Below, one piece after another: positions 1-64,000 of a DNA stretch of 64,000 bases. Source of the stretch: Cladocopium goreaui (taxonomy: Eukaryota; Sar; Dinophyceae; Suessiales; Symbiodiniaceae); assembly GCA_947184155.2 (NCBI GenBank), contig CAMXCT020001813.1:296907-360906 (forward strand), read 5' to 3'. Below the pieces are notes generated by a model. That model did not search any database, was not told where the DNA came from, and saw nothing but the letters and a program-made list of their open reading frames with translations. A program made the translations under genes and the position numbers. The first letter of the stretch is position 1. Every line of letters starts with the position of its first letter.

Positions 1-1560
1 TTTGTCGAAATTCCAAACAGCATAGTGGGCGCAACTTCCATATCTTTCATTTTTCTTTGGCAGTTTTTGTGTTCACATCATCGGTCCAAAAGCAAGTCCC
101 ACACAGAGCCATTCCGAGGCCCGTTTCCCTGGCCGACCTAGAAGCATCCCACCACAATCACATTCGCCTGAGAGCCTTGCAAAGGGTTGCCTGAGGACTA
201 TGTATTAGAACTATGTATTAGGACATGTATTATATGAGCTACAGCCAAAATTTAGGCTAATGGAGAGTAGTATTCGAGACATCTTTATTTTTTGGAAATT
301 GAGCTGGGGCTTGGAAAACGATAATACACTCTTCAAAAAACGATAACATTTGCTTGTATACAAAAATCCGAAAACGATAATACACTCTTCAAAATTCATG
401 ACTTGGAGTTATATACCAAATATTGACCGTGGCTCATATGTATATATTATATATCATATATATATAATATATATATACACATACATATACATATGTCTCT
501 ATAGCTACTGTATCGTGCAAATACATGTGCATACCATGACATTCACAATGTCACCTTTCATCGGTGGCCTGAGGATACCCAACCCTTGAAACGACCGCTT
601 AACAAGTCCAGAATGATCACTTGAACCAGCAGGTGTTTTATAAGTAAGTGTTGACCCTGGTTTTGGAGGACAAAGCCTCCATTTGATGGGTCAAGGCTTC
701 CAAACTAGGGCTCATTTCGGATTTCGGGTATGTATATATATATATATACACATAACATAGGCACAAACAATGTTGATAGATATATTGTTTTTCAGTTGGT
801 TGGTGTGTTGCTGGTCCACTTTTTGGTGACGTTCTCTTGTTCCAGCACCTTCCCTGAAGTTACGATCAAAGACAGCTGAGGTCCAATCAGCTTTTGAATG
901 ATAGAGACCATAGCAGGTAGTCGGATCACCTTACAGATCCCGGATGTTCTTGAGTTTGCAAGCTTTTTTTCATGAAAAATCCAGCAGCTTGGCTAAGGCT
1001 GGGCAGGGTTGGAGTACAAGCGCAGCATCAGCCTCTCTCTGCCGCTCAGAGCACAAGTGAGGGTCAAATTTCATGAGCGAACAACAATCAAGGGGGATGT
1101 CAGCCATCTTAAATGAGGACTGAGAAAACAACCTGGGAAGTGTTCACCAAGAAACATGAGATTCCTTGAAAAAGACCCATATGTGTATGTATATACATTC
1201 ATATTGACATGATTATATATATATATATATATGTTTCTCTTACTTGATGGGGACAATGACAAGTTGCCAATTGTTGGGATGGCTCGGGGTTCTTCTTTTT
1301 TTTTCTTCCGCAGGAAGGATGTGATGATCACCAAAAGCAGTTCCTATCAGAAAAGGCCCGGGAGGGATGGGAGCCAACCACTGATAGCCTTGGGTGAACC
1401 TTGGGTGAACGTTGGGTGGTTGAACGGTTGACTCTTGGAAAAGCCAGTGTTGGGGACATGGGTACCGTTTTTCATAGCATGTACACACACATATATATAT
1501 ACACATGTATATAATATGATGTGAATCTATGAAGATATGCAAGAAATCTTGGAACCACTA
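1..1560. other. No confident gene; AT-rich intergenic or intronic DNA
   Basis: I see no exon with convincing codon bias here. Short TA/ATAC tracts lie near 437-490, 727-750 and 1185-1232. The small open frames that cross them are isoleucine/tyrosine-rich by-products of the microsatellites. Confidence 0.5.
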
Positions 1561-1999
1561 GACATCTACATTCGACGTTGTCGCCAGCGTTCGCTTCGAT
1601 CAGCAGGCTGAACCTGTCAAAGGACATTTGCGCCTGGACAGGCCAGGCTACTTGGGATGAAGCAAGAAACTTGTGGGGGTTGTTTTGTCCACGGATGGAT
1701 CGGCTGAACAGGACAGGATTTTTGTAAGATTTCTGAAGCATCAAAAGTGCATTTTTCATGTGAATATCTAGATATCCAAGATGAAAGACTCCGGTGAGTA
1801 TATGCAAGTCTATTCCAGGGATCCCGTTACGAATCGTTTTTGGCTCTCCAAAAATATATGCCATCGGTGGCCATAGCCAGGTTGGGAGATCACTCTGATC
1901 TCAGAAGACCGGGTGATGGCGATCATCTTGCTTCGGCGGCAGTGGGAGCCCTTGATCCACAAAGGGCTTGACCGAAGTCGATGGAGGGGTACACAAGAT
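1561..1999 (+). CDS. Two likely exons of an unrecognised gene
   Basis: The clearer exon is 1905-1999. It follows an AG at 1903-1904 and ends exactly before a GTGAGT donor at 2000. Only one frame is open through it, giving 31 residues that include VMAIILLRRQWEP. A second candidate at about 1561-1657 reads TFDVVASVRFDQQAEP and could end at a GATGAA donor. The opposite strand of that first block is also open, so its strand is less certain. I recognise no domain. The exons may belong to a gene upstream of, or N-terminal to, the transporter that starts at 4415. Confidence 0.4.
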
Positions 2000-2252
2000 G
2001 TGAGTGGATCCATTTGCAAGATCAATTGGATTCGATGGTCATTCTAATACATTTTGATGTTCATGGTCATCCGCATCGAATGGTAGCACCCAATGGTTGC
2101 GGCGATGCAGATCGAACCGTATCGAACCATAAGGCTGGTCATCCCGGGTGAGTCATCCTTTCGGAAGCCCAACATTTCCGCAACAATTACCACCTAGCAA
2201 TTTTCAGAGTTTGCTGGAACACCTTTTTCATCCTTTTTCCAAAAAAAAGGGG

Positions 2253-2356
2253 TACCCTCTGGTAATTTAACATAGCTATTGAAAATGACCATTAATAGTG
2301 GATTTTCCCATTAAAAATGGTGATTTTCTATAGCTATGTTAAATTACCAGAGGGTA
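2253..2356. repeat. MITE-like hairpin element, family 1
   Basis: Terminal inverted repeats of about 26 bp (left 2253-2279, right about 2330-2356) begin with ACCCTCTGGTAATTTAACAT and its reverse complement. They enclose about 50 bp that is itself partly palindromic. A diverged relative lies at about 59600-59719. There is no coding capacity. It may be a small non-autonomous DNA element or an introner-type element. Confidence 0.65.
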
Positions 2357-2525
2357 AATCATGGAACTACATGAAACTACATGGGCCATCTTTACCAGAT
2401 CGAGTGTTAGATTGACGGGAAGCGAGTAGCCGAGCCGTGGCGACGCCGAGGTTTGTGCCACCACTGGCAGATACCGCGCCACTTGGTGATCTGCCGATTT
2501 TGTTTGGAGAAATCCCACGGAGTTT

Positions 2526-2642
2526 TGGAGGTTTCCTAAGTCATGGGGGTACCCCAATAGCTGGATGATAAAAAAATGGAAAATCCCCATGAAAATGGAT
2601 GATAACTAGGGGTAAACGTAGACGATTTAGTTAGGAAACCTC
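2526..2642. repeat. MITE-like element, family 2
   Basis: 13-bp inverted ends, GGAGGTTTCCTAA at 2526-2538 and TTAGGAAACCTCC at 2630-2642, flank about 90 bp. A second copy at about 62145-62245 shares a near-identical stretch of more than 35 bp beginning GTTTCCTAAGTCATGG. No ORF. Confidence 0.6.
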
Positions 2643-3235
2643 CATATGGGAATTTCCATTTTGAAGTGGGTGGAGGGGATTGGCGCCCAGGCAAGATTTC
2701 AGCATCCGCGCTGGGACCTTGGTTTCTGATCGTTTTCAAACAACTAGAGTGTGGATTCAAAGCAAGGAGGACTATTTTTTTTTGGGATGCAACTTATATT
2801 TTGAGTGAGAGGGTCCCAAATCGACCAGCATACTTTTAGGACGTTTCTATTTCACCGTAAAACAGCTGTGGATTTTGGGTATGTTTGGTGATATCTCGGT
2901 CCTTTACTTGCCCATCTCTGACTGGTGCGTCATTGCTCGTTTTATCCCCCATGATTGTGTTTTGGTTGTGCACTACTATCCCCCTTCGTTGTATAGTTCT
3001 GCACATCCCACTCTCGGTATGTGTATATCACGTTTTTATCATACATATGTATACATACATACATATATATATATACAAATACACATGATTATACATGTAT
3101 ATACACACAATTGTACACATGTATTTTGTGGTATGTATGTGTGTATATACATATTTATATTATACACACACATATTTGCCATATATTTCTACTCGTATGG
3201 AAGCTGCATAGCTCAGGATTTTTTTACGGTTGTGT

Positions 3236-3885
3236 CTGCCCCCCCGTCTGAGGTGGAGTGTCAGCGCTGGGCCGTGGACGAGGGAAAGGCTGGGAGGACA
3301 ACCCCGTCGCCGTTCAGTTGGTCGAGGGCATTTCATTGTGGTAAAACAAGATGAAACTCAGGTAAAACATGGTAAACCATGGTTAAAACATGTGCTGTAA
3401 CAGATTTTGCAAAACCTATCCCCCAAGATGCTTTTCATGAAAAAAGCTAAAACATGGTGACGTCAGGTGGAAGAGCAGAATCTGTTGGAGGAAGCGCGTG
3501 AGGCTTCCCAGATTCTCAGGCTTCAGCATCAAACATGACTGGAAACAGTGGTTTAACAGGGGTGAACATCCCACAGCAGATGATCTTTAGAAGTCAGATA
3601 TATCTGGCGATGAGACGATCGTGTTTGTCGGTTCACTTCGATAGCCTTCTTACCATTTCTTAACCAATTTTTCGGGAAGTACGCGGCTTGGAAATTGAAG
3701 AACTTGTGGTGGCGATCTATATGTCCGTCCTGTCATCTTGGAGCAATCCGCCTCGATTTTTGCTCCTTTCTGGGTTCGAGGCTGTGATCAGCTCAGGTTT
3801 GATCGCGGATTCCACGATGCCCAGCGGGCCCAACGTGCTGCAGCAGATCTATCCCGACTTCCTGCAGGTCGATGGTCGGGGATAA
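3236..3885 (+). CDS. Likely exons of an unrecognised gene upstream of the transporter
   Basis: Three short stretches have GC-rich third positions. About 3245-3330 reads EVECQRWAVDEGKAG. 3467-3538 follows a CAG and reads VEEQNLLEEAREASQ, a charged helix-like sequence, ending in TGA or at a GA donor. About 3770-3885 reads GLIADSTMPSGPNVLQQ and then either splices at CAG/GTCGATGG (3868/3869) or stops at TAA. No domain is recognisable. They may be separate exons of one gene, or an N-terminal extension of the downstream transporter. Confidence 0.35.
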
Positions 3886-4414
3886 CATCACCCGATGGGG
3901 ACAAGGGAAATTGCTGAATCTTGGGAGAATCTTGAGAATTTGCCCAGAGAATCAGATGGCACAAGAGCCAGGGTGTTTTTTTGAGGGCGAAACCTAGGTG
4001 GCAGAGCTTGGGATATCACCCAGCACAGTTGATGGTGAGTTGTGAGTGGGGATGAATCCACTTTGGAAATCCCTATCAACCACTCCGGAGAAGGTGACAG
4101 AGGGTTCAAGGTGAAAATTTGAGGCTCAGGCACCAAAATGACATGGGCCTTACATTGTCATTTTTTAGGTCTATATAAACTTATTAAACTGTGTTGAGGC
4201 ATTATTTGTACCCAAATATGGAGAACAATGGAAGTCAACCAGTAATTGCTTGGTGGGAATACATTTTATTGTGTCTTTCCCGACAACTGGGATGATGATC
4301 CGCATAGGATTCCCTTCAGCACCAGTCCGTGAACCAATTTTTCACCCACTTCCGTCCTCAGCTTTTTTGGTTCCACCGCGGCTACGGCTAGTGCTTCTTG
4401 TGTGTTTTTTTTTG

Positions 4415-5880
4415 ATGGTGCGGCAGATCCAAGACTACATCTATGGTGGACCACAGCAGTCCCTTGAAGAGCGGCAAAGGTGTTCCGTCACCATGGACGC
4501 GCGCATGCTGTTGGTGGCTTTCCTCACCTTCACGACCTATGCCATGTACCACGCCCAGAGGAACTGATGGTTTCAAACATGGGGGGCATCCTCAAAACCC
4601 CGAAATCCGAATTTTTCCGTGGAGAAAATGAGGTTTGGGACAACTACCTCAAAAACTGCAACTGTTCTATGGAAAACCACAGGATGGATTGATGGATTGG
4701 TGTTTCTCCCAGTCCCACCCAGTTCACCATTTTCTGAAAGGATCAGTTTTTCGGGTGTTGCCTCCTCCATGACCGAGTACGCTGGCTTTTCCGCCACCAA
4801 GCTCGGTCTAATGTCCACGGGGTACATGTTCGCCTATGCCATCGGCCAGTTTATTTGTGGTCGCTTTGCGGACCAGGTAAGGCCCAAACGGGCATTGATT
4901 TGGGGCATGTTGCTGGGCAAATAGGCTTGTGTCAAACATCTTTTTTATTATATTTACTAAATGATGATACCCTTATTTTTCCGCTATTTTTCAGCTTAGA
5001 GTGGAAACCAGCCCAGGTTGTGTTGTGCATTGCTGCCAATTCTGGAAGGCCTCATGGGTGCGAATGGCTGTGGCGGCCAAGGATTCTGCTACTTCTTGTG
5101 GGTCGTGGTGCGCATCATCGAAGGCCTCGTGCAAGCGACAGGATGGACGTGTACGGTGGCCATCATGGGGAACTGGTTTCCACAGGAGAGGGACGTAGTT
5201 GACCCGGTGTCATCCAACATGGCTAGCTGGAGAATCATCGATAAACAGGTATTTTCATGGGAAAATCATCGAACTAGATGGGGAATTGTCCAGCAAGCCA
5301 TGGAGCTGATGACACCAGAGGGTATTTGTGGCCTGCCTGGGAGAAAATTTTAAAGGTATGACCTAGGATGACCTGATCTAGATGTGTTGATTTTCAGTGA
5401 TAAAATCAGCATTGATTCCTCCTTTCTGTTTGACCAAAGCTGGGCAGATTTCGTCACCAGGAGGGCCGGGGCTTCATCATGGGTCTTTGGGCGACCAACT
5501 CCAATGCGGGTGACATTTTTGGACTGCACGTGAGCTCTCTTCTGCTGGACAAAGTTGGATGGTACGTGATTTTATGGGTTTTAGCAGGTGCGGGAATGGA
5601 CCCAAGGGGTGGAAATGGGAACCAATCAGATCCTGTGCTTCCACACTACCTTTTCCTGATAATATGTAATATGCGGTTGCATGAACCCTGACAGTTTCGA
5701 ATAGTCTTGATTATCATGCAACAGGTACATGCCTACCGGGCTTGCTCTTGGAACCCTTTGATATCTATTAATTATTCTGCCCTTTTGCGACTTCTGTATT
5801 ACGTACAAATCTCCCCCTTCGGGGTTGACCATGTGTGTCATGTATGTCAAGAGGATTGTTCCACATCATCCATCTGCCTA
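4415..5880 (+). CDS. SLC37-like MFS transporter, N-terminal half (exons 1-5)
   Basis: This is the first half of a 12-helix antiporter of the organophosphate/SLC37 (GlpT-like) family, which exchanges sugar phosphates or glycerol-3-phosphate for phosphate. Exons placed by phase: 4415-4560 (GA donor), 4741-4911 (GC donor), 5017 to 5185 or 5191 (GA donor), 5461-5561 (GTACGT donor), and 5726 onward. Visible signatures are TTYAMYHAQR (helix 1), STGYMFAYAIGQFICGRFAD (helix 2), EGLVQATGW with VAIMGNWF (helix 4), and GFIMGLWATNSNAGDIFG (helix 5). Exon 5 begins YMPTGLALGTL, then meets TGA. The next frame continues as a membrane-like segment ending YYVQISPFGVD. That suggests a 1-nt indel or an unseen splice. 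The start at 4415 is the first in-frame ATG; 4493 is an alternative. Confidence 0.8.
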
Positions 5881-7082
5881 CAGGCCGGGTAGCCCGGTCA
5901 TTACAAGATGTCATTCAATGCATCAGCTCGCTTGATTTCTCCTGTCAACTCCAAGCCCGCGCGCATCGGAGCTTAGAAAGAACCTAAACATCCATACAGG
6001 CGTACGTGCGTAAGTTACACGAAATTACGCGTACGTACGTACGTACTACTTACGTAAGTTACATTAAATTACGTTGCATTCGCGTGTCATGTCATTATAT
6101 ACATAAAGTTACAGTCCACTGCGTTGCCATAGGCTTCAAGGCTGAAGTTCAATTTCGTTCTCCGGAAAGATTCCAGGTGACAAAAGAGTTCAGATCCGAA
6201 CTTAAAAGGATCGTGGATAGTTATTTTTCTGATTCTTTGCAAAGCAGAGCATCATTGAGTTTGTGAGTCATCACATTGAACTAAGATCTCTTTTACCAAT
6301 AAAACTGCGTGAAATGCCGGTGACATTCGCAAGACAATCACTCTACCCGTGAGGGCCGCTATTTTCGGGAAGGCCCAAACCGCTGAAGACTCTGAAATCT
6401 TCTACGATCCCTAGACGCGGACATGTTCGGGTAGACCCGAAAAATGGGGAAACGATATCTGACGGAAAGACTAAATTTAACTGTGTTTATCGAAGCAGGG
6501 GGAGTACAGATATACATAACAAATATAACATAACATTACGTTTTCATGTGTGTTTACGTTTACATTTACCGTTTACATTTACCATTACCTCCCGTTACAT
6601 GCATTATACATGGACCTACCGGGCTCTTCAAAAAAACAAGGCAACCGATTGACTCGCCGCCCTTGTAGCGAATTTGAAATTCTGAATTTTGAGGCTAAGG
6701 GACAAAATGCGGGTATTTGTGGGACTTGTCAAAAAATGTTTGCAATATGGACATTCCTTTCGATTGGCAGGCGTATGACTCATGTGTAAAAATTTGCGTT
6801 TCGGCTGCGCAGTGTATCGATTTTGCTCTTCAAGGGCTTGAAAACAACGTTAGAAATTCATGATTTTCAATCATCCCAATCATCTCAGGGAACCATCCAC
6901 CCATCTAGTTTTTTCTCTTCTCGAAGTTTCAGTGCCAGAGTGCTTTTGGCAATGCAACGGCCACAGACTGCAACAAGGCGACATTATAACGCCATGTCCA
7001 GCTGTATGCCCAAGTGTCCTTTTTTTGTACGCTTTCTGGTTTTTCTTGTGGAGCATGGACATTGGCCTCCATTTTAACAACG
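5881..7082. other. Intron of the transporter gene; no gene seen
   Basis: A TACG-rich stretch lies at about 6003-6080. The rest is AT-rich with no exon-like codon bias. The missing helix 6-7 linker exon of the transporter was looked for here and not found. Confidence 0.45.
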
Positions 7083-7303
7083 GCAACATGTTCCGTAACG
7101 TAAGTGCACTACTCGTCAGGGATGTTAACACACCTCCCCACCCCCCCATCCCCCCTGATGAACATACGACAGCATGTGCAACATGTTAATAACAGCAACA
7201 TGTTCCGTAACGTAAATGCACTATTCGTCAGGAACGTTTATACCCCCCACCACCCCCCCACACCTCCCTGATGACCATGACAGCATGTGCAGCATGTTAA
7301 CAA
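7083..7303. repeat. Two-copy tandem repeat of about 111 bp
   Basis: Two diverged copies (about 7083-7193 and 7194-7303) each contain AACATGTTCCGTAACGTAA, a CGTCAGG stretch, a C-rich run and ACAGCATGTGCA. No coding potential. Confidence 0.65.
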
Positions 7304-7614
7304 CGCCGAAAATCAAATCCTGTACCCCCATTTCGGAAACCTTTATGTTAAAAAATCGCAACCCTTCCAAGGGATCCTAAACAGCACATCTCAAAATTAA
7401 TAACTTTTCCTAGGGCGGCGTATCAGCCGCATGCCAAAAACAACCATCGACCAAAAAGTGCCAACATGCACAGGAAACCCCCGGACCCCCTGTATCAATG
7501 TTGCTAACCACCGCTTCTCAATGGCGGTTCCGTCAAGAACTGCTTTCACACAACATTGAAATCAGGGGACAAGGGGTGTCGAATTGTCCTCGCAAGGGTT
7601 CGAGTAGTTTGTTT

Positions 7615-7935
7615 TTGTTTTTTTTTAAAGAACCCGTCCGGAGAGAGAGATATATATAATTATGTATATTTATATTTTCTGTATTTTTGCACATCATGTA
7701 TATATATATATTAATATATATATATACACTATATATATATATCTATCTGCAAAAAGGACATATATATATATTAAAAAATAAACTATATATATAATTTTAC
7801 AATAGATATGTATATATATATATACATACAATACATATATACATTTACAATATATAAATATATATATATAACAAAATACATACATATATATATATTTATA
7901 TTTATACACACATAATACATAATATAAACAATATA
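7615..7935. repeat. TA-rich microsatellite region
   Basis: TA/ATAC repeats are interrupted by short unique bits. Open frames crossing it are isoleucine/tyrosine artefacts. Confidence 0.85.
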
Positions 7936-7961
7936 TATGCAATTTTTTAAATATACTTGCA

Positions 7962-8337
7962 TTGTTTGTGCCAAACCACGCATGGTGTCCAACTTGGTGA
8001 TTTTCCTGCCAGGTTTCATGATTTTGTGGGCTCTGGTGAATGCCGTATTTTTGCGTGGCGCCCCGCCACCCTTTTCTCTGACTTGGCAGTATGAGGAATC
8101 TGCAAATAGCAAATTCTCCTCCGTGGACCAAGAGATCTCAGATAGGGCAGCCAGTTTCTCTGAGATCCTGTGTGTGCCGGGGCTCCTGCAATATTCTTTC
8201 AGCTCCTTGGCAAGGTTTGAATTGTTTTTTTCCATCGTTTGGGGACTGATCTGTGAGGTGGCTGAAACCAAGAAGGAAAGGTCCCTTGCTTGCGGATCCG
8301 ATGGCTGGAATCTTGCTGCTGTTCTTGTTTTGGCCAT
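7962..8337 (-). CDS. Hypothetical exon, minus strand, in the transporter intron
   Basis: A minus-strand frame starting with ATG at 8337 has soluble-protein composition (MAKTRTAARFQPSDPQ near the start, NLAKELKEYCRSPGTH centrally). Downstream it degenerates into TA-repeat translation. A possible GTATAT donor lies near 7962, before the microsatellite. The plus strand of the same stretch is also open and hydrophobic, so the strand is a judgement from composition only. No family recognised. It lies immediately upstream of the mobile-element array. Confidence 0.3.
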
Positions 8338-8420
8338 TCCCCTGTGTTTTTTCGAAACATGCCCGTTTAACGTAAGTTCTGGTAGGACAAAAAAACAGCA
8401 GCCGCTGTATTTTTTTTCGT

Positions 8421-8718
8421 TGTGTGTGTGTGTGACACATCTGTACAGATGTAAAACTTCTATTAATATATATCTATAAGCGGGGGGTCACCGGGGTCCC
8501 GGGGGGGGTCGGTGACCAACGAAGACACCTCCCCGGGACCCGTGAAAACGTACCCGCAGGACTTCGGTGGTGCACCTGGCCGCATTTAAGTCGCAGCTGG
8601 TGGCCACCGTAGTCCTATATATATATATACTCATCCTTAATTAGGAAACTAATCTAATTGCATGTTACAGGACTCAGTTCCTGACGGATCATATAATGAT
8701 CCATTCTTGTCTAGTGTG
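8421..8718 (+). mobile_element. R1: short pseudo-LTR-like unit, type-1 end
   Basis: It starts with (TG)n. The hairpin CATCTGTACAGATG (8438-8451) and TAAAACTTCT follow. The a-b-a'-b' structured core lies at 8480-8557, closed by GCGGG/CCCGC. It ends with GATCATATAATGATC and CATTCTTGTCTAGTG, shared with R2, R3, R4, R7 and R8. A third stem pairs GGACTTCGGTGG with CCACCGTAGTCC (G·U allowed). No ORF of its own. Confidence 0.75.
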
Positions 8719-9578
8719 ATTCCTATGGTGACTCCGACATGGTGCCATAGGGCCAATTGAGGCAACCCCAGTTGGGGTCAATGTCGACGACTTGAATTCC
8801 GAATTCACACATTTTAATTTAGTAATTCGTTCAAGTAAAGTGCAACAGCTGGCCTTACCGTTCTGCACCTTTGACGAAGTCCTGCGGCTCCTGTGGTCCC
8901 AGGGATTCCTCGCCACAATGCCTGTCTACCAGAGCGAAGCCGTTCGGAACATTCAGAAACTATGTTTTTACTGCAGCTGACAGGATTCATGACATGCACA
9001 AATGAAGGCAACAGGCATGTCCTTTTCCTGCAGGTGTGGTCTCTTTGGTTTTTGGTGAGGTGAAACATGTTGTGCACCTAATTCGCTGGAACTTGAAGGC
9101 CGTTATATGCCGATTGGGGCAAGAACTGACCACGGGCCTGGAGTGGCACAACGCACGACTTCTAGGTTTTAGGAACTGAATCCTGTTTTTTTTTTTGTGG
9201 TTTCATCAACTAATCCCCATTGGTCCCCTATCTCATGCGTTCTTCACTCCCCAGGTAGGTTGGCTCCGTAGCGTGCTGAGGTGTTTGTAGGTTTTCGCTG
9301 TGTCAGGTTGGTTCAGGCGCTTTCGTCCTTCCCCCCCTCCGCTGGTCTTGTTCCGTGTCCGTCGACCCTCCACTTTTCTTTTCCCTTGCCCTTTCAGGGT
9401 TTGCCCGCTCCGGGCCAGGTGTGTGGTGTTGGTGTTCTCTCCTTCCTCTTTTGCGTTCCCCTCTTCGCGTTCTGGTTAAGTAATTCTTCATCTCATCTTC
9501 AAGGTCATTTCACTTTCACTCCCCCTTCATCCTCATCTTCACCTCATCTTCCACGGCACCACCCTGCCCAAGGCAGGG
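8719..9578 (+). mobile_element. S1: non-autonomous internal segment
   Basis: The first ~480 bp matches the leader of element A (10178-10660): ATGGTGGC-type palindrome, ACACATTTTAA block, GTGAAACAT block. The rest is pyrimidine-rich and shared with S2 and S3. It ends in the hairpin CACCCTGCC-CAA-GGCAGGGTG (9560-9580), which runs straight into (TG)n. There is no credible ORF. It resembles a SINE- or MITE-like partner mobilised by the A-type enzyme; that role is inferred. Confidence 0.65.
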
Positions 9579-10177
9579 TGTGTGTGTGTAACATCTGAAC
9601 AGATGTAAAACTTCTATGACTCTAATCTTTTCACAATTGCAGGGGATCTTTTCACATTTGCAGGGGGCATGCGGCCATCATGCAAACGCATGCCAACGAA
9701 GCTATGCATGATGGTGGAAGCCGGGGCTGATCACCCTGGTGTACCTGCATTGTTGTGATTACCTGTTGTTCAGGGTTTGCTTCCGTTCAATTGTCAATGT
9801 CTGCTGATGGGAAGAGGCTCAACCCAAGAACCTCAATGTCAATTTATTTATTTATTTCTTCACGGTTGCCACAATCTGTTTTGCCTGCATCAGAACCTTC
9901 CTCAGTTTCTCGCCGAAACCATGTCGCCGACAGTATTTTGATTTTTTGAATTATTTCGCCGAAACCATGTCGCCGATGTATTTGGGGTATTTTGTCACAT
10001 CCACGTCGCCGATTCATTTATTTATTTTGATGACGATCTTGGCCATGGAAATCATTCAGGAGAACTTCTATTATTCGTGGGGTGCATCGTTATTTTCGTT
10101 GTTTCATATCTAATCTGCATGTTTCAGGATTCAGTTCCTGCCGGATCATATAATGATCCATTCTTGTCTAGTGTGAT
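9579..10177 (+). mobile_element. R2: left pseudo-LTR of element A
   Basis: About 590 bp nearly identical to R3 (22155-22757). Only a few substitutions and a short 6-bp-scale indel near the end are visible, which argues for a recent insertion. It begins with (TG)n, hairpin CATCTGAACAGATG (9592-9605) and TAAAACTTCT, holds the structured core at 9660-9748, and ends with the type-1 terminus. It contains several TCGCCGA motifs (9913-10010). Confidence 0.8.
9660..9748 (+). ncRNA. Pseudoknot-like structured RNA, A-type copy
   Basis: The closing stem is GCAGG (9660-9664) with CCTGC (9744-9748). Inside, a=GGCATGCG (9666-9673) pairs with a'=CGCATGCC (9687-9694). b=GCCATCATGCA (9674-9684) pairs with b'=TGCATGATGGT (9705-9715). 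The two pairings interleave. The a'-b' spacer is AACGAAGCTA. A further hairpin, CCGGGG with CCCTGG, follows. The element B copy keeps both helix lengths and the spacer with different stem sequence. Function is unknown: ribozyme, RT-recognition element or RNA switch are possible. Confidence 0.65.
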
Positions 10178-10813
10178 TTCCATGGTGGCTCCGACATGGT
10201 GCCATGGAGCCTTTTGAGGCAACCCTTTTCAGGGTGAGTGTCGACAGTCTTGAAATCTGAACTCACACATTTTAACTTAGTAATTCGTCTAAGTAAAGGG
10301 CAACAATCAGCCTTGCGGTTTATCAGCCACTTTGAGTTCTCCTGCTGCTCCGGATGTCCCAGGGATTACTCGCCGATGCGTTTCTTCAACTGTGAAGCCG
10401 TTCTGAATTGCCAGAAACCTCCGTTTTTGCAGCAACTTTTGCAGCTACATTGCATCACGTCATGATACAAGTACCAGGCAGGCTCACGACTTTCAGGTGT
10501 GGTGTCTCTTTCTTTTGATGGTTGTCTGGTGAGGTGAAACATATTGTGCATCTAATTCGATGGAACTTGAAAGCCGTTTTATGCCCTTGTGGCTGACTGG
10601 AACACGGGCCTGTTGTGGCACAATTGCACGAACAGTAGGTCTAGGAACTGAGTCCTGTGTGTGACTTTTCATTAATTTTCATTATTTTCGTGAGCGATGT
10701 ACCCGTGGACCACTCCTCCGACGTCATGGCCTGCTCCACCGCAGCCTACGACCTCATCCTCGACGTGACCGCAATCATCGCAGAACGCACATCTATTCGG
10801 ACATCCCTCGCCA

Positions 10814-13024
10814 TTGCACCCTACATGGTCTTCATCAGCCCCAACTTCACTGCCATTTACCTCATTGACTTCGGCTCCTCATGCAGTACCAGGCCCACAA
10901 CTTGTGCCAACTATGCCCACACCTATGGCTCCTGAAACCACTCTGGTGCACACCGCTCCACCGACTTTTCCGACTCCCACGGCACCCACCGCTCCACCCA
11001 CGTGGCATTCTCCTCCGGCTCCATCACCTACGTCGACTACACCACCTACATCAACTACGCCACCGACACCTTTGCAGAGTTCTCCATACCCACCTCACCA
11101 CATTCAACCTCCACAACCAACGGACGCAGCGATGGTCCCTCCAGATGAATCTCCACCACCAGCAGTTAAGGCAGCTCCCAGGCTTCGCTCTGACAAGAAA
11201 ACGGACAGACCACGCCGATTAGCTCCGAAAGCCTCTCCTCCTGCTACACCACCGGCACCAACGGCGGCACCGACTTCATCCGTTTCACCTGAACTTGCAG
11301 CGCTGGGATCCACTGCACAACAACTTGCGGAATCGGTCCGATTTATTCAAGCTCAACAACAATTGATCATGGATTCCCAACGAGCCCAAGAACAACGTCA
11401 GCTACTCCTCCAACACGATGGACCTCCACCGAACCCTATTCCACCGACACCATTGCCTACAACAGCTCTACCACCTATTGCCATGCCTCCACCTGCACCG
11501 AAAGCCAGACCCACCGAACCTGACGTTCCAGACCCTCGCATTATCCCAGCTCCAGCCATCGCTCCTCCTCACCACCTACATGCTCCACCATCACCAACGC
11601 GCCGACCACGAATCTTGACTCCAAGATCACGTTCCCGTCGACCTTCTGTACAATCCCATCATCATCGCTGTTCTCCCCAACGTGCAGCTCGACCTCGTTC
11701 TCCTCTTCCTCGTTATCGGTCATCTACGAAACATCCCAAGGACCGCAGAACCCCGTCACCATACAGATGAAGATCACCGCCAAGACGCCGCTCTCCCGTG
11801 GTTCCTCGACGACATCGATCTCACCCAAGACCACGTTCCGCGACACCACGTCATCGATCCAGAGGCCGTGAAGTCGTACTTCGACCAGCTGCACACCCAT
11901 CCAATGCAGCCTACATTCCCACTCCCGACGCTGATGACACCTGGGGCACATGGAACGACAGCCATTACACCGACAACTACCACCACAACACTGCTCGACC
12001 CAACTCTCCTGCCGATCCACCACCACCGGAACCACCTACCAACCCACCATCCCACACTTCCGCACCACTTGGCGCTGTGTCCTTCCGCGTCCCCGACGGT
12101 GACAGTGAAAATTCTGAGGTGGCAGATACAATTTCGATCTCAAAGTTCGACACGAATGACATCGACTTCAGTGAAATGGTTGAGGCGGCCAATGATCCCC
12201 TTAGGGTCCGCTGCTTGACTGAGCTTGGCCCCGACCATGTCGTGCCCCTACGCCAATCATTGACCCCGGCCATCTCGCAGCTCTTCAACCAATTCGTTGA
12301 CGAGATGTTCCACCAGTTGGCTCAACCATATCGCACCGTCAACAACCAACGTATTTATATCAAAGCAAGCCAAGCCACCGTCAAGAACATTGCCAGGGCC
12401 TTTGCACAATCCAACTTACTGGACATCGAGCTTGCGAGGCAAACCCAAGCATTCTACATCGAGCCAGAGAACCTGCTGACCATCACGGTCCCCACGGGAT
12501 TGAGGAAGAAACCGATCTATCGTGGCGAGCACATGGGCACCTACCTGATCTACCACAAAACGAGTTGGGAATCAGTTGCCAAAATTCTCGCGGAAGACTG
12601 CATCCGCCCGGCAACTTGGACAAAAAACGAAGCCGGCGTCCCGACTCAATACCCATGTTACGGGTTCTTCGGTATGTCCTCTGAGATCGCTGACATCGAC
12701 ACCCTGCCGGGCTATGCTGTCAAGATTTGCACCTCTCAGCTCTATCGCAGAGGGAAAGGACAAAACCCATCTGGCCTATTGGCCATTTGTCGCTCACCCA
12801 AATGCATCCGCGCCCTAGCTGGAGGAAATGACCAAATTCAACGCTTGTGCAAACTTGCGGGCATCGCCAAGGGCAAAGACAATGCAACGGCTATGAACTC
12901 CAGCGCCGCATCCATATGCTATGTTGCCTCCACTCATTCGGTTTTCCCGGGCTTGATCACACACCAGGCAGCGGAGACAAATCTACCCTCGGAACCTCCA
13001 GATGATCCTGCACGTCCAGTATGA
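10814..13024 (+). CDS. Element A ORF1: Pro-rich/RS-rich protein with globular C-domain, two in-frame TGA
   Basis: One reading frame runs from about 10814 to 13024, broken by TGA at 11768-11770. It continues open beyond the TGA at 13022-13024 for about another 80 codons of Pro- and Arg/Ser-rich sequence. Part 1 (to 11767) is Pro/Thr/Ala-rich with a short Gln-rich helix (FIQAQQQLIMDSQRAQEQRQ). Part 2 has an RS-rich start. It then has a globular region of about 290 residues containing YLIYHKTSWESVAKIL, faintly like the H-x-T-S segment of ADP-ribosyltransferase folds (weak). Both TGAs sit where CGA (Arg) would fit an Arg-rich context, so C-to-T decay is the simplest reading. Readthrough cannot be excluded. 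The start codon is uncertain. Confidence 0.55.
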
Positions 13025-13637
13025 CCTGACCCTCCTGCCGACGCACCAGCACCTACGGACCCACCTCCAGACGACTCTCGAGACACAACTGGCCACCACG
13101 AGACCACCGCGTCTGGTTCTCGAGATCATGCTCGCCGATCTTGGCACGACAATGCTTCTTGGGACAACTCAACCTACAGCCGTCGAGATCGCCGATCTTC
13201 CCATCACGAAGGCCATTATCGAGACCAGCACCGTGAAGGCCAACCTCGTTCTCGACACTCGACATACCACTCCAGATCTCGTTGGTGAATTCTTTACCTC
13301 TGAGGAGTACCGGAACAAGTGTCGACTATTCTACGACAGCGATCCAGTGAGCCTAGTGGCCCTGCCCGATCTTTTTGGAGTAACAATGCTTCTCCCGACA
13401 TTCGGTATTGATGCCACTTCTTCCCTCAAAAGGTTTGTGAATTGCTGCATGCTCATGATATTTGAACCTTGCGCCAGCTTCGTATTTCACTTTACGTTTC
13501 ACACACAGGGACTACGTACCATGTTTCACACCGTTTCAATCACACACCATTCTCGTCTCACCTTGACCCTTCACCGCAGCTTTCAGTCGGTCCTTCGAGC
13601 TTATTTTGACCTATTATCTCGTGGCCCCGTCTACATC

Positions 13638-14942
13638 ATGGTGTCCCAAGACCAGATTTCCCAGTTCAGCCCTGAAGTGAACGGAATTCCTCCTTCCCAG
13701 CCGGATCGCTCTCGCACACCTCCTCGTCATCAACATGGATGGCACCAAGCAGTACCTGCGTTCCGTGGCCCGATGCACTATGCAATGGCGACCCATCGAC
13801 CTTTCTGGAACCCGTCCGGAATACCGCCTCCGCCACCTACTGCTACGTCGTTCCCAACACGCCCACCATGGACTCCACCTACGGCACCTTTCCCACCTAC
13901 ACCGCCTCCATTTTCCCAGACACCTCCCAACAATGCCAATTTTGCACCTCAACGTCATCCTTTTACACCGAGATCGCCGAGGCCTATGTCATCCCCGGGA
14001 GCAAGTTCTACTGTCAACGAAGGGTATACATGCCGACCAATTGAAATCCCACCAGTGGAGCAATGGAAACCTGATGTCGACATCCACGACTCCAACAAGA
14101 TCAATGGTTTGGATTTCCCCTCCAGAATCCGACAGAGCAGGTTTTCAAGCTACAAAGACATTGAAGGTATGGATCCTTTACAAGTCCCACTCTGGAAGTT
14201 CTTGTACCAGGGCTTACACAACACCTGGCTCCGTCGTGTTGCATACGGCAGAGAAACCTTCGTCCTCCCTTTTGACAACATAGGCACTACAGTATTTGTG
14301 GCTGAATTGGTATCACAACTACGCACCCGCAATGTGGATTTGGACAAACTTGCTACCTTTCGAGCTCGCTCAGCAGGCCAATGTCTCAATCAGAAGGAAG
14401 CCACTCAAAACATGGCCAAAGACGTCGCTCAACTTCTCCAATCTTGGCTCCCGGCTCAACCCTCCGCGGACGTGGCGAGCCAACAACGCATCATTGAACT
14501 GGAAGCTGAACTGGCCAAGGTAAAATCGGCCGCCAGTACTTCACAGACTACGGCACCTCAAGGGTCTACACCAGCCGCGACACCGATTGGACGTGCACTT
14601 CAAGGACAACCTGCAGCTTCTACGACCTTTGACCCTTCGGTTCTACTTATTTCTCCGGGATCCGTGAACTCTTGGCTCGTTGACAATCAACCCTCATCAT
14701 TGACGGACACCCAATACAAAAAGTGGTTGAAAGACCTGAAGTTGCCCCAGCCCAAGCTGGACGTTCTGGAGAAGAACTTGGAGAAGGTCAATGAATGGTG
14801 GCAAAACCAACCCGATGATGCCTCCAAAACTATCCAACGCGCAAGCGTGGCTATGGGCATTGACCCCTGCAAGCATAAAGGGGCTACTACTGATGAAGTC
14901 GTCCTCAAGATCATGACTGTGGCGTTATTGATGCACTCCTGA
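13638..14942 (+). CDS. Element A ORF2: conserved protein upstream of the RT ORF
   Basis: 434 aa from the ATG at 13638. This start is chosen because the element B homologue begins at the equivalent point. The N-terminus is Arg/Ser/Pro-rich (SQPDRSRTPPRH). A Pro-rich linker, a globular middle (about residues 140-270) and a coiled-coil helix (IIELEAELAKVKSA) follow. The last ~100 residues are a conserved domain starting FDPSVLLISPGSVNSWL and containing WLKDLKLPQPKLDVLEKN. The same domain occurs in element B (50034-50390), also immediately 5' of its RT ORF, so it is a genuine family gene. A gag-like or nucleic-acid-binding role is a guess from position. It ends 45 bp before the RT start. Confidence 0.7.
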   Translation: MVSQDQISQFSPEVNGIPPSQPDRSRTPPRHQHGWHQAVPAFRGPMHYAMATHRPFWNPSGIPPPPPTATSFPTRPPWTPPTAPFPPTPPPFSQTPPNNANFAPQRHPFTPRSPRPMSSPGASSTVNEGYTCRPIEIPPVEQWKPDVDIHDSNKINGLDFPSRIRQSRFSSYKDIEGMDPLQVPLWKFLYQGLHNTWLRRVAYGRETFVLPFDNIGTTVFVAELVSQLRTRNVDLDKLATFRARSAGQCLNQKEATQNMAKDVAQLLQSWLPAQPSADVASQQRIIELEAELAKVKSAASTSQTTAPQGSTPAATPIGRALQGQPAASTTFDPSVLLISPGSVNSWLVDNQPSSLTDTQYKKWLKDLKLPQPKLDVLEKNLEKVNEWWQNQPDDASKTIQRASVAMGIDPCKHKGATTDEVVLKIMTVALLMHS

Positions 14943-14987
14943 CTAGCCGCGTACTTGAAATCACCGGGCTCAAAAGCAGCCAACATT

Positions 14988-17714
14988 ATGCGAACTTTGG
15001 CCGTGGCTCACTCATGTATTCTTGTCCTTGCATTATTGACCCCCTTCACTTTGTCCCCTTCTGTTGATGTCTTTTTTGCTTTTCGGATGCTTCAAACTGT
15101 ATTGATGGGCCAGTATGTGTTATTACATCCACGAGCCAATCCGAAACTCCGGGCCTTGCTAAAAGGCACTCCGATGCAGAGTATTTTCTTTTGCTTGTCG
15201 TGGGACGACTTGACAGTCGCCCTCCAATGTTTCAAGCACCCTCAGGCGGTGTATATTCGCTTCTGCCATATTGCTAATTTTCAACCTAAGTTTTATGTGG
15301 GTTCCACCTCTTCCTTTGTTTTGGACCGTGAACACTCTCGCTATCGGAAATTTCTGCAAGTGCAACAAAACAAATTCGTGTTGGCCGAAGTCGCCTTACG
15401 GTTTTGGTGCAGATTTGACAATTTCTGGATGTGGTCTGTTTTTCCGATCTACACCAATAAATCCAACTTTTGGGCTTTGGAACAAGCCTTAATTCAATTG
15501 TGGCAACCTCGATTAAACACTCCGTTCATTTACCAGTTTTTCAATTGCCGAAAGGGACTCATCGCGCGTACCAAATTTTCCGACTCCCGACAATTTGGAG
15601 CATTCTCTCTGTGGCGGAAACTCCGTTGGCGATCTACACCCCATCATGTTCGACATGCTCTTCACAGTCCTCTTTTCCATCGACGAGTACAACTCTGGGA
15701 GATCATTCAGGATTTGGGCAGTAACTCCGTCCGACGCTTCCACATGGAGAAGAAACTCCGATCCAATGAAATTGGGGCCCAAGGATGCTATTTTATTCGA
15801 CGTCTTGCCAACAACCTAGGCGAACCTCAGAGGTCGTACGCAATCAATGCCATTGATCGAGCCTTGACCTTCTGGAAGGCCAAACGAGTCAGGAAACCGG
15901 TTCCTCTTCGTGCACCTTGGTTACTAGGCCCCAACTGGACCCGTGACCTTCGACAGCTGCTCATTTCCCACGTTCATCGAACTCGATGTTACAACACCAC
16001 ATTGCAGACTCCTTCCACCGGGATTGTCTTCACAAAGTTCCCCTCGGCTATGGACAGCTTGTGCAACCACAAAGAAGCCGCTACCAAATGGGCTGATGGC
16101 GAAACCCCAAAGTGTGCCTGTGATGCCTTGCGACCTCATGCTCTTCATGATCCCCATCCTGATCACCACTTGGTCCTGGACGGCGACAACCTACATTTCG
16201 ATGATGGCCCACACACATCCATTGCGACGGGTTCGCTTCAAAACAAAATCTTCCCACCTTCCAAAGAAATCCAGACATCCCTTCGCCTTGCTCTGCGGAC
16301 GTGGACTACCCGGAACTCACTCCCTTCATTACAAAAGACCCATATTGATGAGCTTTGGCACCGCTCTATTCAATCCCACTACAACACCCTCCACAATCAC
16401 ATCACACACAAAGACATCGGACGCTTCAAACGTCTCTTTCCAGATGCCGTCTTCCACAACGAGGACAAGCGAGCTACATCCCTACGAATCTACTGCCCCG
16501 TACTCTACTTCCAGTGCCTCACCACCACCTTCGCCGACCCGTTGGTATTTCGAAAACTGGAGCACAACCCAAATGACATCATCGAGAAGACCATCGCCGA
16601 GATTAATCATCAATTTGGCAAAGCATACCCATGGGCACTTGGTGCTGGACGAGACCTGCCGAATGCCTACGTTCTCCCCAAACGGAAGAAACAGTTTAAG
16701 GCTGGGCGACCCATTGTCAGCTTCTTCACGGCACCTTTCCGACCCATGTTGAACTGCACCGCCAAACTGATCTACAACCTCCTACCCCAAGCGTTTCCCC
16801 ACAACCTGGCAAGGGGTGATGTATTTGATCTCATCAAGCTCCTCAAGGACACCGACTTTGATTCGCTCCCTACTCCCCGAATACACAACCAAGATCTTGC
16901 GGGTTTTTTCACAAGCATCGACACTGACCGCTTCATTGCTAGCTGGCGACTGACCTTGCAGTTCCTCTCGACTCTCATGAGTACCGACCCCGACGAGATC
17001 ATCTCCGTGAAGGCAACTCCGGGCAACACCACAGGCGATGTAGTCAAAGGCCGCATGTGCCGTACACTCAATGTGACCAGGAAGATCTTTATTCGGGACA
17101 TTGAACGCATCATCCTTATGTCTTTGAAGATGACCCAATTTTCTATTGGCACTACGGTTTTTGAACAAATCCGTGGATCCCCTATGGGCTCCCCACTGAG
17201 TCCAGCATTGTGCATGATGGTTGTCGCACTCTCTGAAGAAATCTGGTACCGAACCTACCGCACCACCCTCAGCACCATGGATCTTACAGCTCGCCTCCTT
17301 CGCTATGTGGACAACAGACTGTGCTTGTCTGATCCCTCCTGGGACTACGAAATCCGCTTCGCCAATTTCCTTCACCCGGAGTTCTACGGTCACCCCATCA
17401 TTTTGGAAACGGAACCGGGCCAGGAGTTCTTGGGTTTTTGCATCGAGTTCGAACCCTTTGCCCTTCGCTACAGCCCTCCGCGCGACTTCAACCAGGTCAT
17501 GGCGCCATTCTCCGCATCACCTCTGGCCGTCCAACTTTCGGGTTTTGTTTCACGACTATTTCTGGTCGCCAAATGTGCGCACCCTGCACACGAACGAACA
17601 CGAGGTTTTGCCGCATTGCACCGTTTGTACAGAACTGCAGGTTTTACCGAGTCCGATTTAGCTACTGCTGCCAAGCCGATCCGTCAATATTTGCACGTTT
17701 CTTCATTGTGGTAA
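14988..17714 (+). CDS. Element A ORF3: N-terminal GIY-YIG endonuclease + reverse transcriptase (Penelope-like)
   Basis: 908 aa, uninterrupted. GIY-YIG nuclease at about residues 88-180: VYIRF then KFYVGSTSS, a conserved Arg in REHSR, and LEQALIQLWQPRLN with the catalytic-type Glu. A central CxC motif (CAC, about 376-378) follows. RT at about 480-850: fingers segment LPKRKKQF and GRPIVSF, motif A NQDLAGFFTSID, motif B GSPMGSPLSP (730-739), and motif C YVDNRL (773-776), where the usual second Asp is Asn. Nuclease-CxC-RT order is that of the permuted N-terminal-EN Penelope-like clade. The enzyme would nick target DNA and prime reverse transcription there. The element B homologue has the same order and the same DN motif. 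The first ATG matching B's start was chosen; a TTG at 14955 extends it by 11 residues. Confidence 0.85.
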   Translation: MRTLAVAHSCILVLALLTPFTLSPSVDVFFAFRMLQTVLMGQYVLLHPRANPKLRALLKGTPMQSIFFCLSWDDLTVALQCFKHPQAVYIRFCHIANFQPKFYVGSTSSFVLDREHSRYRKFLQVQQNKFVLAEVALRFWCRFDNFWMWSVFPIYTNKSNFWALEQALIQLWQPRLNTPFIYQFFNCRKGLIARTKFSDSRQFGAFSLWRKLRWRSTPHHVRHALHSPLFHRRVQLWEIIQDLGSNSVRRFHMEKKLRSNEIGAQGCYFIRRLANNLGEPQRSYAINAIDRALTFWKAKRVRKPVPLRAPWLLGPNWTRDLRQLLISHVHRTRCYNTTLQTPSTGIVFTKFPSAMDSLCNHKEAATKWADGETPKCACDALRPHALHDPHPDHHLVLDGDNLHFDDGPHTSIATGSLQNKIFPPSKEIQTSLRLALRTWTTRNSLPSLQKTHIDELWHRSIQSHYNTLHNHITHKDIGRFKRLFPDAVFHNEDKRATSLRIYCPVLYFQCLTTTFADPLVFRKLEHNPNDIIEKTIAEINHQFGKAYPWALGAGRDLPNAYVLPKRKKQFKAGRPIVSFFTAPFRPMLNCTAKLIYNLLPQAFPHNLARGDVFDLIKLLKDTDFDSLPTPRIHNQDLAGFFTSIDTDRFIASWRLTLQFLSTLMSTDPDEIISVKATPGNTTGDVVKGRMCRTLNVTRKIFIRDIERIILMSLKMTQFSIGTTVFEQIRGSPMGSPLSPALCMMVVALSEEIWYRTYRTTLSTMDLTARLLRYVDNRLCLSDPSWDYEIRFANFLHPEFYGHPIILETEPGQEFLGFCIEFEPFALRYSPPRDFNQVMAPFSASPLAVQLSGFVSRLFLVAKCAHPAHERTRGFAALHRLYRTAGFTESDLATAAKPIRQYLHVSSLW

Positions 17715-17887
17715 AATCCAGAACCGCCCTGCCGCTTGCGCTTACGTTTCATTGTTCTCATCCTGCTGAACGTTTCACCTATTCGGGCCACACGTTAATT
17801 TATTTGATATTGGAGTATTGCGTTCTCAGCTGGCTCACCCTCAAACTCGGCTTCATTTACTTCTTGGCCCACTTTCGACGTTTTGTG

Positions 17888-18520
17888 ATGGCTTCCTCGC
17901 CTCCTACTACGTCAATTCCGATTCAAGAACCAGTTTTTCTTCAATTTCTTCACGATGTCCACCATGCTTACCTTCTACTACATCGAGCAATGGCGCTACT
18001 TCCACCCACCCTCATTCCCAACATTGAACCTTCCCCTCTTCCCAGCACAGACGTATGGAATCAACCTGATGGGCTACGACCGCATTACTCGGACCAGACC
18101 AACGACTTTATTGACAATGCCCACATCCCGTCGCCGGATATCGTGGAGGACGAGGCACTTATGGATGAACTCTTGGAAACCCATCTCCCTGAACCACACC
18201 ACCACGTTGCCGCTCCGTCACCTGAAGTCCTACCTGCACCCTCGAAGCTTTCTACCAGAACACCATCACCGCCGACTCGCAAACAAAAAGCCAAATCAGC
18301 TCCCAAAGCGCCTGCAAAACGTCGTCGCCGACTTGACCAATCCCGATCCCGCTCCTCGAGCCCACTGTCACTCTGGACTTCTGAAGACAAACAGAAACTA
18401 CGCACTTTGAAGGCGGACGAGAAGTCTCGATTTTCATGGCGGGTGATTTCGACCAAGATGGGCAAGTCCGAGGAAGATGTTCGCTCTATGTGGAATAAGA
18501 TTAAAGACAAACTTGGCTGA
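17888..18520 (+). CDS. Element A ORF4: Myb/SANT-like DNA-binding protein
   Basis: 210 aa from the ATG at 17888. The N-terminal two-thirds is Pro/His-rich and disordered-looking. A basic stretch (APAKRRRRLDQSRSRS) could act as a nuclear signal. The C-terminus is a single Myb/SANT-like helix bundle: LWTSEDKQKLRTLK, then FSWRVISTKMGKSEEDV, then MWNKIKDKL, with tryptophans at the expected spacing. Such domains bind DNA, so this could guide the element to chromatin or regulate its transcription (inferred). An open frame extends upstream to 17438 in overlap with the RT ORF, but its composition there is a shadow. It is preceded by a T-rich spacer of about 170 bp. Confidence 0.65.
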   Translation: MASSPPTTSIPIQEPVFLQFLHDVHHAYLLLHRAMALLPPTLIPNIEPSPLPSTDVWNQPDGLRPHYSDQTNDFIDNAHIPSPDIVEDEALMDELLETHLPEPHHHVAAPSPEVLPAPSKLSTRTPSPPTRKQKAKSAPKAPAKRRRRLDQSRSRSSSPLSLWTSEDKQKLRTLKADEKSRFSWRVISTKMGKSEEDVRSMWNKIKDKLG

Positions 18521-18703
18521 CCAACGACATATGCGAACCCAGAAAAAGCTGGCCTGCGGCACTGCATTATAGTTTCACCACCCAACTTTCTTCGTCTTTA
18601 AGGTTTTTTCGTCCTTACATTGTTTTGACCTTCACAAACTCGGGTATTGTTGCTCCGCTGAAACTTTGAACTTTCATATCATACAACCCGCCAGCCATTT
18701 ACT

Positions 18704-19375
18704 ATGTCTCTCCGCATTCACCTGGATCGATATTGCCAACTGCGAGCTATGTCCCATGAGAGGATCTCCCCTACACGACGATCACGCTCTCCAACAAGGG
18801 CACCTTCCTCCGCTATGGGGTCTTCATCATCTCAGCACCCACCCAACCGGACTCCGCCTTCGACACCCCATCGACCGGTTATTTTCCAATTGGACCTGAA
18901 GCCGATGCAGCAACTTGCCGTCCGCAACCCATACTACAACATCCTGGCCCCCAAGGTCGCGGGCAACCTCTCCACGGCCGCCTATGACAGCCTGTTCCAG
19001 ACGTTCAAGGTGATCTACCCGGATTATGCTCGCAGTCATTTCGTTTCAGACCTCAAAACCGTGGTTACTGACACGCTGTTACAACGATGGTCGATACACC
19101 TACCAGCGACAGATTTCTACATGATGATTGATACCGATCAAGGAGCTCAGATGCTGGACGACCTCCCTCATTCTCTCCTGGACGTTTTGAACTGGTTCTA
19201 CCCGACATGGAAAACTCATCAACATCTCGATGCCTTCACGACCCGTGAGTGTTCACCTTTGTTGCTGACACCCCATCCAGATCCACAGGACACAGGCTTC
19301 GCTGTCCATGTTCAAGTGATTCCCCGCGGGCATCCATTCGTCACGGCCACCAGATACACTAAAGCGGCCGAGTGA
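18704..19375 (+). CDS. Element A ORF5: unknown protein
   Basis: 223 aa from the ATG at 18704. The N-terminus is RS/Pro-rich (RRSRSPTRAPSS). A globular domain of about 150 residues follows, with FQLDLKPMQQLAVRNPYYN, an acidic DDLPHSLLDVLNWFYP and a C-terminal HVQVIPRGHPFV. No family recognised. The RS-rich leader resembles ORF1 and ORF2, pointing to an RNA-associated product (inference). A 183-bp pyrimidine-rich spacer precedes it. Confidence 0.55.
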   Translation: MSLRIHLDRYCQLRAMSHERISPTRRSRSPTRAPSSAMGSSSSQHPPNRTPPSTPHRPVIFQLDLKPMQQLAVRNPYYNILAPKVAGNLSTAAYDSLFQTFKVIYPDYARSHFVSDLKTVVTDTLLQRWSIHLPATDFYMMIDTDQGAQMLDDLPHSLLDVLNWFYPTWKTHQHLDAFTTRECSPLLLTPHPDPQDTGFAVHVQVIPRGHPFVTATRYTKAAE

Positions 19376-19596
19376 TTAGCCTTTGAGATAGATCCTGGAG
19401 ACGCTCACGTTTATGAGGAAAGGAAAAAGCACTCGTCATGATGTCCTCCACCCCGGTATTGGGTTCCTTTTGTCTCCATTGCTTCTCATCTTTCCTTATT
19501 GTGATGTTCATTGTTCGTTTTTCCATCATTGACCTTTTGCCACGGCTTTTTGGCTTCAGTTCAGTGTGTCTCGATATCATATTATTGCTACTGTAC

Positions 19597-20283
19597 ATGA
19601 CGACCTCCAACACGGATGATACTGCTCGATTGGTCTCACACCGTTCCTCACCTACATCCGTACATGGCCAAGTCCCACACCTGCCACCTGATGATCCTAC
19701 TTCGGCATCGTATATTCCCAGGGCAGCGCGAATGATCCCAACCTCTACAACCGTCCATTCCGTATTCATCAAGAAGCTGAGCTATCCTTTGTCTACTCGT
19801 CCGGATGAACTTTGGATCGTGGAAAGGACACTTGATGGTATTGAAACGTGGAAGCCAGTGGAAACATTTCTGGAGAACATGCACCTCACCAACGATCGTG
19901 CTACCCTACGTACCACGGCTAACCATTGGCGCCGATACTATGATGTACCAATCCAATCATCCTCCTCCCCTACGGCAACTCCTGTTCCTGTTCTACCACA
20001 TCCTGAACATTCCAACGTCTATGTTTCCCAACCGTACGAAGCGATACCGGACCAACTCCATATTTTACAGTCATGCTGGGGACGTTCTGCCCAACACCAC
20101 TCTCAAGGAACCACCACCTCTTTATCTTGGCCACCATGGCGGTCTACACCACCTTCTTCACCATCGGCAACATTGCACCGGACCTTACATCTCAATCGCC
20201 CTACTATCCCTCCTCAACAAGTACATGGTCTACTGGATGCGAACGATACTGGCCCGATGGATATGTCTGACTCCAGTGTGTAA
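19597..20283 (+). CDS. Element A ORF6: unknown protein, paralogue of ORF8
   Basis: 228 aa from the ATG at 19597 (MTTSNTDDTARLV). An in-frame ATG at 19438 would add a hydrophobic stretch that looks like translated T-rich spacer. The core includes FIKKLSYPL, ELWIVERTLDGIETWKPVE and TLRTTANHWRRYYDVPI. The last segment aligns with SLRTADYWRHHFEIPL in ORF8, with similar spacing upstream, so the two ORFs are paralogues. The C-terminal ~80 residues are low-complexity Ser/Pro/His. No known domain. Confidence 0.55.
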   Translation: MTTSNTDDTARLVSHRSSPTSVHGQVPHLPPDDPTSASYIPRAARMIPTSTTVHSVFIKKLSYPLSTRPDELWIVERTLDGIETWKPVETFLENMHLTNDRATLRTTANHWRRYYDVPIQSSSSPTATPVPVLPHPEHSNVYVSQPYEAIPDQLHILQSCWGRSAQHHSQGTTTSLSWPPWRSTPPSSPSATLHRTLHLNRPTIPPQQVHGLLDANDTGPMDMSDSSV

Positions 20284-20464
20284 TACACCACATTATTTGG
20301 CGGCATTGAAAAAGAACAGTGACTACACGTCGATTTGTGACTACTCACTAGGTACACCGTTTCCCTTCTTCTTTCTATTTCTTGGGCTTTACCCCTTGGT
20401 CATTATCATTCTTTGTTGCAGCTTGGGCTTTCCGCTTTATACTCGAAACTCGACACTCGACGCC

Positions 20465-21058
20465 ATGGCTCATTCTTCTCGGCCCCATCCATATCGCGCT
20501 ACTTCCACGGTTGAGACACCACTGGGTACCCGAAATGTTGGATGGCTTGCTGGACCCCGAGGCCTTCCTGGTCACGTGAACCCTCCTCCAAACCGACCTG
20601 TTCTCATTTTGATTGACTACTCTCCCTTACAGGAACTGACTCATCGCAGCGAACCTGACCGTCAACACTACATGGCTTTGGCTAGTTCAAATTTCAAAAA
20701 TGTTAGTGGCTACGAACTTGAAGCTCTGTTCACCTGGTCACGTCAGATGGAACCAGTGGAAGCAGGCCTCCTTCCCACTGGAGAACTACGTTTCTGTATT
20801 TCAAAAAGATTGAGGACCCAATGGGACATCCAACTTGACCCCTCGAATTTGGAGTTTCGCTATTGCGACCTGGAAGGTGATACATTCCAAGTCCCCAATG
20901 ATATGACGATCATGCAGCTTTTGGAGGAATACCGACCCGAATGGCGACTCCGACAGTACAACTACATCGAATCCTCTTTGCTCATCCCGGGTACCTCACA
21001 GCCTTTCGTGCTACGTCTGCGATGCCACAAAGTTAGCCCCGGTGTGATCCTGCCCTGA
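20465..21058 (+). CDS. Element A ORF7: unknown protein
   Basis: 197 aa from the ATG at 20465. The frame is open upstream to 19805, but that part overlaps ORF6 and is probably a shadow. Visible segments are PVLILIDYSPLQELTH, a Glu-rich helix (SGYELEALFTWSRQMEPVEA) and DDMT-like FQVPNDMTIMQLLEEY. No recognised family. The preceding ~180 bp is T/C-rich. Confidence 0.5.
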   Translation: MAHSSRPHPYRATSTVETPLGTRNVGWLAGPRGLPGHVNPPPNRPVLILIDYSPLQELTHRSEPDRQHYMALASSNFKNVSGYELEALFTWSRQMEPVEAGLLPTGELRFCISKRLRTQWDIQLDPSNLEFRYCDLEGDTFQVPNDMTIMQLLEEYRPEWRLRQYNYIESSLLIPGTSQPFVLRLRCHKVSPGVILP

Positions 21059-21320
21059 TGCGCTCACTGGCCAAAAAAGACCACGCTCGATTGCTTTTCG
21101 TTACACCTATGACACTTTATTAACACGAAGGATTCTTGGATTTCCACCTTGTTAGGCTTTGGGCTTTGTCCTTACCGTGGACTTTGAACAACTTGATTGA
21201 TGACTGGACTTCACTTCTATCTTTATTATCATTATTATTCTCTGGCTTGACTTATGTTCGCAATCTCATGCTGCCTCAGCATTTGTCGCACCTTTTCACG
21301 CATTTCTGATCGTTTCACCC

Positions 21321-22046
21321 ATGGAGCATAAACGAGACGCTACCGTGGCGGGCTTGGCTTGGCCTTCGAATCCCAACCGTGGACTCGCTCCCACCAACCC
21401 AGATCAAGTACCAGACGCCCAGGCTTCTGCACTATGTCATTCTAGCCTTCCTGACCCTACTACCGGGACCACTTCGGCACCTTTGGCAGCTGACAGTACA
21501 ACTACCGACATTGGAACTACGGCCCATTCTGATACATATTCAGGCTTCGCACCTCCTGATGCCCCTTTTCCGACGGAGCAAAGTCCTGCATACCACTACC
21601 TCCATCGTGCTCACTTCTCTTCCCGCGTGGTTCACCAGATCCAATTCAAGATCATTACCCACTCCAACAATACCAGGGAGTTATTCATTGAAGAGATCCC
21701 CATGTCAGGGCTCTCCAAATGTCGTGACCCCGAGCACTACTTTTACGGTCTTTCGGGCAATTGGGAGTGGTCCCTGCGCACAGCGGATTATTGGCGACAT
21801 CATTTTGAGATTCCTCTAGTACATGGACATCATCCTTTTCACAATGTTCCCATTGAGACCACGGCACCTACGGAGGCAACCCGCTTTACTCCGAAGATCC
21901 AGGAACTGGCTCAACAACTTTCAACCACTTTGACGGCTGCTATGGCATCTGGGGAAATCCACGACACGTGGAGGATGGTCGAAGACATGAGCTTCCGTGA
22001 CGCGATCCAAACACTTCAAGCTGAAACGAACCTCCCTTCTGAGTGA
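21321..22046 (+). CDS. Element A ORF8: unknown protein, paralogue of ORF6
   Basis: 241 aa from the ATG at 21321. The N-terminal ~85 residues are Ala/Thr/Pro-rich. The core contains VVHQIQFKIITHSNN, ELFIEEIPMSGLSKCRD and EWSLRTADYWRHHFEIPL, matching ORF6. The C-terminus ends in amphipathic helices (FTPKIQELAQQLSTTL; MSFRDAIQTLQAET). It is the last ORF, about 90 bp before the terminal hairpin. A tandem gene duplication within the element is the likely origin. Confidence 0.55.
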   Translation: MEHKRDATVAGLAWPSNPNRGLAPTNPDQVPDAQASALCHSSLPDPTTGTTSAPLAADSTTTDIGTTAHSDTYSGFAPPDAPFPTEQSPAYHYLHRAHFSSRVVHQIQFKIITHSNNTRELFIEEIPMSGLSKCRDPEHYFYGLSGNWEWSLRTADYWRHHFEIPLVHGHHPFHNVPIETTAPTEATRFTPKIQELAQQLSTTLTAAMASGEIHDTWRMVEDMSFRDAIQTLQAETNLPSE

Positions 22047-22154
22047 CTGAGCGCGGCTCTGTACATTAGCACCGGACAGCCTTTTGTATTTGAATAATCT
22101 TGCCGACATTCACAGCGATGGTCTTCCAAAAATCAAACCCCGCTACACGCGGGG

Positions 22155-22757
22155 TGTGTGTGTGTAACATCTGAACAGATGTAAAACTTCTATGACTCTA
22201 ATCTTTTCACAATTGCAGGGGATCTTTTCACATTTGCAGGGGGCATGCGGCCATCATGCAAACGCATGCCAACGAAGCTATGCATGATGGTGGAAGCCGG
22301 GGCTGATCACCCTGGTGTACCTGCATTGTTGTGATTACCTGTTGTTCAGGGTTTGCTTCCGTTCAATTGTCAATGTCTGCTGATGGGAAGAGGCTCAACC
22401 CAAGAACCTCAATGTCAATTTATTTATTTATTTCTTCACGGTTGCCACAATCTGTTTTGCCTGCATCAGAACCTTCCTCAGTTTTTCGCCGAAACCATGT
22501 CGCCGACAGTATTTTGATTTTTTGAATTATTTCGCCGAAACCATGTCGCCGATGTATTTGGGGTATTTTGTCACATCCACGTCGCCGATTCATTTATTTA
22601 TTTTGATGACGATCTTGGCCATGGAAATCATTCAGGAGAACTTCTATTATTCGTAGGGTGCATCGTTATTTTCGTTGTTTCATATCCATATCTAATCTGC
22701 ATGTTTCAGGATTCAGTTCCTGCCGGATCATATAATGATCCATTCTTGTCTAGTGTG
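22155..22757 (+). mobile_element. R3: right pseudo-LTR of element A
   Basis: Near-identical partner of R2. Start hairpin at 22168-22181, structured core at 22236-22324, type-1 end at about 22757. Comparison with R2 shows only scattered changes (for example TTTCTCGCC versus TTTTTCGCC), consistent with young age. Confidence 0.8.
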
Positions 22758-23045
22758 TGACACATCTGTACAGATGTAAAACTTCTATTAATATATATCT
22801 ATAAGCGGGGGGTCACCGGGGTCCCGGGGGGGTCGGTGACCAACGAAGACACCTCCCCGGGACCCGTGAAAACGTACCCGCAGGACTTCGGTGGTGCACC
22901 TGGGCGCATTTAAGTCGCAGCTGGTGGCCACCGTAGTCCTATATATATATATATACTCATCCTTAATTAGGTAACTAATCTAATTGCATGTTACAGGACT
23001 CAGTTCCTGACGGATCATATAATGATCCATTCTTGTCTAGTGTGT
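22751..23045 (+). mobile_element. R4: short R unit, same class as R1
   Basis: Near-identical to R1. Start hairpin CATCTGTACAGATG (22763-22776), core at 22805-22881 with GCGGG/CCCGC closing pairs, type-1 end. It abuts R3 and R5 with only (TG)n between, so it is a solo R. Confidence 0.75.
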
Positions 23046-23354
23046 GTGTGTGTGTGTACCATCTGAACAGATGTAAAACTTCTTATCTTGCAGGGGGTCA
23101 CCGGGGTCCCGGGGGGGTCGGTGACCAACGAAGACACCTGCCCGGGACCCGTGTAAACGTACCTGCGGGACTGTGGTGGTGCACCTGGGCGCATTTAAGT
23201 CGCAGCTGGTGGCCACCACAGTCCCATATATATATATATATTATATATATATATATATTTTTTTTCATTTCTCCTGTTAGGTTTTACTGGGGTGTTTTTT
23301 GCACGTCCGATGCATTCCACATCAACAATTCGATAAGATGTTTCTGAGCAAGTG
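23040..23354 (+). mobile_element. R5: short R unit with type-2 end
   Basis: Start hairpin CATCTGAACAGATG (23060-23073), core at 23090-23166, and a long third stem pairing GGGACTGTGGTGG with CCACCACAGTCCC. The 3' end differs from R1-R4: GCATTCCACATC then TTCTGAGCAAGTGTG. That end is shared with R6 and with the element B repeats on the other strand. Confidence 0.75.
23090..23166 (+). ncRNA. Pseudoknot-like structured RNA, short-R copy
   Basis: Closing stem GCAGG/CCTGC (GCGGG/CCCGC in R1, R4, R7 and R8, a compensatory change). a=GGTCACCG pairs with a'=CGGTGACC. b (from GGGTCCCGGG) pairs with b' (CCCGGGACCC and flanking bases). The spacer begins AACGAAG. The order a-b-a'-b' is the same as in the A and B copies. 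Confidence 0.6.
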
Positions 23355-24191
23355 TGTCACTCATACCGTTGTCCGACAAGGTGGTATGAGCCCTTCGGGG
23401 AAAGCCTTTCTAGGCTAAAAATTGACGGTAACACGATGTCTGAATTTACACTTTTGAATTAGTAATTCGTTTAAGTACAGTGAACAGCCAGCCTTTTCTT
23501 CCTTGTCTCACCCGTCGATGTCGTTTGGTTGAACAACTGCCCGCTGTACCAGGGACTCACCATTCGTTTGGATTGACACTGCATAGTTGAAGGTCGCGAC
23601 AACAATCTTTCCTTTCTCAAGAGACAGCCATTCCGCAGCCATTTTCACATGAGTTCACAGGCAACAGGACATCCTTGCAGGTATGGTACTTCTTTCTTTT
23701 ATGGTCGTTGGTGAGGTTCAATTGTGCACGTAATTCAAGGGTTGAACACGTAAGCTGTCCAGAGGGTTGTGACTTGAACTCTGGCCATTGAGCCTAACGA
23801 GGGGACTCCTGCATGCTACTGTGGATGCATCAATTAACTAGTTCCCCATGGGTCCCTTTTCTCATGTGTTTCTGCGTTCTCCTCCCTTCAGGTAGGTTGG
23901 GTCCTGCGCGTGCCGAGGTAGGCGTAGGTTTTCGCAGTGTTAGGTTGGTTCAGGCGCTTCTGTCCTTCCCCCCCCTCCGCTGGTCTTGTTCCGTTGTCCG
24001 TCGGCCTCCGCTTTTCTTTTCCCTTGCCTTTTCAGGGTTTGCCCGTTTCGGGCCAGGTGTGTCGTGTTGGTGTTCTCTCTGTCCCTCTTCTTTTGCGTTC
24101 CCCTCTTCGCGTCCTGGTTAGGTATTGTTCATTTCATTTTCATTGTCATCCCACTTTCATTTTCATTTCATCTGCCCCGCCGCGGTGGGGC
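23355..24191 (+). mobile_element. S2: non-autonomous segment with type-2 leader
   Basis: It begins with a leader also present just inside the element B left repeat (both contain GTGGCATGAACCC/GTGGTATGAGCCC followed by TTCGGGGAA). The 3' half is the pyrimidine-rich segment shared with S1 and S3. It ends in hairpin GCCCCGCC-GC-GGTGGGGC (24174-24191), then (TG)n. No credible ORF. Confidence 0.65.
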
Positions 24192-24487
24192 GTGTGTGTG
24201 TACCATCTGAATAGATGTAAAACTTCTTATCTTGCAGGGGGTCACCGGGGTCCCGGGGGGGTCGGTGACCAACGAAGACACCTCCCCGGGACCCGTGTAA
24301 ACGTACCTGCGGGACTGTGGTGGTGCACCTGGGCGCATTTAAGTCGCAGCTGGTGGCCACCACAGTCCCATATATATATATTATATATATATTTTTTTTC
24401 ATTTCTCCTGTTAGGTTTTACTGGGGTGTTTTTTGCACGTCCGATGCATTCCACATCAACAATTCGATAAGATGTTTCTGAGCAAGT
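24186..24487 (+). mobile_element. R6: short R unit with type-2 end
   Basis: Near-copy of R5. Start hairpin CATCTGAATAGATG (24204-24217), core 24234-24310, ending TTCTGAGCAAGTGTG. Confidence 0.75.
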
Positions 24488-24792
24488 GTGTGTGTGTGTA
24501 CCGTCTGAATAGACGTAAAACTTCTTATACTTTATATATTTATATATGCGGGGGGTCACCGGGGTCCCTGGGAGGTCGGTGACCATCGAAGACACCTCCC
24601 GGGGACCCGTGTAAACATACCCGCGGGACTGTGGTGACGCACCTGGGCGCAATTGTAAGACGCAGCTGGTGGTCACCATAGTCCCATATATATATATATA
24701 TATTTCATCCATATCTGAGTAACTAATCTAATCTGCATGTCACAGGACTCAGTTCCTGCCGGATCATATAATGATCCATTCTTGTCTAGTGT
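24485..24792 (+). mobile_element. R7: short R unit, type-1 end, covarying hairpins
   Basis: The start hairpin is CGTCTGAATAGACG (24502-24515), an A-T to G-C paired change relative to the other units. The third stem changes to GGTGAC/GTCACC where R5 has GGTGGT/GGCCACC, again keeping pairing. Confidence 0.75.
24548..24624 (+). ncRNA. Pseudoknot-like structured RNA, variant with ATCGAAG spacer
   Basis: Closing stem GCGGG/CCCGC. a/a' are unchanged. The b helix carries T and A where R6 has G and G, and b' compensates (wobble or Watson-Crick). The spacer is ATCGAAG here and in R8, against AACGAAG elsewhere. Confidence 0.55.
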
Positions 24793-25681
24793 GATTTCCA
24801 TGGTGGCTCCGACATGGTGCCATGGAGCCAATTGAGGCAACCCTCTTCAGGGTGAGTGTTGACAGTCTTGAATTCTGAATTCACACATTTTAAATTGGTA
24901 ATTCATCTAAGTAAATCGCAACAGTCGGCCTTTCTGTTTTGCACCTTTTGTGATGTCCCGCGCTTCCGGCTGTCCCTTGAGATCCTTTGTGAATTGCATT
25001 CTTTGCAGCGAGAAGCCGTGCTAAACGTCGGAAACCTCCTTTTTGCAGCTCTTTTACAGCGACATTGCATCATGTCTCGACACTGGAAACAGGCAGGCAC
25101 ACGACTTGCAGGTGTGGTATTCCTTTCTTTTGATGGTTGTCTGGTGAGGTGAAACATTTTGTGCATCTAATTCGATGGAATTTGGAAGCTGTCTTATGCC
25201 ATTGCCGCACGACTTGACCACGGTCCCGGTGCAGGGAATAATCGCACGACATTTTAGGCAGTTAGGGACTGAATCCTGTTTGTTGTTTGGTTTTGTTTTC
25301 ACCAACTAGTTCCCCATTGGTCCCCTATCTCATGCTTCCTTCCCCCCCCAGGTAGGTTGGCTCCGTCGCGTGCTGAGGTTTTTGTAGGTTTTCGCTGTGT
25401 TAGGTTGGTTCAGGCGCTTCCGTCTTCCCCCCCCTCCGTTGGTCTTGGTCCGTGTCCGTCGACCCTCCGCTTTTTCTTTTCCCTTGCCTTTTCAGGGTTC
25501 GCCCGTTCCGGGCTAGGTGTGTTGGTGTGTGTTTTCTCCTTCCCTCTTCTTTTGCGTTCCCCTCTTCGCGTCCTGGTTAAGTAACTTTCATCTCATTTTC
25601 ACTCTCATCTCATCTTTCATCCCCTGTTCATCCTCATCTTCATCTCATGTTTACGCGCACCACCCTGCCGGAGGCGGGGTG
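24793..25681 (+). mobile_element. S3: non-autonomous internal segment
   Basis: The leader is closely similar to element A (10178-10650) and S1; the pyrimidine-rich tail is shared with S1 and S2. The terminal hairpin is CACCCTGCC-GGA-GGCGGGGTG (25661-25681), with a G·T where S1 has A-T, immediately followed by (TG)n. Confidence 0.65.
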
Positions 25682-25992
25682 TGTGTGTGTACCGTCTGAA
25701 TAGACGTAAAACTTCTTATACTTTATATATTTATATATGCGGGGGGTCACCGGGGTCCCTGGGAGGTCGGTGACCATCGAAGACACCTCCCGGGGACCCG
25801 TGTAAACGTACCCGCGGGACTGTGGTGACGCACCTGGGCGCAATTGTAAGACGCAGCTGGTGGTCACCATAGTCCCATATATATATATATATTTCATCCA
25901 TATCTAAGTAACTAATCTAATCTGCATGTCACAGGACTCAGTTCCTGCCGGATCATATAATGATCCATTCTTGTCTAGTGTGTGTGTGTGTC
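25675..25992 (+). mobile_element. R8: last R unit of the array
   Basis: Near-copy of R7. Start hairpin CGTCTGAATAGACG (25693-25706), core 25739-25815, type-1 end, then (TG)n at 25979-25992, after which unique intron sequence resumes. Confidence 0.75.
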
Positions 25993-26476
25993 TGTATTTG
26001 GCCGTTCTTTCCTTCTTCTTCTGAATGAAATCTGAACAACATGTTCCACCAAACCACCAGCCCAAACCAACAATCAACAAATTCGCTGATGCTACATGAG
26101 GCCATAATCATTTGTTTATTCATATTCTGATCCAAACGACTCTCAATCCATCAATCCGACTAGATGGTCATTCTCAACAACAATTTCAAGGGATATCATA
26201 TCCCCCAAAAGAACACGTCCTTTCATCTCCAGGCTAAATGTTCATCAAACCTCTGAAAATTGTTTTTCCATTTTAAATCTAATAGCATTCAATCATCCAT
26301 TTTCAAAACAAGTCAATTTACCCCAGTTTCCACGGTAAAACCCGCTCATGAAACTAGAAATATATGTTAACGCTGAAATTTTCTTGCCGAAAATTTCCAG
26401 GTTACATCCATTACCTATATCAGTTTATATAGAAATATTTCGTGATATTTCTATCTCAGAATTCCTATTTCCTCAG

Positions 26477-29251
26477 GTTACATGTTCATCAAATTGGTGA
26501 ACTACGCCCTCTTCTTATGGTTTCCCTTCTATTTGTCCGAGGGCCTCGGCTTAGACAGGTCGCTGTCGTCGTTGATGGCCACCCGCTTTGACCTGGGCTT
26601 CATCTGTGGGGCCATCCTGGCGGGACTGCTGAGCGACGTGACCACGCATTGGGCACGGATGCCCATGAGGAGAACCGGGGAGAACCGGAGAACCAGGGGA
26701 GAACAGGAGTTAGACATGTTAATTTCTGTTTTTATGTGTTAATTTAAGCAGCTTTAGAAGTTTACTACTTAGCTAAGTTGGTTTGGTTCACAAGGTCACA
26801 GCGGTCAAAACTCATTTTGGTTGCTCAAAGCAGGCTATTATTTGGCCACGGCCAGCTATGGTATCAACTGACGGAGTTTGCACTACCAGTAGCCACTAAC
26901 CTGGTGAGTCAGTCCCGGATTGGGGCTATCCCAAATAGAAATGTCAGAGTGGGACTGCCGTCATGGGTTTTCTTCAACATGCATTGTTTGCGAAACCCTA
27001 TATATTTAGTTAATTCGTGCACCGTCTATGTCAAAGTTATGAGGATTAAAAACGACAAAAACATGTGCCACGTGCTAAGCACACACTCTGACCATCTCCC
27101 CTCGGAGGAGCCCAGTGGTGAGTGGTTTTCTGCTCTTTTCGTTGATTCCCATGGGGGTGATGCGCTTTTCAACCCAGCCCGACGTGCCCCGGCGACTGGG
27201 GATGGTGGATACCCCAACAGTTGCTATTTTTCCTATTTTTCACGGGGAAAATGAAGATGAACCCTGGCATTTTGAGGTATTTCTAGATAGATTCAGGTTG
27301 GGAAAAGGGAAGATTTGAAGGAGAATCAAAGACAAGTGAGTCTGGGATCCTGATGCTTTTGGATTGCTGAGCGCCACTGAAAATTCAGTGTTGCTTCTCT
27401 AACAGTGTGTATTACTCAAAAAACACGCGGGCTTTGGGGCATTCTTTCTGTTTGCATGATTTTTTCCAACATTTCATGGAATCCTCTCAAAGATTCGTCA
27501 TGGACCCAATCATTCTTTCGGGGGGCAACCAGCTCGCGATCGGCCTATTGTTGAAGGGTCACCATGAGGTTTCATCAAGTTTGCCCCATCCTGAGATCAT
27601 ATATAAGGTCTCGGATGAAACCATGGTTCCCCATGAAGTTTTCCCATCCACTTAATGCTCTCTGGCCCACAAAGCATCATTTTCCTTCCAAAATGGGCAA
27701 TCAATAATAGGTACTTTCAGACATGAGTTTCCGCAATTTTCAGAATTAGCCAATTTCTCATCATTTTACGAGTCAGCATCAAAAATGGTTCCCCCATCCC
27801 CCATGGACAGAAACACACCCGTCCGAGGTCATCAAGTGGGCGATCTTCTGCTGTGGCATTCTCCAGGGCGGCCCAGCTGATGCCTTGACCTCTGCCGTTT
27901 CGGTGGATCTGGGGAAGCATCCGCGGCTGCAGGGCCAGCGTGCCGTCTCAACCGTCGCCGGCATCATTGATGGTACTGGGGCCGTGGGGGCAGCGGTGGG
28001 GCAGTATCTCGTGGGATCGCTCAGTGAGACTCGGATGACTTGGGAGATCTGAGATTTGGCTCTTTGGAGTTTTGCTGAATTTTTGTGGAGAGTTTCTGGA
28101 AGTTTTTGAAGTGACTTACTCAAAAAAAAACACCTCAAATTGAGGTTTGAGTCCTTGTACTGTGACAAGCACCCAGGATATTTATGGCTGGAAGTCCGTC
28201 TTCCTCTTTCTGTTGATCTGCTTGGCTTCGGCCTTTGTGCTGTCCCTCCTTCGACTCTTCAAGGTGCCACCGGTGTAGCCTCCGAGAATCTAACCTGACA
28301 AAGGATACAATGGATATTCCACAGTTTTAAGCCAAAAATAATGGAAAATCATCCTCCGATGGTTTTGGACATGAAGGATTTTCCATTTCTTCTTTATCAA
28401 CGACTGGAGGGCAAATGTTGACCCAGGATGAAAACCCTTCCTGGCTATTCACAGGTGCAGTACCCTCAATTCCAGTGAAGTGCATTTGGTTGAATCCTCC
28501 CCTCCCAAATCGACTGCAGCTTTGGGTTAAAAGAAACAACATGATTGCCAAACAAAAAAGAGCATGCAATATATTTTTTGATCCAACCCATTTTCAAGAA
28601 CAGACCGCGCATACCTATTGTTTTGTTTGACTCACGTCCCATTTTTGCCATGTCGCTAAATATAACTCTAGACCTATAAAATGTCTAAAAACCCTGGTGC
28701 CTGCAAAATGGCAAGAAAGAACATATTGAAGAGGCGAGGGCATAGGCTGGATGATATTTTTTTATTCTCTACAAAATGGCCTCGCAAACTTGCAATATTT
28801 TTCCAAGTTTGATTTTTTACGGAAGATGGTTTTAAACAGTTTTTTGTTTTCCCTTTTGCAGAGCCAAACTTTCCAGATCTTAGCTGCGGCCCAACAGCTT
28901 ATATCTATAGAATGAAGCCCCTCTCAGTTGCAGGCATCCCCATTTCATACGTATGGATGTGTCTGACAATGGGGGTACCCAAAATAGAAATTCCAATGGG
29001 AAAATGATGATAAACCATGATAAACCATTGTTTTTTTTTGGGATATCCCATTCTCAGACCCAAAAAAGGTCCTTTTTATGGGGTTGAAACCGTGGAAACC
29101 TGTACCATCCTAGGTAAACCCTACCGCCTACCGCAACGGTCAGGAGCTAGCGGAGGTGCGCCAGATGCGCGCCAAGGAATTCATGGATGTGGAGCCCGAA
29201 TCTTCCGACAGCGAAAACTCACCGTGCGAAACTTCAGGCAGCTATTGCTGA
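26477..29251 (+). CDS. SLC37-like MFS transporter, C-terminal half (exons 6-10)
   Basis: Exons placed by phase: 26477-26671 (GA donor), 27116-27193 (GA donor), 27811-28025 (GA donor), 28177-28263 (GT donor), 29114-29251 with TGA. Signatures: YMFIKLVNYALFLWFPFYL (helix 7), SLMATRFDLGFICGAILAGL (helix 8), CGILQGGPADALTSAVSVDLG and STVAGIIDGTGAVGAAVG (helices 10-11, highly characteristic of SLC37), and WKSVFLFLLICLASAF (helix 12). The last exon gives an acidic, charged cytosolic-type tail (EVRQMRAKEFMDVEPESSDS). If the 28264 donor is unused, the protein ends at TAG 28276-28278. Exon 6 needs one preceding base in phase 1. No exon for the helix 6-7 linker was found between 5.9 and 26.4 kb. Confidence 0.8.
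28300..29113. repeat. Intron holding a MITE-like element (family 3)
   Basis: About 28950-29063 has inverted ends TGTGTCTGACAATGGG and CCCATTCTCAGACCCA around a second inner inverted repeat (GGGGTACCC / GGGATATCCC). A better-preserved copy is at 52264-52378. The rest of the interval shows no gene. Confidence 0.5.
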
Positions 29252-29259
29252 AAACTTCA

Positions 29260-30130
29260 GGCAACTTTGTTGAGTTGGAATGTTTTGGGGATTTATTCGA
29301 CTCCCATTTTTTGGTCGTTTTTTGGAGTTTGAATTTGGGAAAACTGCGCCACAGCTGGTGTTCCCCAATAGCTTTAGCTGAGGGTCTCAGCCCAGATAAA
29401 GGTTCTGGTTGGGGTTAAGGGATGACTGGCCGCTGTTCGTACCCCCTTTGCTGTGATGCCGGGTTTATCTTTCCGGTTTCGTGCTTAAGACGACTGACAA
29501 ACATGGTCTTGCAGACCAGCTTCTCAAGTTATTGGGGATAGGCATCAATAGATGCAGGCAAGTGTTACAAGGTAGACTGGTTTCACACCCCAGGTTGAAG
29601 GATAAATGTTGTCACATGTCCTGTCACCTACATCGTTTCAAATCCACTTTCCATGGATGGATCTCGGCAGATATCCAGTCAAAATCAAACAACGTGTCTT
29701 TTGTGATCGCATTTTGCCTCCTTGAGCAAAAAACTAAGTCCGGGCTCGATCATATTTTCAAAGGGGATATGTGTATACACACACACACGCATTTCTTGAT
29801 ACTGTATATTATATACACGATAATATTGGCAATTTTTCTGGATTCCCACCGTTGACTTTCAGGCCAATGAGCTTGAGTGATGGCGTTTGATGGGTCGCAA
29901 GAAGCCTCTTGAGTTTGTGACCTCGCGTAGTAGTGGGCCCAAAGAATGATGGCCTGACGTGTCTCAATAGGTGCTGGAAGGTTGGACAAAAACCGTTGTC
30001 CTGATGCGGCGATTCGAGCCCCTTATGACATAGTCCAGTCACACCATCTGTGGAATCCAAACGTGACAATCGGATTTAGTTTTTTTTTTTTCTGGGGGCA
30101 GAGTCACATTGAGCACGCAGGAGGTGCGTA
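29260..30130. other. No gene seen; possible intergenic region
   Basis: After the transporter stop there is mixed-composition DNA with a short CA run (29776-29792). No exon-like segment with strong codon bias is seen. Confidence 0.4.
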
Positions 30131-30141
30131 AACCGATTTCG

Positions 30142-30441
30142 CCACTTCACGCCACTTCACGCCACTTGAAGTGGCATGAAGTGGCATGAAGTGGCATGCT
30201 CACGGTGCGACCGCCACTTGAAGTGGCATGAAGTGGCATGCTCACGGTGCGACACGCCACTTGAAGTGGCATGAAGTGGCATGAAGTGGCATGCTCACGG
30301 TGTGACACGCCACTTGAAGTGGCATGCGCCACTTGAAGTGGCATACGCCACTTGAAGTGGCATACGCCACTCGAAGTGGCACGCCACTTGAAGTGGCATG
30401 CGCCACTTGAAGTGGCATGAAGTGGCATGCTCACGGTGGGA
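30142..30441. repeat. Array of the palindrome GCCACTTGAAGTGGC
   Basis: About 16 full or partial copies of the 15-bp perfect palindrome are arranged with GATGAAGTGGCATGCTCACGGTG-type spacers (abridged: ATGAAGTGGCAT and GCTCACGGTG). A second array is at 33308-33505. Minus-strand open frames through it are repeat translations. Confidence 0.85.
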
Positions 30442-30506
30442 CATTACGACTACGACTACTGTTACGACGACGCGTACTACTATTACTACTGCTACTGCTA
30501 CTGCTG

Positions 30507-30542
<36 letters not shown>

Positions 30543-30549
30543 GTACTAG

Positions 30550-30584
<35 letters not shown>

Positions 30585-30620
30585 CTATTACTACTACTAC
30601 CACTACTACTACTACTACTG

Positions 30621-30663
<43 letters not shown>

Positions 30664-31160
30664 GGCTACGACTACGACTACGACTACGACTACGACTACT
30701 TCTACTACTGCTACTTGTATACTACTTGTATACTACTTGTATACTACTTGTATACTACTTGTATACTACTTGTATACTACTTGTATACTACTTGTATACT
30801 ACTTGTACTACTACGACTACGGCTACGACTACTTCTACTACTGCTACTATTACTACTACTACTACTCTACTGCTACTACTACTACTACTACTACTACGAC
30901 TACGGCTACGACTACTTCGACTATTGCTACTACTACCACTTGTACTACTACGACTACGGCTACGACTACTTCTACTACTGCTGTTACTACTACTCCTACT
31001 CCTACTATTACTACTGCTACTGCTACTACTACTTCTGCTACTGCTACTACTACTACTACTACTTCTACTAATACGACTACGGCTACGACTACTCCTGTTA
31101 CCATTACCACTACTACTACTACTACCACCACCACCACCACCACCACCACCACCACCAATG
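30442..31160. repeat. (TAC)n microsatellite with embedded 11-bp repeat
   Basis: About 700 bp of TAC/CTA repeats with variants (GAC, TGC, TTC). At 30711-30806 there is a block of about eight units of ACTTGTATACT. Open in all frames; not coding. Confidence 0.9.
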
Positions 31161-31494
31161 GCAATTTTAGATATCTGCCAGCGAGTTTTCAAGTTTCTTA
31201 GGTGACGAGGATGTTCCCCAGTGAGTTTGTGAAATTTATTGGGTGACGAGATACTGCCACCACGCTTCGTGGTGGGGAGTATCTCGTCCCCCACGATGCC
31301 GCAGAGGAAATAGCGATCAGTTGTTTTCCGGAACAACCATGGTTCCTGATTCGCAACAGGCTGACAAATCGGCAGCAAATTTGGACGGCCGGTGGGTAAG
31401 ACAAATGTGCCAGACCACAAATAAAATACCAGTGGTACCCGCACGAAGCGAGGCGGAAGTTGCCTTAAGGATATATAAGACCTTTCTCATCTAT

Positions 31495-32125
31495 AGAACT
31501 TGCATGCGCCGTGCGCCAGCCAGGCCCGTGCGTGCGTGCACTCTGCGGAAGTTGTGTCCTGTTTCGCACGTCACATTTGCAGCTCCACTTCGCACTTCGC
31601 ACTTCTCACTGCATTCTTCACACTCCACACTTCACACTTCACACTGCACTCTTCGCACTCCACACTTCACTTCACACTGCGCTCTTAAGACTGCACACTT
31701 CGCACTTCACACTTCAAACTTCACAGTCCGCACTTCACACTTCACTCTTCACACTGCACTCTTCACGCCCCACATTTCTCACTGCACTCTTCACACTTCA
31801 CACTCCACACTTCATCTCATCTGAGCTCTTCTCACCTTATCCCAGCTCATGTCTTCTCATCTCATCTCTTCTCATATGTCACGCAAGCTTCCATGAATCG
31901 CTTCCCAGTACTACTCGTACTACTAAGGACCTTGCATGCGCCGTGCTCCAGCCAGGCCCATGCGTGCGTGCTTCGTGCGAAGCTGTTGCAGTGTTGTGGC
32001 CAAGAACATAAGAACATGACCTGCGCGCGACACCGGTGCAATGCAAACAATTTCCTCAGACTTCACATTGCCTTCTTCACACCCCACACTCCACACTTCA
32101 CACTTGCACTTCATCTCAACTCATC
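31495..32125. repeat. Degenerate CTTCACA satellite with a duplicated GCGCC segment
   Basis: 31570-31815 and 32055-32115 consist of variants of CACTTCACACT. A segment beginning TTGCATGCGCCGTGC occurs twice, at about 31500 and 31931, followed each time by CCAGCCAGGCCC and GTGCGTGC. Confidence 0.75.
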
Positions 32126-32218
32126 TCATCGGAGCTCTTCTCATCTCATTCCATGTCTTCCCATATGTCAGCTAAGATCTTCTTGGCTATTTTCATAACA
32201 AGCACTTTCCAGTAATGA

Positions 32219-33305
32219 TGTCTACTACAAAAGCTTGCAAAAACCAGTTCCCAGTACTAATCTGTACTACAAAGCTTGCACAAAACACGTTCCAGTACTA
32301 CTTTGTACTACAAAGCTTGCACAAAACACTTCCCAGTACTACTTTGTACTACAAAGCTTGCATAAAACACTTCCCTGTACTACTTTGAACTACAAAGCTT
32401 GCACAAAGCAATTCCCAATACTACTTTGTACTACAAAGCTTACACAAACTACTTCCCAGTAACCGATGTCTACTACAAAAGCTTGCAAAAACCACTTCCC
32501 AGTACTACTTCGTACTGCAAAGCTTGCACAAAACACGGTCCAGTACGACTTTGTACTGCAAAGCTTGCACAAACTACTTCCCAGTAACCGATGTCTACTA
32601 CAAAAGCTTGCAAAAACCACTTCCCAGTACTACTTCGTACTACAAAGCTTGCACAAAGCACTCCCCAGTACTACTTTGTACTACAAAGCTTGCACAAACC
32701 ACTTCCCAGTACTACTTTGTAATACAAAGCTTGCGCAAAGCACTTCCCAGTACTACTTTGTACTACAAAGCTTGCACAAACCACTTCCCAGTACTACTTC
32801 GTACTGCAAAGCTTGCACAAACTACTTCCCAGTAACCGATGTCTACTACAAAAGCTTGCAAAAACCACTTCCCAGTACTACTTCGTACTACAAAGCTTGC
32901 ACAAAGCACTCCCCAGTACTACTTCGTACTGCAAAGCTTGCACAAAGCACTTCCCAGTACTACTTCGTACTACAAAGCTTGCAGAAAACACGTTTCAGCT
33001 TTGTACTGCAGTGCTCGCACAAACCACTTCCCAGTACTACTTCGTACTACAAAGCTTGCACAAAGCACTCCCCAGTACTACTTTGTACTACAAGGCTTGC
33101 ACAAAGCACTTCCCAGTACTACTTTGTACTGCAAAGCTTGCGCAAACCACTTCCCAGTACTACTTTGTACTACAAAGCTTGCACAAAGCACTCGCCAGTA
33201 CTACTTCGTACTACAAAGCTTGCAGAAAACACGTTCCAGTACTACTTTGTACTACAAAGCTTGCAGAAAACACTTCCCAGTACTACTTTGTACTACAAAG
33301 CTTGC
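32219..33305. repeat. 41-bp satellite, about 26 copies
   Basis: The unit contains CTTCCCAGTACTACTTTG and TACTACAAAGCTTGCAC. About 26 head-to-tail copies vary by a few bases. Some units carry a variant with AACCGATGTCTACTACAAAA, giving a higher-order pattern. Because 41 is not a multiple of 3 and the unit lacks stops, long open frames exist in all three forward frames. They are not taken as genes. Confidence 0.9.
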
Positions 33306-33307
33306 AC

Positions 33308-33505
33308 TTTAAGTGGCATACGCCACTCGGAACTCGAAGGCTACACAGTCAGCACGCCACTCGAAGTGGCATACGCCACTCGAAGTGGCATACGCCACTC
33401 GAAGTGGCATACGCCACTCGAAGTGGCATACGCCACTTGAAGTGGCATACGCCACTCGAAGTGGCACGCCACTTGAAGTGGCATGAAGTGGCATGAAGTG
33501 GCAAA
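33308..33505. repeat. Second GCCACT[TC]GAAGTGGC palindrome array
   Basis: About ten copies, many with CGAAG in the centre (GCCACTCGAAGTGGC). Together with the array at 30142-30441 it brackets the 3-kb satellite block. Confidence 0.85.
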
Positions 33506-33759
33506 ATCAAAATCCACCACATTTGCTCGTTCTCTGCAGAGTCATCAATGAACAGTTTATTTTGGGGGTCTGCCTTTCACGATGGGGTCGATTTCGACCA
33601 CTCACTTTATTATTCTAAGTTTCCAGACTCCATAGATGTCCGTTGTCCCGCTGGTTGATGAAAAAAGGGGTAGCCCCAGTTTTTCACATTGTGGATTTAA
33701 GCGGTTGAACCTCCCATTCTACCTCTGAAGATTTTCATGTTGCGTGTTTTTTCTTACAG

Positions 33760-33838
33760 CCTCCAGGCCAAATTGGACACCCTGGTGCTGCCTGAGAGTG
33801 CTTGGGCATGGACTGTCTCTTGGCTCAATAAATTGCAG
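33760..33838 (+). CDS. Likely exon of an unrecognised gene
   Basis: The exon follows TTCTTACAG and ends at TTGCAG before a GT donor at 33839. The frame reads AKLDTLVLPESAWAWTVSWL with GC-rich third positions. Family not recognised. Confidence 0.45.
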
Positions 33839-34039
33839 GTGGCTCTCCAAGTTTTGGGTTGAACAACCAGATTTTTTTGGGGAGAAAAAAACCCACACCA
33901 ATATTTGGGACGAAGGACATTGTTGAAACTTGATAAGAAGCTGACGGTCGAAGCTTGAGGGTAAGACCCAAGACTTCGGGGCAACAAAAAATCCGTGCAC
34001 ATGACGATCTAAAGTTTGAGATGCCGCTTGTCTGCCTTA

Positions 34040-34960
34040 GGAGAAGACCCTGAAAATGAGGCCTTCCTGCAAGAAGCAGGCACGACCGTCCTAGATGGAC
34101 AAATCTTTCATCGTTGGAGGTTGCTGAAATTGCCATGGAATTGAATACATGGTTGATTGGGTGTTTGAACATGCTAAACAGAATGTTCAGATTGCGCGGA
34201 AACACAAACACATGCTGTTTCTTGTAGATGTTCGGGATGTTTGGGCACCCAAACCGATTGCTTCCCTTGAAAACTCTGAGATTTTTTGTTGGTCTACCCT
34301 GCCGCGGCAGGCCTGCATCTTCGTTAACTCCATCTTGAAGGCAAGTCAATGGAGTCCAGCCACATTTTTTCTGGCCGGAAATGGGTGGAAAACTGGCCTG
34401 TGACGTCGCCGAAGGACGGGGAAACCGCTGCAGCTCTCGTTTTTGCGGAAACATGGCGGAATCACTTCATACTGTGTATTTTTTTTTTTTAAATGTGTAT
34501 CTATATATATATATATTATATGTATGTAATGCAGTGGTAAGGACACTGGTAATGGTAGTGGTAATGATATTGTTAAGCTTTGTATAGCTTTCTAATGTAT
34601 GTATGCATATACTCTTCTCTCGGTATCGAAGCTTGGCGATGTTTTGCCCCCTCTTCAAACCTTTTCGTTTCTAAATCGTTTGTACTATTGCACTTTTTTT
34701 TACCCATATGTTTTTGGACCGGAGGTCTTGCATGAAGAGCATCAACTGTGTGAAGCTCAACACACTTGGTCCCGGTGGATGAGCTGCATTGCTGACCGCT
34801 GAATTTTGTTGAGCTAAAGTGGTAAAGCATGGTAAAGCCCCAAAATTCTGGTGAAATCCCGATTTTTCACTGGTGACGTCTCGATTTTCTGCTATCTCTG
34901 AGGCCTTCCTCAGAGCTCCTGGACGAATTGGTGGCGCTGGCAGATGGCGAGGACCGCTAG
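34040..34960 (+). CDS. Possible exons; unrecognised
   Basis: About 34041-34120 reads GEDPENEAFLQEAGTTVLDG. About 34901-34960 reads SSELLDELVALADGEDR and ends in TAG. Between them lies intron-like DNA with a short TA tract (34500-34520). Exon boundaries are uncertain. Both are acidic and helix-like. Confidence 0.3.
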
Positions 34961-35214
34961 CCATATCACCTGTGCATATACATCAACAATCAAGGATCAA
35001 GGTAGATCAAGGTCATACATCATAATTAATCTATGTTTTGTATCATTATGAGATTCGAGCAGTTCATCAGCAGTCGGTCAATGAATCAACCAACCAATGA
35101 ATCAGCCAATCAGTCAGTCAGTATCATCAGTATCATCAATAAACACACATATCAACAACCACACACATGTACGCATACACATTACATATCATATATACAG
35201 TACGTATGACATGT

Positions 35215-35660
35215 ACTCTATCTAATCTATCTATCTATCTATCTACCTATCTATCTATCTATCTATGTATCTATGTACCTATCTATCTATCTATCTATCC
35301 ATCGATCTATCTATCTATCTACCTATCTATCTAGCTACCTATCTATCTATCTATCTATCTATCGATCGATCGATCGATATATCTATCCATCTTACTTACT
35401 TACTTACTCACTCACGAACTGACTTACTTACTTACCGACTTACTTACTTACTTACTTATATTATATTATATTATATTATATTGTATGATATTATATGATA
35501 TTATATGATAATATATTATATTATATTATATTATATTATATTGTATGATATTATATGATATTATATGATATTATATGATAATATATTATATTATATTATA
35601 TTATATTGTATGATATTATATGATATTATATGATATTATATTATATTTTATGAATATATA
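35215..35660. repeat. Compound microsatellite: (CTAT)n, (TTAC)n, TATAT/TATGA
   Basis: CTAT tetranucleotides at about 35219-35385, ACTT at 35390-35458, then TATAT/TATGA pentamer-like repeats to about 35650. Confidence 0.9.
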
Positions 35661-35714
35661 CACATATATATATATACCGTTACATTGCATATGTATATAC
35701 ATATATATCTACAG

Positions 35715-35861
35715 TACCACACGTGTTATAGCCACACTTTTCGAAGTCGAGGAGCTGCCACTGGTGATCTCGCCACTGGAGGCCGCCCAGCAAGCGAAGC
35801 AGCTCATCGAATTGAAGGCGGGATCACCGGCTGCGATGCGACGGCTGCGACGGCTGCGAAG
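35715..35861 (+). CDS. Exon of an unrecognised gene
   Basis: 147 nt between TCTACAG and a GTGGAA donor. It reads RVIATLFEVEELPLVISPL then EAAQQAKQLIELKAGSPAAM and a basic RRLRRLRR. Codon bias is strong. The helical, basic C-terminal part could be an interaction segment; no family assigned. Confidence 0.55.
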
Positions 35862-36283
35862 GTGGAAAAAAACCTGGAAAACCATGGGGATTGGCCAAAA
35901 CCATGGTGGAGTTTTAATGAGTTTTACCTGAGTTCCGGCTTGTTGGAAGCACTGTCGGAGATGATTCCTTGTGAGCTTGGGGAGTTGACTAGCATCAAGT
36001 GGAGTTCACCAATTCATTTGTGTATAACTATATATATATATAACTGTTCCGTGGTTTAAAGTATATTCAACATATTCCATCCATTTCCCTAAAGTAAGAT
36101 AATGTTTAAAACCCATTTCCACCAAGTCAAATAAACTTTAAACCTGTTTCCACCCAAGTAGAAACTTTCAACCAATTTCCAGCAAGTGAGATAATCTGTT
36201 CAACCCATTATCCTGAAACACATAGGGAAGATTTGATCCCAATTTGACCTTGCAAAAAATCGGGACCGCTAGGAAGAAGGCAG

Positions 36284-36944
36284 TGTTGAGGCCATGAATG
36301 CCTGGATGGCACGGGTCATTGGGCTGACTTCAGCGGGCAGCCTCCGGTGGATCCAGCACCAGCTTCCGGATGAAATTTTTCACCAGGAACATGGGGATTC
36401 AAAGAGTAACGGATTGAAACAAAAATTGGGAGTCATGTCGATGGATGATTCGCGGGATCCATCCTGCTTGGGATAAGACCCTGGTGATGTGCCCTGCTAG
36501 AGGTTCACATTCGACGTGTCGACCATATTTATTGCCATGCGGATTCTGAAACGGCGACATGAGTATGGGTCGAAAGAACATGAAACACGACAAAAAAAAA
36601 GGAGGAAACCGGAAACCCCAGATTTTTGATGATTTTTGGATATTTTTGGTTACCTGGTGACTTGACCCCCGCAGCACTGCTGAGGTTGCCCGTTATTTCA
36701 CCTACTGCCTCAACGGTGTCCAGATGCCCAGCGCGTGAAATTCAAAACTCTGGCCAAGCCCTGGCCAAGTTGAAAACTGTTGGGTGCAGTTCTATGGGAC
36801 ACATACCTCGTGACAATTCCAATAGGGAAATTTATGATGAACCATCGAATTTTAGGGGTCCATTTTCAATCAAACCCATATCCATATATATATATATAGA
36901 TTGATTTGTCAGCACGCTCGAGAGCTGGTCGAAAGGGAATTTGG
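36284..36944 (+). CDS. Cluster of four short likely exons; unrecognised gene
   Basis: 36284-36368 follows GCAG and reads EAMNAWMARVIGLTSAG, ending before a GATGAA donor. 36503 to about 36560 follows AGAG and reads FTFDVSTIFIAMRILKRRHE. 36675-36734 follows CGCAG and reads TAEVARYFTYCLNGVQMPS, ending before GTGAAA. 36913 to about 36944 follows GTCAG and reads HARELVEREF. Splice contexts are right for dinoflagellate introns. The fragments look like one helical protein, but its family is not evident. Confidence 0.45.
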
Positions 36945-37198
36945 ATGATGCTGGTCTCCTGTAGATGTTGCTGAACGAAGCAACCCAACCATTCTGCAGA
37001 TTTACTTGTTTATTTATCTTTTTAAACCGTTGATTTTTGGTGGTTAAATTGTCACCAGCCCCCCCAAACATGCGAGATGGACACACCTAAGCAGCCGAAA
37101 TCCACTACATCATCAATCATCATTTTCCCAATTTTAATTCAGCACTTGAGAAGTATACCACATTTTTGCACAATCAATGGAATCCCCACTTTTTCCAG

Positions 37199-37356
37199 GC
37201 AACAAAGGATTTCGACGATGTGGATGCCATGCACGAAGGATTTCCACCGTGGTTTCCCCACCGAGGTCTTCTTCAAGAGTTTCCACTTGGATCACGTCTG
37301 CAACGCCATTCTGACGCAGAAGCCGTCCGGGCGCTCAGCGCCGACGGGCAGCAAGG
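37199..37356 (+). CDS. Exon of an unrecognised gene
   Basis: It follows TTTTCCAG at 37198. The frame with the highest GC3 reads TKDFHRGFPTEVFFKSFHLD then HVCNAILTQKPSGRSAPTG. The other two frames are also partly open, so the choice rests on codon bias. Confidence 0.45.
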
Positions 37357-37359
37357 GGT

Positions 37360-39090
37360 CCAAATGGGTGGTTCAGCACCAAAAGCCACCCCCAAAATGG
37401 GGATTTCACTGATTTAAGCATCTAAAATGGGGATAGACTTGTGATTTTAGGGAGATGATTTACTCCTTGTATGGACCTAAGTGTTTCAAAGATTGATTAT
37501 TTGTGGAACCTAGAAAAATCGGAATGATTATCCCGAGTTTCGTAACTTCTGAGAACAGGGACCCTATCCCACGAAATCTCTCGGATATAGGGGGGCATTG
37601 TTAGTTCTCCTACTGAGATCAATTTGATAATGACTCAGTAGCAGTAATGTGGGTAAAACAATGTCATAAACAAGCCATTAATGGTCTATACCACCTATAT
37701 ATAAACATGGTGATGACTGGGGGATGGTTTATTGTTTACCCACATATCCACTGTTGACGACTTGTTTTCCCAGTGAAATCTCATAACTTGTTCCTTCGAT
37801 GTACATCCCAGCCTTCGAATGGTTAACCCAGGTACAACTGGCTATGTATTCCATATATAGCTGGCTGAATCTTACTTCTTAAGCTGTGGTTATGCAACCC
37901 ACCAATTGGTAACATCTGGTTATGACAAAAAACAAGAAATGACCCATGGTTGACAAGCAATATGTTTGGTAACCCCAACAGATAGAAAATTAACTTGCCA
38001 AAATTTAGGAGGATTTTTCCCATAGATTGTCATTTTACACAGCCACAGCCATAGCTTCACAGCCATTTTTAAAGCCATTTGTAAAGCCAAATTTTCCCCA
38101 TACTTGTTGACCATAGATGGTACATAATTGCCAACCATAGGTTAGCCATGTGTGGTATGGTCAAAAGGTTGGATGTCATCAATCCATTGCAGTGAAACGG
38201 ATTTACATAGCCATAAATCCAGGATTCCCATTGTGAGAATGGATGACCATACCCCATATATAATATCTATTGTTGCTCACATACCAGTGATATGATTTTC
38301 CTATTACATTTCCATTATATTAAATCGAGACATATGTAACCATCATGTCACTATCAATAGATGCGTGCAATTATTCCTATTCTCGAACCGTTAACCAATT
38401 CTTACATAAGAGTTATAGTAACTTAATAACCATGGACCATTACATAATGAATGAGCATTGCCAAGATTGTACCCTAGTTGATTAACGTATAGTATATAGT
38501 CAGCCATTGAATATAACTATGTAACCATGAAAAAAACAAGTATTGCGTGATCAATAAGTTTCCCATGGTATTATTCCCTATGATTATGTTCCCACTATAT
38601 AACCATTCAATGAATACCATCATGATATATATATATATACATACATATGCATATCATGGTTATATTTCACCATTCTCATTTCAACTATATTAATGTAATA
38701 TTTCCACTATATATATATACAGCCATTATCTCAGATCGAAATCATATATATATATACACATACATGCATATACACATATATATATACATATATATATATA
38801 TGTATACATACATAGATACATATGTATATATATACACATATATATATATATACATATATATATACACATATATATACATATATATATATACATATATATA
38901 CATATATACATACATATTTAGCATTATATAACCATTATATAGCCATTGTATAACCATTATATAACAATTATATATATTTTTTTAAACACCATTAACCATA
39001 TAATTTCCACTATATTATATTACTATATTAACGATATAACTTTTATAAGAAAAAAAACATTGTGATTTTCACCAAAGCTTGGATTTCCAG
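37360..39090. other. Long intron or intergenic DNA with TA microsatellite
   Basis: 37.4-38.6 kb is AT-rich without exon signals. Frequent CCATAG/AGCCAT words give it a low-grade repetitive texture. A TA/ATAC microsatellite fills 38622-38925, and 38930-38970 repeats CCATTATATA. Confidence 0.6.
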
Positions 39091-39899
39091 GAACCAGGTG
39101 AAGCTGCACGAGGCGATGCTCTTCCTGCTCCATGCCCGACCCAAGGCGCGGAAAAGATTCATGGTGGGTCAATGTGGGCCAATGTGGATGTCGAATCAAA
39201 TTATGATGGTTAATGATGGTTAATGATGGATAAATTATGGATGAATGATGGATAAATGAATCACAATCCCTGTATGTTGCACGAAGTTGGAAAAAATTCA
39301 ACCAGTTCTCCTATCAATTTTTGTCAGCGCTAGGTGAATGGTGGGTAAAAATTGGAATTTCAGAATATTTGAACATTCGGAACCCCCATGAGATGCAGGG
39401 CTGGGTATTGCGCAAGGTAAATGGTAGTAGATGGCTCACTCAGAACATATATCGCCATGCTCAAGATTGAGCGATGAAACCAGAAAGATTGGGGATGCTC
39501 GAAAGAAAACTGAAAAAACATGAAATAGTTCCCCAGCCCAGCCTAAAACGGAGGCTGCTGCTGCAACAGATGGATCTTCCGCAGGAATAATGAAGCTAGA
39601 ACTGTCCATCTTTGTACGCAATGTATTATATACAGATGGATATGAATGATTCTTAATTCATGCTTTCAACCTCTGGTTTCAGGACCAGATTAGGTGGGGT
39701 CGTCATAGTGATGTAATCAAGAGATGGTTGATGTAGAAGTGGAATTCTCATCATCCACTCTGTAAACTGTTTTGACAATCACCAACACTATTGTCCCCAA
39801 AAATTTCAATGTCATTCCTTTCCCCAATAATAGGCACCCTCGGAAACAAGTTTATTACTGGCTTTGTTCATTTTGGCACCCCATACCCTCCGGCCTCCG
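39091..39899 (+). CDS. Two exons with good splice signals; unrecognised gene
   Basis: 39091-39163 (after TTTCCAG, before GTGGGT) reads NQVKLHEAMLFLLHARPKAR. 39834-39899 (after ATAATAG, before a perfect GTAAGT) is open in all frames. If phase 0 follows the previous exon, it reads SETSLLLALFILAPHTL, a possible membrane segment. Function unknown. Confidence 0.45.
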
Positions 39900-40454
39900 G
39901 TAAGTAGACATGGCAGTGGACAGTACACCATTTTCTTCAATGATTTCCCGTTAAAAACCTCCATGGAGTAGATCAAAAGAAGACTTCCCTTCCCATGGAT
40001 TGATTACCGAAGGGTAAAGGGATGTAAAAGGGATGTTTATTGATAGATGGATGGGATTTTCATTGCCAGCTTCAACCAGTGACAGGACTTGACGCAGCAG
40101 GGTACCCCAGAAATATGGGTCAGAAATGGGATCTTTTGTCATCAAAAACCATGGGATACCATGGGGGCATTAAACCAACTATTTGCAGGGATATAATGGG
40201 ATATGATTAGACTATAACACCAACAAAATAATATGGCTTGGCAAAAAATGGTTTACAAGCCATGGGATTCTTGGGTGCCCTCTTCTCAGACAGAGGCTGG
40301 CTTCTGTTCAAAAAGATGTTAGTCGAGATGGAAGCAACGAACAACGAGATGGGGTTGACCATGACAAGTTGGACGTTTTTTTTCACCATTTAACATGAGA
40401 ATATCGCGAAGAAAGGTCTGTTTCTAGACCAATTCTGATTCCAGATGGTCACCA

Positions 40455-41420
40455 GGGTTATTCCAGACCATGCGGATCAAGAAAACCGTGAACATCTACT
40501 GGGCCCTTGTCAAAGCGCCGATTTCCTTGTTTATTTTTGTTCATCACAGCATTTCTGGGGGTTTCAAACCCCCATTCTTGGTGAAATGCTCCCACTGTTG
40601 CATCCACTGATGGGATTTGAGCAGTGTTCAAAACCATGGTGGGTTGATAGGGGATTATACTACCCAGTATATTGGGGCGAATAATCCAATAGGGAAATCC
40701 CGTTCTTGACCATCCAATAGGGTCAGGGGTACCAGTGGGAGCTGAGGAAATGGGAGCTGAAGGAGCTGAAACAGCTCCTACTAGACCCAGCGGGGGCACT
40801 GAAAGGGTTTCGGCAGTCTTGGGTCCTGGAAACCTTGGGTCCCACGCACTACTTTTAGATGGGGGTTCCATCAGGGATTTACAATGGAAAATCCTATTAA
40901 AATGAATGATTTGGAGGTACCCCTATTTCAGGAAACCCATTATTTGTATGCATAGCATCACAAAAGTAGCTGGGGGTGCTGCAACTGTGCCACCACAGAA
41001 TCACTAGAGTTCACCTGGGCTACTTCACCAAGTCATGTGGCGGGATGGTCCGTATGCCATTCCTGAAAGAATTCACTCTGGGTCTGATTTAGTTGAGCCT
41101 AAATTCTGTTATTAACATCCCAACCACTGGGGTTATCTATCTTATCCTGCGGATTTCTATCGGCTTGATATCTTCCACGGATCCATTGGAGATCCACACC
41201 TTGGCTGTGCCGGCCTGCAGCCTGTTTCAGACGCCCGTGACCGGCGATCTCCCGCTCGGCGTTTCTCCTTTCGCTCGCGCCATGGTCCCAGGTATCGTCT
41301 TGGCGCCCCAGTGCAGCGCTCAACCGGATGAGATCATGGAGGATGTCCCAAGCTTTCCAGAGCAGTTGCTGGACGAATTTCTGAATTTCATCCAGTTTCG
41401 AAGAAACCACGATAATCAAC
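40455..41420 (+). CDS. Likely exons of an unrecognised gene
   Basis: About 40465-40545 has very high GC3 in the frame TMRIKKTVNIYWALVKAPIS. About 41150-41400 is a longer GC3-rich block reading LEIHTLAVPACSLFQTPVTG, LGVSPFARAMVPGIVL and DEIMEDVPSFPEQLLDEFL. Splice edges are not pinned down. A minus-strand frame of 233 codons also crosses 41099-41800, but its composition is worse. Confidence 0.4.
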
Positions 41421-41639
41421 ACTAGGGTTGATAGATCTTTCCGCAAAACATAGACAGTTTGACACCATTTTTGAGCAAATCTAGTGGGTATGTGGGTACA
41501 TGTGGGTATCCACACAAGGAATCTCCAAGGATTTTTAATTTTGTTTGTTTGTTGGAAGATCATCCTCGATCTGGGTGCTTTGACGATGGCACGAAAATCA
41601 GAATCAATCCATTGATCTTTTTGAACTGCCAAACCAAGG

Positions 41640-42052
41640 GGGCTCTTCGTGGGTCCCAACGTCACTTGCTCGGTCCAACCACAACTGGAGGAGGATTTGG
41701 AGAGCGTTGTTCCTGGTGCTCTGGAGGAGGTCGGTTGTATCAACAAGGATTGGCCGCTTGACCAAGTGATCCAACTTATAGGGGACCAAAAAATCCCCAC
41801 CAGAGTGATAAACCCACCAGTGGTATGGTTTATGGATGTTTATAGTATTATAGAATATTATAGATGTTTATACTATGCACCACTGGTGCTTTTATACCAA
41901 TCCCCAGAGGTTCACAGTGCCTGAAGCAGGCGAGATTTCGAAACTCCTACCATTCATGGACCGGCTTCGACTTGGACATTCCCCGCTCTCCGAATCGGGT
42001 CCTGCACGAAGACAAGCAATGCGAGATGAAGCAGTTCCTCACGAAACTCCAG
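41640..42052 (+). CDS. Two likely exons; unrecognised gene
   Basis: About 41655-41770 reads LEEDLESVVPGALEEVG and NKDWPLDQVIQLIGD. About 41920-42052 reads SYHSWTGFDLDIPRSPNRVL and EDKQCEMKQFLTKLQ, ending at CTCCAG before GTTCGA, with almost every third base G or C. No family recognised. Confidence 0.45.
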
Positions 42053-42539
42053 GTTCGATACATATTTTTTTGAGCACCGGGATTGCCCAATCTTGGTTGG
42101 GAAATACCCATGTTCAAGATGGTAGAAGGGGATTTTCGAGTGCCAAAATGCTGAAATTCTTTCAAAAACTACTTGGTGATCATCCACAATTGACCCAGTG
42201 GTAAACTGATTTGGATCTTGAAGTTCGAAGAAACGAATGCATAGATTTTGTTCTTGAAAGCCAGGGAATGGATTCTGTCATTCATATCCAGCATCTGATT
42301 GCAACTTTTAATACCATTCTTATAGCTTGTCTACCAAATTTGGTTTGTCAAGTCCCACATCATTGGGGAAACAATGGGAAACAAATCCTATGTAACTAAC
42401 CATTTCGGGGTTATGGTTATATTATATATATATATTTTATAACCATTTTCAATTATGGGCTAACCACATAATGATAGTTCCCACACGTTGAATTGCATCA
42501 TGTCATTATGCATTGGATAGTCCCCAGATTAGACTCACG

Positions 42540-42650
42540 TAATCAGCCGCCCCATGTCGAGGAGAAGAAGCATGTCTTGAAGACTGTTGTTGGGATGAAG
42601 CGAAAGAACGACTTTGGAGACAGGGAACTTTTTAGCCAGACACGTTTTTT
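42540..42650 (+). CDS. Possible exon; unrecognised
   Basis: The frame reads PHVEEKKHVLKTVVGMKRKN then DFGDRELFSQTR. Charged composition and a fair codon pattern, but no firm splice sites. 42700-42785 downstream is TA/CA microsatellite. Confidence 0.3.
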
Positions 42651-42869
42651 TTTGTGTATTTTGCAGGCTTCGACGGATTTAATGCATCACATAGGTATGT
42701 ACGTATGTACAGAGATATATTTCAATATATATATATATACACACGCATACACATACACGCCCACATACACATATATACATATTCAATCATATTCATATTC
42801 GAGTCGCTTCGCGACGAGAACTGCCCGCACCCAGGGAATAGGAGAGAGAGGAAAGAAGCGGGCCTATTT

Positions 42870-45180
42870 GGCCGTCCTTGGCCTTAAGTTGGGCCGAACA
42901 GGAGCTCACTTGGGCCCAACTTCGGCGTAGCTGGCTCCAACTTGGCCTCCAAAATAAAATGGCGCAACTTGGGCACATTGGGCTTAGCATGCGCAACTTG
43001 GTCCTGGGGGAGCTGGCCCGTTGGGCAGTCCTGGCTGAGATCTAGGAGCTCCAGCCCCTGAGGTGCAGGTCTACTTTTTGATTTTTTTGAAGAGGACCCA
43101 AGGGGGTCAGACCCTTGAATTTTATCTCATTCCAATTTCAGGTCAGGCCTGTTGATTTTATCTTTGGAAGGTTGGGCCTTTGAATTTTATTTTCATCCTA
43201 CTCGAGGTTTGGTACTTTTTTTTTAAAGGAGGGTTCAGCCTTAGCTTTAACCTACACCTTTGATTGGAGAGGGAAAAATGCCAACCTTGATTGAAGAAAG
43301 CCCCTGCAAAACTGGCATCAATCACAGGTGCATGAAGCTTATTTTGTTGAGCATTGCTGACGTGTTTATCAAACTCAACGTTCAAAGCAAGTCTCCCCAC
43401 CTTGAAACCTTATGGTTTTTGATTTTTAACGTCAAGATATTGAAATTGACCCAGACAAAAAGGCTGCCGAATCCTGTGCTTCGACCTAGCGGGGCGAAGG
43501 TTGGAGGAAAAACCAAGAACAAAAAATACCCATGCCCCCAACCCTGATAGATGAACCCCTCTGCAAAACAGGCATCAAACAAAGGTGCACAAAAATTATT
43601 TTCTTGGGAGAGTTATGACATGTTTCTCTAGCTTTAGCACCGCTGAAGCCCTGTCATCATTATCTTGAAATCAATTTTTGTTGAACTTTCACATCAAGGA
43701 CAAATATTGAAATTAATCCAAAATACAGGCTACCACATCCTGGATACCAACATCTCACCCGGTCCACCTTCTGCTCCGGGATAGTTGCTTTGACCTAGCG
43801 GGGCGCTTGGCCAGAAACGCAGGAAATAAAATCTGTGTCCCCAACCTTGAGATATTAACCCCTCTGCAAATCAAACAAAAGGTGCACTAAGTTTATTTGT
43901 TTGGGACAGTTCTGAAATGTGTACTTGTATTAAATAGGGAACAAATCCAAATCCAGAACAAAGTCTCCTCACTGAAATCCATTGTTTTTGAACTTGCATA
44001 TCAAGGACAAATACTGAAATTGATCCCAAAAGAAGGCTACCAAATCCTGGAAACCAACATCTCACATTGTCCAATCTTTGCTCTGGAATGGTTTGGGCCT
44101 AGCGGAGCGAAGCTTGGAGGGAAAGCCTGAAAATAACATCTGTGTCCGTTAACCTTGATAGATGCATCTCTTTTAAAAAACTGGCATCAAAGGTGCGCAA
44201 AACTTGTTTTCTTGGGAAGTTGTGACAGGTTTATCAACTTTATCTCGGTTCAAAACTCTTTCAAAGTGTCGGACACCTTATCTAAGGCATGCAGAAAAAA
44301 CACCGAGGGCTAAAATCCAGGAGGTCCATGGTTAAACGAGATTCACTGATCAAACATATACCTGTTCCAGATCCACAACATGCTCAAATATTTTGAGGAG
44401 CCTGACCTTTGGCCATTTTAGAAGGTGCAACATGCTCCAGGCAGAAATCTGCGGTTTACGCATGCTAGACTTGGGCCCCTTAGATTTATCCATCCAGAAG
44501 GGCTCAGAAGGGGTCTGCTGGGGTCAGGCCCCCCTGTAAAACAGCCAGTTGGTCTACTATTTCAGGGGTTGGACCCCCCTGCCACCCAACGGGCGCAATA
44601 CAGGTCCAATGTGGGCAACATGGCCTTGCACGAACATTACAGCCAAAAAATGTTGGAAGTAGCGGTAAACATGCAAGTCTTGAGCGTGTTGCATTGAGTC
44701 CGCAAAATAAGTTGGGCCCGCTTGGACCTGGGCTGCTCCTAAAGGGGCCCAACTTCGCCCAGGCCCAAATTGCGCTATCTTGGACCCAACTGGATGTCGG
44801 GCTGAAGTTGGGCCCAAGTGAAGCCACGTGATGCACATGGAAGTCCAAATCATGTCCAAAGTGGTGCAACTTGGGACCCTTTGGCGACAGCTTCACGGGC
44901 CCGACGGAGACACAACACTTCAAACGAAGCATCATCGACAGCAAAAAAACGTGGACAATACCAGTGAGAATGGGCGTTTTGAGGATTTCGGATTGGGCAT
45001 TTTGAAGCCATATGGGGCCGAAGTTGCTCCCAAATGGGTCCAAGTTGGGGCTTGCTGGCCGAAGTTGACCTCAAGTGGAGCCGATGTTGCGCAGGTCGGA
45101 TCGAAACGGTGCATTTGGGCGATGCGGGGCCGATATGCAACATATGCAAATTACCGCAGTCCTCCGCACTTTCTGGCAGC
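42870..45180. repeat. Diffuse TTGGGCCCAACTT-rich repeats
   Basis: Variants of GGGCCCAACTTGGGC and AAGTTGGGCCCAAG recur at 42885-43010 and 44700-45170, on both sides of the 300-bp satellite below. They form many overlapping weak palindromes. Open frames on either strand here are artefacts of this composition. Confidence 0.6.
43250..44270. repeat. Tandem satellite of about 300 bp, ~3.5 diverged copies
   Basis: Units start at about 43295, 43550, 43855 and 44160. Each contains a CCTCTGCAAAAC-type block, AAAGGTGCAC, TCAAGGACAAATA with TTGAAATT, and GACCTAGCGGGGCG (the last copy is partial). Divergence is high, so the array is old. Confidence 0.75.
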
Positions 45181-45429
45181 CGGCTGGGTCGAACATGTTT
45201 GTGCCAGGTCCATTCGTATCACTCGCTGCTAAAGTACCACACGGTCTGGGACCTTCGGTGCGGGCGGACTTGTTCATGTTTGTATGCAATGCATGACTAA
45301 AAGCCTATACTATATTCAAGGAAGAGCGATCCTTTTCGCAGGAGATTTGCCACAGAGCCACCAAGGAGAAGACGCGAACGACTCGAGAGCTGCTTATTTT
45401 CCGAACTTCATGTCTAAGCTGTTCGGGCA

Positions 45430-46020
45430 AAACTAGTGATGTATAGTTAGTGTAGTTGCGACTGGTGCCGAAAAGGCAGCCTTGCCTGTGGCGCAGGCAC
45501 TTTGAGCAGAAAATTTCAGGAATTGATCTGTGGGTCTTCCTGATTCTTTGATAATTTCTGACCCCTTTGCCAGTTTCAGTAAGTTGGCAATTGGGCAGAT
45601 GGTCTTTTCCGCAGCTGGTGCCAAAACAGCAGCGATGCTTCTGCGCCAGCGCTTTTAGAAGAGAATGTCAGGAATTGATCTGTGGGTCTTCCTGACTCTC
45701 TGGTCCTGTCTGACCCCTTTGCCAGTTTCAGTAACTTGGCAATTGGGCAGATGGTCTTTGATGCTGCTGCGTCAGCACTTTTAGGCAAAAAATCAGGAAT
45801 TGATCTGTGGGTCTTCCTGATTCTCTGATCATTTCTGACCCTTTGCCAGTTTCAGCAACTTGGCAATTGGGAAGATGGTCTTTTCCGCAGCTGGTGCCAA
45901 AACAGCAGCAATGCTGTTGTGCGTCAGACGTTTAAGGAGAGAATTTCAGGAATTGATCTGTGGGTCTTCCTGATTTTCAAACCTTTCAGCCAGTTTTGGT
46001 AACTCGGCAACTCGGTGGTT
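45430..46020. repeat. Tandem repeat of 125-155 bp, four copies
   Basis: Four units share AGGAATTGATCTGTGGGTCT (about 45519, 45671, 45795, 45949), CTTTGCCAGTTTCAG, TTGGCAATTGGG and GATGGTCTTT. Copy lengths differ by deletions near the GCAGCTGGTGCCAAAACAGC segment. Confidence 0.85.
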
Positions 46021-46159
46021 GCTGTCTTTAGGATGGTGCCTAAAAGCCGCTTGCTGCTGTGCAATGACAGATCAAGGTCCTTCAAGAAAAGCACAATGAA
46101 TCTAACCTGACCCAGGCGACAACTGTTGCAAAGATGAATTTACCTCATAATTTCCAGGT

Positions 46160-46443
46160 TTCCAACTTTGCCATGTTGTTTTTTTTGGGAGTTGCTATTG
46201 CTGGGGGTGGAGCAATCCAGCACTCCTCTGAGGAACTCTTTGAGAAGTACGAGTTCAACAACCATGTGCCTTCGCTGCCAGCAGAAGTTTTGCGCGCAGG
46301 ATGTGTTTCCAAAAAAGTATAGGAGGAAAACGCAATTGGTCGCGAATTTCACGGGATTCACTGGAGTGCGATGCGCGGAAAAATTGTGGCAAGAAATTGA
46401 GGGTTTGGCGCTTTCGCCCAATGAATCTATCTATTTCTGCTAA
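46160..46443 (+). CDS. Likely exon of an unrecognised gene, with frameshift at an A6 run
   Basis: After TTTCCAG the frame reads a hydrophobic start, then IQHSSEELFEKYEFNNHVPS and LPAEVLRAGCVSKK, and stops. Dropping one A in the AAAAAA run at about 46312 would continue into another frame with equally protein-like composition (FTGFTGVRCAEKLWQEIEG), ending at TAA 46441-46443. This may be a mutation or a slippery site. The element B repeat begins only about 60 bp downstream. Confidence 0.4.
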
Positions 46444-46502
46444 TTAACCAGCTAGTCGTCTTTCCACAAATTTGAATCCTCTTGCAATTCCCCTATGAAC
46501 CC

Positions 46503-47026
46503 CCCACACACACACACACACTTGCTCAGAACAGTCTTTGCGAATTTTGATGTGGAATGCATCTTACGTGCAAAAACACTCCAATTAAACCTGACAGGAA
46601 AGAAGGATCGAAATGTAACATATCCATCTGAACCAAATCGTTCCCTCTATTGACAGCTGAGAAATACAGATTGCGAAAACCGTACAGGCACTGAGATGAC
46701 ATGGAAAGAAAACTGAGCGTTTGGGTTTGGTTTTGACGGAAAAAGGAATCGGCAAGGTGGTTCTTGGGTTAGCCACGTCCCATCACGGAAACAAAAGCTG
46801 ATGCAGGTACGTCCAGCTGGCCAAGCTGGATATCCCATTTCACTGGTAGCTTCGTTGGAGACAGTCCCAGTGAAATGCTGTGTCCCCCTGCTTGAAATGA
46901 AATGAAATAGTGCCGACAAAAATCAGGGAAGTTTTCCATCGTTTCCCGCGTCAGAAACAAAATGAAGAAGGACCAGGTAAAATCGGAAGTAGAAGTTTTA
47001 CATCTTTTCAGATGGTTCACACACAC
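46503..47026 (-). mobile_element. Element B downstream pseudo-LTR
   Basis: On the minus strand it starts with (TG)n, hairpin CATCTGAAAAGATG (47001-47014) and TAAAACTTCT, and ends TTCTGAGCAAGTGTGTG. It is about 90% identical by eye to 51450-51992, with several indels. The type-2 end is shared with R5 and R6. Confidence 0.75.
46803..46891 (-). ncRNA. Pseudoknot-like structured RNA, B-type copy (one mismatch)
   Basis: Same layout as the upstream B copy. The a' strand here is CTGTCTCC against a=GGACACAG, leaving one mismatch in the 8-bp helix. The closing stem, b helix and AACGAAGCTA spacer are intact. Confidence 0.55.
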
Positions 47027-47138
47027 GCCCTGCTGACGCAGGGCTTTTTTGATACATGGACAGGTGAGTCACGCTCTGATACGGTCAGCTGGTATCGGAT
47101 TATGTAATTAAAAAACAGTGACAAGTTAATTACCAACC

Positions 47139-49997
47139 TCACTCAAGAGTTAACGTGCAGCTCGCGCCCGATCTAGTCGGAGATCTCCGAGATGTCATCC
47201 AGTTCATGATTCTGAGCATGTTGGGCAAGAGTCTGCGAAGTGATAGACAAATGGCTGGCAAGGTGGGCCAGGTCGATTGCCGAGAAAAGCTGGATGGGAT
47301 TGGCATTTGGATCTGCGGAAAGAGTTTCGAGCTTCTCAAGGTTCGGTGCATTATCTGCGTTGAAATGGTGTGGAGTTCCTCATTGGGAAAACCAGCCAAA
47401 GTATACAAGTGAATTAATTGGTCGAGCCCTTGTCGAACACGAAAGTCGGGAAATGCCCCTTTGACAACGATGTGGCAACGAGAACGAAATCCGCTAAGAA
47501 GCACTTTGGGTGGAGAAGCCGAGAACGGAGACAAGACTTGTGATATGTTGGTGGGACCTTGATAGATCAGTTCCAATGGTTTTGTTTCCAGCATGAAACC
47601 GAGGAATCCTTCATCCAGCAGTACTTCATATGGTGGAAGGTCACGAAGACGTGAGTCACCAAAGATGAGGCGGTTGTCAGCATATGTGATATGTCGGATG
47701 AATAAGTGGTGATTGCAAAGAATTTGTTTGAAGTTGATGGACCAGATTTGTTTGCTGATGGAGACAACCATGAGGCAGAGTGCTGGAGATAGTGGACTGC
47801 CCATGGGGCTGCCACTGTCGAATGCATTTTTGGCCCAGAGCAAACGTCTGCATTTTCAATGCTGACTTGAGTACAGTAAATCAGGAACATCTTTGATGAT
47901 GATCTTTCTGGTGACGTTAAGTCGACGGAAGGTGCGTCCCTTGATGATGTCGCCTGGATTGTTCGTGTTTCCTGGATAAACCGAGAATGCTTCGTTGTCA
48001 GAAACATCCATGTGAGGTCTCAGGAAATCCAAGAGCATGAACCATGCACCGATGAAGCGATCTTGATCAATGCTGTTGAAGAAACCAGCAAGGTCTTGAT
48101 TGACCAGAATGAGATCTGCGTCAACGGGTGCTGATTTGAGGATGGATAGGAGTGTGTATACATCCCCGGAAGCAAAGTGATTTGGACATGCCACTGGGAT
48201 CAGTTGAAAGATCATTCTGGCGAGGATGTTGATCATAGGACGAAACGGGGAGTCCACAAAGGAGATGATGGGTCGGCCACTGCGAAATTCTTTCTTCCTT
48301 TTTGCCAGGATATAACCAGCTGGCAATTGTCGTCCGTGTCCTACCGCCCAAGGGTAGGGTTTTCCATGTTGTCGGTGTAGAAGATCGACAAGCGATGTGA
48401 CGATGGATTCAGGATCTTGGGAGACCGGTTCGAAAATGGAGGGATCCTGAAAAGTTTTTTCAATGGCTTGGTGTACAAGCACGGGCAGTAGATTCTCAAA
48501 GAAGAGGCTTGTTTGTCTTCACAATGGAAGATAGCGCCCTCGAAGGTTTTTTGAAATGAGTTGATGGATGATTTCGTGATGTGACAAGTGACGTGTTTGG
48601 AATGCCCTGTCCACAGATGTTGGCTGAAATCGGAGATCTCTGAGTTTGGCATGGACGGTAGGCCATTTCGCTTTGTCCAGCCGTGAAGCCCAAGTTTGAG
48701 CTGGTTTTGGTATTCCTTTTTGGAAGGAAATACCTTGTTCAACAAGGAGCCTTCGGCAATGACAGCCAACTCCTCTGGTACGAGTGAGTGAAGTAGTGAA
48801 CCTGCTAAGACCCAGTGAGGATCTGGTGGATCGAGAGCAGCTGTTTTGAAAGGTTCCCACTTTTTGCAACAACACGTTGCAGGTTGTGTGGTGTACCAGT
48901 CCGCGATGGCCTGCTTGTGATTGCAGAGTTGGTCCAGAACAGCTGCATGTTTGATGAAGACCATCTTGAAAGATGGTGTGTGGCATGGAACTTGGTATGG
49001 AAGAACTTGGAGGTGCCACTTTCGTAGGAACTGTTTCAATTGTTGTTGGAGATTGGGAGTGAGGGACCATGGGGCACGGAGTGCCGTTGCTCGTGGAGCA
49101 GGTTTTCCTTTGCACCATTTGATGGACGCATCGATTGCATTCAGTGACAGGGTGCGGAAGGGCTCCTGGATGTTGCTTGCCAAACGACGGAGAGCATAGC
49201 AGAGGGTGAGACCCCCATCATTGGACCGCAGCATTTTGGTCTGTTCAAATCTGGCTCTCGTGTTGGACCCTAAAGCGTGGATGATGGTCCAAGGTTCCAG
49301 TCGGTTTTGAAACCGTTCTGATGTCAAGATCTGACGAACAAGTGTTGGAGTGAACTTGTGTTTGGCTCGACGCCATAACGTGGCCAGACCAAACTGAGCG
49401 TTTGTGTTCAAGGCAAGTTTCTTGAGGATGTCTTTCTTGGGGTGAAAGAATTGGCAAATGAAGGGATCTGGGTTGCCATTCTTGAATGATGGCCATTTCA
49501 AGACTGCGATAGTCGGCTCTTTCAGTGTATATTGGGATGGGTGCCCAGATATACAGGTTGTCATGTTCCCGCCAATAGCGTAGGGCAAGCTCGGCTTGTA
49601 CAAGTCGTTCATAGGTGAGTTGAAGATACTTTCTGGAGCGACTGTACTCCCTGTCAAGGGTATGATGCATAGTTGGGCCGATGTAGAACTTGGGCTGCAT
49701 GTTCACAATGTGGGTGAAACGGATGTAGACGCTTTGAGACTGGAAAAATGGTGTTGAGAAAAGGTTGTGGGCATGAAGTGTTGATCCCCACACATGTGTG
49801 AGGTCGGTACATCCTTCCAAAATTGACTTCAGCTTCTGGTTCGGTCGAAGACCATGGATTACGGCAAGCACCATCATGCAGGTTTGGATGATGCGAAAGC
49901 CTTGAAAAAGGTGAACGCTAAGAGTCATGGTGAAGGGTGTCAAAATGTAGATGATAAGGATCATCGAATGGAGAATCTGAAGATGGGATTGAAGCAC
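47139..49997 (-). pseudogene. Element B GIY-YIG + reverse transcriptase, frameshifted
   Basis: The homologue of element A ORF3 lies in at least four frame segments: 49997 to ~49500 (GIY-YIG; VYIRF, KFYIGPT, LEMAIIQEWQP), ~49540-48450 (linker with CxC, TCCCKKW), ~48450-47860 (fingers, LAKRKKEF, motif A NQDLAGFFNSID), and ~47840-47139 (motif B GSPMGSPLSPALC, motif C YADNRL). Start region, domain order and the Asn in motif C all match element A. The frameshifts make it non-functional as read. Sequencing error at one site is possible, but three or more breaks point to decay. Confidence 0.8.
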
Positions 49998-50033
49998 TTT
50001 GTGCTTAAGCTTTCTGCGAAGCCAGGGAGGTAG

Positions 50034-50930
50034 TCAATTGGTAAGACTGATAGCCGCAGTCATGGCACGCAGGAGGTTCAACACATCATAGTTTTTGCCC
50101 AAGAGGCTAACCGGTATGCCCATCATGACAGCCACTCGTTCGACAGTTTCAAGGGCTTCCGACGGCTGATGTGACCACCAAGTTTCGGTCTTGGCAATGT
50201 TTTCAGTGAGAACTTTCCTCTTTGGCTCAGACAGTGGAAATTCTTTGAGCCATTTGGCGAAAGCTCGCGCAGACAAGGTGGTTGGCATGTGTTGAGCCAG
50301 CCATGGATTGACCGTGGAAGGGCAGACCAACAGGCTGGAAGGATCAAATGCTGGTGTTGGTGGAGGTGTTGGGCCCGTTGAGTTGTTCATGAGGGCCCGC
50401 TATATAGGTGTATTCGCAGGGCTAGATGCCGATGGACCCGTTCTGGGTGGTGTAGAGTTGTCACCAGGGTCTTCACTTGCTCTTGGTGAGGTCGAAGGAG
50501 TTGTTTCATGCGGCCATGGCTGGGACAAAGGGACAGAAGGTGTGCCTGGAGAGCACAGTTGTGTTGGTGGACATGGCATCGTCGGTGAGCAGGGTGGAGT
50601 GGCTTGGCGTGATGGTGGAAGATATGGCAAGGTTGGTGGAATTGACGGAGGAGGAGTTGGTGGAAATTGATGAGTTGACCAATTGGTCTGCATCATGGAT
50701 TGGGACGGATTCATCATGCGTCCCATCATATAAGGTCCCGGCTGGTTTAATGCCAACTGAGGTCGAGCCTGAGGGCGCGGCATGTTCTGAAAGTGCAAAA
50801 TCGACGAGTTCATAGGTCCACGCCATCTCGGAAAGAATGGTAGTTCTGGACGAGCAGCATGAACTTGTCCACGTGGTTCGGTTCGATTCCGCACAGGCGC
50901 CGGCGATCGAGAGCGATCAGAGTCAGCCAT
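50034..50930 (-). pseudogene. Element B ORF2 homologue, split by an in-frame TAG
   Basis: The frame starts MADSDRSRSPAPVRNR, runs through a Pro-rich region, and meets TAG at about 50397-50399. It then continues in the same frame into the conserved C-terminal domain (FDPSSLLVCPSTVNPWL, WLKEFPLSEPKRKVL). Relative to element A ORF2 the globular middle and coiled coil are missing. Two ATGs flank the stop, so the second part could be translated separately. With the RT frameshifts, decay is the likely explanation. Confidence 0.65.
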
Positions 50931-51149
50931 GTTTTGACAAACTCGAGATGATCCAACTAGGAAACTGCGAGTTAGATTTCTACAGAGAGAGGTTGTTAAC
51001 AGAAAACCAGAGAAATCTACTTAAACAAGAAGCCAAAACCAAAGTTCAAGAAACACGTCACAAAATAATGAGGTATGCAAAGTAATCAGCAGCAATATCG
51101 TCACTCCCAAGCGCAACTGCAAAATGAAATCAGCGAAATGAAATGTTCT

Positions 51150-51339
51150 ACTAGTAGTAGTAGTAGTAGTAGTAGTAGTAGGAGGTAGGAAGTAGGAAGT
51201 AGGAAGTAGGAAGTAGGAAGTAGTAAGTAGTAAGTAGGAAGTAGTAGTAAGTAGTAGTAAGTAGTAGTAAGTAGTAGTAAGTAGTAGTAAGTAGTATTAA
51301 GGTGTAGTAGTAGTAGTCGTCGTCGTCGTCGTCGTCGTG

Positions 51340-51374
<35 letters not shown>

Positions 51375-51376
51375 TG
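51150..51376. repeat. (TAG)n microsatellite inside element B leader
   Basis: TAG/GTA repeats with variants GGAAGTA and (GTC)n at about 51317-51340 separate the element's leader from its first ORF. Confidence 0.9.
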
Positions 51377-51449
51377 CATTCACATTCTGCTTAGAAAAGC
51401 ATTCCCCGAAGGGTTCATGCCACCTTGACGAATCCAGCATGAATCACAC

Positions 51450-51992
51450 ACTTGCTCAGAACAGTCTTTGCGAATTTTGATGTGGAATGCATCTTACGTG
51501 CAAAAACACTCATTAAACCTGACAGGAAAGGGTCGATGACAAGATCCGAGCAGGATCGAAATGTAACATATCCATCTGAACCAAATCGTTCTCCCTCTAT
51601 TGACAGCTGAGAAATACAGATTGCGAAAACCGTACAGGCACTGAGATGACATGGAAAGAAAACTGAGCGTTTGGGTTTGGTTTTGACGTAATTTGAAAAA
51701 GGAATCGGCAAGGTGGTTCTTGGGTTAGCCACGTCCCATCACGGAAACAAAAACTGATGCAGGTACGTCCAGCTGGCCAAGCTGGATATCCCATTTCACT
51801 GGTAGCTTCGTTGGACACAGTCCCAGTGAAATGCTGTGTCCCCCTGCTTGAAATGAAATGAAATAATGCCGACAAAAATCAGGGAAGTTTAACATCTTTT
51901 CCCGTGTCAGAAATAAAATGAAGAAGGACCAGGTAAAATCGGAAGTAGAAGTTTTACATCTTTTCAGATGGTTCACACACACACACACGCAC
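51450..51992 (-). mobile_element. Element B upstream pseudo-LTR
   Basis: On the minus strand it begins at (TG)n (51972-51988) with hairpin CATCTGAAAAGATG (51957-51970) and TAAAACTTCT, and ends TTCTGAGCAAGTGTGTG at about 51450. It is then followed by the leader that is also found after R5 in the main array. Direct repeat partner of 46503-47026. Confidence 0.75.
51759..51847 (-). ncRNA. Pseudoknot-like structured RNA, B-type copy (intact)
   Basis: Minus strand: closing GCAGG/CCTGC. a=GGACACAG and a'=CTGTGTCC (8 bp, perfect). b=CATTTCACTGG and b'=CCAGTGAAATG (11 bp, perfect). There are 2 nt between b and a', and the spacer is AACGAAGCTA. A palindromic CCAGCT-AGCTGG hairpin follows before the closing strand. 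Layout and spacer match the A copy although nearly all stem bases differ. Confidence 0.7.
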
Positions 51993-52263
51993 AAATGCCT
52001 TGCTGAAACTTATTCGAGGGTGACGTACCTACAATCCTGCATCCTATAAGCAGCAAAACCAGTGTGAAAGAGCTTCCTACCTCAAAAGATGAGACACCGA
52101 TGTTGAGATTGGTTGCAGCAAACAGTATGGGGATGGAAGCTTGCTGTCATTTGCATGCTTTTGAACTGGGTATGGGTCAACGCTTGGGTTCTATAAGCCT
52201 CCACAAATGCTTGAGTGGCTGGGCTGCGAAGTGCGAGGCGTGGCATGCCGAGCAAATGTATTT

Positions 52264-52378
52264 GATCCATCCATATGGGTGTGTCTGAAAATAGTGTACC
52301 CCTAAACCCAATGGTTAATGATCGTTATCCCTATTAAATGGCTATAATTGGGAATATACCCTATTTTCAGACAAACCC
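52264..52378. repeat. MITE-like element, family 3
   Basis: Inverted ends TGGGTGTGTCTGAAAATAG (52267-52285) and CTATTTTCAGACAAACCCA (about 52361-52379), with an inner TACCC/GGGAATA pair. Related copy at about 28950-29063; half-copies of the end occur at about 57431 and 63430. Confidence 0.65.
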
Positions 52379-52379
52379 A

Positions 52380-54290
52380 TGTGTATACACATGTACACAT
52401 ATAAATGCTGTATATATATATATAATATGTATACGTAGATTTATATATATGTACACCTCCCAACTCAGCTCACTCTTTTCTGAAGGGCGGGGGCCCATAC
52501 CATGGGCCCAAAAATGGGGTCATGAATTTGGATGCTGGGCTTCTTATACACAACTTTTTGGCCCGGAGTTTGGCCACCCTTTCGCGGCCGCACGACACAA
52601 ACAGGAGCGCTCAGTACGGGCAGCAACGACAGATCCACTGGTATGGGCGCATCCACCAACGCAAACTGGCACCTTTTCCCATGACAAACCTTGTAATTTT
52701 AAAACGGCGAAGACGGAGAAGGCCCTCCTCCACAAAAAATTGCTGCTTGGAGCTCCCCCGAAGAGGCTGACTACTTGTAAATATACAGTCAAACCCGCTG
52801 CTCTTCCTCCATGATGTTTGTGTCAGCTCCTTCAATCTGCATGCTTGCTTCTGAACAGCACGGGCTGCCTTGCCGCTTTTGAGACTTATGTGGTTCCTTT
52901 TCGTTTTGTGCTGCGAATCGGGCCCTTTTTAGGGCTGTGGGCATGCATACATTTTGCCTTCCTGACTCTGTACCCTCAACGTATATAGATATATAAGATA
53001 TAAAAAATATAAAACATATATAAGATATATATAAGATATATATATATATAAGATATATATATATATAAGATATATATAAGATATATAAAAAGATATATAT
53101 AAGATATATAAAAAGATATATATAAAAGATATATAAGATAATATATATATATATATATGATATATATAAGAGATATAAGATATATAAGATATATCAGATA
53201 TATAAGATATATATGCATATACATAAACATATACATATACACACATACATATATATATATACATATACATATATACACATATACATATCATATACACATA
53301 TACATATATACACGTACATATATACATATTCAAAGATTCAAACACATAGACATACATAGATATGTATACGTGTATTTACATACATACATGTACATGAGTG
53401 TATGTTATATAATTACACTTTTCTGGATGTTAGAGGTTATCTTTGCATTTTATGGTTTGAAACCCTTCCAACACTCGTGCTGGGCATCCCACAATCTTGA
53501 ACATACATCTTGCAAAGTCATTGGTTGCTATGGTGACTCAATAAACACATTTCAGTCAACGCATTGAAAATCTTTGAAACGAATTGGCTTGAACGCTGAG
53601 GCGCTTCAGCTGGGGAACTTAGCCAAAAAGGGTGGAGGAAAGAAAAATCCGGGATTCACAGCAACAAACCGGATTGAAATGGGGTATTCATGGGATATTA
53701 ATGGGATAATTTCACGAGATGTTTCGGCAATTGCTTTTACTGGAAATCAAGTGCTTGATTAGGGTGGAACATCAGAACCTGGTGAATTGTCGGTAGTTCC
53801 TACCGGCCAGTTGCGCCTGGAAAGTACACATCACTGGATAATCTCACAATGTTTATGAAACATTTGTTATACCATCAGTGATAAAAATTCTTGTTGATCA
53901 AACTTCATGCTTTGCAGGGTACATTTGATATGCTTACACCCCTCATTTTGATCCACCCGGTATTAATTCACCATCAGTGGGGCCCGGTGCCCACCCCCAA
54001 AGTCGTTTAAATCCCCGCTTTGTTTCTTTTTTGTGGGTCCAGGGATGCCAGGTTTTTTTTTGGCAAATCCCATGGCAAATCGCCGTGATATGCCATATCT
54101 CCCCATATTTTCAATGGCCATTGCAAGTATCTAAACTGGAGGTACTGTATCATATGTTTGGCCATATTTTGGGGGCGTATCCCCTTGCATAGCCCTAAAA
54201 AATATCGACCTTTTTTCTATGGTAGGTCCTGGTAGGTACCTCCAACCTAGGTTCCTGAAATGGCGATATTTGTCCCGAATTGTTGTTGGT
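52380..54290. other. No firm gene; TA microsatellite at 52975-53400
   Basis: A possible exon at about 52685-52800 reads KTEKALLHKKLLLGAPPKRL. Another at about 53580-53640 reads LNAEALQLGNLAKKGGG. Both lack clear splice edges. 52978-53340 is TA/ATAG and CATA microsatellite. Confidence 0.4.
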
Positions 54291-54296
54291 CCGGGT

Positions 54297-54412
54297 GATT
54301 CCCAGGGCCTTTCTGGAGTTTGGTTGGCTGGCGCGGCAGCTGAAAGCGCCCAAGCAAAAGGAGCTTGGTTTGGTCAAGTCGGGGGATCCGACCCAGAAAT
54401 CTGGGATGGCCA
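54297..54412 (+). CDS. Likely exon; unrecognised gene
   Basis: GC3-rich frame: PRAFLEFGWLARQLKAPKQK then ELGLVKSGDPTQKSGMAIA. An internal CCCAG/GGCC could be the true 5' edge. Confidence 0.4.
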
Positions 54413-54944
54413 TTGCTATGGAAAATGGCCCCATGAGAGGTGATTTACCTACTAGAAACTAGGGAATTTCCATAGCTATGTTGAACTACCAGCGGGTAGA
54501 CCGGTGATTTTGAGGGGGTGACAGTTTTGACCCATTCCCAATGAGGATCTATGAACACCCAGGGGATTCCCAGGGGAGTTTCTGGGCTGGGATATCATTG
54601 TTTGGTTGATCTGGCGACAAGCAAATGAGGATTTCCTGGAGTCCTCAGCAGCAAAAATTGGGTAGTGAGAAAAAGGTATTGGCTACAGTATCATAGCAAT
54701 CTTGCAGATGCCCACGGGATGCCCACGGGATGCCCACGGGGACATCTGGGGGATGATGGTGATGTCCCATCTGAGGTGAGTTCTTTGTCACCATGGATTT
54801 TCGCTGAGAGAATGGAGGTTTTTTCATGGGAGAATCCTCAACGGTGTATGTTTCAGCCATGTTTGACAGCGGAGGGTATCCTTTAGTAACTTTAGTATCA
54901 CCCATTGTTGGACGGCGGACCTTTACCTGGTGACCATCCTTGGA

Positions 54945-55087
54945 AGGAGAAGATGAGCTTGGAGTTCACACAATTTCTTTGTGCTCTGCTGGTTTTGCCA
55001 GAAGCCTCCATTGACTTGAAGGCGGGGAGGAGGTTGAGACTGGAGGTTCAGACTGTGCAATACTGGGAATGTGCAGTTGACAGATGA
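54945..55087 (+). CDS. Possible exon ending in TGA; unrecognised
   Basis: The frame reads MSLEFTQFLCALLVLPEAS then LKAGRRLRLEVQTVQYWE and stops. The codon pattern is only fair. Confidence 0.3.
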
Positions 55088-55304
55088 TTTCATAGGTCTT
55101 CATGGTTCTCTGGTAGGTTTTCACCAACATTTACACATGTTACGCTCCCTTCCTTCGAGTTGATGTTGGATATAGAGCAGATGGATAAGACTTGCACCAG
55201 AGAGATGGATAGCCCCATTGTAGGTTGGTTCGATCGCCATTTCTTGTCGGTGAAGGCCATTTTGTTTGCTAAAAAATCAGACTCTGGCGGATAACCCATC
55301 CATT

Positions 55305-55450
55305 TTAGCTCAGTTTCTGGACACTTGAGGCAGCCATTTGTCGCACCATCACCTGGGCCTGTTCAAAGCTCAGAGGTTCGGATCGGATCAGAGTCCATTT
55401 CGGATCGATCTGAAGAAGTCGGCTGGTTGCCACCATGTTTCGGCAGGTGA
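55305..55450 (-). CDS. Likely minus-strand exon; unrecognised
   Basis: The minus strand reads VATSRLLQIDPKWTLIRSEP then LSFEQAQVMVRQMAASSVQ, ending in a stop or at a CAG/GTGATG donor. Composition is protein-like, and there is no competing plus-strand frame of equal quality. Confidence 0.4.
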
Positions 55451-55544
55451 TTTTGTGTGATTTTTCGGCACAAACCACTCTCAAAAGCTCAAAGTATCCT
55501 GGCAAGAGACCCCAAACAGTGTGGGGGGAGTAAAAGGCTAATGT

Positions 55545-55672
55545 ATTATGATGTTGATGAAGATGTTAACTTTGATGTTGTTGATGTTGTTGTTGTTGTT
55601 GATGATGATGATGATGATGACGACGACGACGACGACTCTACGACGACGACGACGACGATGATGATGATGATT

Positions 55673-55715
<43 letters not shown>

Positions 55716-55722
55716 CGAGGAC

Positions 55723-55814
<92 letters not shown>

Positions 55815-56035
55815 CGAGGACGATGATGATGACGACGACGACAATGATGATGATGATGATGATGATGCTGATGCTGATGGTGATGGTGATGGTGGTGATG
55901 ATGGTGATGATGATGATCACGACGACGATGATGATGAGAGGAAGATGATGAGAGGAAGATGATGAGAGGAAAATGATGAGAGGAAGATGATGAGAGGAAG
56001 ATGATGAGAGGAAGACGAGGATGTTGATGTTAAGG
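55545..56035. repeat. (GAT)n microsatellite
   Basis: Nearly 500 bp of GAT/GAC repeats, grading into GAGAGGAAGATGAT units at about 55935-56020. Long Asp/Met/Ile-rich open frames on both strands are artefacts. Confidence 0.95.
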
Positions 56036-56095
56036 AGGACGAAGATGAGCAGGTTGAGGAGGATGTTGTTGAGGAGGAAGACCGATCCCAAGACC

Positions 56096-56400
56096 GGGAA
56101 GCACAAATTGTGCGAGCCTGCGCAGGCGAAATGCACATGGACAGAGTACAACAACCATTTTGTACGGAAATTTACAGGGAAAACGACCGGGGACACCTCC
56201 GGGGACATCGTTTTGTGCGAGCTGCGCAGTCGAAATGCACATGGACACGTCACAAAAACCATTTTGTACGTAAATTTACAGGGAAAATGCCGGACCCGTA
56301 TCCCGCGACACCCATTTTTGTGTGAGCTTGCGCAGTCGAAACGCACATGGACATGTCACAACAGGCATTTTGTGCGGAAATTCACAGGGAAAAAACCGGA
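56096..56400. repeat. Tandem repeat of about 104 bp, three copies
   Basis: Three units each contain TTGTGCGAGC[TC]..GCGCAG, TCGAAA[TC]GCACATGGACA, CATTTTGT[AG]CGG/TAAATT and CACAGGGAAAA. The repeat keeps an open plus-strand frame (peptide motif HFVRKFTGK in two units), but frames differ between units. Repeat status is clear, coding status is not. Confidence 0.8.
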
Positions 56401-57546
56401 CGCTTCGGATACCACCTCGATTGAACACCGGGCCCTAACACCTACCGTAAGAACTCCTCAGTGTGGACACACTGTTTTGGGAAAAACTCTAATCTCAACC
56501 ATATTTTCCCACATCACAATTCTGAAGCGAAATTTCATGCCGCTGGGCATGGCTGGGCATGGCTGGGCATGGCTTAAAACACAAAAAACACACGAGGTTC
56601 GGGGCAGCTGCACATGGCGTTGCTGGCTGGGGCCATAGCAATTGGCACCTGGCTTGCCCACCCTCCGGCAATCAACCATGGCTGACTGGAAAATCCCTTA
56701 TAGTTGGAGGTTTAATGGGACAAATCATCTATAAATTTAAGAATGGCGGATTTTCCATTGCCATGTTGCCGCAGGGTAAACCCTGATGTTTTTGGTTTTC
56801 TCAGGTATTTCCGACAAGATGCGATGTGAAACATCCAAAGAGTTTCAAGGGTTGACCATCTAAAATAGGGCCAGAAGTTCGAAGGTGTTGTAGCTGCATT
56901 GCGACTGTTGCGGCAGCATCGCTTGTCGCTTCTGAGGTTCCAACTTTGAGTTCAGTGTTGAAGCAGCCGCTTGGGTGAACGGTGTTGGTGATGCTTCAGA
57001 ACCCGGGCCTCATTTAATCATTTGGATGCGTCTCTAAAGGGATGGAATCTGACTGCAAATCTCAATTTCCCTCGTTGACTAAGTTTGGGTTAGATCAACC
57101 ACTTTTAACAAACATATCCCCTTGATCCCTTGATTCTTATCTACGTTTTTCGGCTTGAAACAGGCAATGTTTTTTGCCCCCATTGATTGTTGCTGAATCT
57201 CTCCTTGACTGGCAGTTCACCCACAGTTGCCAGTGATGGTAAATAGGAATCCCTTTTGGCAAAGGTCACAAGTCCGGTAGTCACTGTTTGTAGGTCCAAG
57301 TTACAACTGTTTGATACCCCTCTTTTTGGGCGAAACATGGCCCAGCAGATCATTCTTGCTGCACCCCCAAATCCGATGCTGGGCCATCATCATTTTCCCA
57401 ACATCAAATGGCCATTTGGGGAGTATGCCCATTTTCAGACATACTCAAATATCATATCAAGTCAATTAATCAGTTATATATATATATACATATATCTTAT
57501 ATCTCATTGTATCACTATGATATTCCTATATTGCACCCGTTTGATA

Positions 57547-58045
57547 CCTGAAGTCTGGGGGGTTGAAGCCACCAACTACCACTGGTTCTTTTTCAAGGCG
57601 AAACATCTTCTTGAAAACCTGCGCCACAGTGACTCTGGTGAATATGACCAAGTGCCACGAGCTTCTGGGCCTGCAGATGGGCGGCCGTTTTCGGTTTGGT
57701 TGAGTTTTTGTTTGTTGGATTTTCCAAAGAATATGCGTGACGCTTGAGGTTTTCAGGGTTTGGTGTGTAGAAAAGAGTAAATCATGGGAATGAAAGCTGT
57801 ATCTCAAGGGATACCCGCAGTACACGTCGTATACTTTTTACACCAATGGGCTGACCCACAAGACCAATTCAAAGGCACCGCTAGCCGCTAGACTTCTGGA
57901 GCTGAGAAGCTTCGGGCGACTGTTGAGCATGTCGACCCAAGGGCTGGACTCCACCATTGGAAGTCAGCAGTTTTGCAATGTTTTGCAGTTTTGGTGGACT
58001 CAGATAGACTTCGTGCCAGTTTCTTTGTTGAAAGTTTTTGTTTGA
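57547..58045 (+). CDS. Two likely exons; unrecognised gene
   Basis: 57547 to about 57695 reads EVWGVEATNYHWFFFKAKHL and LLENLRHSDSGEYDQVPRAS. 57821-58045 follows ACCCGCAG and is open for 74 codons to TGA: FYTNGLTHKTNSKAPLAARL, LELRSFGRLLSMSTQGLDST. GC3 is good in the first part of each. No family recognised. Confidence 0.45.
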
Positions 58046-58049
58046 GACC

Positions 58050-58830
58050 CACGATGAATTCCTCGAATTCAGATCATGTCATGATGCCGCTCTCACTGGG
58101 ACGGAGGCCAGTGAAGGACGTTTTGACCAGGATGGATGCAGGGGCTCCTAGTGACCAAGGCAGCACTAACCCCAAACCCGTTGATGGATCAAAATTTGGG
58201 GCATCACCAGCCTGCAACTGCAGGCCCAAGTGGGTCAACAGCTGCTTATGTTTGTTGGAAGTTGAAGGGACAAAGTTATTTACAGGACCCTGAAGGTATT
58301 TTTTGGGGCTAAATCCCTGCAGAGGCATCACATGATATCCCCACCATCCCCATTTCACCATTGGTTTTACATGGTTTTACTATGTTTTACTGTTGAAATT
58401 GACTATATTTGGAAGATTTTGGGTTCCACCATTTTAGGAAAATCCATCATTTGGAGGTTTCAAAGCCATGGTTTCATTCCAAAACACATCCCAGGCCCAA
58501 GCGACTTTGGTGGAACATTTGGGCATCCCTGACGATGACTTGTCGGGGACCATAGTTGGACCTTTCAGGATGCCAATGACTGGACCTTTCAGAAAGATAT
58601 CTTCATTACTTGAATCATCTTGAATCTCATAAAATTATATAAAATTATATAAAAAAGATCTATTTGCCGCCTGGCTTCTCATATCATGACACCGCCGCTC
58701 TCACCTCTCCGGTTGAATCTGGCCTGCAGGATCTACTACACTTTGATGTTGACCACAAGCTTGTCGAGGTCCCGAGCAGTCACAAAACACCTGGCTTGAA
58801 AAGCTTGCCCACGGGCATGAACCGCCTTCT
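58050..58830 (+). CDS. Possible exons; unrecognised
   Basis: About 58051-58250 reads VMMPLSLGRRPVKDVLTRMD, with an alternative frame near its end (SLQLQAQVGQQLLMFVGS). About 58670-58820 reads YHDTAALTSPVESGLQDLLH and FDVDHKLVEVPSSHKTPGL. Between them (58300-58660) is intron-like AT-rich DNA. Confidence 0.3.
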
Positions 58831-59117
58831 ACATCTTTGTTGTTTCTATCATTGTTACATGTTGCCAAATTGCTGAACATCCAGCAATTTGGTGGTTTAA
58901 ACATATTTAAGCTAGCAAACATTCTCAACCATTTTTTCGGAGTCACTCACTCTCGAGCACCAGCAACTCTGACCAACCTCAAACTGGAATGGAGCATCAT
59001 CTGCGCGAAGCCGCGAACCACTGTTTCTCACTTCGCAAACCCAAACCATAATCAACTTGGGATGATTCGCATCGCAGAATTGACCCAAACATCAATTGGA
59101 TTTCATGTAAATTTTCT

Positions 59118-59320
59118 ATGCTTTGCTTCGTGATTTGCTGCCCAACTCCACATGGCAAATTCTGTTCCGTCGGTGGATCCAGCAGGACCACCGCTCAACG
59201 CTTGGCACTGAAGAAGTGTGGGGCAGTGGAGGAATTGGTGCACCTCCTTCAGATGACCTACAGCGTCCCTCGGACCTGAAACGTGGAGCTGCGAGGCAAC
59301 GAGACAGGGAATCACCGAGT
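59118..59320 (+). CDS. Likely exon; unrecognised
   Basis: The frame reads LPNSTWQILFRRWIQQDHRS, TLGTEEVWGSGGIGAPPSDD and DLKRGAARQRDRES, hydrophilic with fair GC3. A minus-strand frame overlaps (59116-59454) but is less convincing. A further short candidate after TTCTAG at about 59500-59550 has no clear frame. Confidence 0.4.
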
Positions 59321-59599
59321 TCTAGGGGTTTGATGTGTAGGAAAGCCATGGAACCATGGAAAGCCTGGATTTCGGTGTTGGGGTTGTCACTCACTGAGTC
59401 GATTTGGAGTGAAAAATGAAGGTCTGAACCCCCTCGTTGGATTGTCCCAGCCATGAGTCATATGCCTTTCCTGAAACTCTTCCCTTGAGCTAATTCTAGG
59501 CTCGCTGTGAAGATTCCGAAGTTTGGCCCTGGGTCAGTTCACTATGGTAGCCTGGTGAACATTAAAATCCGTGACAAATGGATGTTGATGAAATATGGT

Positions 59600-59719
59600 A
59601 CCTTCTGGTTATTTGACGTATCGATGGAAAATCACTATTTTAATTGAATTGGCAATCATTATATATCATCTGTGAATGAGCCATTTACTATAGCTATGTT
59701 CAATAGCCAGAGGGTATAT
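59600..59719. repeat. MITE-like element, family 1, diverged copy
   Basis: Ends TACCTTCTGGTTATTTGAC and GTTCAATAGCCAGAGGGTA are imperfect inverted repeats matching those at 2253-2356. The middle is AT-rich. A partial end also occurs at about 54474-54500. Confidence 0.55.
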
Positions 59720-59839
59720 ATAATTGGTTTTCACATGTCCCCATGAGTAGAATATCTCTGCAACGTCAGCGGTTGGCATGCATGGGCACATTTACATCAA
59801 TAAATCGATGAACAAGCAGAAGGACAGCGAAGAACAATA

Positions 59840-60706
59840 TCACACATCATTCACAATATACACATAATATATATGTATATCTATACATTATATATATATA
59901 CATAATATATATATATATACATAATATATATATATATACATAATATATATAGATATATACATATGCATACATAAGAGTTACATATATATACATATATACA
60001 ATATATATATATATATATACATAATATATATATATATACATAATATATATATATATATACACATAATATATATACAATATATGTATATAATAAATAAATA
60101 AATATATATATATATACATAATATATATATACATAATATATATATATACATAATATATATATACATAATATATATATATACATGATATATATACACATAA
60201 TATATATAATATACGCATTATATATATATGCATAATATATATAATATACATAATATATATAATATACATAATATATATATAATATACATAATATATATAA
60301 TATACATAATATATATATATACATTATATATATATATTTATATTCACATAACATATATATATATATATATGAATATTGATAGTATATATATATATATTCA
60401 TAATATATATATACATATATATATATATTCATAGTATATATATATATATATTCATAATTTATATATATATATATATATTATGAATATATATATATATATT
60501 TATATTCATAATATATATATATATTCATAATATATATATATATTCATAATATATATATATATATATTATACACATACATTATATTGATACATGTATAATA
60601 TATATATATATTCATAATATATATCTATCTATATATATATTATACACATACATTATATTTCTACATGTATAATATATATATATATAATATTATATATATG
60701 TATATC
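59840..60706. repeat. (TA)n microsatellite, about 870 bp
   Basis: TATATACATAATATA units with local higher-order patterns (AATATATATAATATACATA near 60235-60310; ATTCATAATATATA near 60375-60610). Not coding. Confidence 0.95.
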
Positions 60707-60719
60707 CACTGCCTCCCAG

Positions 60720-60800
60720 GAGAGCAAGGATCACCTGTTGGCCGAGCTGGCCAGCAGCGTTGGGCAGCTGTGTAATGAGGAGGAGCAGCACCAGGGTTGA
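60720..60800 (+). CDS. Terminal exon with TGA; unrecognised gene
   Basis: It follows CTCCCAG and reads ESKDHLLAELASSVGQLCN then EEEQHQG and stop, 26 codons with near-uniform G/C third bases. It looks like a genuine 3'-terminal exon whose upstream exons lie before the TA tract. Confidence 0.5.
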   Translation, partial: ESKDHLLAELASSVGQLCNEEEQHQG

Positions 60801-61629
60801 TGAGTTTGGACCCAGAAGAGGCTGGTCACGTGGCTAGACATTGACAGTGTTTCACAGGAATCCCAATAGTTACGAACTGATTCAGGATTTCGCAACCATC
60901 CACAGTATGTATAGATATGTTGAGTATTTAAGCCATGTAGAACAGAGATTGAATATTAACAATATTAAATACCTGCAAGAAGGGTTCCCAAATGAATCAG
61001 TTTACAATTAGAAACGGTTCTTCTGGGGGTATTTCATAGTAGGGGAACTCTTGCTTACAGGAGGGCGCAAAAAGTTCAGTTTTGAACTCCCAAGAAGGAT
61101 TTCTACATATATGTATATATATATACATACATATTTTGTCATCATAAAGAATTGGGACTGAACTGGCGCGAGGTTTTGCTCCATGCTTTGCTGAGGAAAA
61201 TTTATCATCCCTGGACTCCAGGACATTCGATGCAGTATGGCGGAAGCAAAGCACCTCGGTACGAAAACGTGGGTTGGCCAACTGGTTAGGGTACCAGAGG
61301 TGCTACTGTGATCATCGAACGGGTCGCAGCATGTAACTGCAGAGGCACCTTAGGAACTCAAGGGATCATCCCGAAGCAACTGGAGACCGGCTGATTGTCA
61401 TCAGGGATCTTACCATGGCGGAGATCAACAAAGAAAGTGCCTAGATCAACTAGGGTTCATGGTAGATTGGTAGATGTATCTACAAGACTATCATTTATAG
61501 CCTATAATAGGGTTAAAAGTTAAAACGCCTATCATTTATAGCATAAGCTTTGAGAGATAGAATACAAACTTCCGGACTATACACCTACTTTCCACACGTG
61601 TGCATTCTGGCCTTCGTTTCTGTCAACCA
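60801..61629. other. No gene seen
   Basis: AT-rich DNA with a short TA tract (61108-61135). No exon signals. Confidence 0.45.
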
Positions 61630-61693
61630 CAACGATTTGCCGAGCCGAGGGTCTTCCGGCGTTTGCTGAGCCTCTACACCGACTACCCGTGCA
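61630..61693 (+). CDS. Likely exon; unrecognised
   Basis: The highest-GC3 frame reads RFAEPRVFRRLLSLYTDYPC. A second frame continues open to 61931 but with poorer bias. Confidence 0.4.
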
Positions 61694-61739
61694 GTTCTCG
61701 TTTGAGGCCTGGCGGTCTGCTGAGATGGCAATCGGGACT

Positions 61740-63550
61740 CAATCTATTGATTTTATCTATGATTGTCTAATTGAAATCCAAGATTTTGAACTTCGAAGCA
61801 AGATAACCCTCACCCCGTTGCCACGGACGTGCCAGGGCAAAGCTAATGTTTGCCATTCGGCAGCCGGGGGCACCCAGCCATTGCTGGTTGATCTCACTAT
61901 TTCTTGTGGGAGAATATCAAGCAATCAATAATGAACACTGGTAACAATGATATCACACATTGCTGATTGATTGCTGATTGATTGCTGATTCATATCCTCC
62001 AAGAGATCCTGATTTCAACGGTTTATGCCCAGCTTGGGATGTGCTGTGAAACCAGGTTCTGCATTGCTGGCAGTTCCACATCAGAATCCTTGCGGGATGT
62101 CGGAGAGCCCAGAAACCCATGGTTTTATATCCACAAATTTGGGGGTTTCCTAAGTCATGGGGGTACCCCAATAGCTGGATGGTTTATAATGGAAGATTCT
62201 ATGAAAATGGATGATAACTAGGGGTTCCCAAATAGACAGGTTTCCTGCGATTTCTTACTTCAATCAAGTCTCGGAATTCAAGTTTCACCCGAGAATTCCT
62301 GCGTCGGGTTCGACATGGCCAAGGGCTGACCAAACATTCGATTTGGGTTTCAACCTGACCCCAGAGCGGGTGACGTGTATATAGACCATTATAGACCCAG
62401 TACTGAACCACGCTCAATGTTACATTTTTAGAAAGCGTAGAATCTTGTTCCCCCCTGGGATGCCAAAGGCTCAATGACCCCTCTCAAAGAACCAGTAGAA
62501 AATCAAGCCACAACAAGGAAAACATACTCATTCTGAGGCTTCTATCTCCATTTTCCGGGGTCCGGGTCATCATTTTTCGGGAAAAGAACAAAAAAGTCCT
62601 CTGCAGATGATCTCCAAAGTCATCAACTTGCCTTGTAAATGGGCGATTTCACACATATATATATATATATATTCACAGCTTCAGGGGATATTACCTAAGT
62701 TTTGACTTGTATAAATAAAGTACCTTAAAAATCTTAAAAAGTTAAGACAACAAAACCACATTTCTAAGGCTCCAAATGACTCTCGATCAATACCTATTAA
62801 TACAGTTTCTTGGATCAAGATCCATCTAGCCATTTCGATGTGACCACCACATCGCAAGTGACAAAATGCACAGTTTTGGCGAGTTCAGTTTTCGCTGAGC
62901 CCAGGATGTAGCTCCTATACTGCCGCAGGTGATCGAGGAGATGGGGTCTTAACCATCTACACTGGAGATATAGAATGGGGACATATGTGTGTATATATAT
63001 ATTATTGTTGTTATTGTTATTATTATTATTATGATTATAATATATATATATAGATATATGTACATATATCATATATGTACATATATCATATATGTACATA
63101 TATCATATATGTACATATATCATATATGTACATATATCATATATGTACATATATATATATATGTACACATATGTATATATATATATACATACATATGTAC
63201 ACATATGTATATATATATATACATGTATGACCAAGGATGATCTGGGGGGGGAGCCTCAGATCCAAAGGAGCTGTCAGAGCTGGTTGGAGCCTCAGTAGCG
63301 CCCATGGTATGCCGCATGACTGGGTTAGGTGACACTCTCCGCTGGATATGGGATTTATGGATAATATACACAAAAAATCATATTTCTTCATATTTACATT
63401 TATGTTCATTGATTCAAGTTTGTACAGATTATTTTCAGACACACCCACCTGGCATATAGTTTCTTATATATAAAGCCATGACCCATTAAACCACAATGTT
63501 TGTTGCTTAAGCTTCCCATATATATTCTGTATTCCCTTTTGTCAACGGAT
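61740..63550. other. Intronic or intergenic DNA with repeats
   Basis: It contains a family-2 MITE copy (62145-62245), a three-fold TTGCTGATTGA repeat (61960-61990), a TA tract (62655-62672), an ATT run (62998-63035) and about six copies of a 17-bp unit ATATGTACATATATCAT (63050-63150) running into TA/CATA repeats. No firm exon. Confidence 0.6.
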
Positions 63551-63554
63551 CGCC

Positions 63555-63865
63555 AGGTGCAGTCCAGTCAGTCCTTCGACACTTTGGATGGTGACTTGGT
63601 GCAGAAAAGGATGGCAACACCTTTGGGTTTGCGAGCCCTTTTTCACCGCCAGAGGTGGGCCATGTGGACCTTAACTATGGAATCAATGGAATCAATTAGA
63701 GCCGAAAAGCATCCAATTTTGAAGTCTTGGGTTCAAATGTTGAGGCAGAGATTCCATCCCTTTTGTTTTTTTTCTCCCATCTGAGCATCACCCCGGCTTC
63801 GCAGTTGCCAACTGGGATGATCCTCAAAAAAAGTTGGTGATGCACACCAACTTAGTAAGCAACGT
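63555..63865 (+). CDS. Two likely exons near the window end; unrecognised
   Basis: About 63557-63653 follows CGCCAG and reads SFDTLDGDLVQKRMATPLGL then RALFHRQ, ending before GTGGGC. About 63800-63865 follows TTCGCAG and reads ANWDDPQKKLVMHTNLVS. Good splice contexts; family unknown. Confidence 0.4.
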
Positions 63866-64000
63866 CACTGGAATGTTGGTTAGGATTGGGGTCACTATCC
63901 CAAAAAAACCTTGTTTCAGTTTGATGAATGTAAAAGATTCAGCTGCCGGCTGCAATATCGACATTTTTCACCGTCTAATGAGAGAGACACCTTGGAGTTA

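Follow-up and report, generated by a model that had tools for sequence, protein, structure and literature searches.

Two Penelope-like elements and their short relatives

The window, i.e. the whole 64-kb stretch of DNA analysed here, harbours two elements, A and B, in which direct repeats flank the reverse transcriptase frames. This is the pseudo-LTR or tandem arrangement of Penelope-like elements (PLEs), and the reverse transcriptase is of the TERT/PLE class. The active-site motif of the element A enzyme (residues 787-792) reads YVDN, and an alignment of 20 sequences shows no variation in R, Y, V and D and hardly any in N; reverse transcriptases usually carry YxDD at this site. A GIY-YIG-like N-terminal part of element A was recognized by motif only (VYIRF..QPKFYxG, conserved in A and B and read by eye); it had no Pfam match, and a structure model of the part alone was useless (pLDDT 32). 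A search of the PDB by sequence returned no match. PLEs with permuted domains have reportedly been described. Durusdinium trenchii is the named organism among the 120 homologues listed, which fits a dinoflagellate host.

Beside the two elements, the window contains short repeats, here called R, of 279-294 bp. They combine a structured module, described below, with a PLE 3′ end of either of two kinds, A-type in four and B-type in two, while the modules themselves are nearly alike. The module is thus retained in short non-autonomous units. Both the A/R array and element B run out into (TG)n on either side (8438, 25971, 51970 and 46527), which suggests (TG)n-targeted insertion.

Table 1. Features of the window, numbered from its first nucleotide
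Feature	Position	Strand	Remarks
Pseudo-LTR, element A, upstream	9573..10175	+	98.5% identical to 22149-22757
Pseudo-LTR, element A, downstream	22149..22757	+	
Reverse transcriptase, element A	14943..17711	+	open frame; best fold matches are telomerase TERT chains
Further frame, element A	17333-18517	+	weak C-terminal Myb-like DNA-binding match, E 0.0025, below Pfam cut-off
Pseudo-LTR, element B, upstream	51445..51982	-	92.8% identical to 46515-47026
Pseudo-LTR, element B, downstream	46515..47026	-	
Reverse transcriptase, element B	47142..50033	-	interrupted frames; 39-44% identical to A
Module, A copy 1	9660..9748	+	
P0, A copy 1	9660-9664/9744-9748	+	GTA before P0′
Helix a, A copy 1	9666-9673/9687-9694	+	
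Helix b, A copy 1	9674-9684/9705-9715	+	
Joining strand (L3), A copy 1	9695-9704	+	AACGAAGCTA
Hairpin c, A copy 1	9721-9739	+	
Module, A copy 2	22236..22324	+	identical to A copy 1
Module, B copy 1	51759..51847	-	
Module, B copy 2	46803..46891	-	one mismatch, helix a
Module, R copy	8480..8557	+	P0 GCGGG/CCCGC
Module, R copy	22805..22881	+	P0 GCGGG/CCCGC
Module, R copy	23090..23166	+	P0 GCAGG/CCTGC; one mismatch, helix b
Module, R copy	24234..24310	+	P0 GCAGG/CCTGC
Module, R copy	24548..24624	+	variant helix b (G-C to U-G); joining strand ATCGAAG; ATA replaces GTA
Module, R copy	25739..25815	+	variant helix b; joining strand ATCGAAG
H1 hairpin + AAAACTTCT	9592..9615	+	directly 3′ of (TG)n
Other H1 copies	8438, 22168, 22763, 23060, 24204, 24502, 25693	+	
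Other H1 copies	46991, 51947	-	
GC-rich hairpin before (TG)n	~9562-9578, 22138-22154, 24174-24191, 25663-25679	+	
GC-rich hairpin before (TG)n	~47027-47044	-	
TTTGYTTCCG..TGATGGGANGNGGCTNAACCCAAGAACC	9776-9832, 22352-22408	+	
TTTGYTTCCG..TGATGGGANGNGGCTNAACCCAAGAACC	~51715-51750	-	
41-bp tandem repeat array	32223-33307		~26 copies

The module is an H-type pseudoknot closed by a stem P0 and often accompanied by a third hairpin c. Ten copies of this one fold lie in the window, two in A, two in B and six in R. They share the order P0 (GCRGG/CCYGC), one G, helix a, helix b without a gap, a spacer of 1-2 nt (0-2 nt between b and a′ over the window copies), a′, a joining strand, b′, in A and B hairpin c, (G/A)TA and the second P0 strand, so that the unpaired G and GUA adjoin P0. 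In the window copies helix a has 8 bp (GGNNNNNG/CNNNNNCC), and the joining strand between a′ and b′ has 10 nt and reads A[AT]CGAAGNNA. Its consensus A[AT][CT]GAAGNNN is nearly invariant. Helix b has 14 bp in R and is shorter, 11 bp, in A and B; across families it mostly has about 10-14 bp, is often bulged and is weaker in a few. The initial annotation had recognized that the strands follow one another as a-b-a′-b′, that a and b adjoin without a gap, and that the fold includes an A[AT]CGAAG strand and a GC[AG]GG/CC[TC]GC closing stem; all of this is borne out in the ten copies. Its 8-bp helix also stands, whereas its second helix of 11-13 bp is replaced by the lengths given above, the end of the B layout moves from 51803 to 51792, and the PLE context, hairpin c and an upstream hairpin, H1, were missing from it.

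Each of the ten pseudoknots is preceded by one of ten H1 copies, and the module begins 30-123 nt past the H1 start. At five of the ten H1 copies a GC-rich hairpin of the same shape but different sequence, a second covarying element, lies directly 5′ of (TG)n, and it was seen at further genome loci as well. On the 3′ side of the module, TTTGYTTCCG..TGATGGGANGNGGCTNAACCCAAGAACC is common to the A and B repeats, with a short form in B, and none was seen in R units. Hairpin c varies in its loop: among 35 stem types with this hairpin (L144-L271 and the window), 15 have TGATCA, three TGGCCA, 11 a GACG/AACG tetraloop and six other loops. TGATCA and TGGCCA, together 18 of the 35, are palindromic and might form kissing loops, an idea that gave no gain.

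Covariation and constraint in the window and the genome

Between A and B, all 19 pairs of helices a and b are kept. Thirteen of them differ, always on both sides, and six are the same, so that the initial claim that nearly every stem base differs is too strong. When P0 and hairpin c are included, 17 of 30 pairs carry a double change and none a change in one strand alone. Placed in the layout of A, B forms 19 of 19 a and b pairs, compared with at most 16 in 200,000 shuffles of B. In this alignment 98.9% of the cells are paired, a value reached by none of 500 shuffles, and sliding the partner columns by one to three positions lowers the paired fraction to 29-38%. As this count has only three distinct rows, its weight rests on the number of double changes. 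Among the R copies, the third P0 pair alternates between A-U and G-C and one pair of helix b between G-C and U-G. A covariance model built from A and B only recovered each of the six R copies, with E values from 4e-8 to 5e-6, and gave no further site in the window up to E 10. The bare layout, stripped of its sequence core, fits perfectly at 144 places in the window, of which eight are module copies and 136 lie in simple-repeat arrays; the two copies outside this set (23090 and 46803) have one mismatch each. In 40 block-shuffled windows the bare layout did not occur.

The host genome was searched over 1,165,616,438 bases in 6,202 contigs. The core pattern GCAGG..CCAACGAAG..GTACCTGC had 3,332 exact matches, compared with none for the reversed control. 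A sample of 78 loci plus the window yielded 65 distinct instances, one of which (L206, with a mis-set start) was dropped; in 57 of the remaining 64 every pair of helix a forms. Clustering at 75% linkage gave 33 clusters, two of which, both from L154 and one of them with an insert, have the same helix a. With one representative per cluster, helix a has 8/8 pairs in 29 clusters and 7/8 in four, where the last CC of a′, like P0, is fixed by the pattern and thereby ascertained, and pairs 3-8 of a, helix b and hairpin c can vary freely. In helix a, pairs 4 and 7 are Watson-Crick in 33/33 clusters, with all four pair types present. When a′ strands were swapped among clusters, 4.77 of 8 pairs formed as opposed to 7.88 with the own strand. 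The mean duplex energy of helix b is −16.8 kcal/mol for own and −6.1 kcal/mol for swapped strands; 30 of 33 own duplexes beat the 5% tail of the swaps, and the weakest own duplex has −3.9 kcal/mol. A larger set of 94 instances and 49 stem types has at least seven helix a pairs in 44 of the 49, and the other five, with 3-4 of 8 pairs, may be mis-set starts or decayed copies.

The sequence around the module is far less constant than the module itself. In 20 relatives of A, picked among 40 scored genome matches, the module stays nearly constant, whereas the spacer between H1 and the module is exchanged in most and the downstream sequence in two. Such exchange argues for a sharply bounded module and against mere shared flanking DNA. 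H1 with a preceding (TG)n was present at 21 of 30 oriented loci and absent from nine. Three stretches between paired modules of other families were examined: the reverse transcriptase of L273 is 44% identical to that of A and that of L272 24% (607 aa, E 6e-42), and in L274 the N-terminal part is matched at 32% along 99 residues. The module has outlived most sequence similarity among its carriers. L272 (G000:C2) is a deeply diverged PLE; the modules on either side of it read AATGAAG and lack a long hairpin c, and this module is found in numerous nearly identical copies. In IMG/VR, one pattern was unspecific among the matches listed, the other pattern scans gave one chance match in one case and none in another, and a search for reverse transcriptase loci found none. 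In bacterial genomes there were 22 pattern matches; ten sites were laid out, the best being L128 with 6+10 pairs, and none was window-like.

The strand under selection is revealed by the third P0 pair. A-T occurs in 3,332 copies, counted with a slightly looser pattern, and A-C in nine, counted with a slightly stricter one. Copies with G at this position number 112, with G-C in 75 of them; of 30 such loci that were fetched, 21 have C opposite the G and nine have T. Wobble is thus tolerated and its mirror mismatch is not, which indicates that the sense RNA is under selection. Within the unpaired core, measured against the 3,332 canonical copies, the C of CGAA is replaced by U in 196 copies, some of them in multiplied families, the G by A in 29 scattered copies and the first A by G in 11; the G of GUA is replaced by A in 29. 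The selection on RNA structure that the initial annotation had proposed is borne out by the covariation across the 33 clusters, which is strong in the genome sample, by the model test on the held-out R copies and by the sense-strand bias at one P0 pair. Neither of the two outcomes that the initial annotation had named as refuting it came about, since covariation in the genome sample is strong and copies with a fully paired helix a (57 of 64) far outnumber the others. Taken by itself, the pseudoknot structure is hardly open to doubt, and it is near certain that the module is a cis-acting structured RNA of dinoflagellate PLE pseudo-LTRs.

Possible functions of the module

Our tentative first choice, held with a little less than even confidence and drawn by analogy, is that the module may be a new, putative self-cleaving ribozyme in the position that hammerheads occupy in other PLEs. 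The parallels with PLE hammerheads and R2 SIDEs, together with the tight unpaired core, point in this direction. According to excerpts of the respective papers, other PLEs carry minimal hammerheads in the pseudo-LTR position (PMC7761336, PMC11167929), R2 SIDEs retain only a ribozyme and the 3′ UTR (PMC3774820), and animal retrozyme units measure about 300 bp (PMC7229834). The elements studied here lie in tandem or partial tandem with (TG)n separating the units, so that one transcript would cross several modules. If the RNA cleaves itself, cleavage at each module would release unit-length RNAs for the element's reverse transcriptase to copy, with priming perhaps at (UG)n on (TG)n target DNA. 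This role would parallel the one that hammerheads are thought to play in retrozymes and possibly in other PLEs. The catalytic centre might be formed by the joining strand facing the junction of P0, helix a and GUA, and the G of CGAA would be a likelier key base than the C. A shade more doubtful is the wider scenario in which a putative ribozyme class consisting of a P0-enclosed pseudoknot and the AACGAAG strand replaced the hammerhead in dinoflagellate PLE pseudo-LTRs, spread to thousands of copies and was borrowed by non-autonomous elements.

Several observations count against a ribozyme. The module matches no known ribozyme, and in the window it lies within the element, away from the 5′ end. 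Insertion did not depend on hammerhead cleavage in the only PLE tested in vitro, as stated in excerpts of PMC11167929. Moreover, a docking or packaging RNA would equally give a conserved structure with a tight core. The main rival is that the element's own reverse transcriptase docks at the module for template selection or RNP assembly, a reading that we consider unlikely but worth serious attention. It agrees with the membership of PLE reverse transcriptases in the TERT-like class and with the protein-binding 5′ pseudoknot of R2 and the pseudoknot of telomerase RNA, and it is weakened by the R repeats, in which the modules are nearly identical whichever enzyme is the partner, while the 3′ end, A-type or B-type, follows it. 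For the PLE studied in vitro in PMC11167929, the authors hypothesize, according to the excerpts, that the binding motif lies within the first 172 nt of the ORF, and they found that the full pLTR was not required, both of which speak against docking at the module. Distinctly improbable is a processing or expression signal for host factors (5′ UTR translation, export or end protection) that is neither catalytic nor bound by the reverse transcriptase. The position in the 5′ pseudo-LTR, several hundred nucleotides before the frames and beside H1, would suit such a signal, a compact fold could also stop exonucleases, and a weak Rfam match over one R copy concerns a ribosomal frameshift element (HIV_FS2, E 3.5, below the cut-off); the retention of the module in short non-autonomous units and a joining strand tighter than end protection seems to need do not.

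Two further readings deny that a and b make up one RNA pseudoknot. The initial annotation had taken the zero-length a-b junction as a hint at a switch between a and b as alternative states, which we regard as very improbable. In A the energies of P0+a+c and P0+b+c do lie close together (−30.4 and −31.1 kcal/mol), whereas in B they are further apart (−26.4 and −30.2 kcal/mol). Helices a and b share no bases, so that both can form. Rigid-helix sampling accepted both helices in A and B in 1,114 of 600,000 trials. In R with 8+14 full pairs, neither this sampling (0 accepted) nor a laxer coarse model could accommodate both helices, and 16 or 106 were accepted after one pair was opened and 1,632 after two; all these counts refer to side-by-side arrangements only, as the clash rule is so strict that it turns down even a classic coaxial pseudoknot (control 0/600,000). 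Many families have a bulge or mismatches in b that would relax the strain. By this coarse geometry the junction does not force a switch, and helices a and b coexist in A and B and, with one or two pairs open, in R. Least of all do we credit selection on a DNA cruciform. The mismatches in helix a are without strand bias (11 G·U, 12 A·C and 21 others among 752 cells), as a cruciform would have it, yet the third P0 pair tolerates only the sense-strand wobble, and a pseudoknot whose joining strands are ordered and constant in length is no cruciform.

One genome provides the test set for the ribozyme reading and its rivals, with 33 sampled clusters, natural covariation and core variants, and autonomous as well as non-autonomous carriers. 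If the module cleaves, it would represent a new catalytic RNA fold and a case of ribozyme replacement in one lineage of retroelements. Should it not cleave, it may instead be an RNA to which a TERT-like reverse transcriptase binds, with a bearing on the way in which telomerase came by its RNA. Excerpts of a 2020 review count nine classes of self-cleaving ribozymes and call the role of PLE hammerheads unknown (PMC7761336). At the level of titles and abstracts, the open literature searched on PLEs, dinoflagellate retroelements and ribozymes yielded no report of this RNA, although a prior mention is possible. Among the structured RNAs of retroelement terminal repeats the module is a new RNA family; if it is a ribozyme, its class would be new as well.

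Comparison with known systems

Minimal type I hammerheads in PLE pseudo-LTRs were reportedly described by Cervera and de la Pena in 2014 and by Lunse in 2017. They share the element class and the pseudo-LTR place with the module, which differs in its pseudoknot fold and its core. In agreement with the initial annotation, which saw no fit to the hammerhead core, CTGANGA was absent from four A, B and R repeat regions. Rfam 15 gave no match over the window at the gathering threshold, and no ribozyme family is among the weak matches (E up to 10) around one A, one B and two R copies. A non-circularly permuted hammerhead, in which the CUGANGA, GAAA and cleavage blocks are reordered according to excerpts of PMC10085705, was rejected as well, the same four regions having no CUGANGA strand. 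A splice acceptor (TTTGCAG/G) was also discarded, as GCGGG copies lose the AG and keep the pair.

The joining strand of HDV ribozymes is short and contains CGAA, a likeness to the module that had led the initial annotation to recall HDV-like ribozymes. This hint did not hold. The 0-2 nt between b and a′ leave no room for the P3 and L3 of HDV, P1.1 is likewise lacking, the module has the extra closing stem P0, and the C of CGAA is not fixed; that the G is tighter than the C argues against an HDV-like role for the C. An HDV-like descriptor of our own, used without a positive control, had no match in the four repeat regions. In the pistol ribozyme, a hairpin loop is fully paired to a downstream strand across a zero-length junction and a hairpin follows, a topology like that of the module, which has longer helices and an enclosing stem located 5′ of the pseudoknot and lacks an Rfam match. 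The 5′ pseudoknot of R2 and the pseudoknot of telomerase RNA are pseudoknot RNAs served by a reverse transcriptase, in the case of telomerase by the related TERT; they resemble the module by general description, with no match in sequence or arrangement behind the likeness. The HDV-like ribozymes of R2 and SIDEs are, like the module, two-helix pseudoknots retained together with a 3′ end in non-autonomous derivatives, as described in excerpts of PMC3774820. Animal retrozymes, as far as excerpts of PMC7229834 describe them, resemble the module repeats in unit length, about 300 bp, and in having a single structured RNA per unit; in the retrozymes this RNA is a hammerhead.
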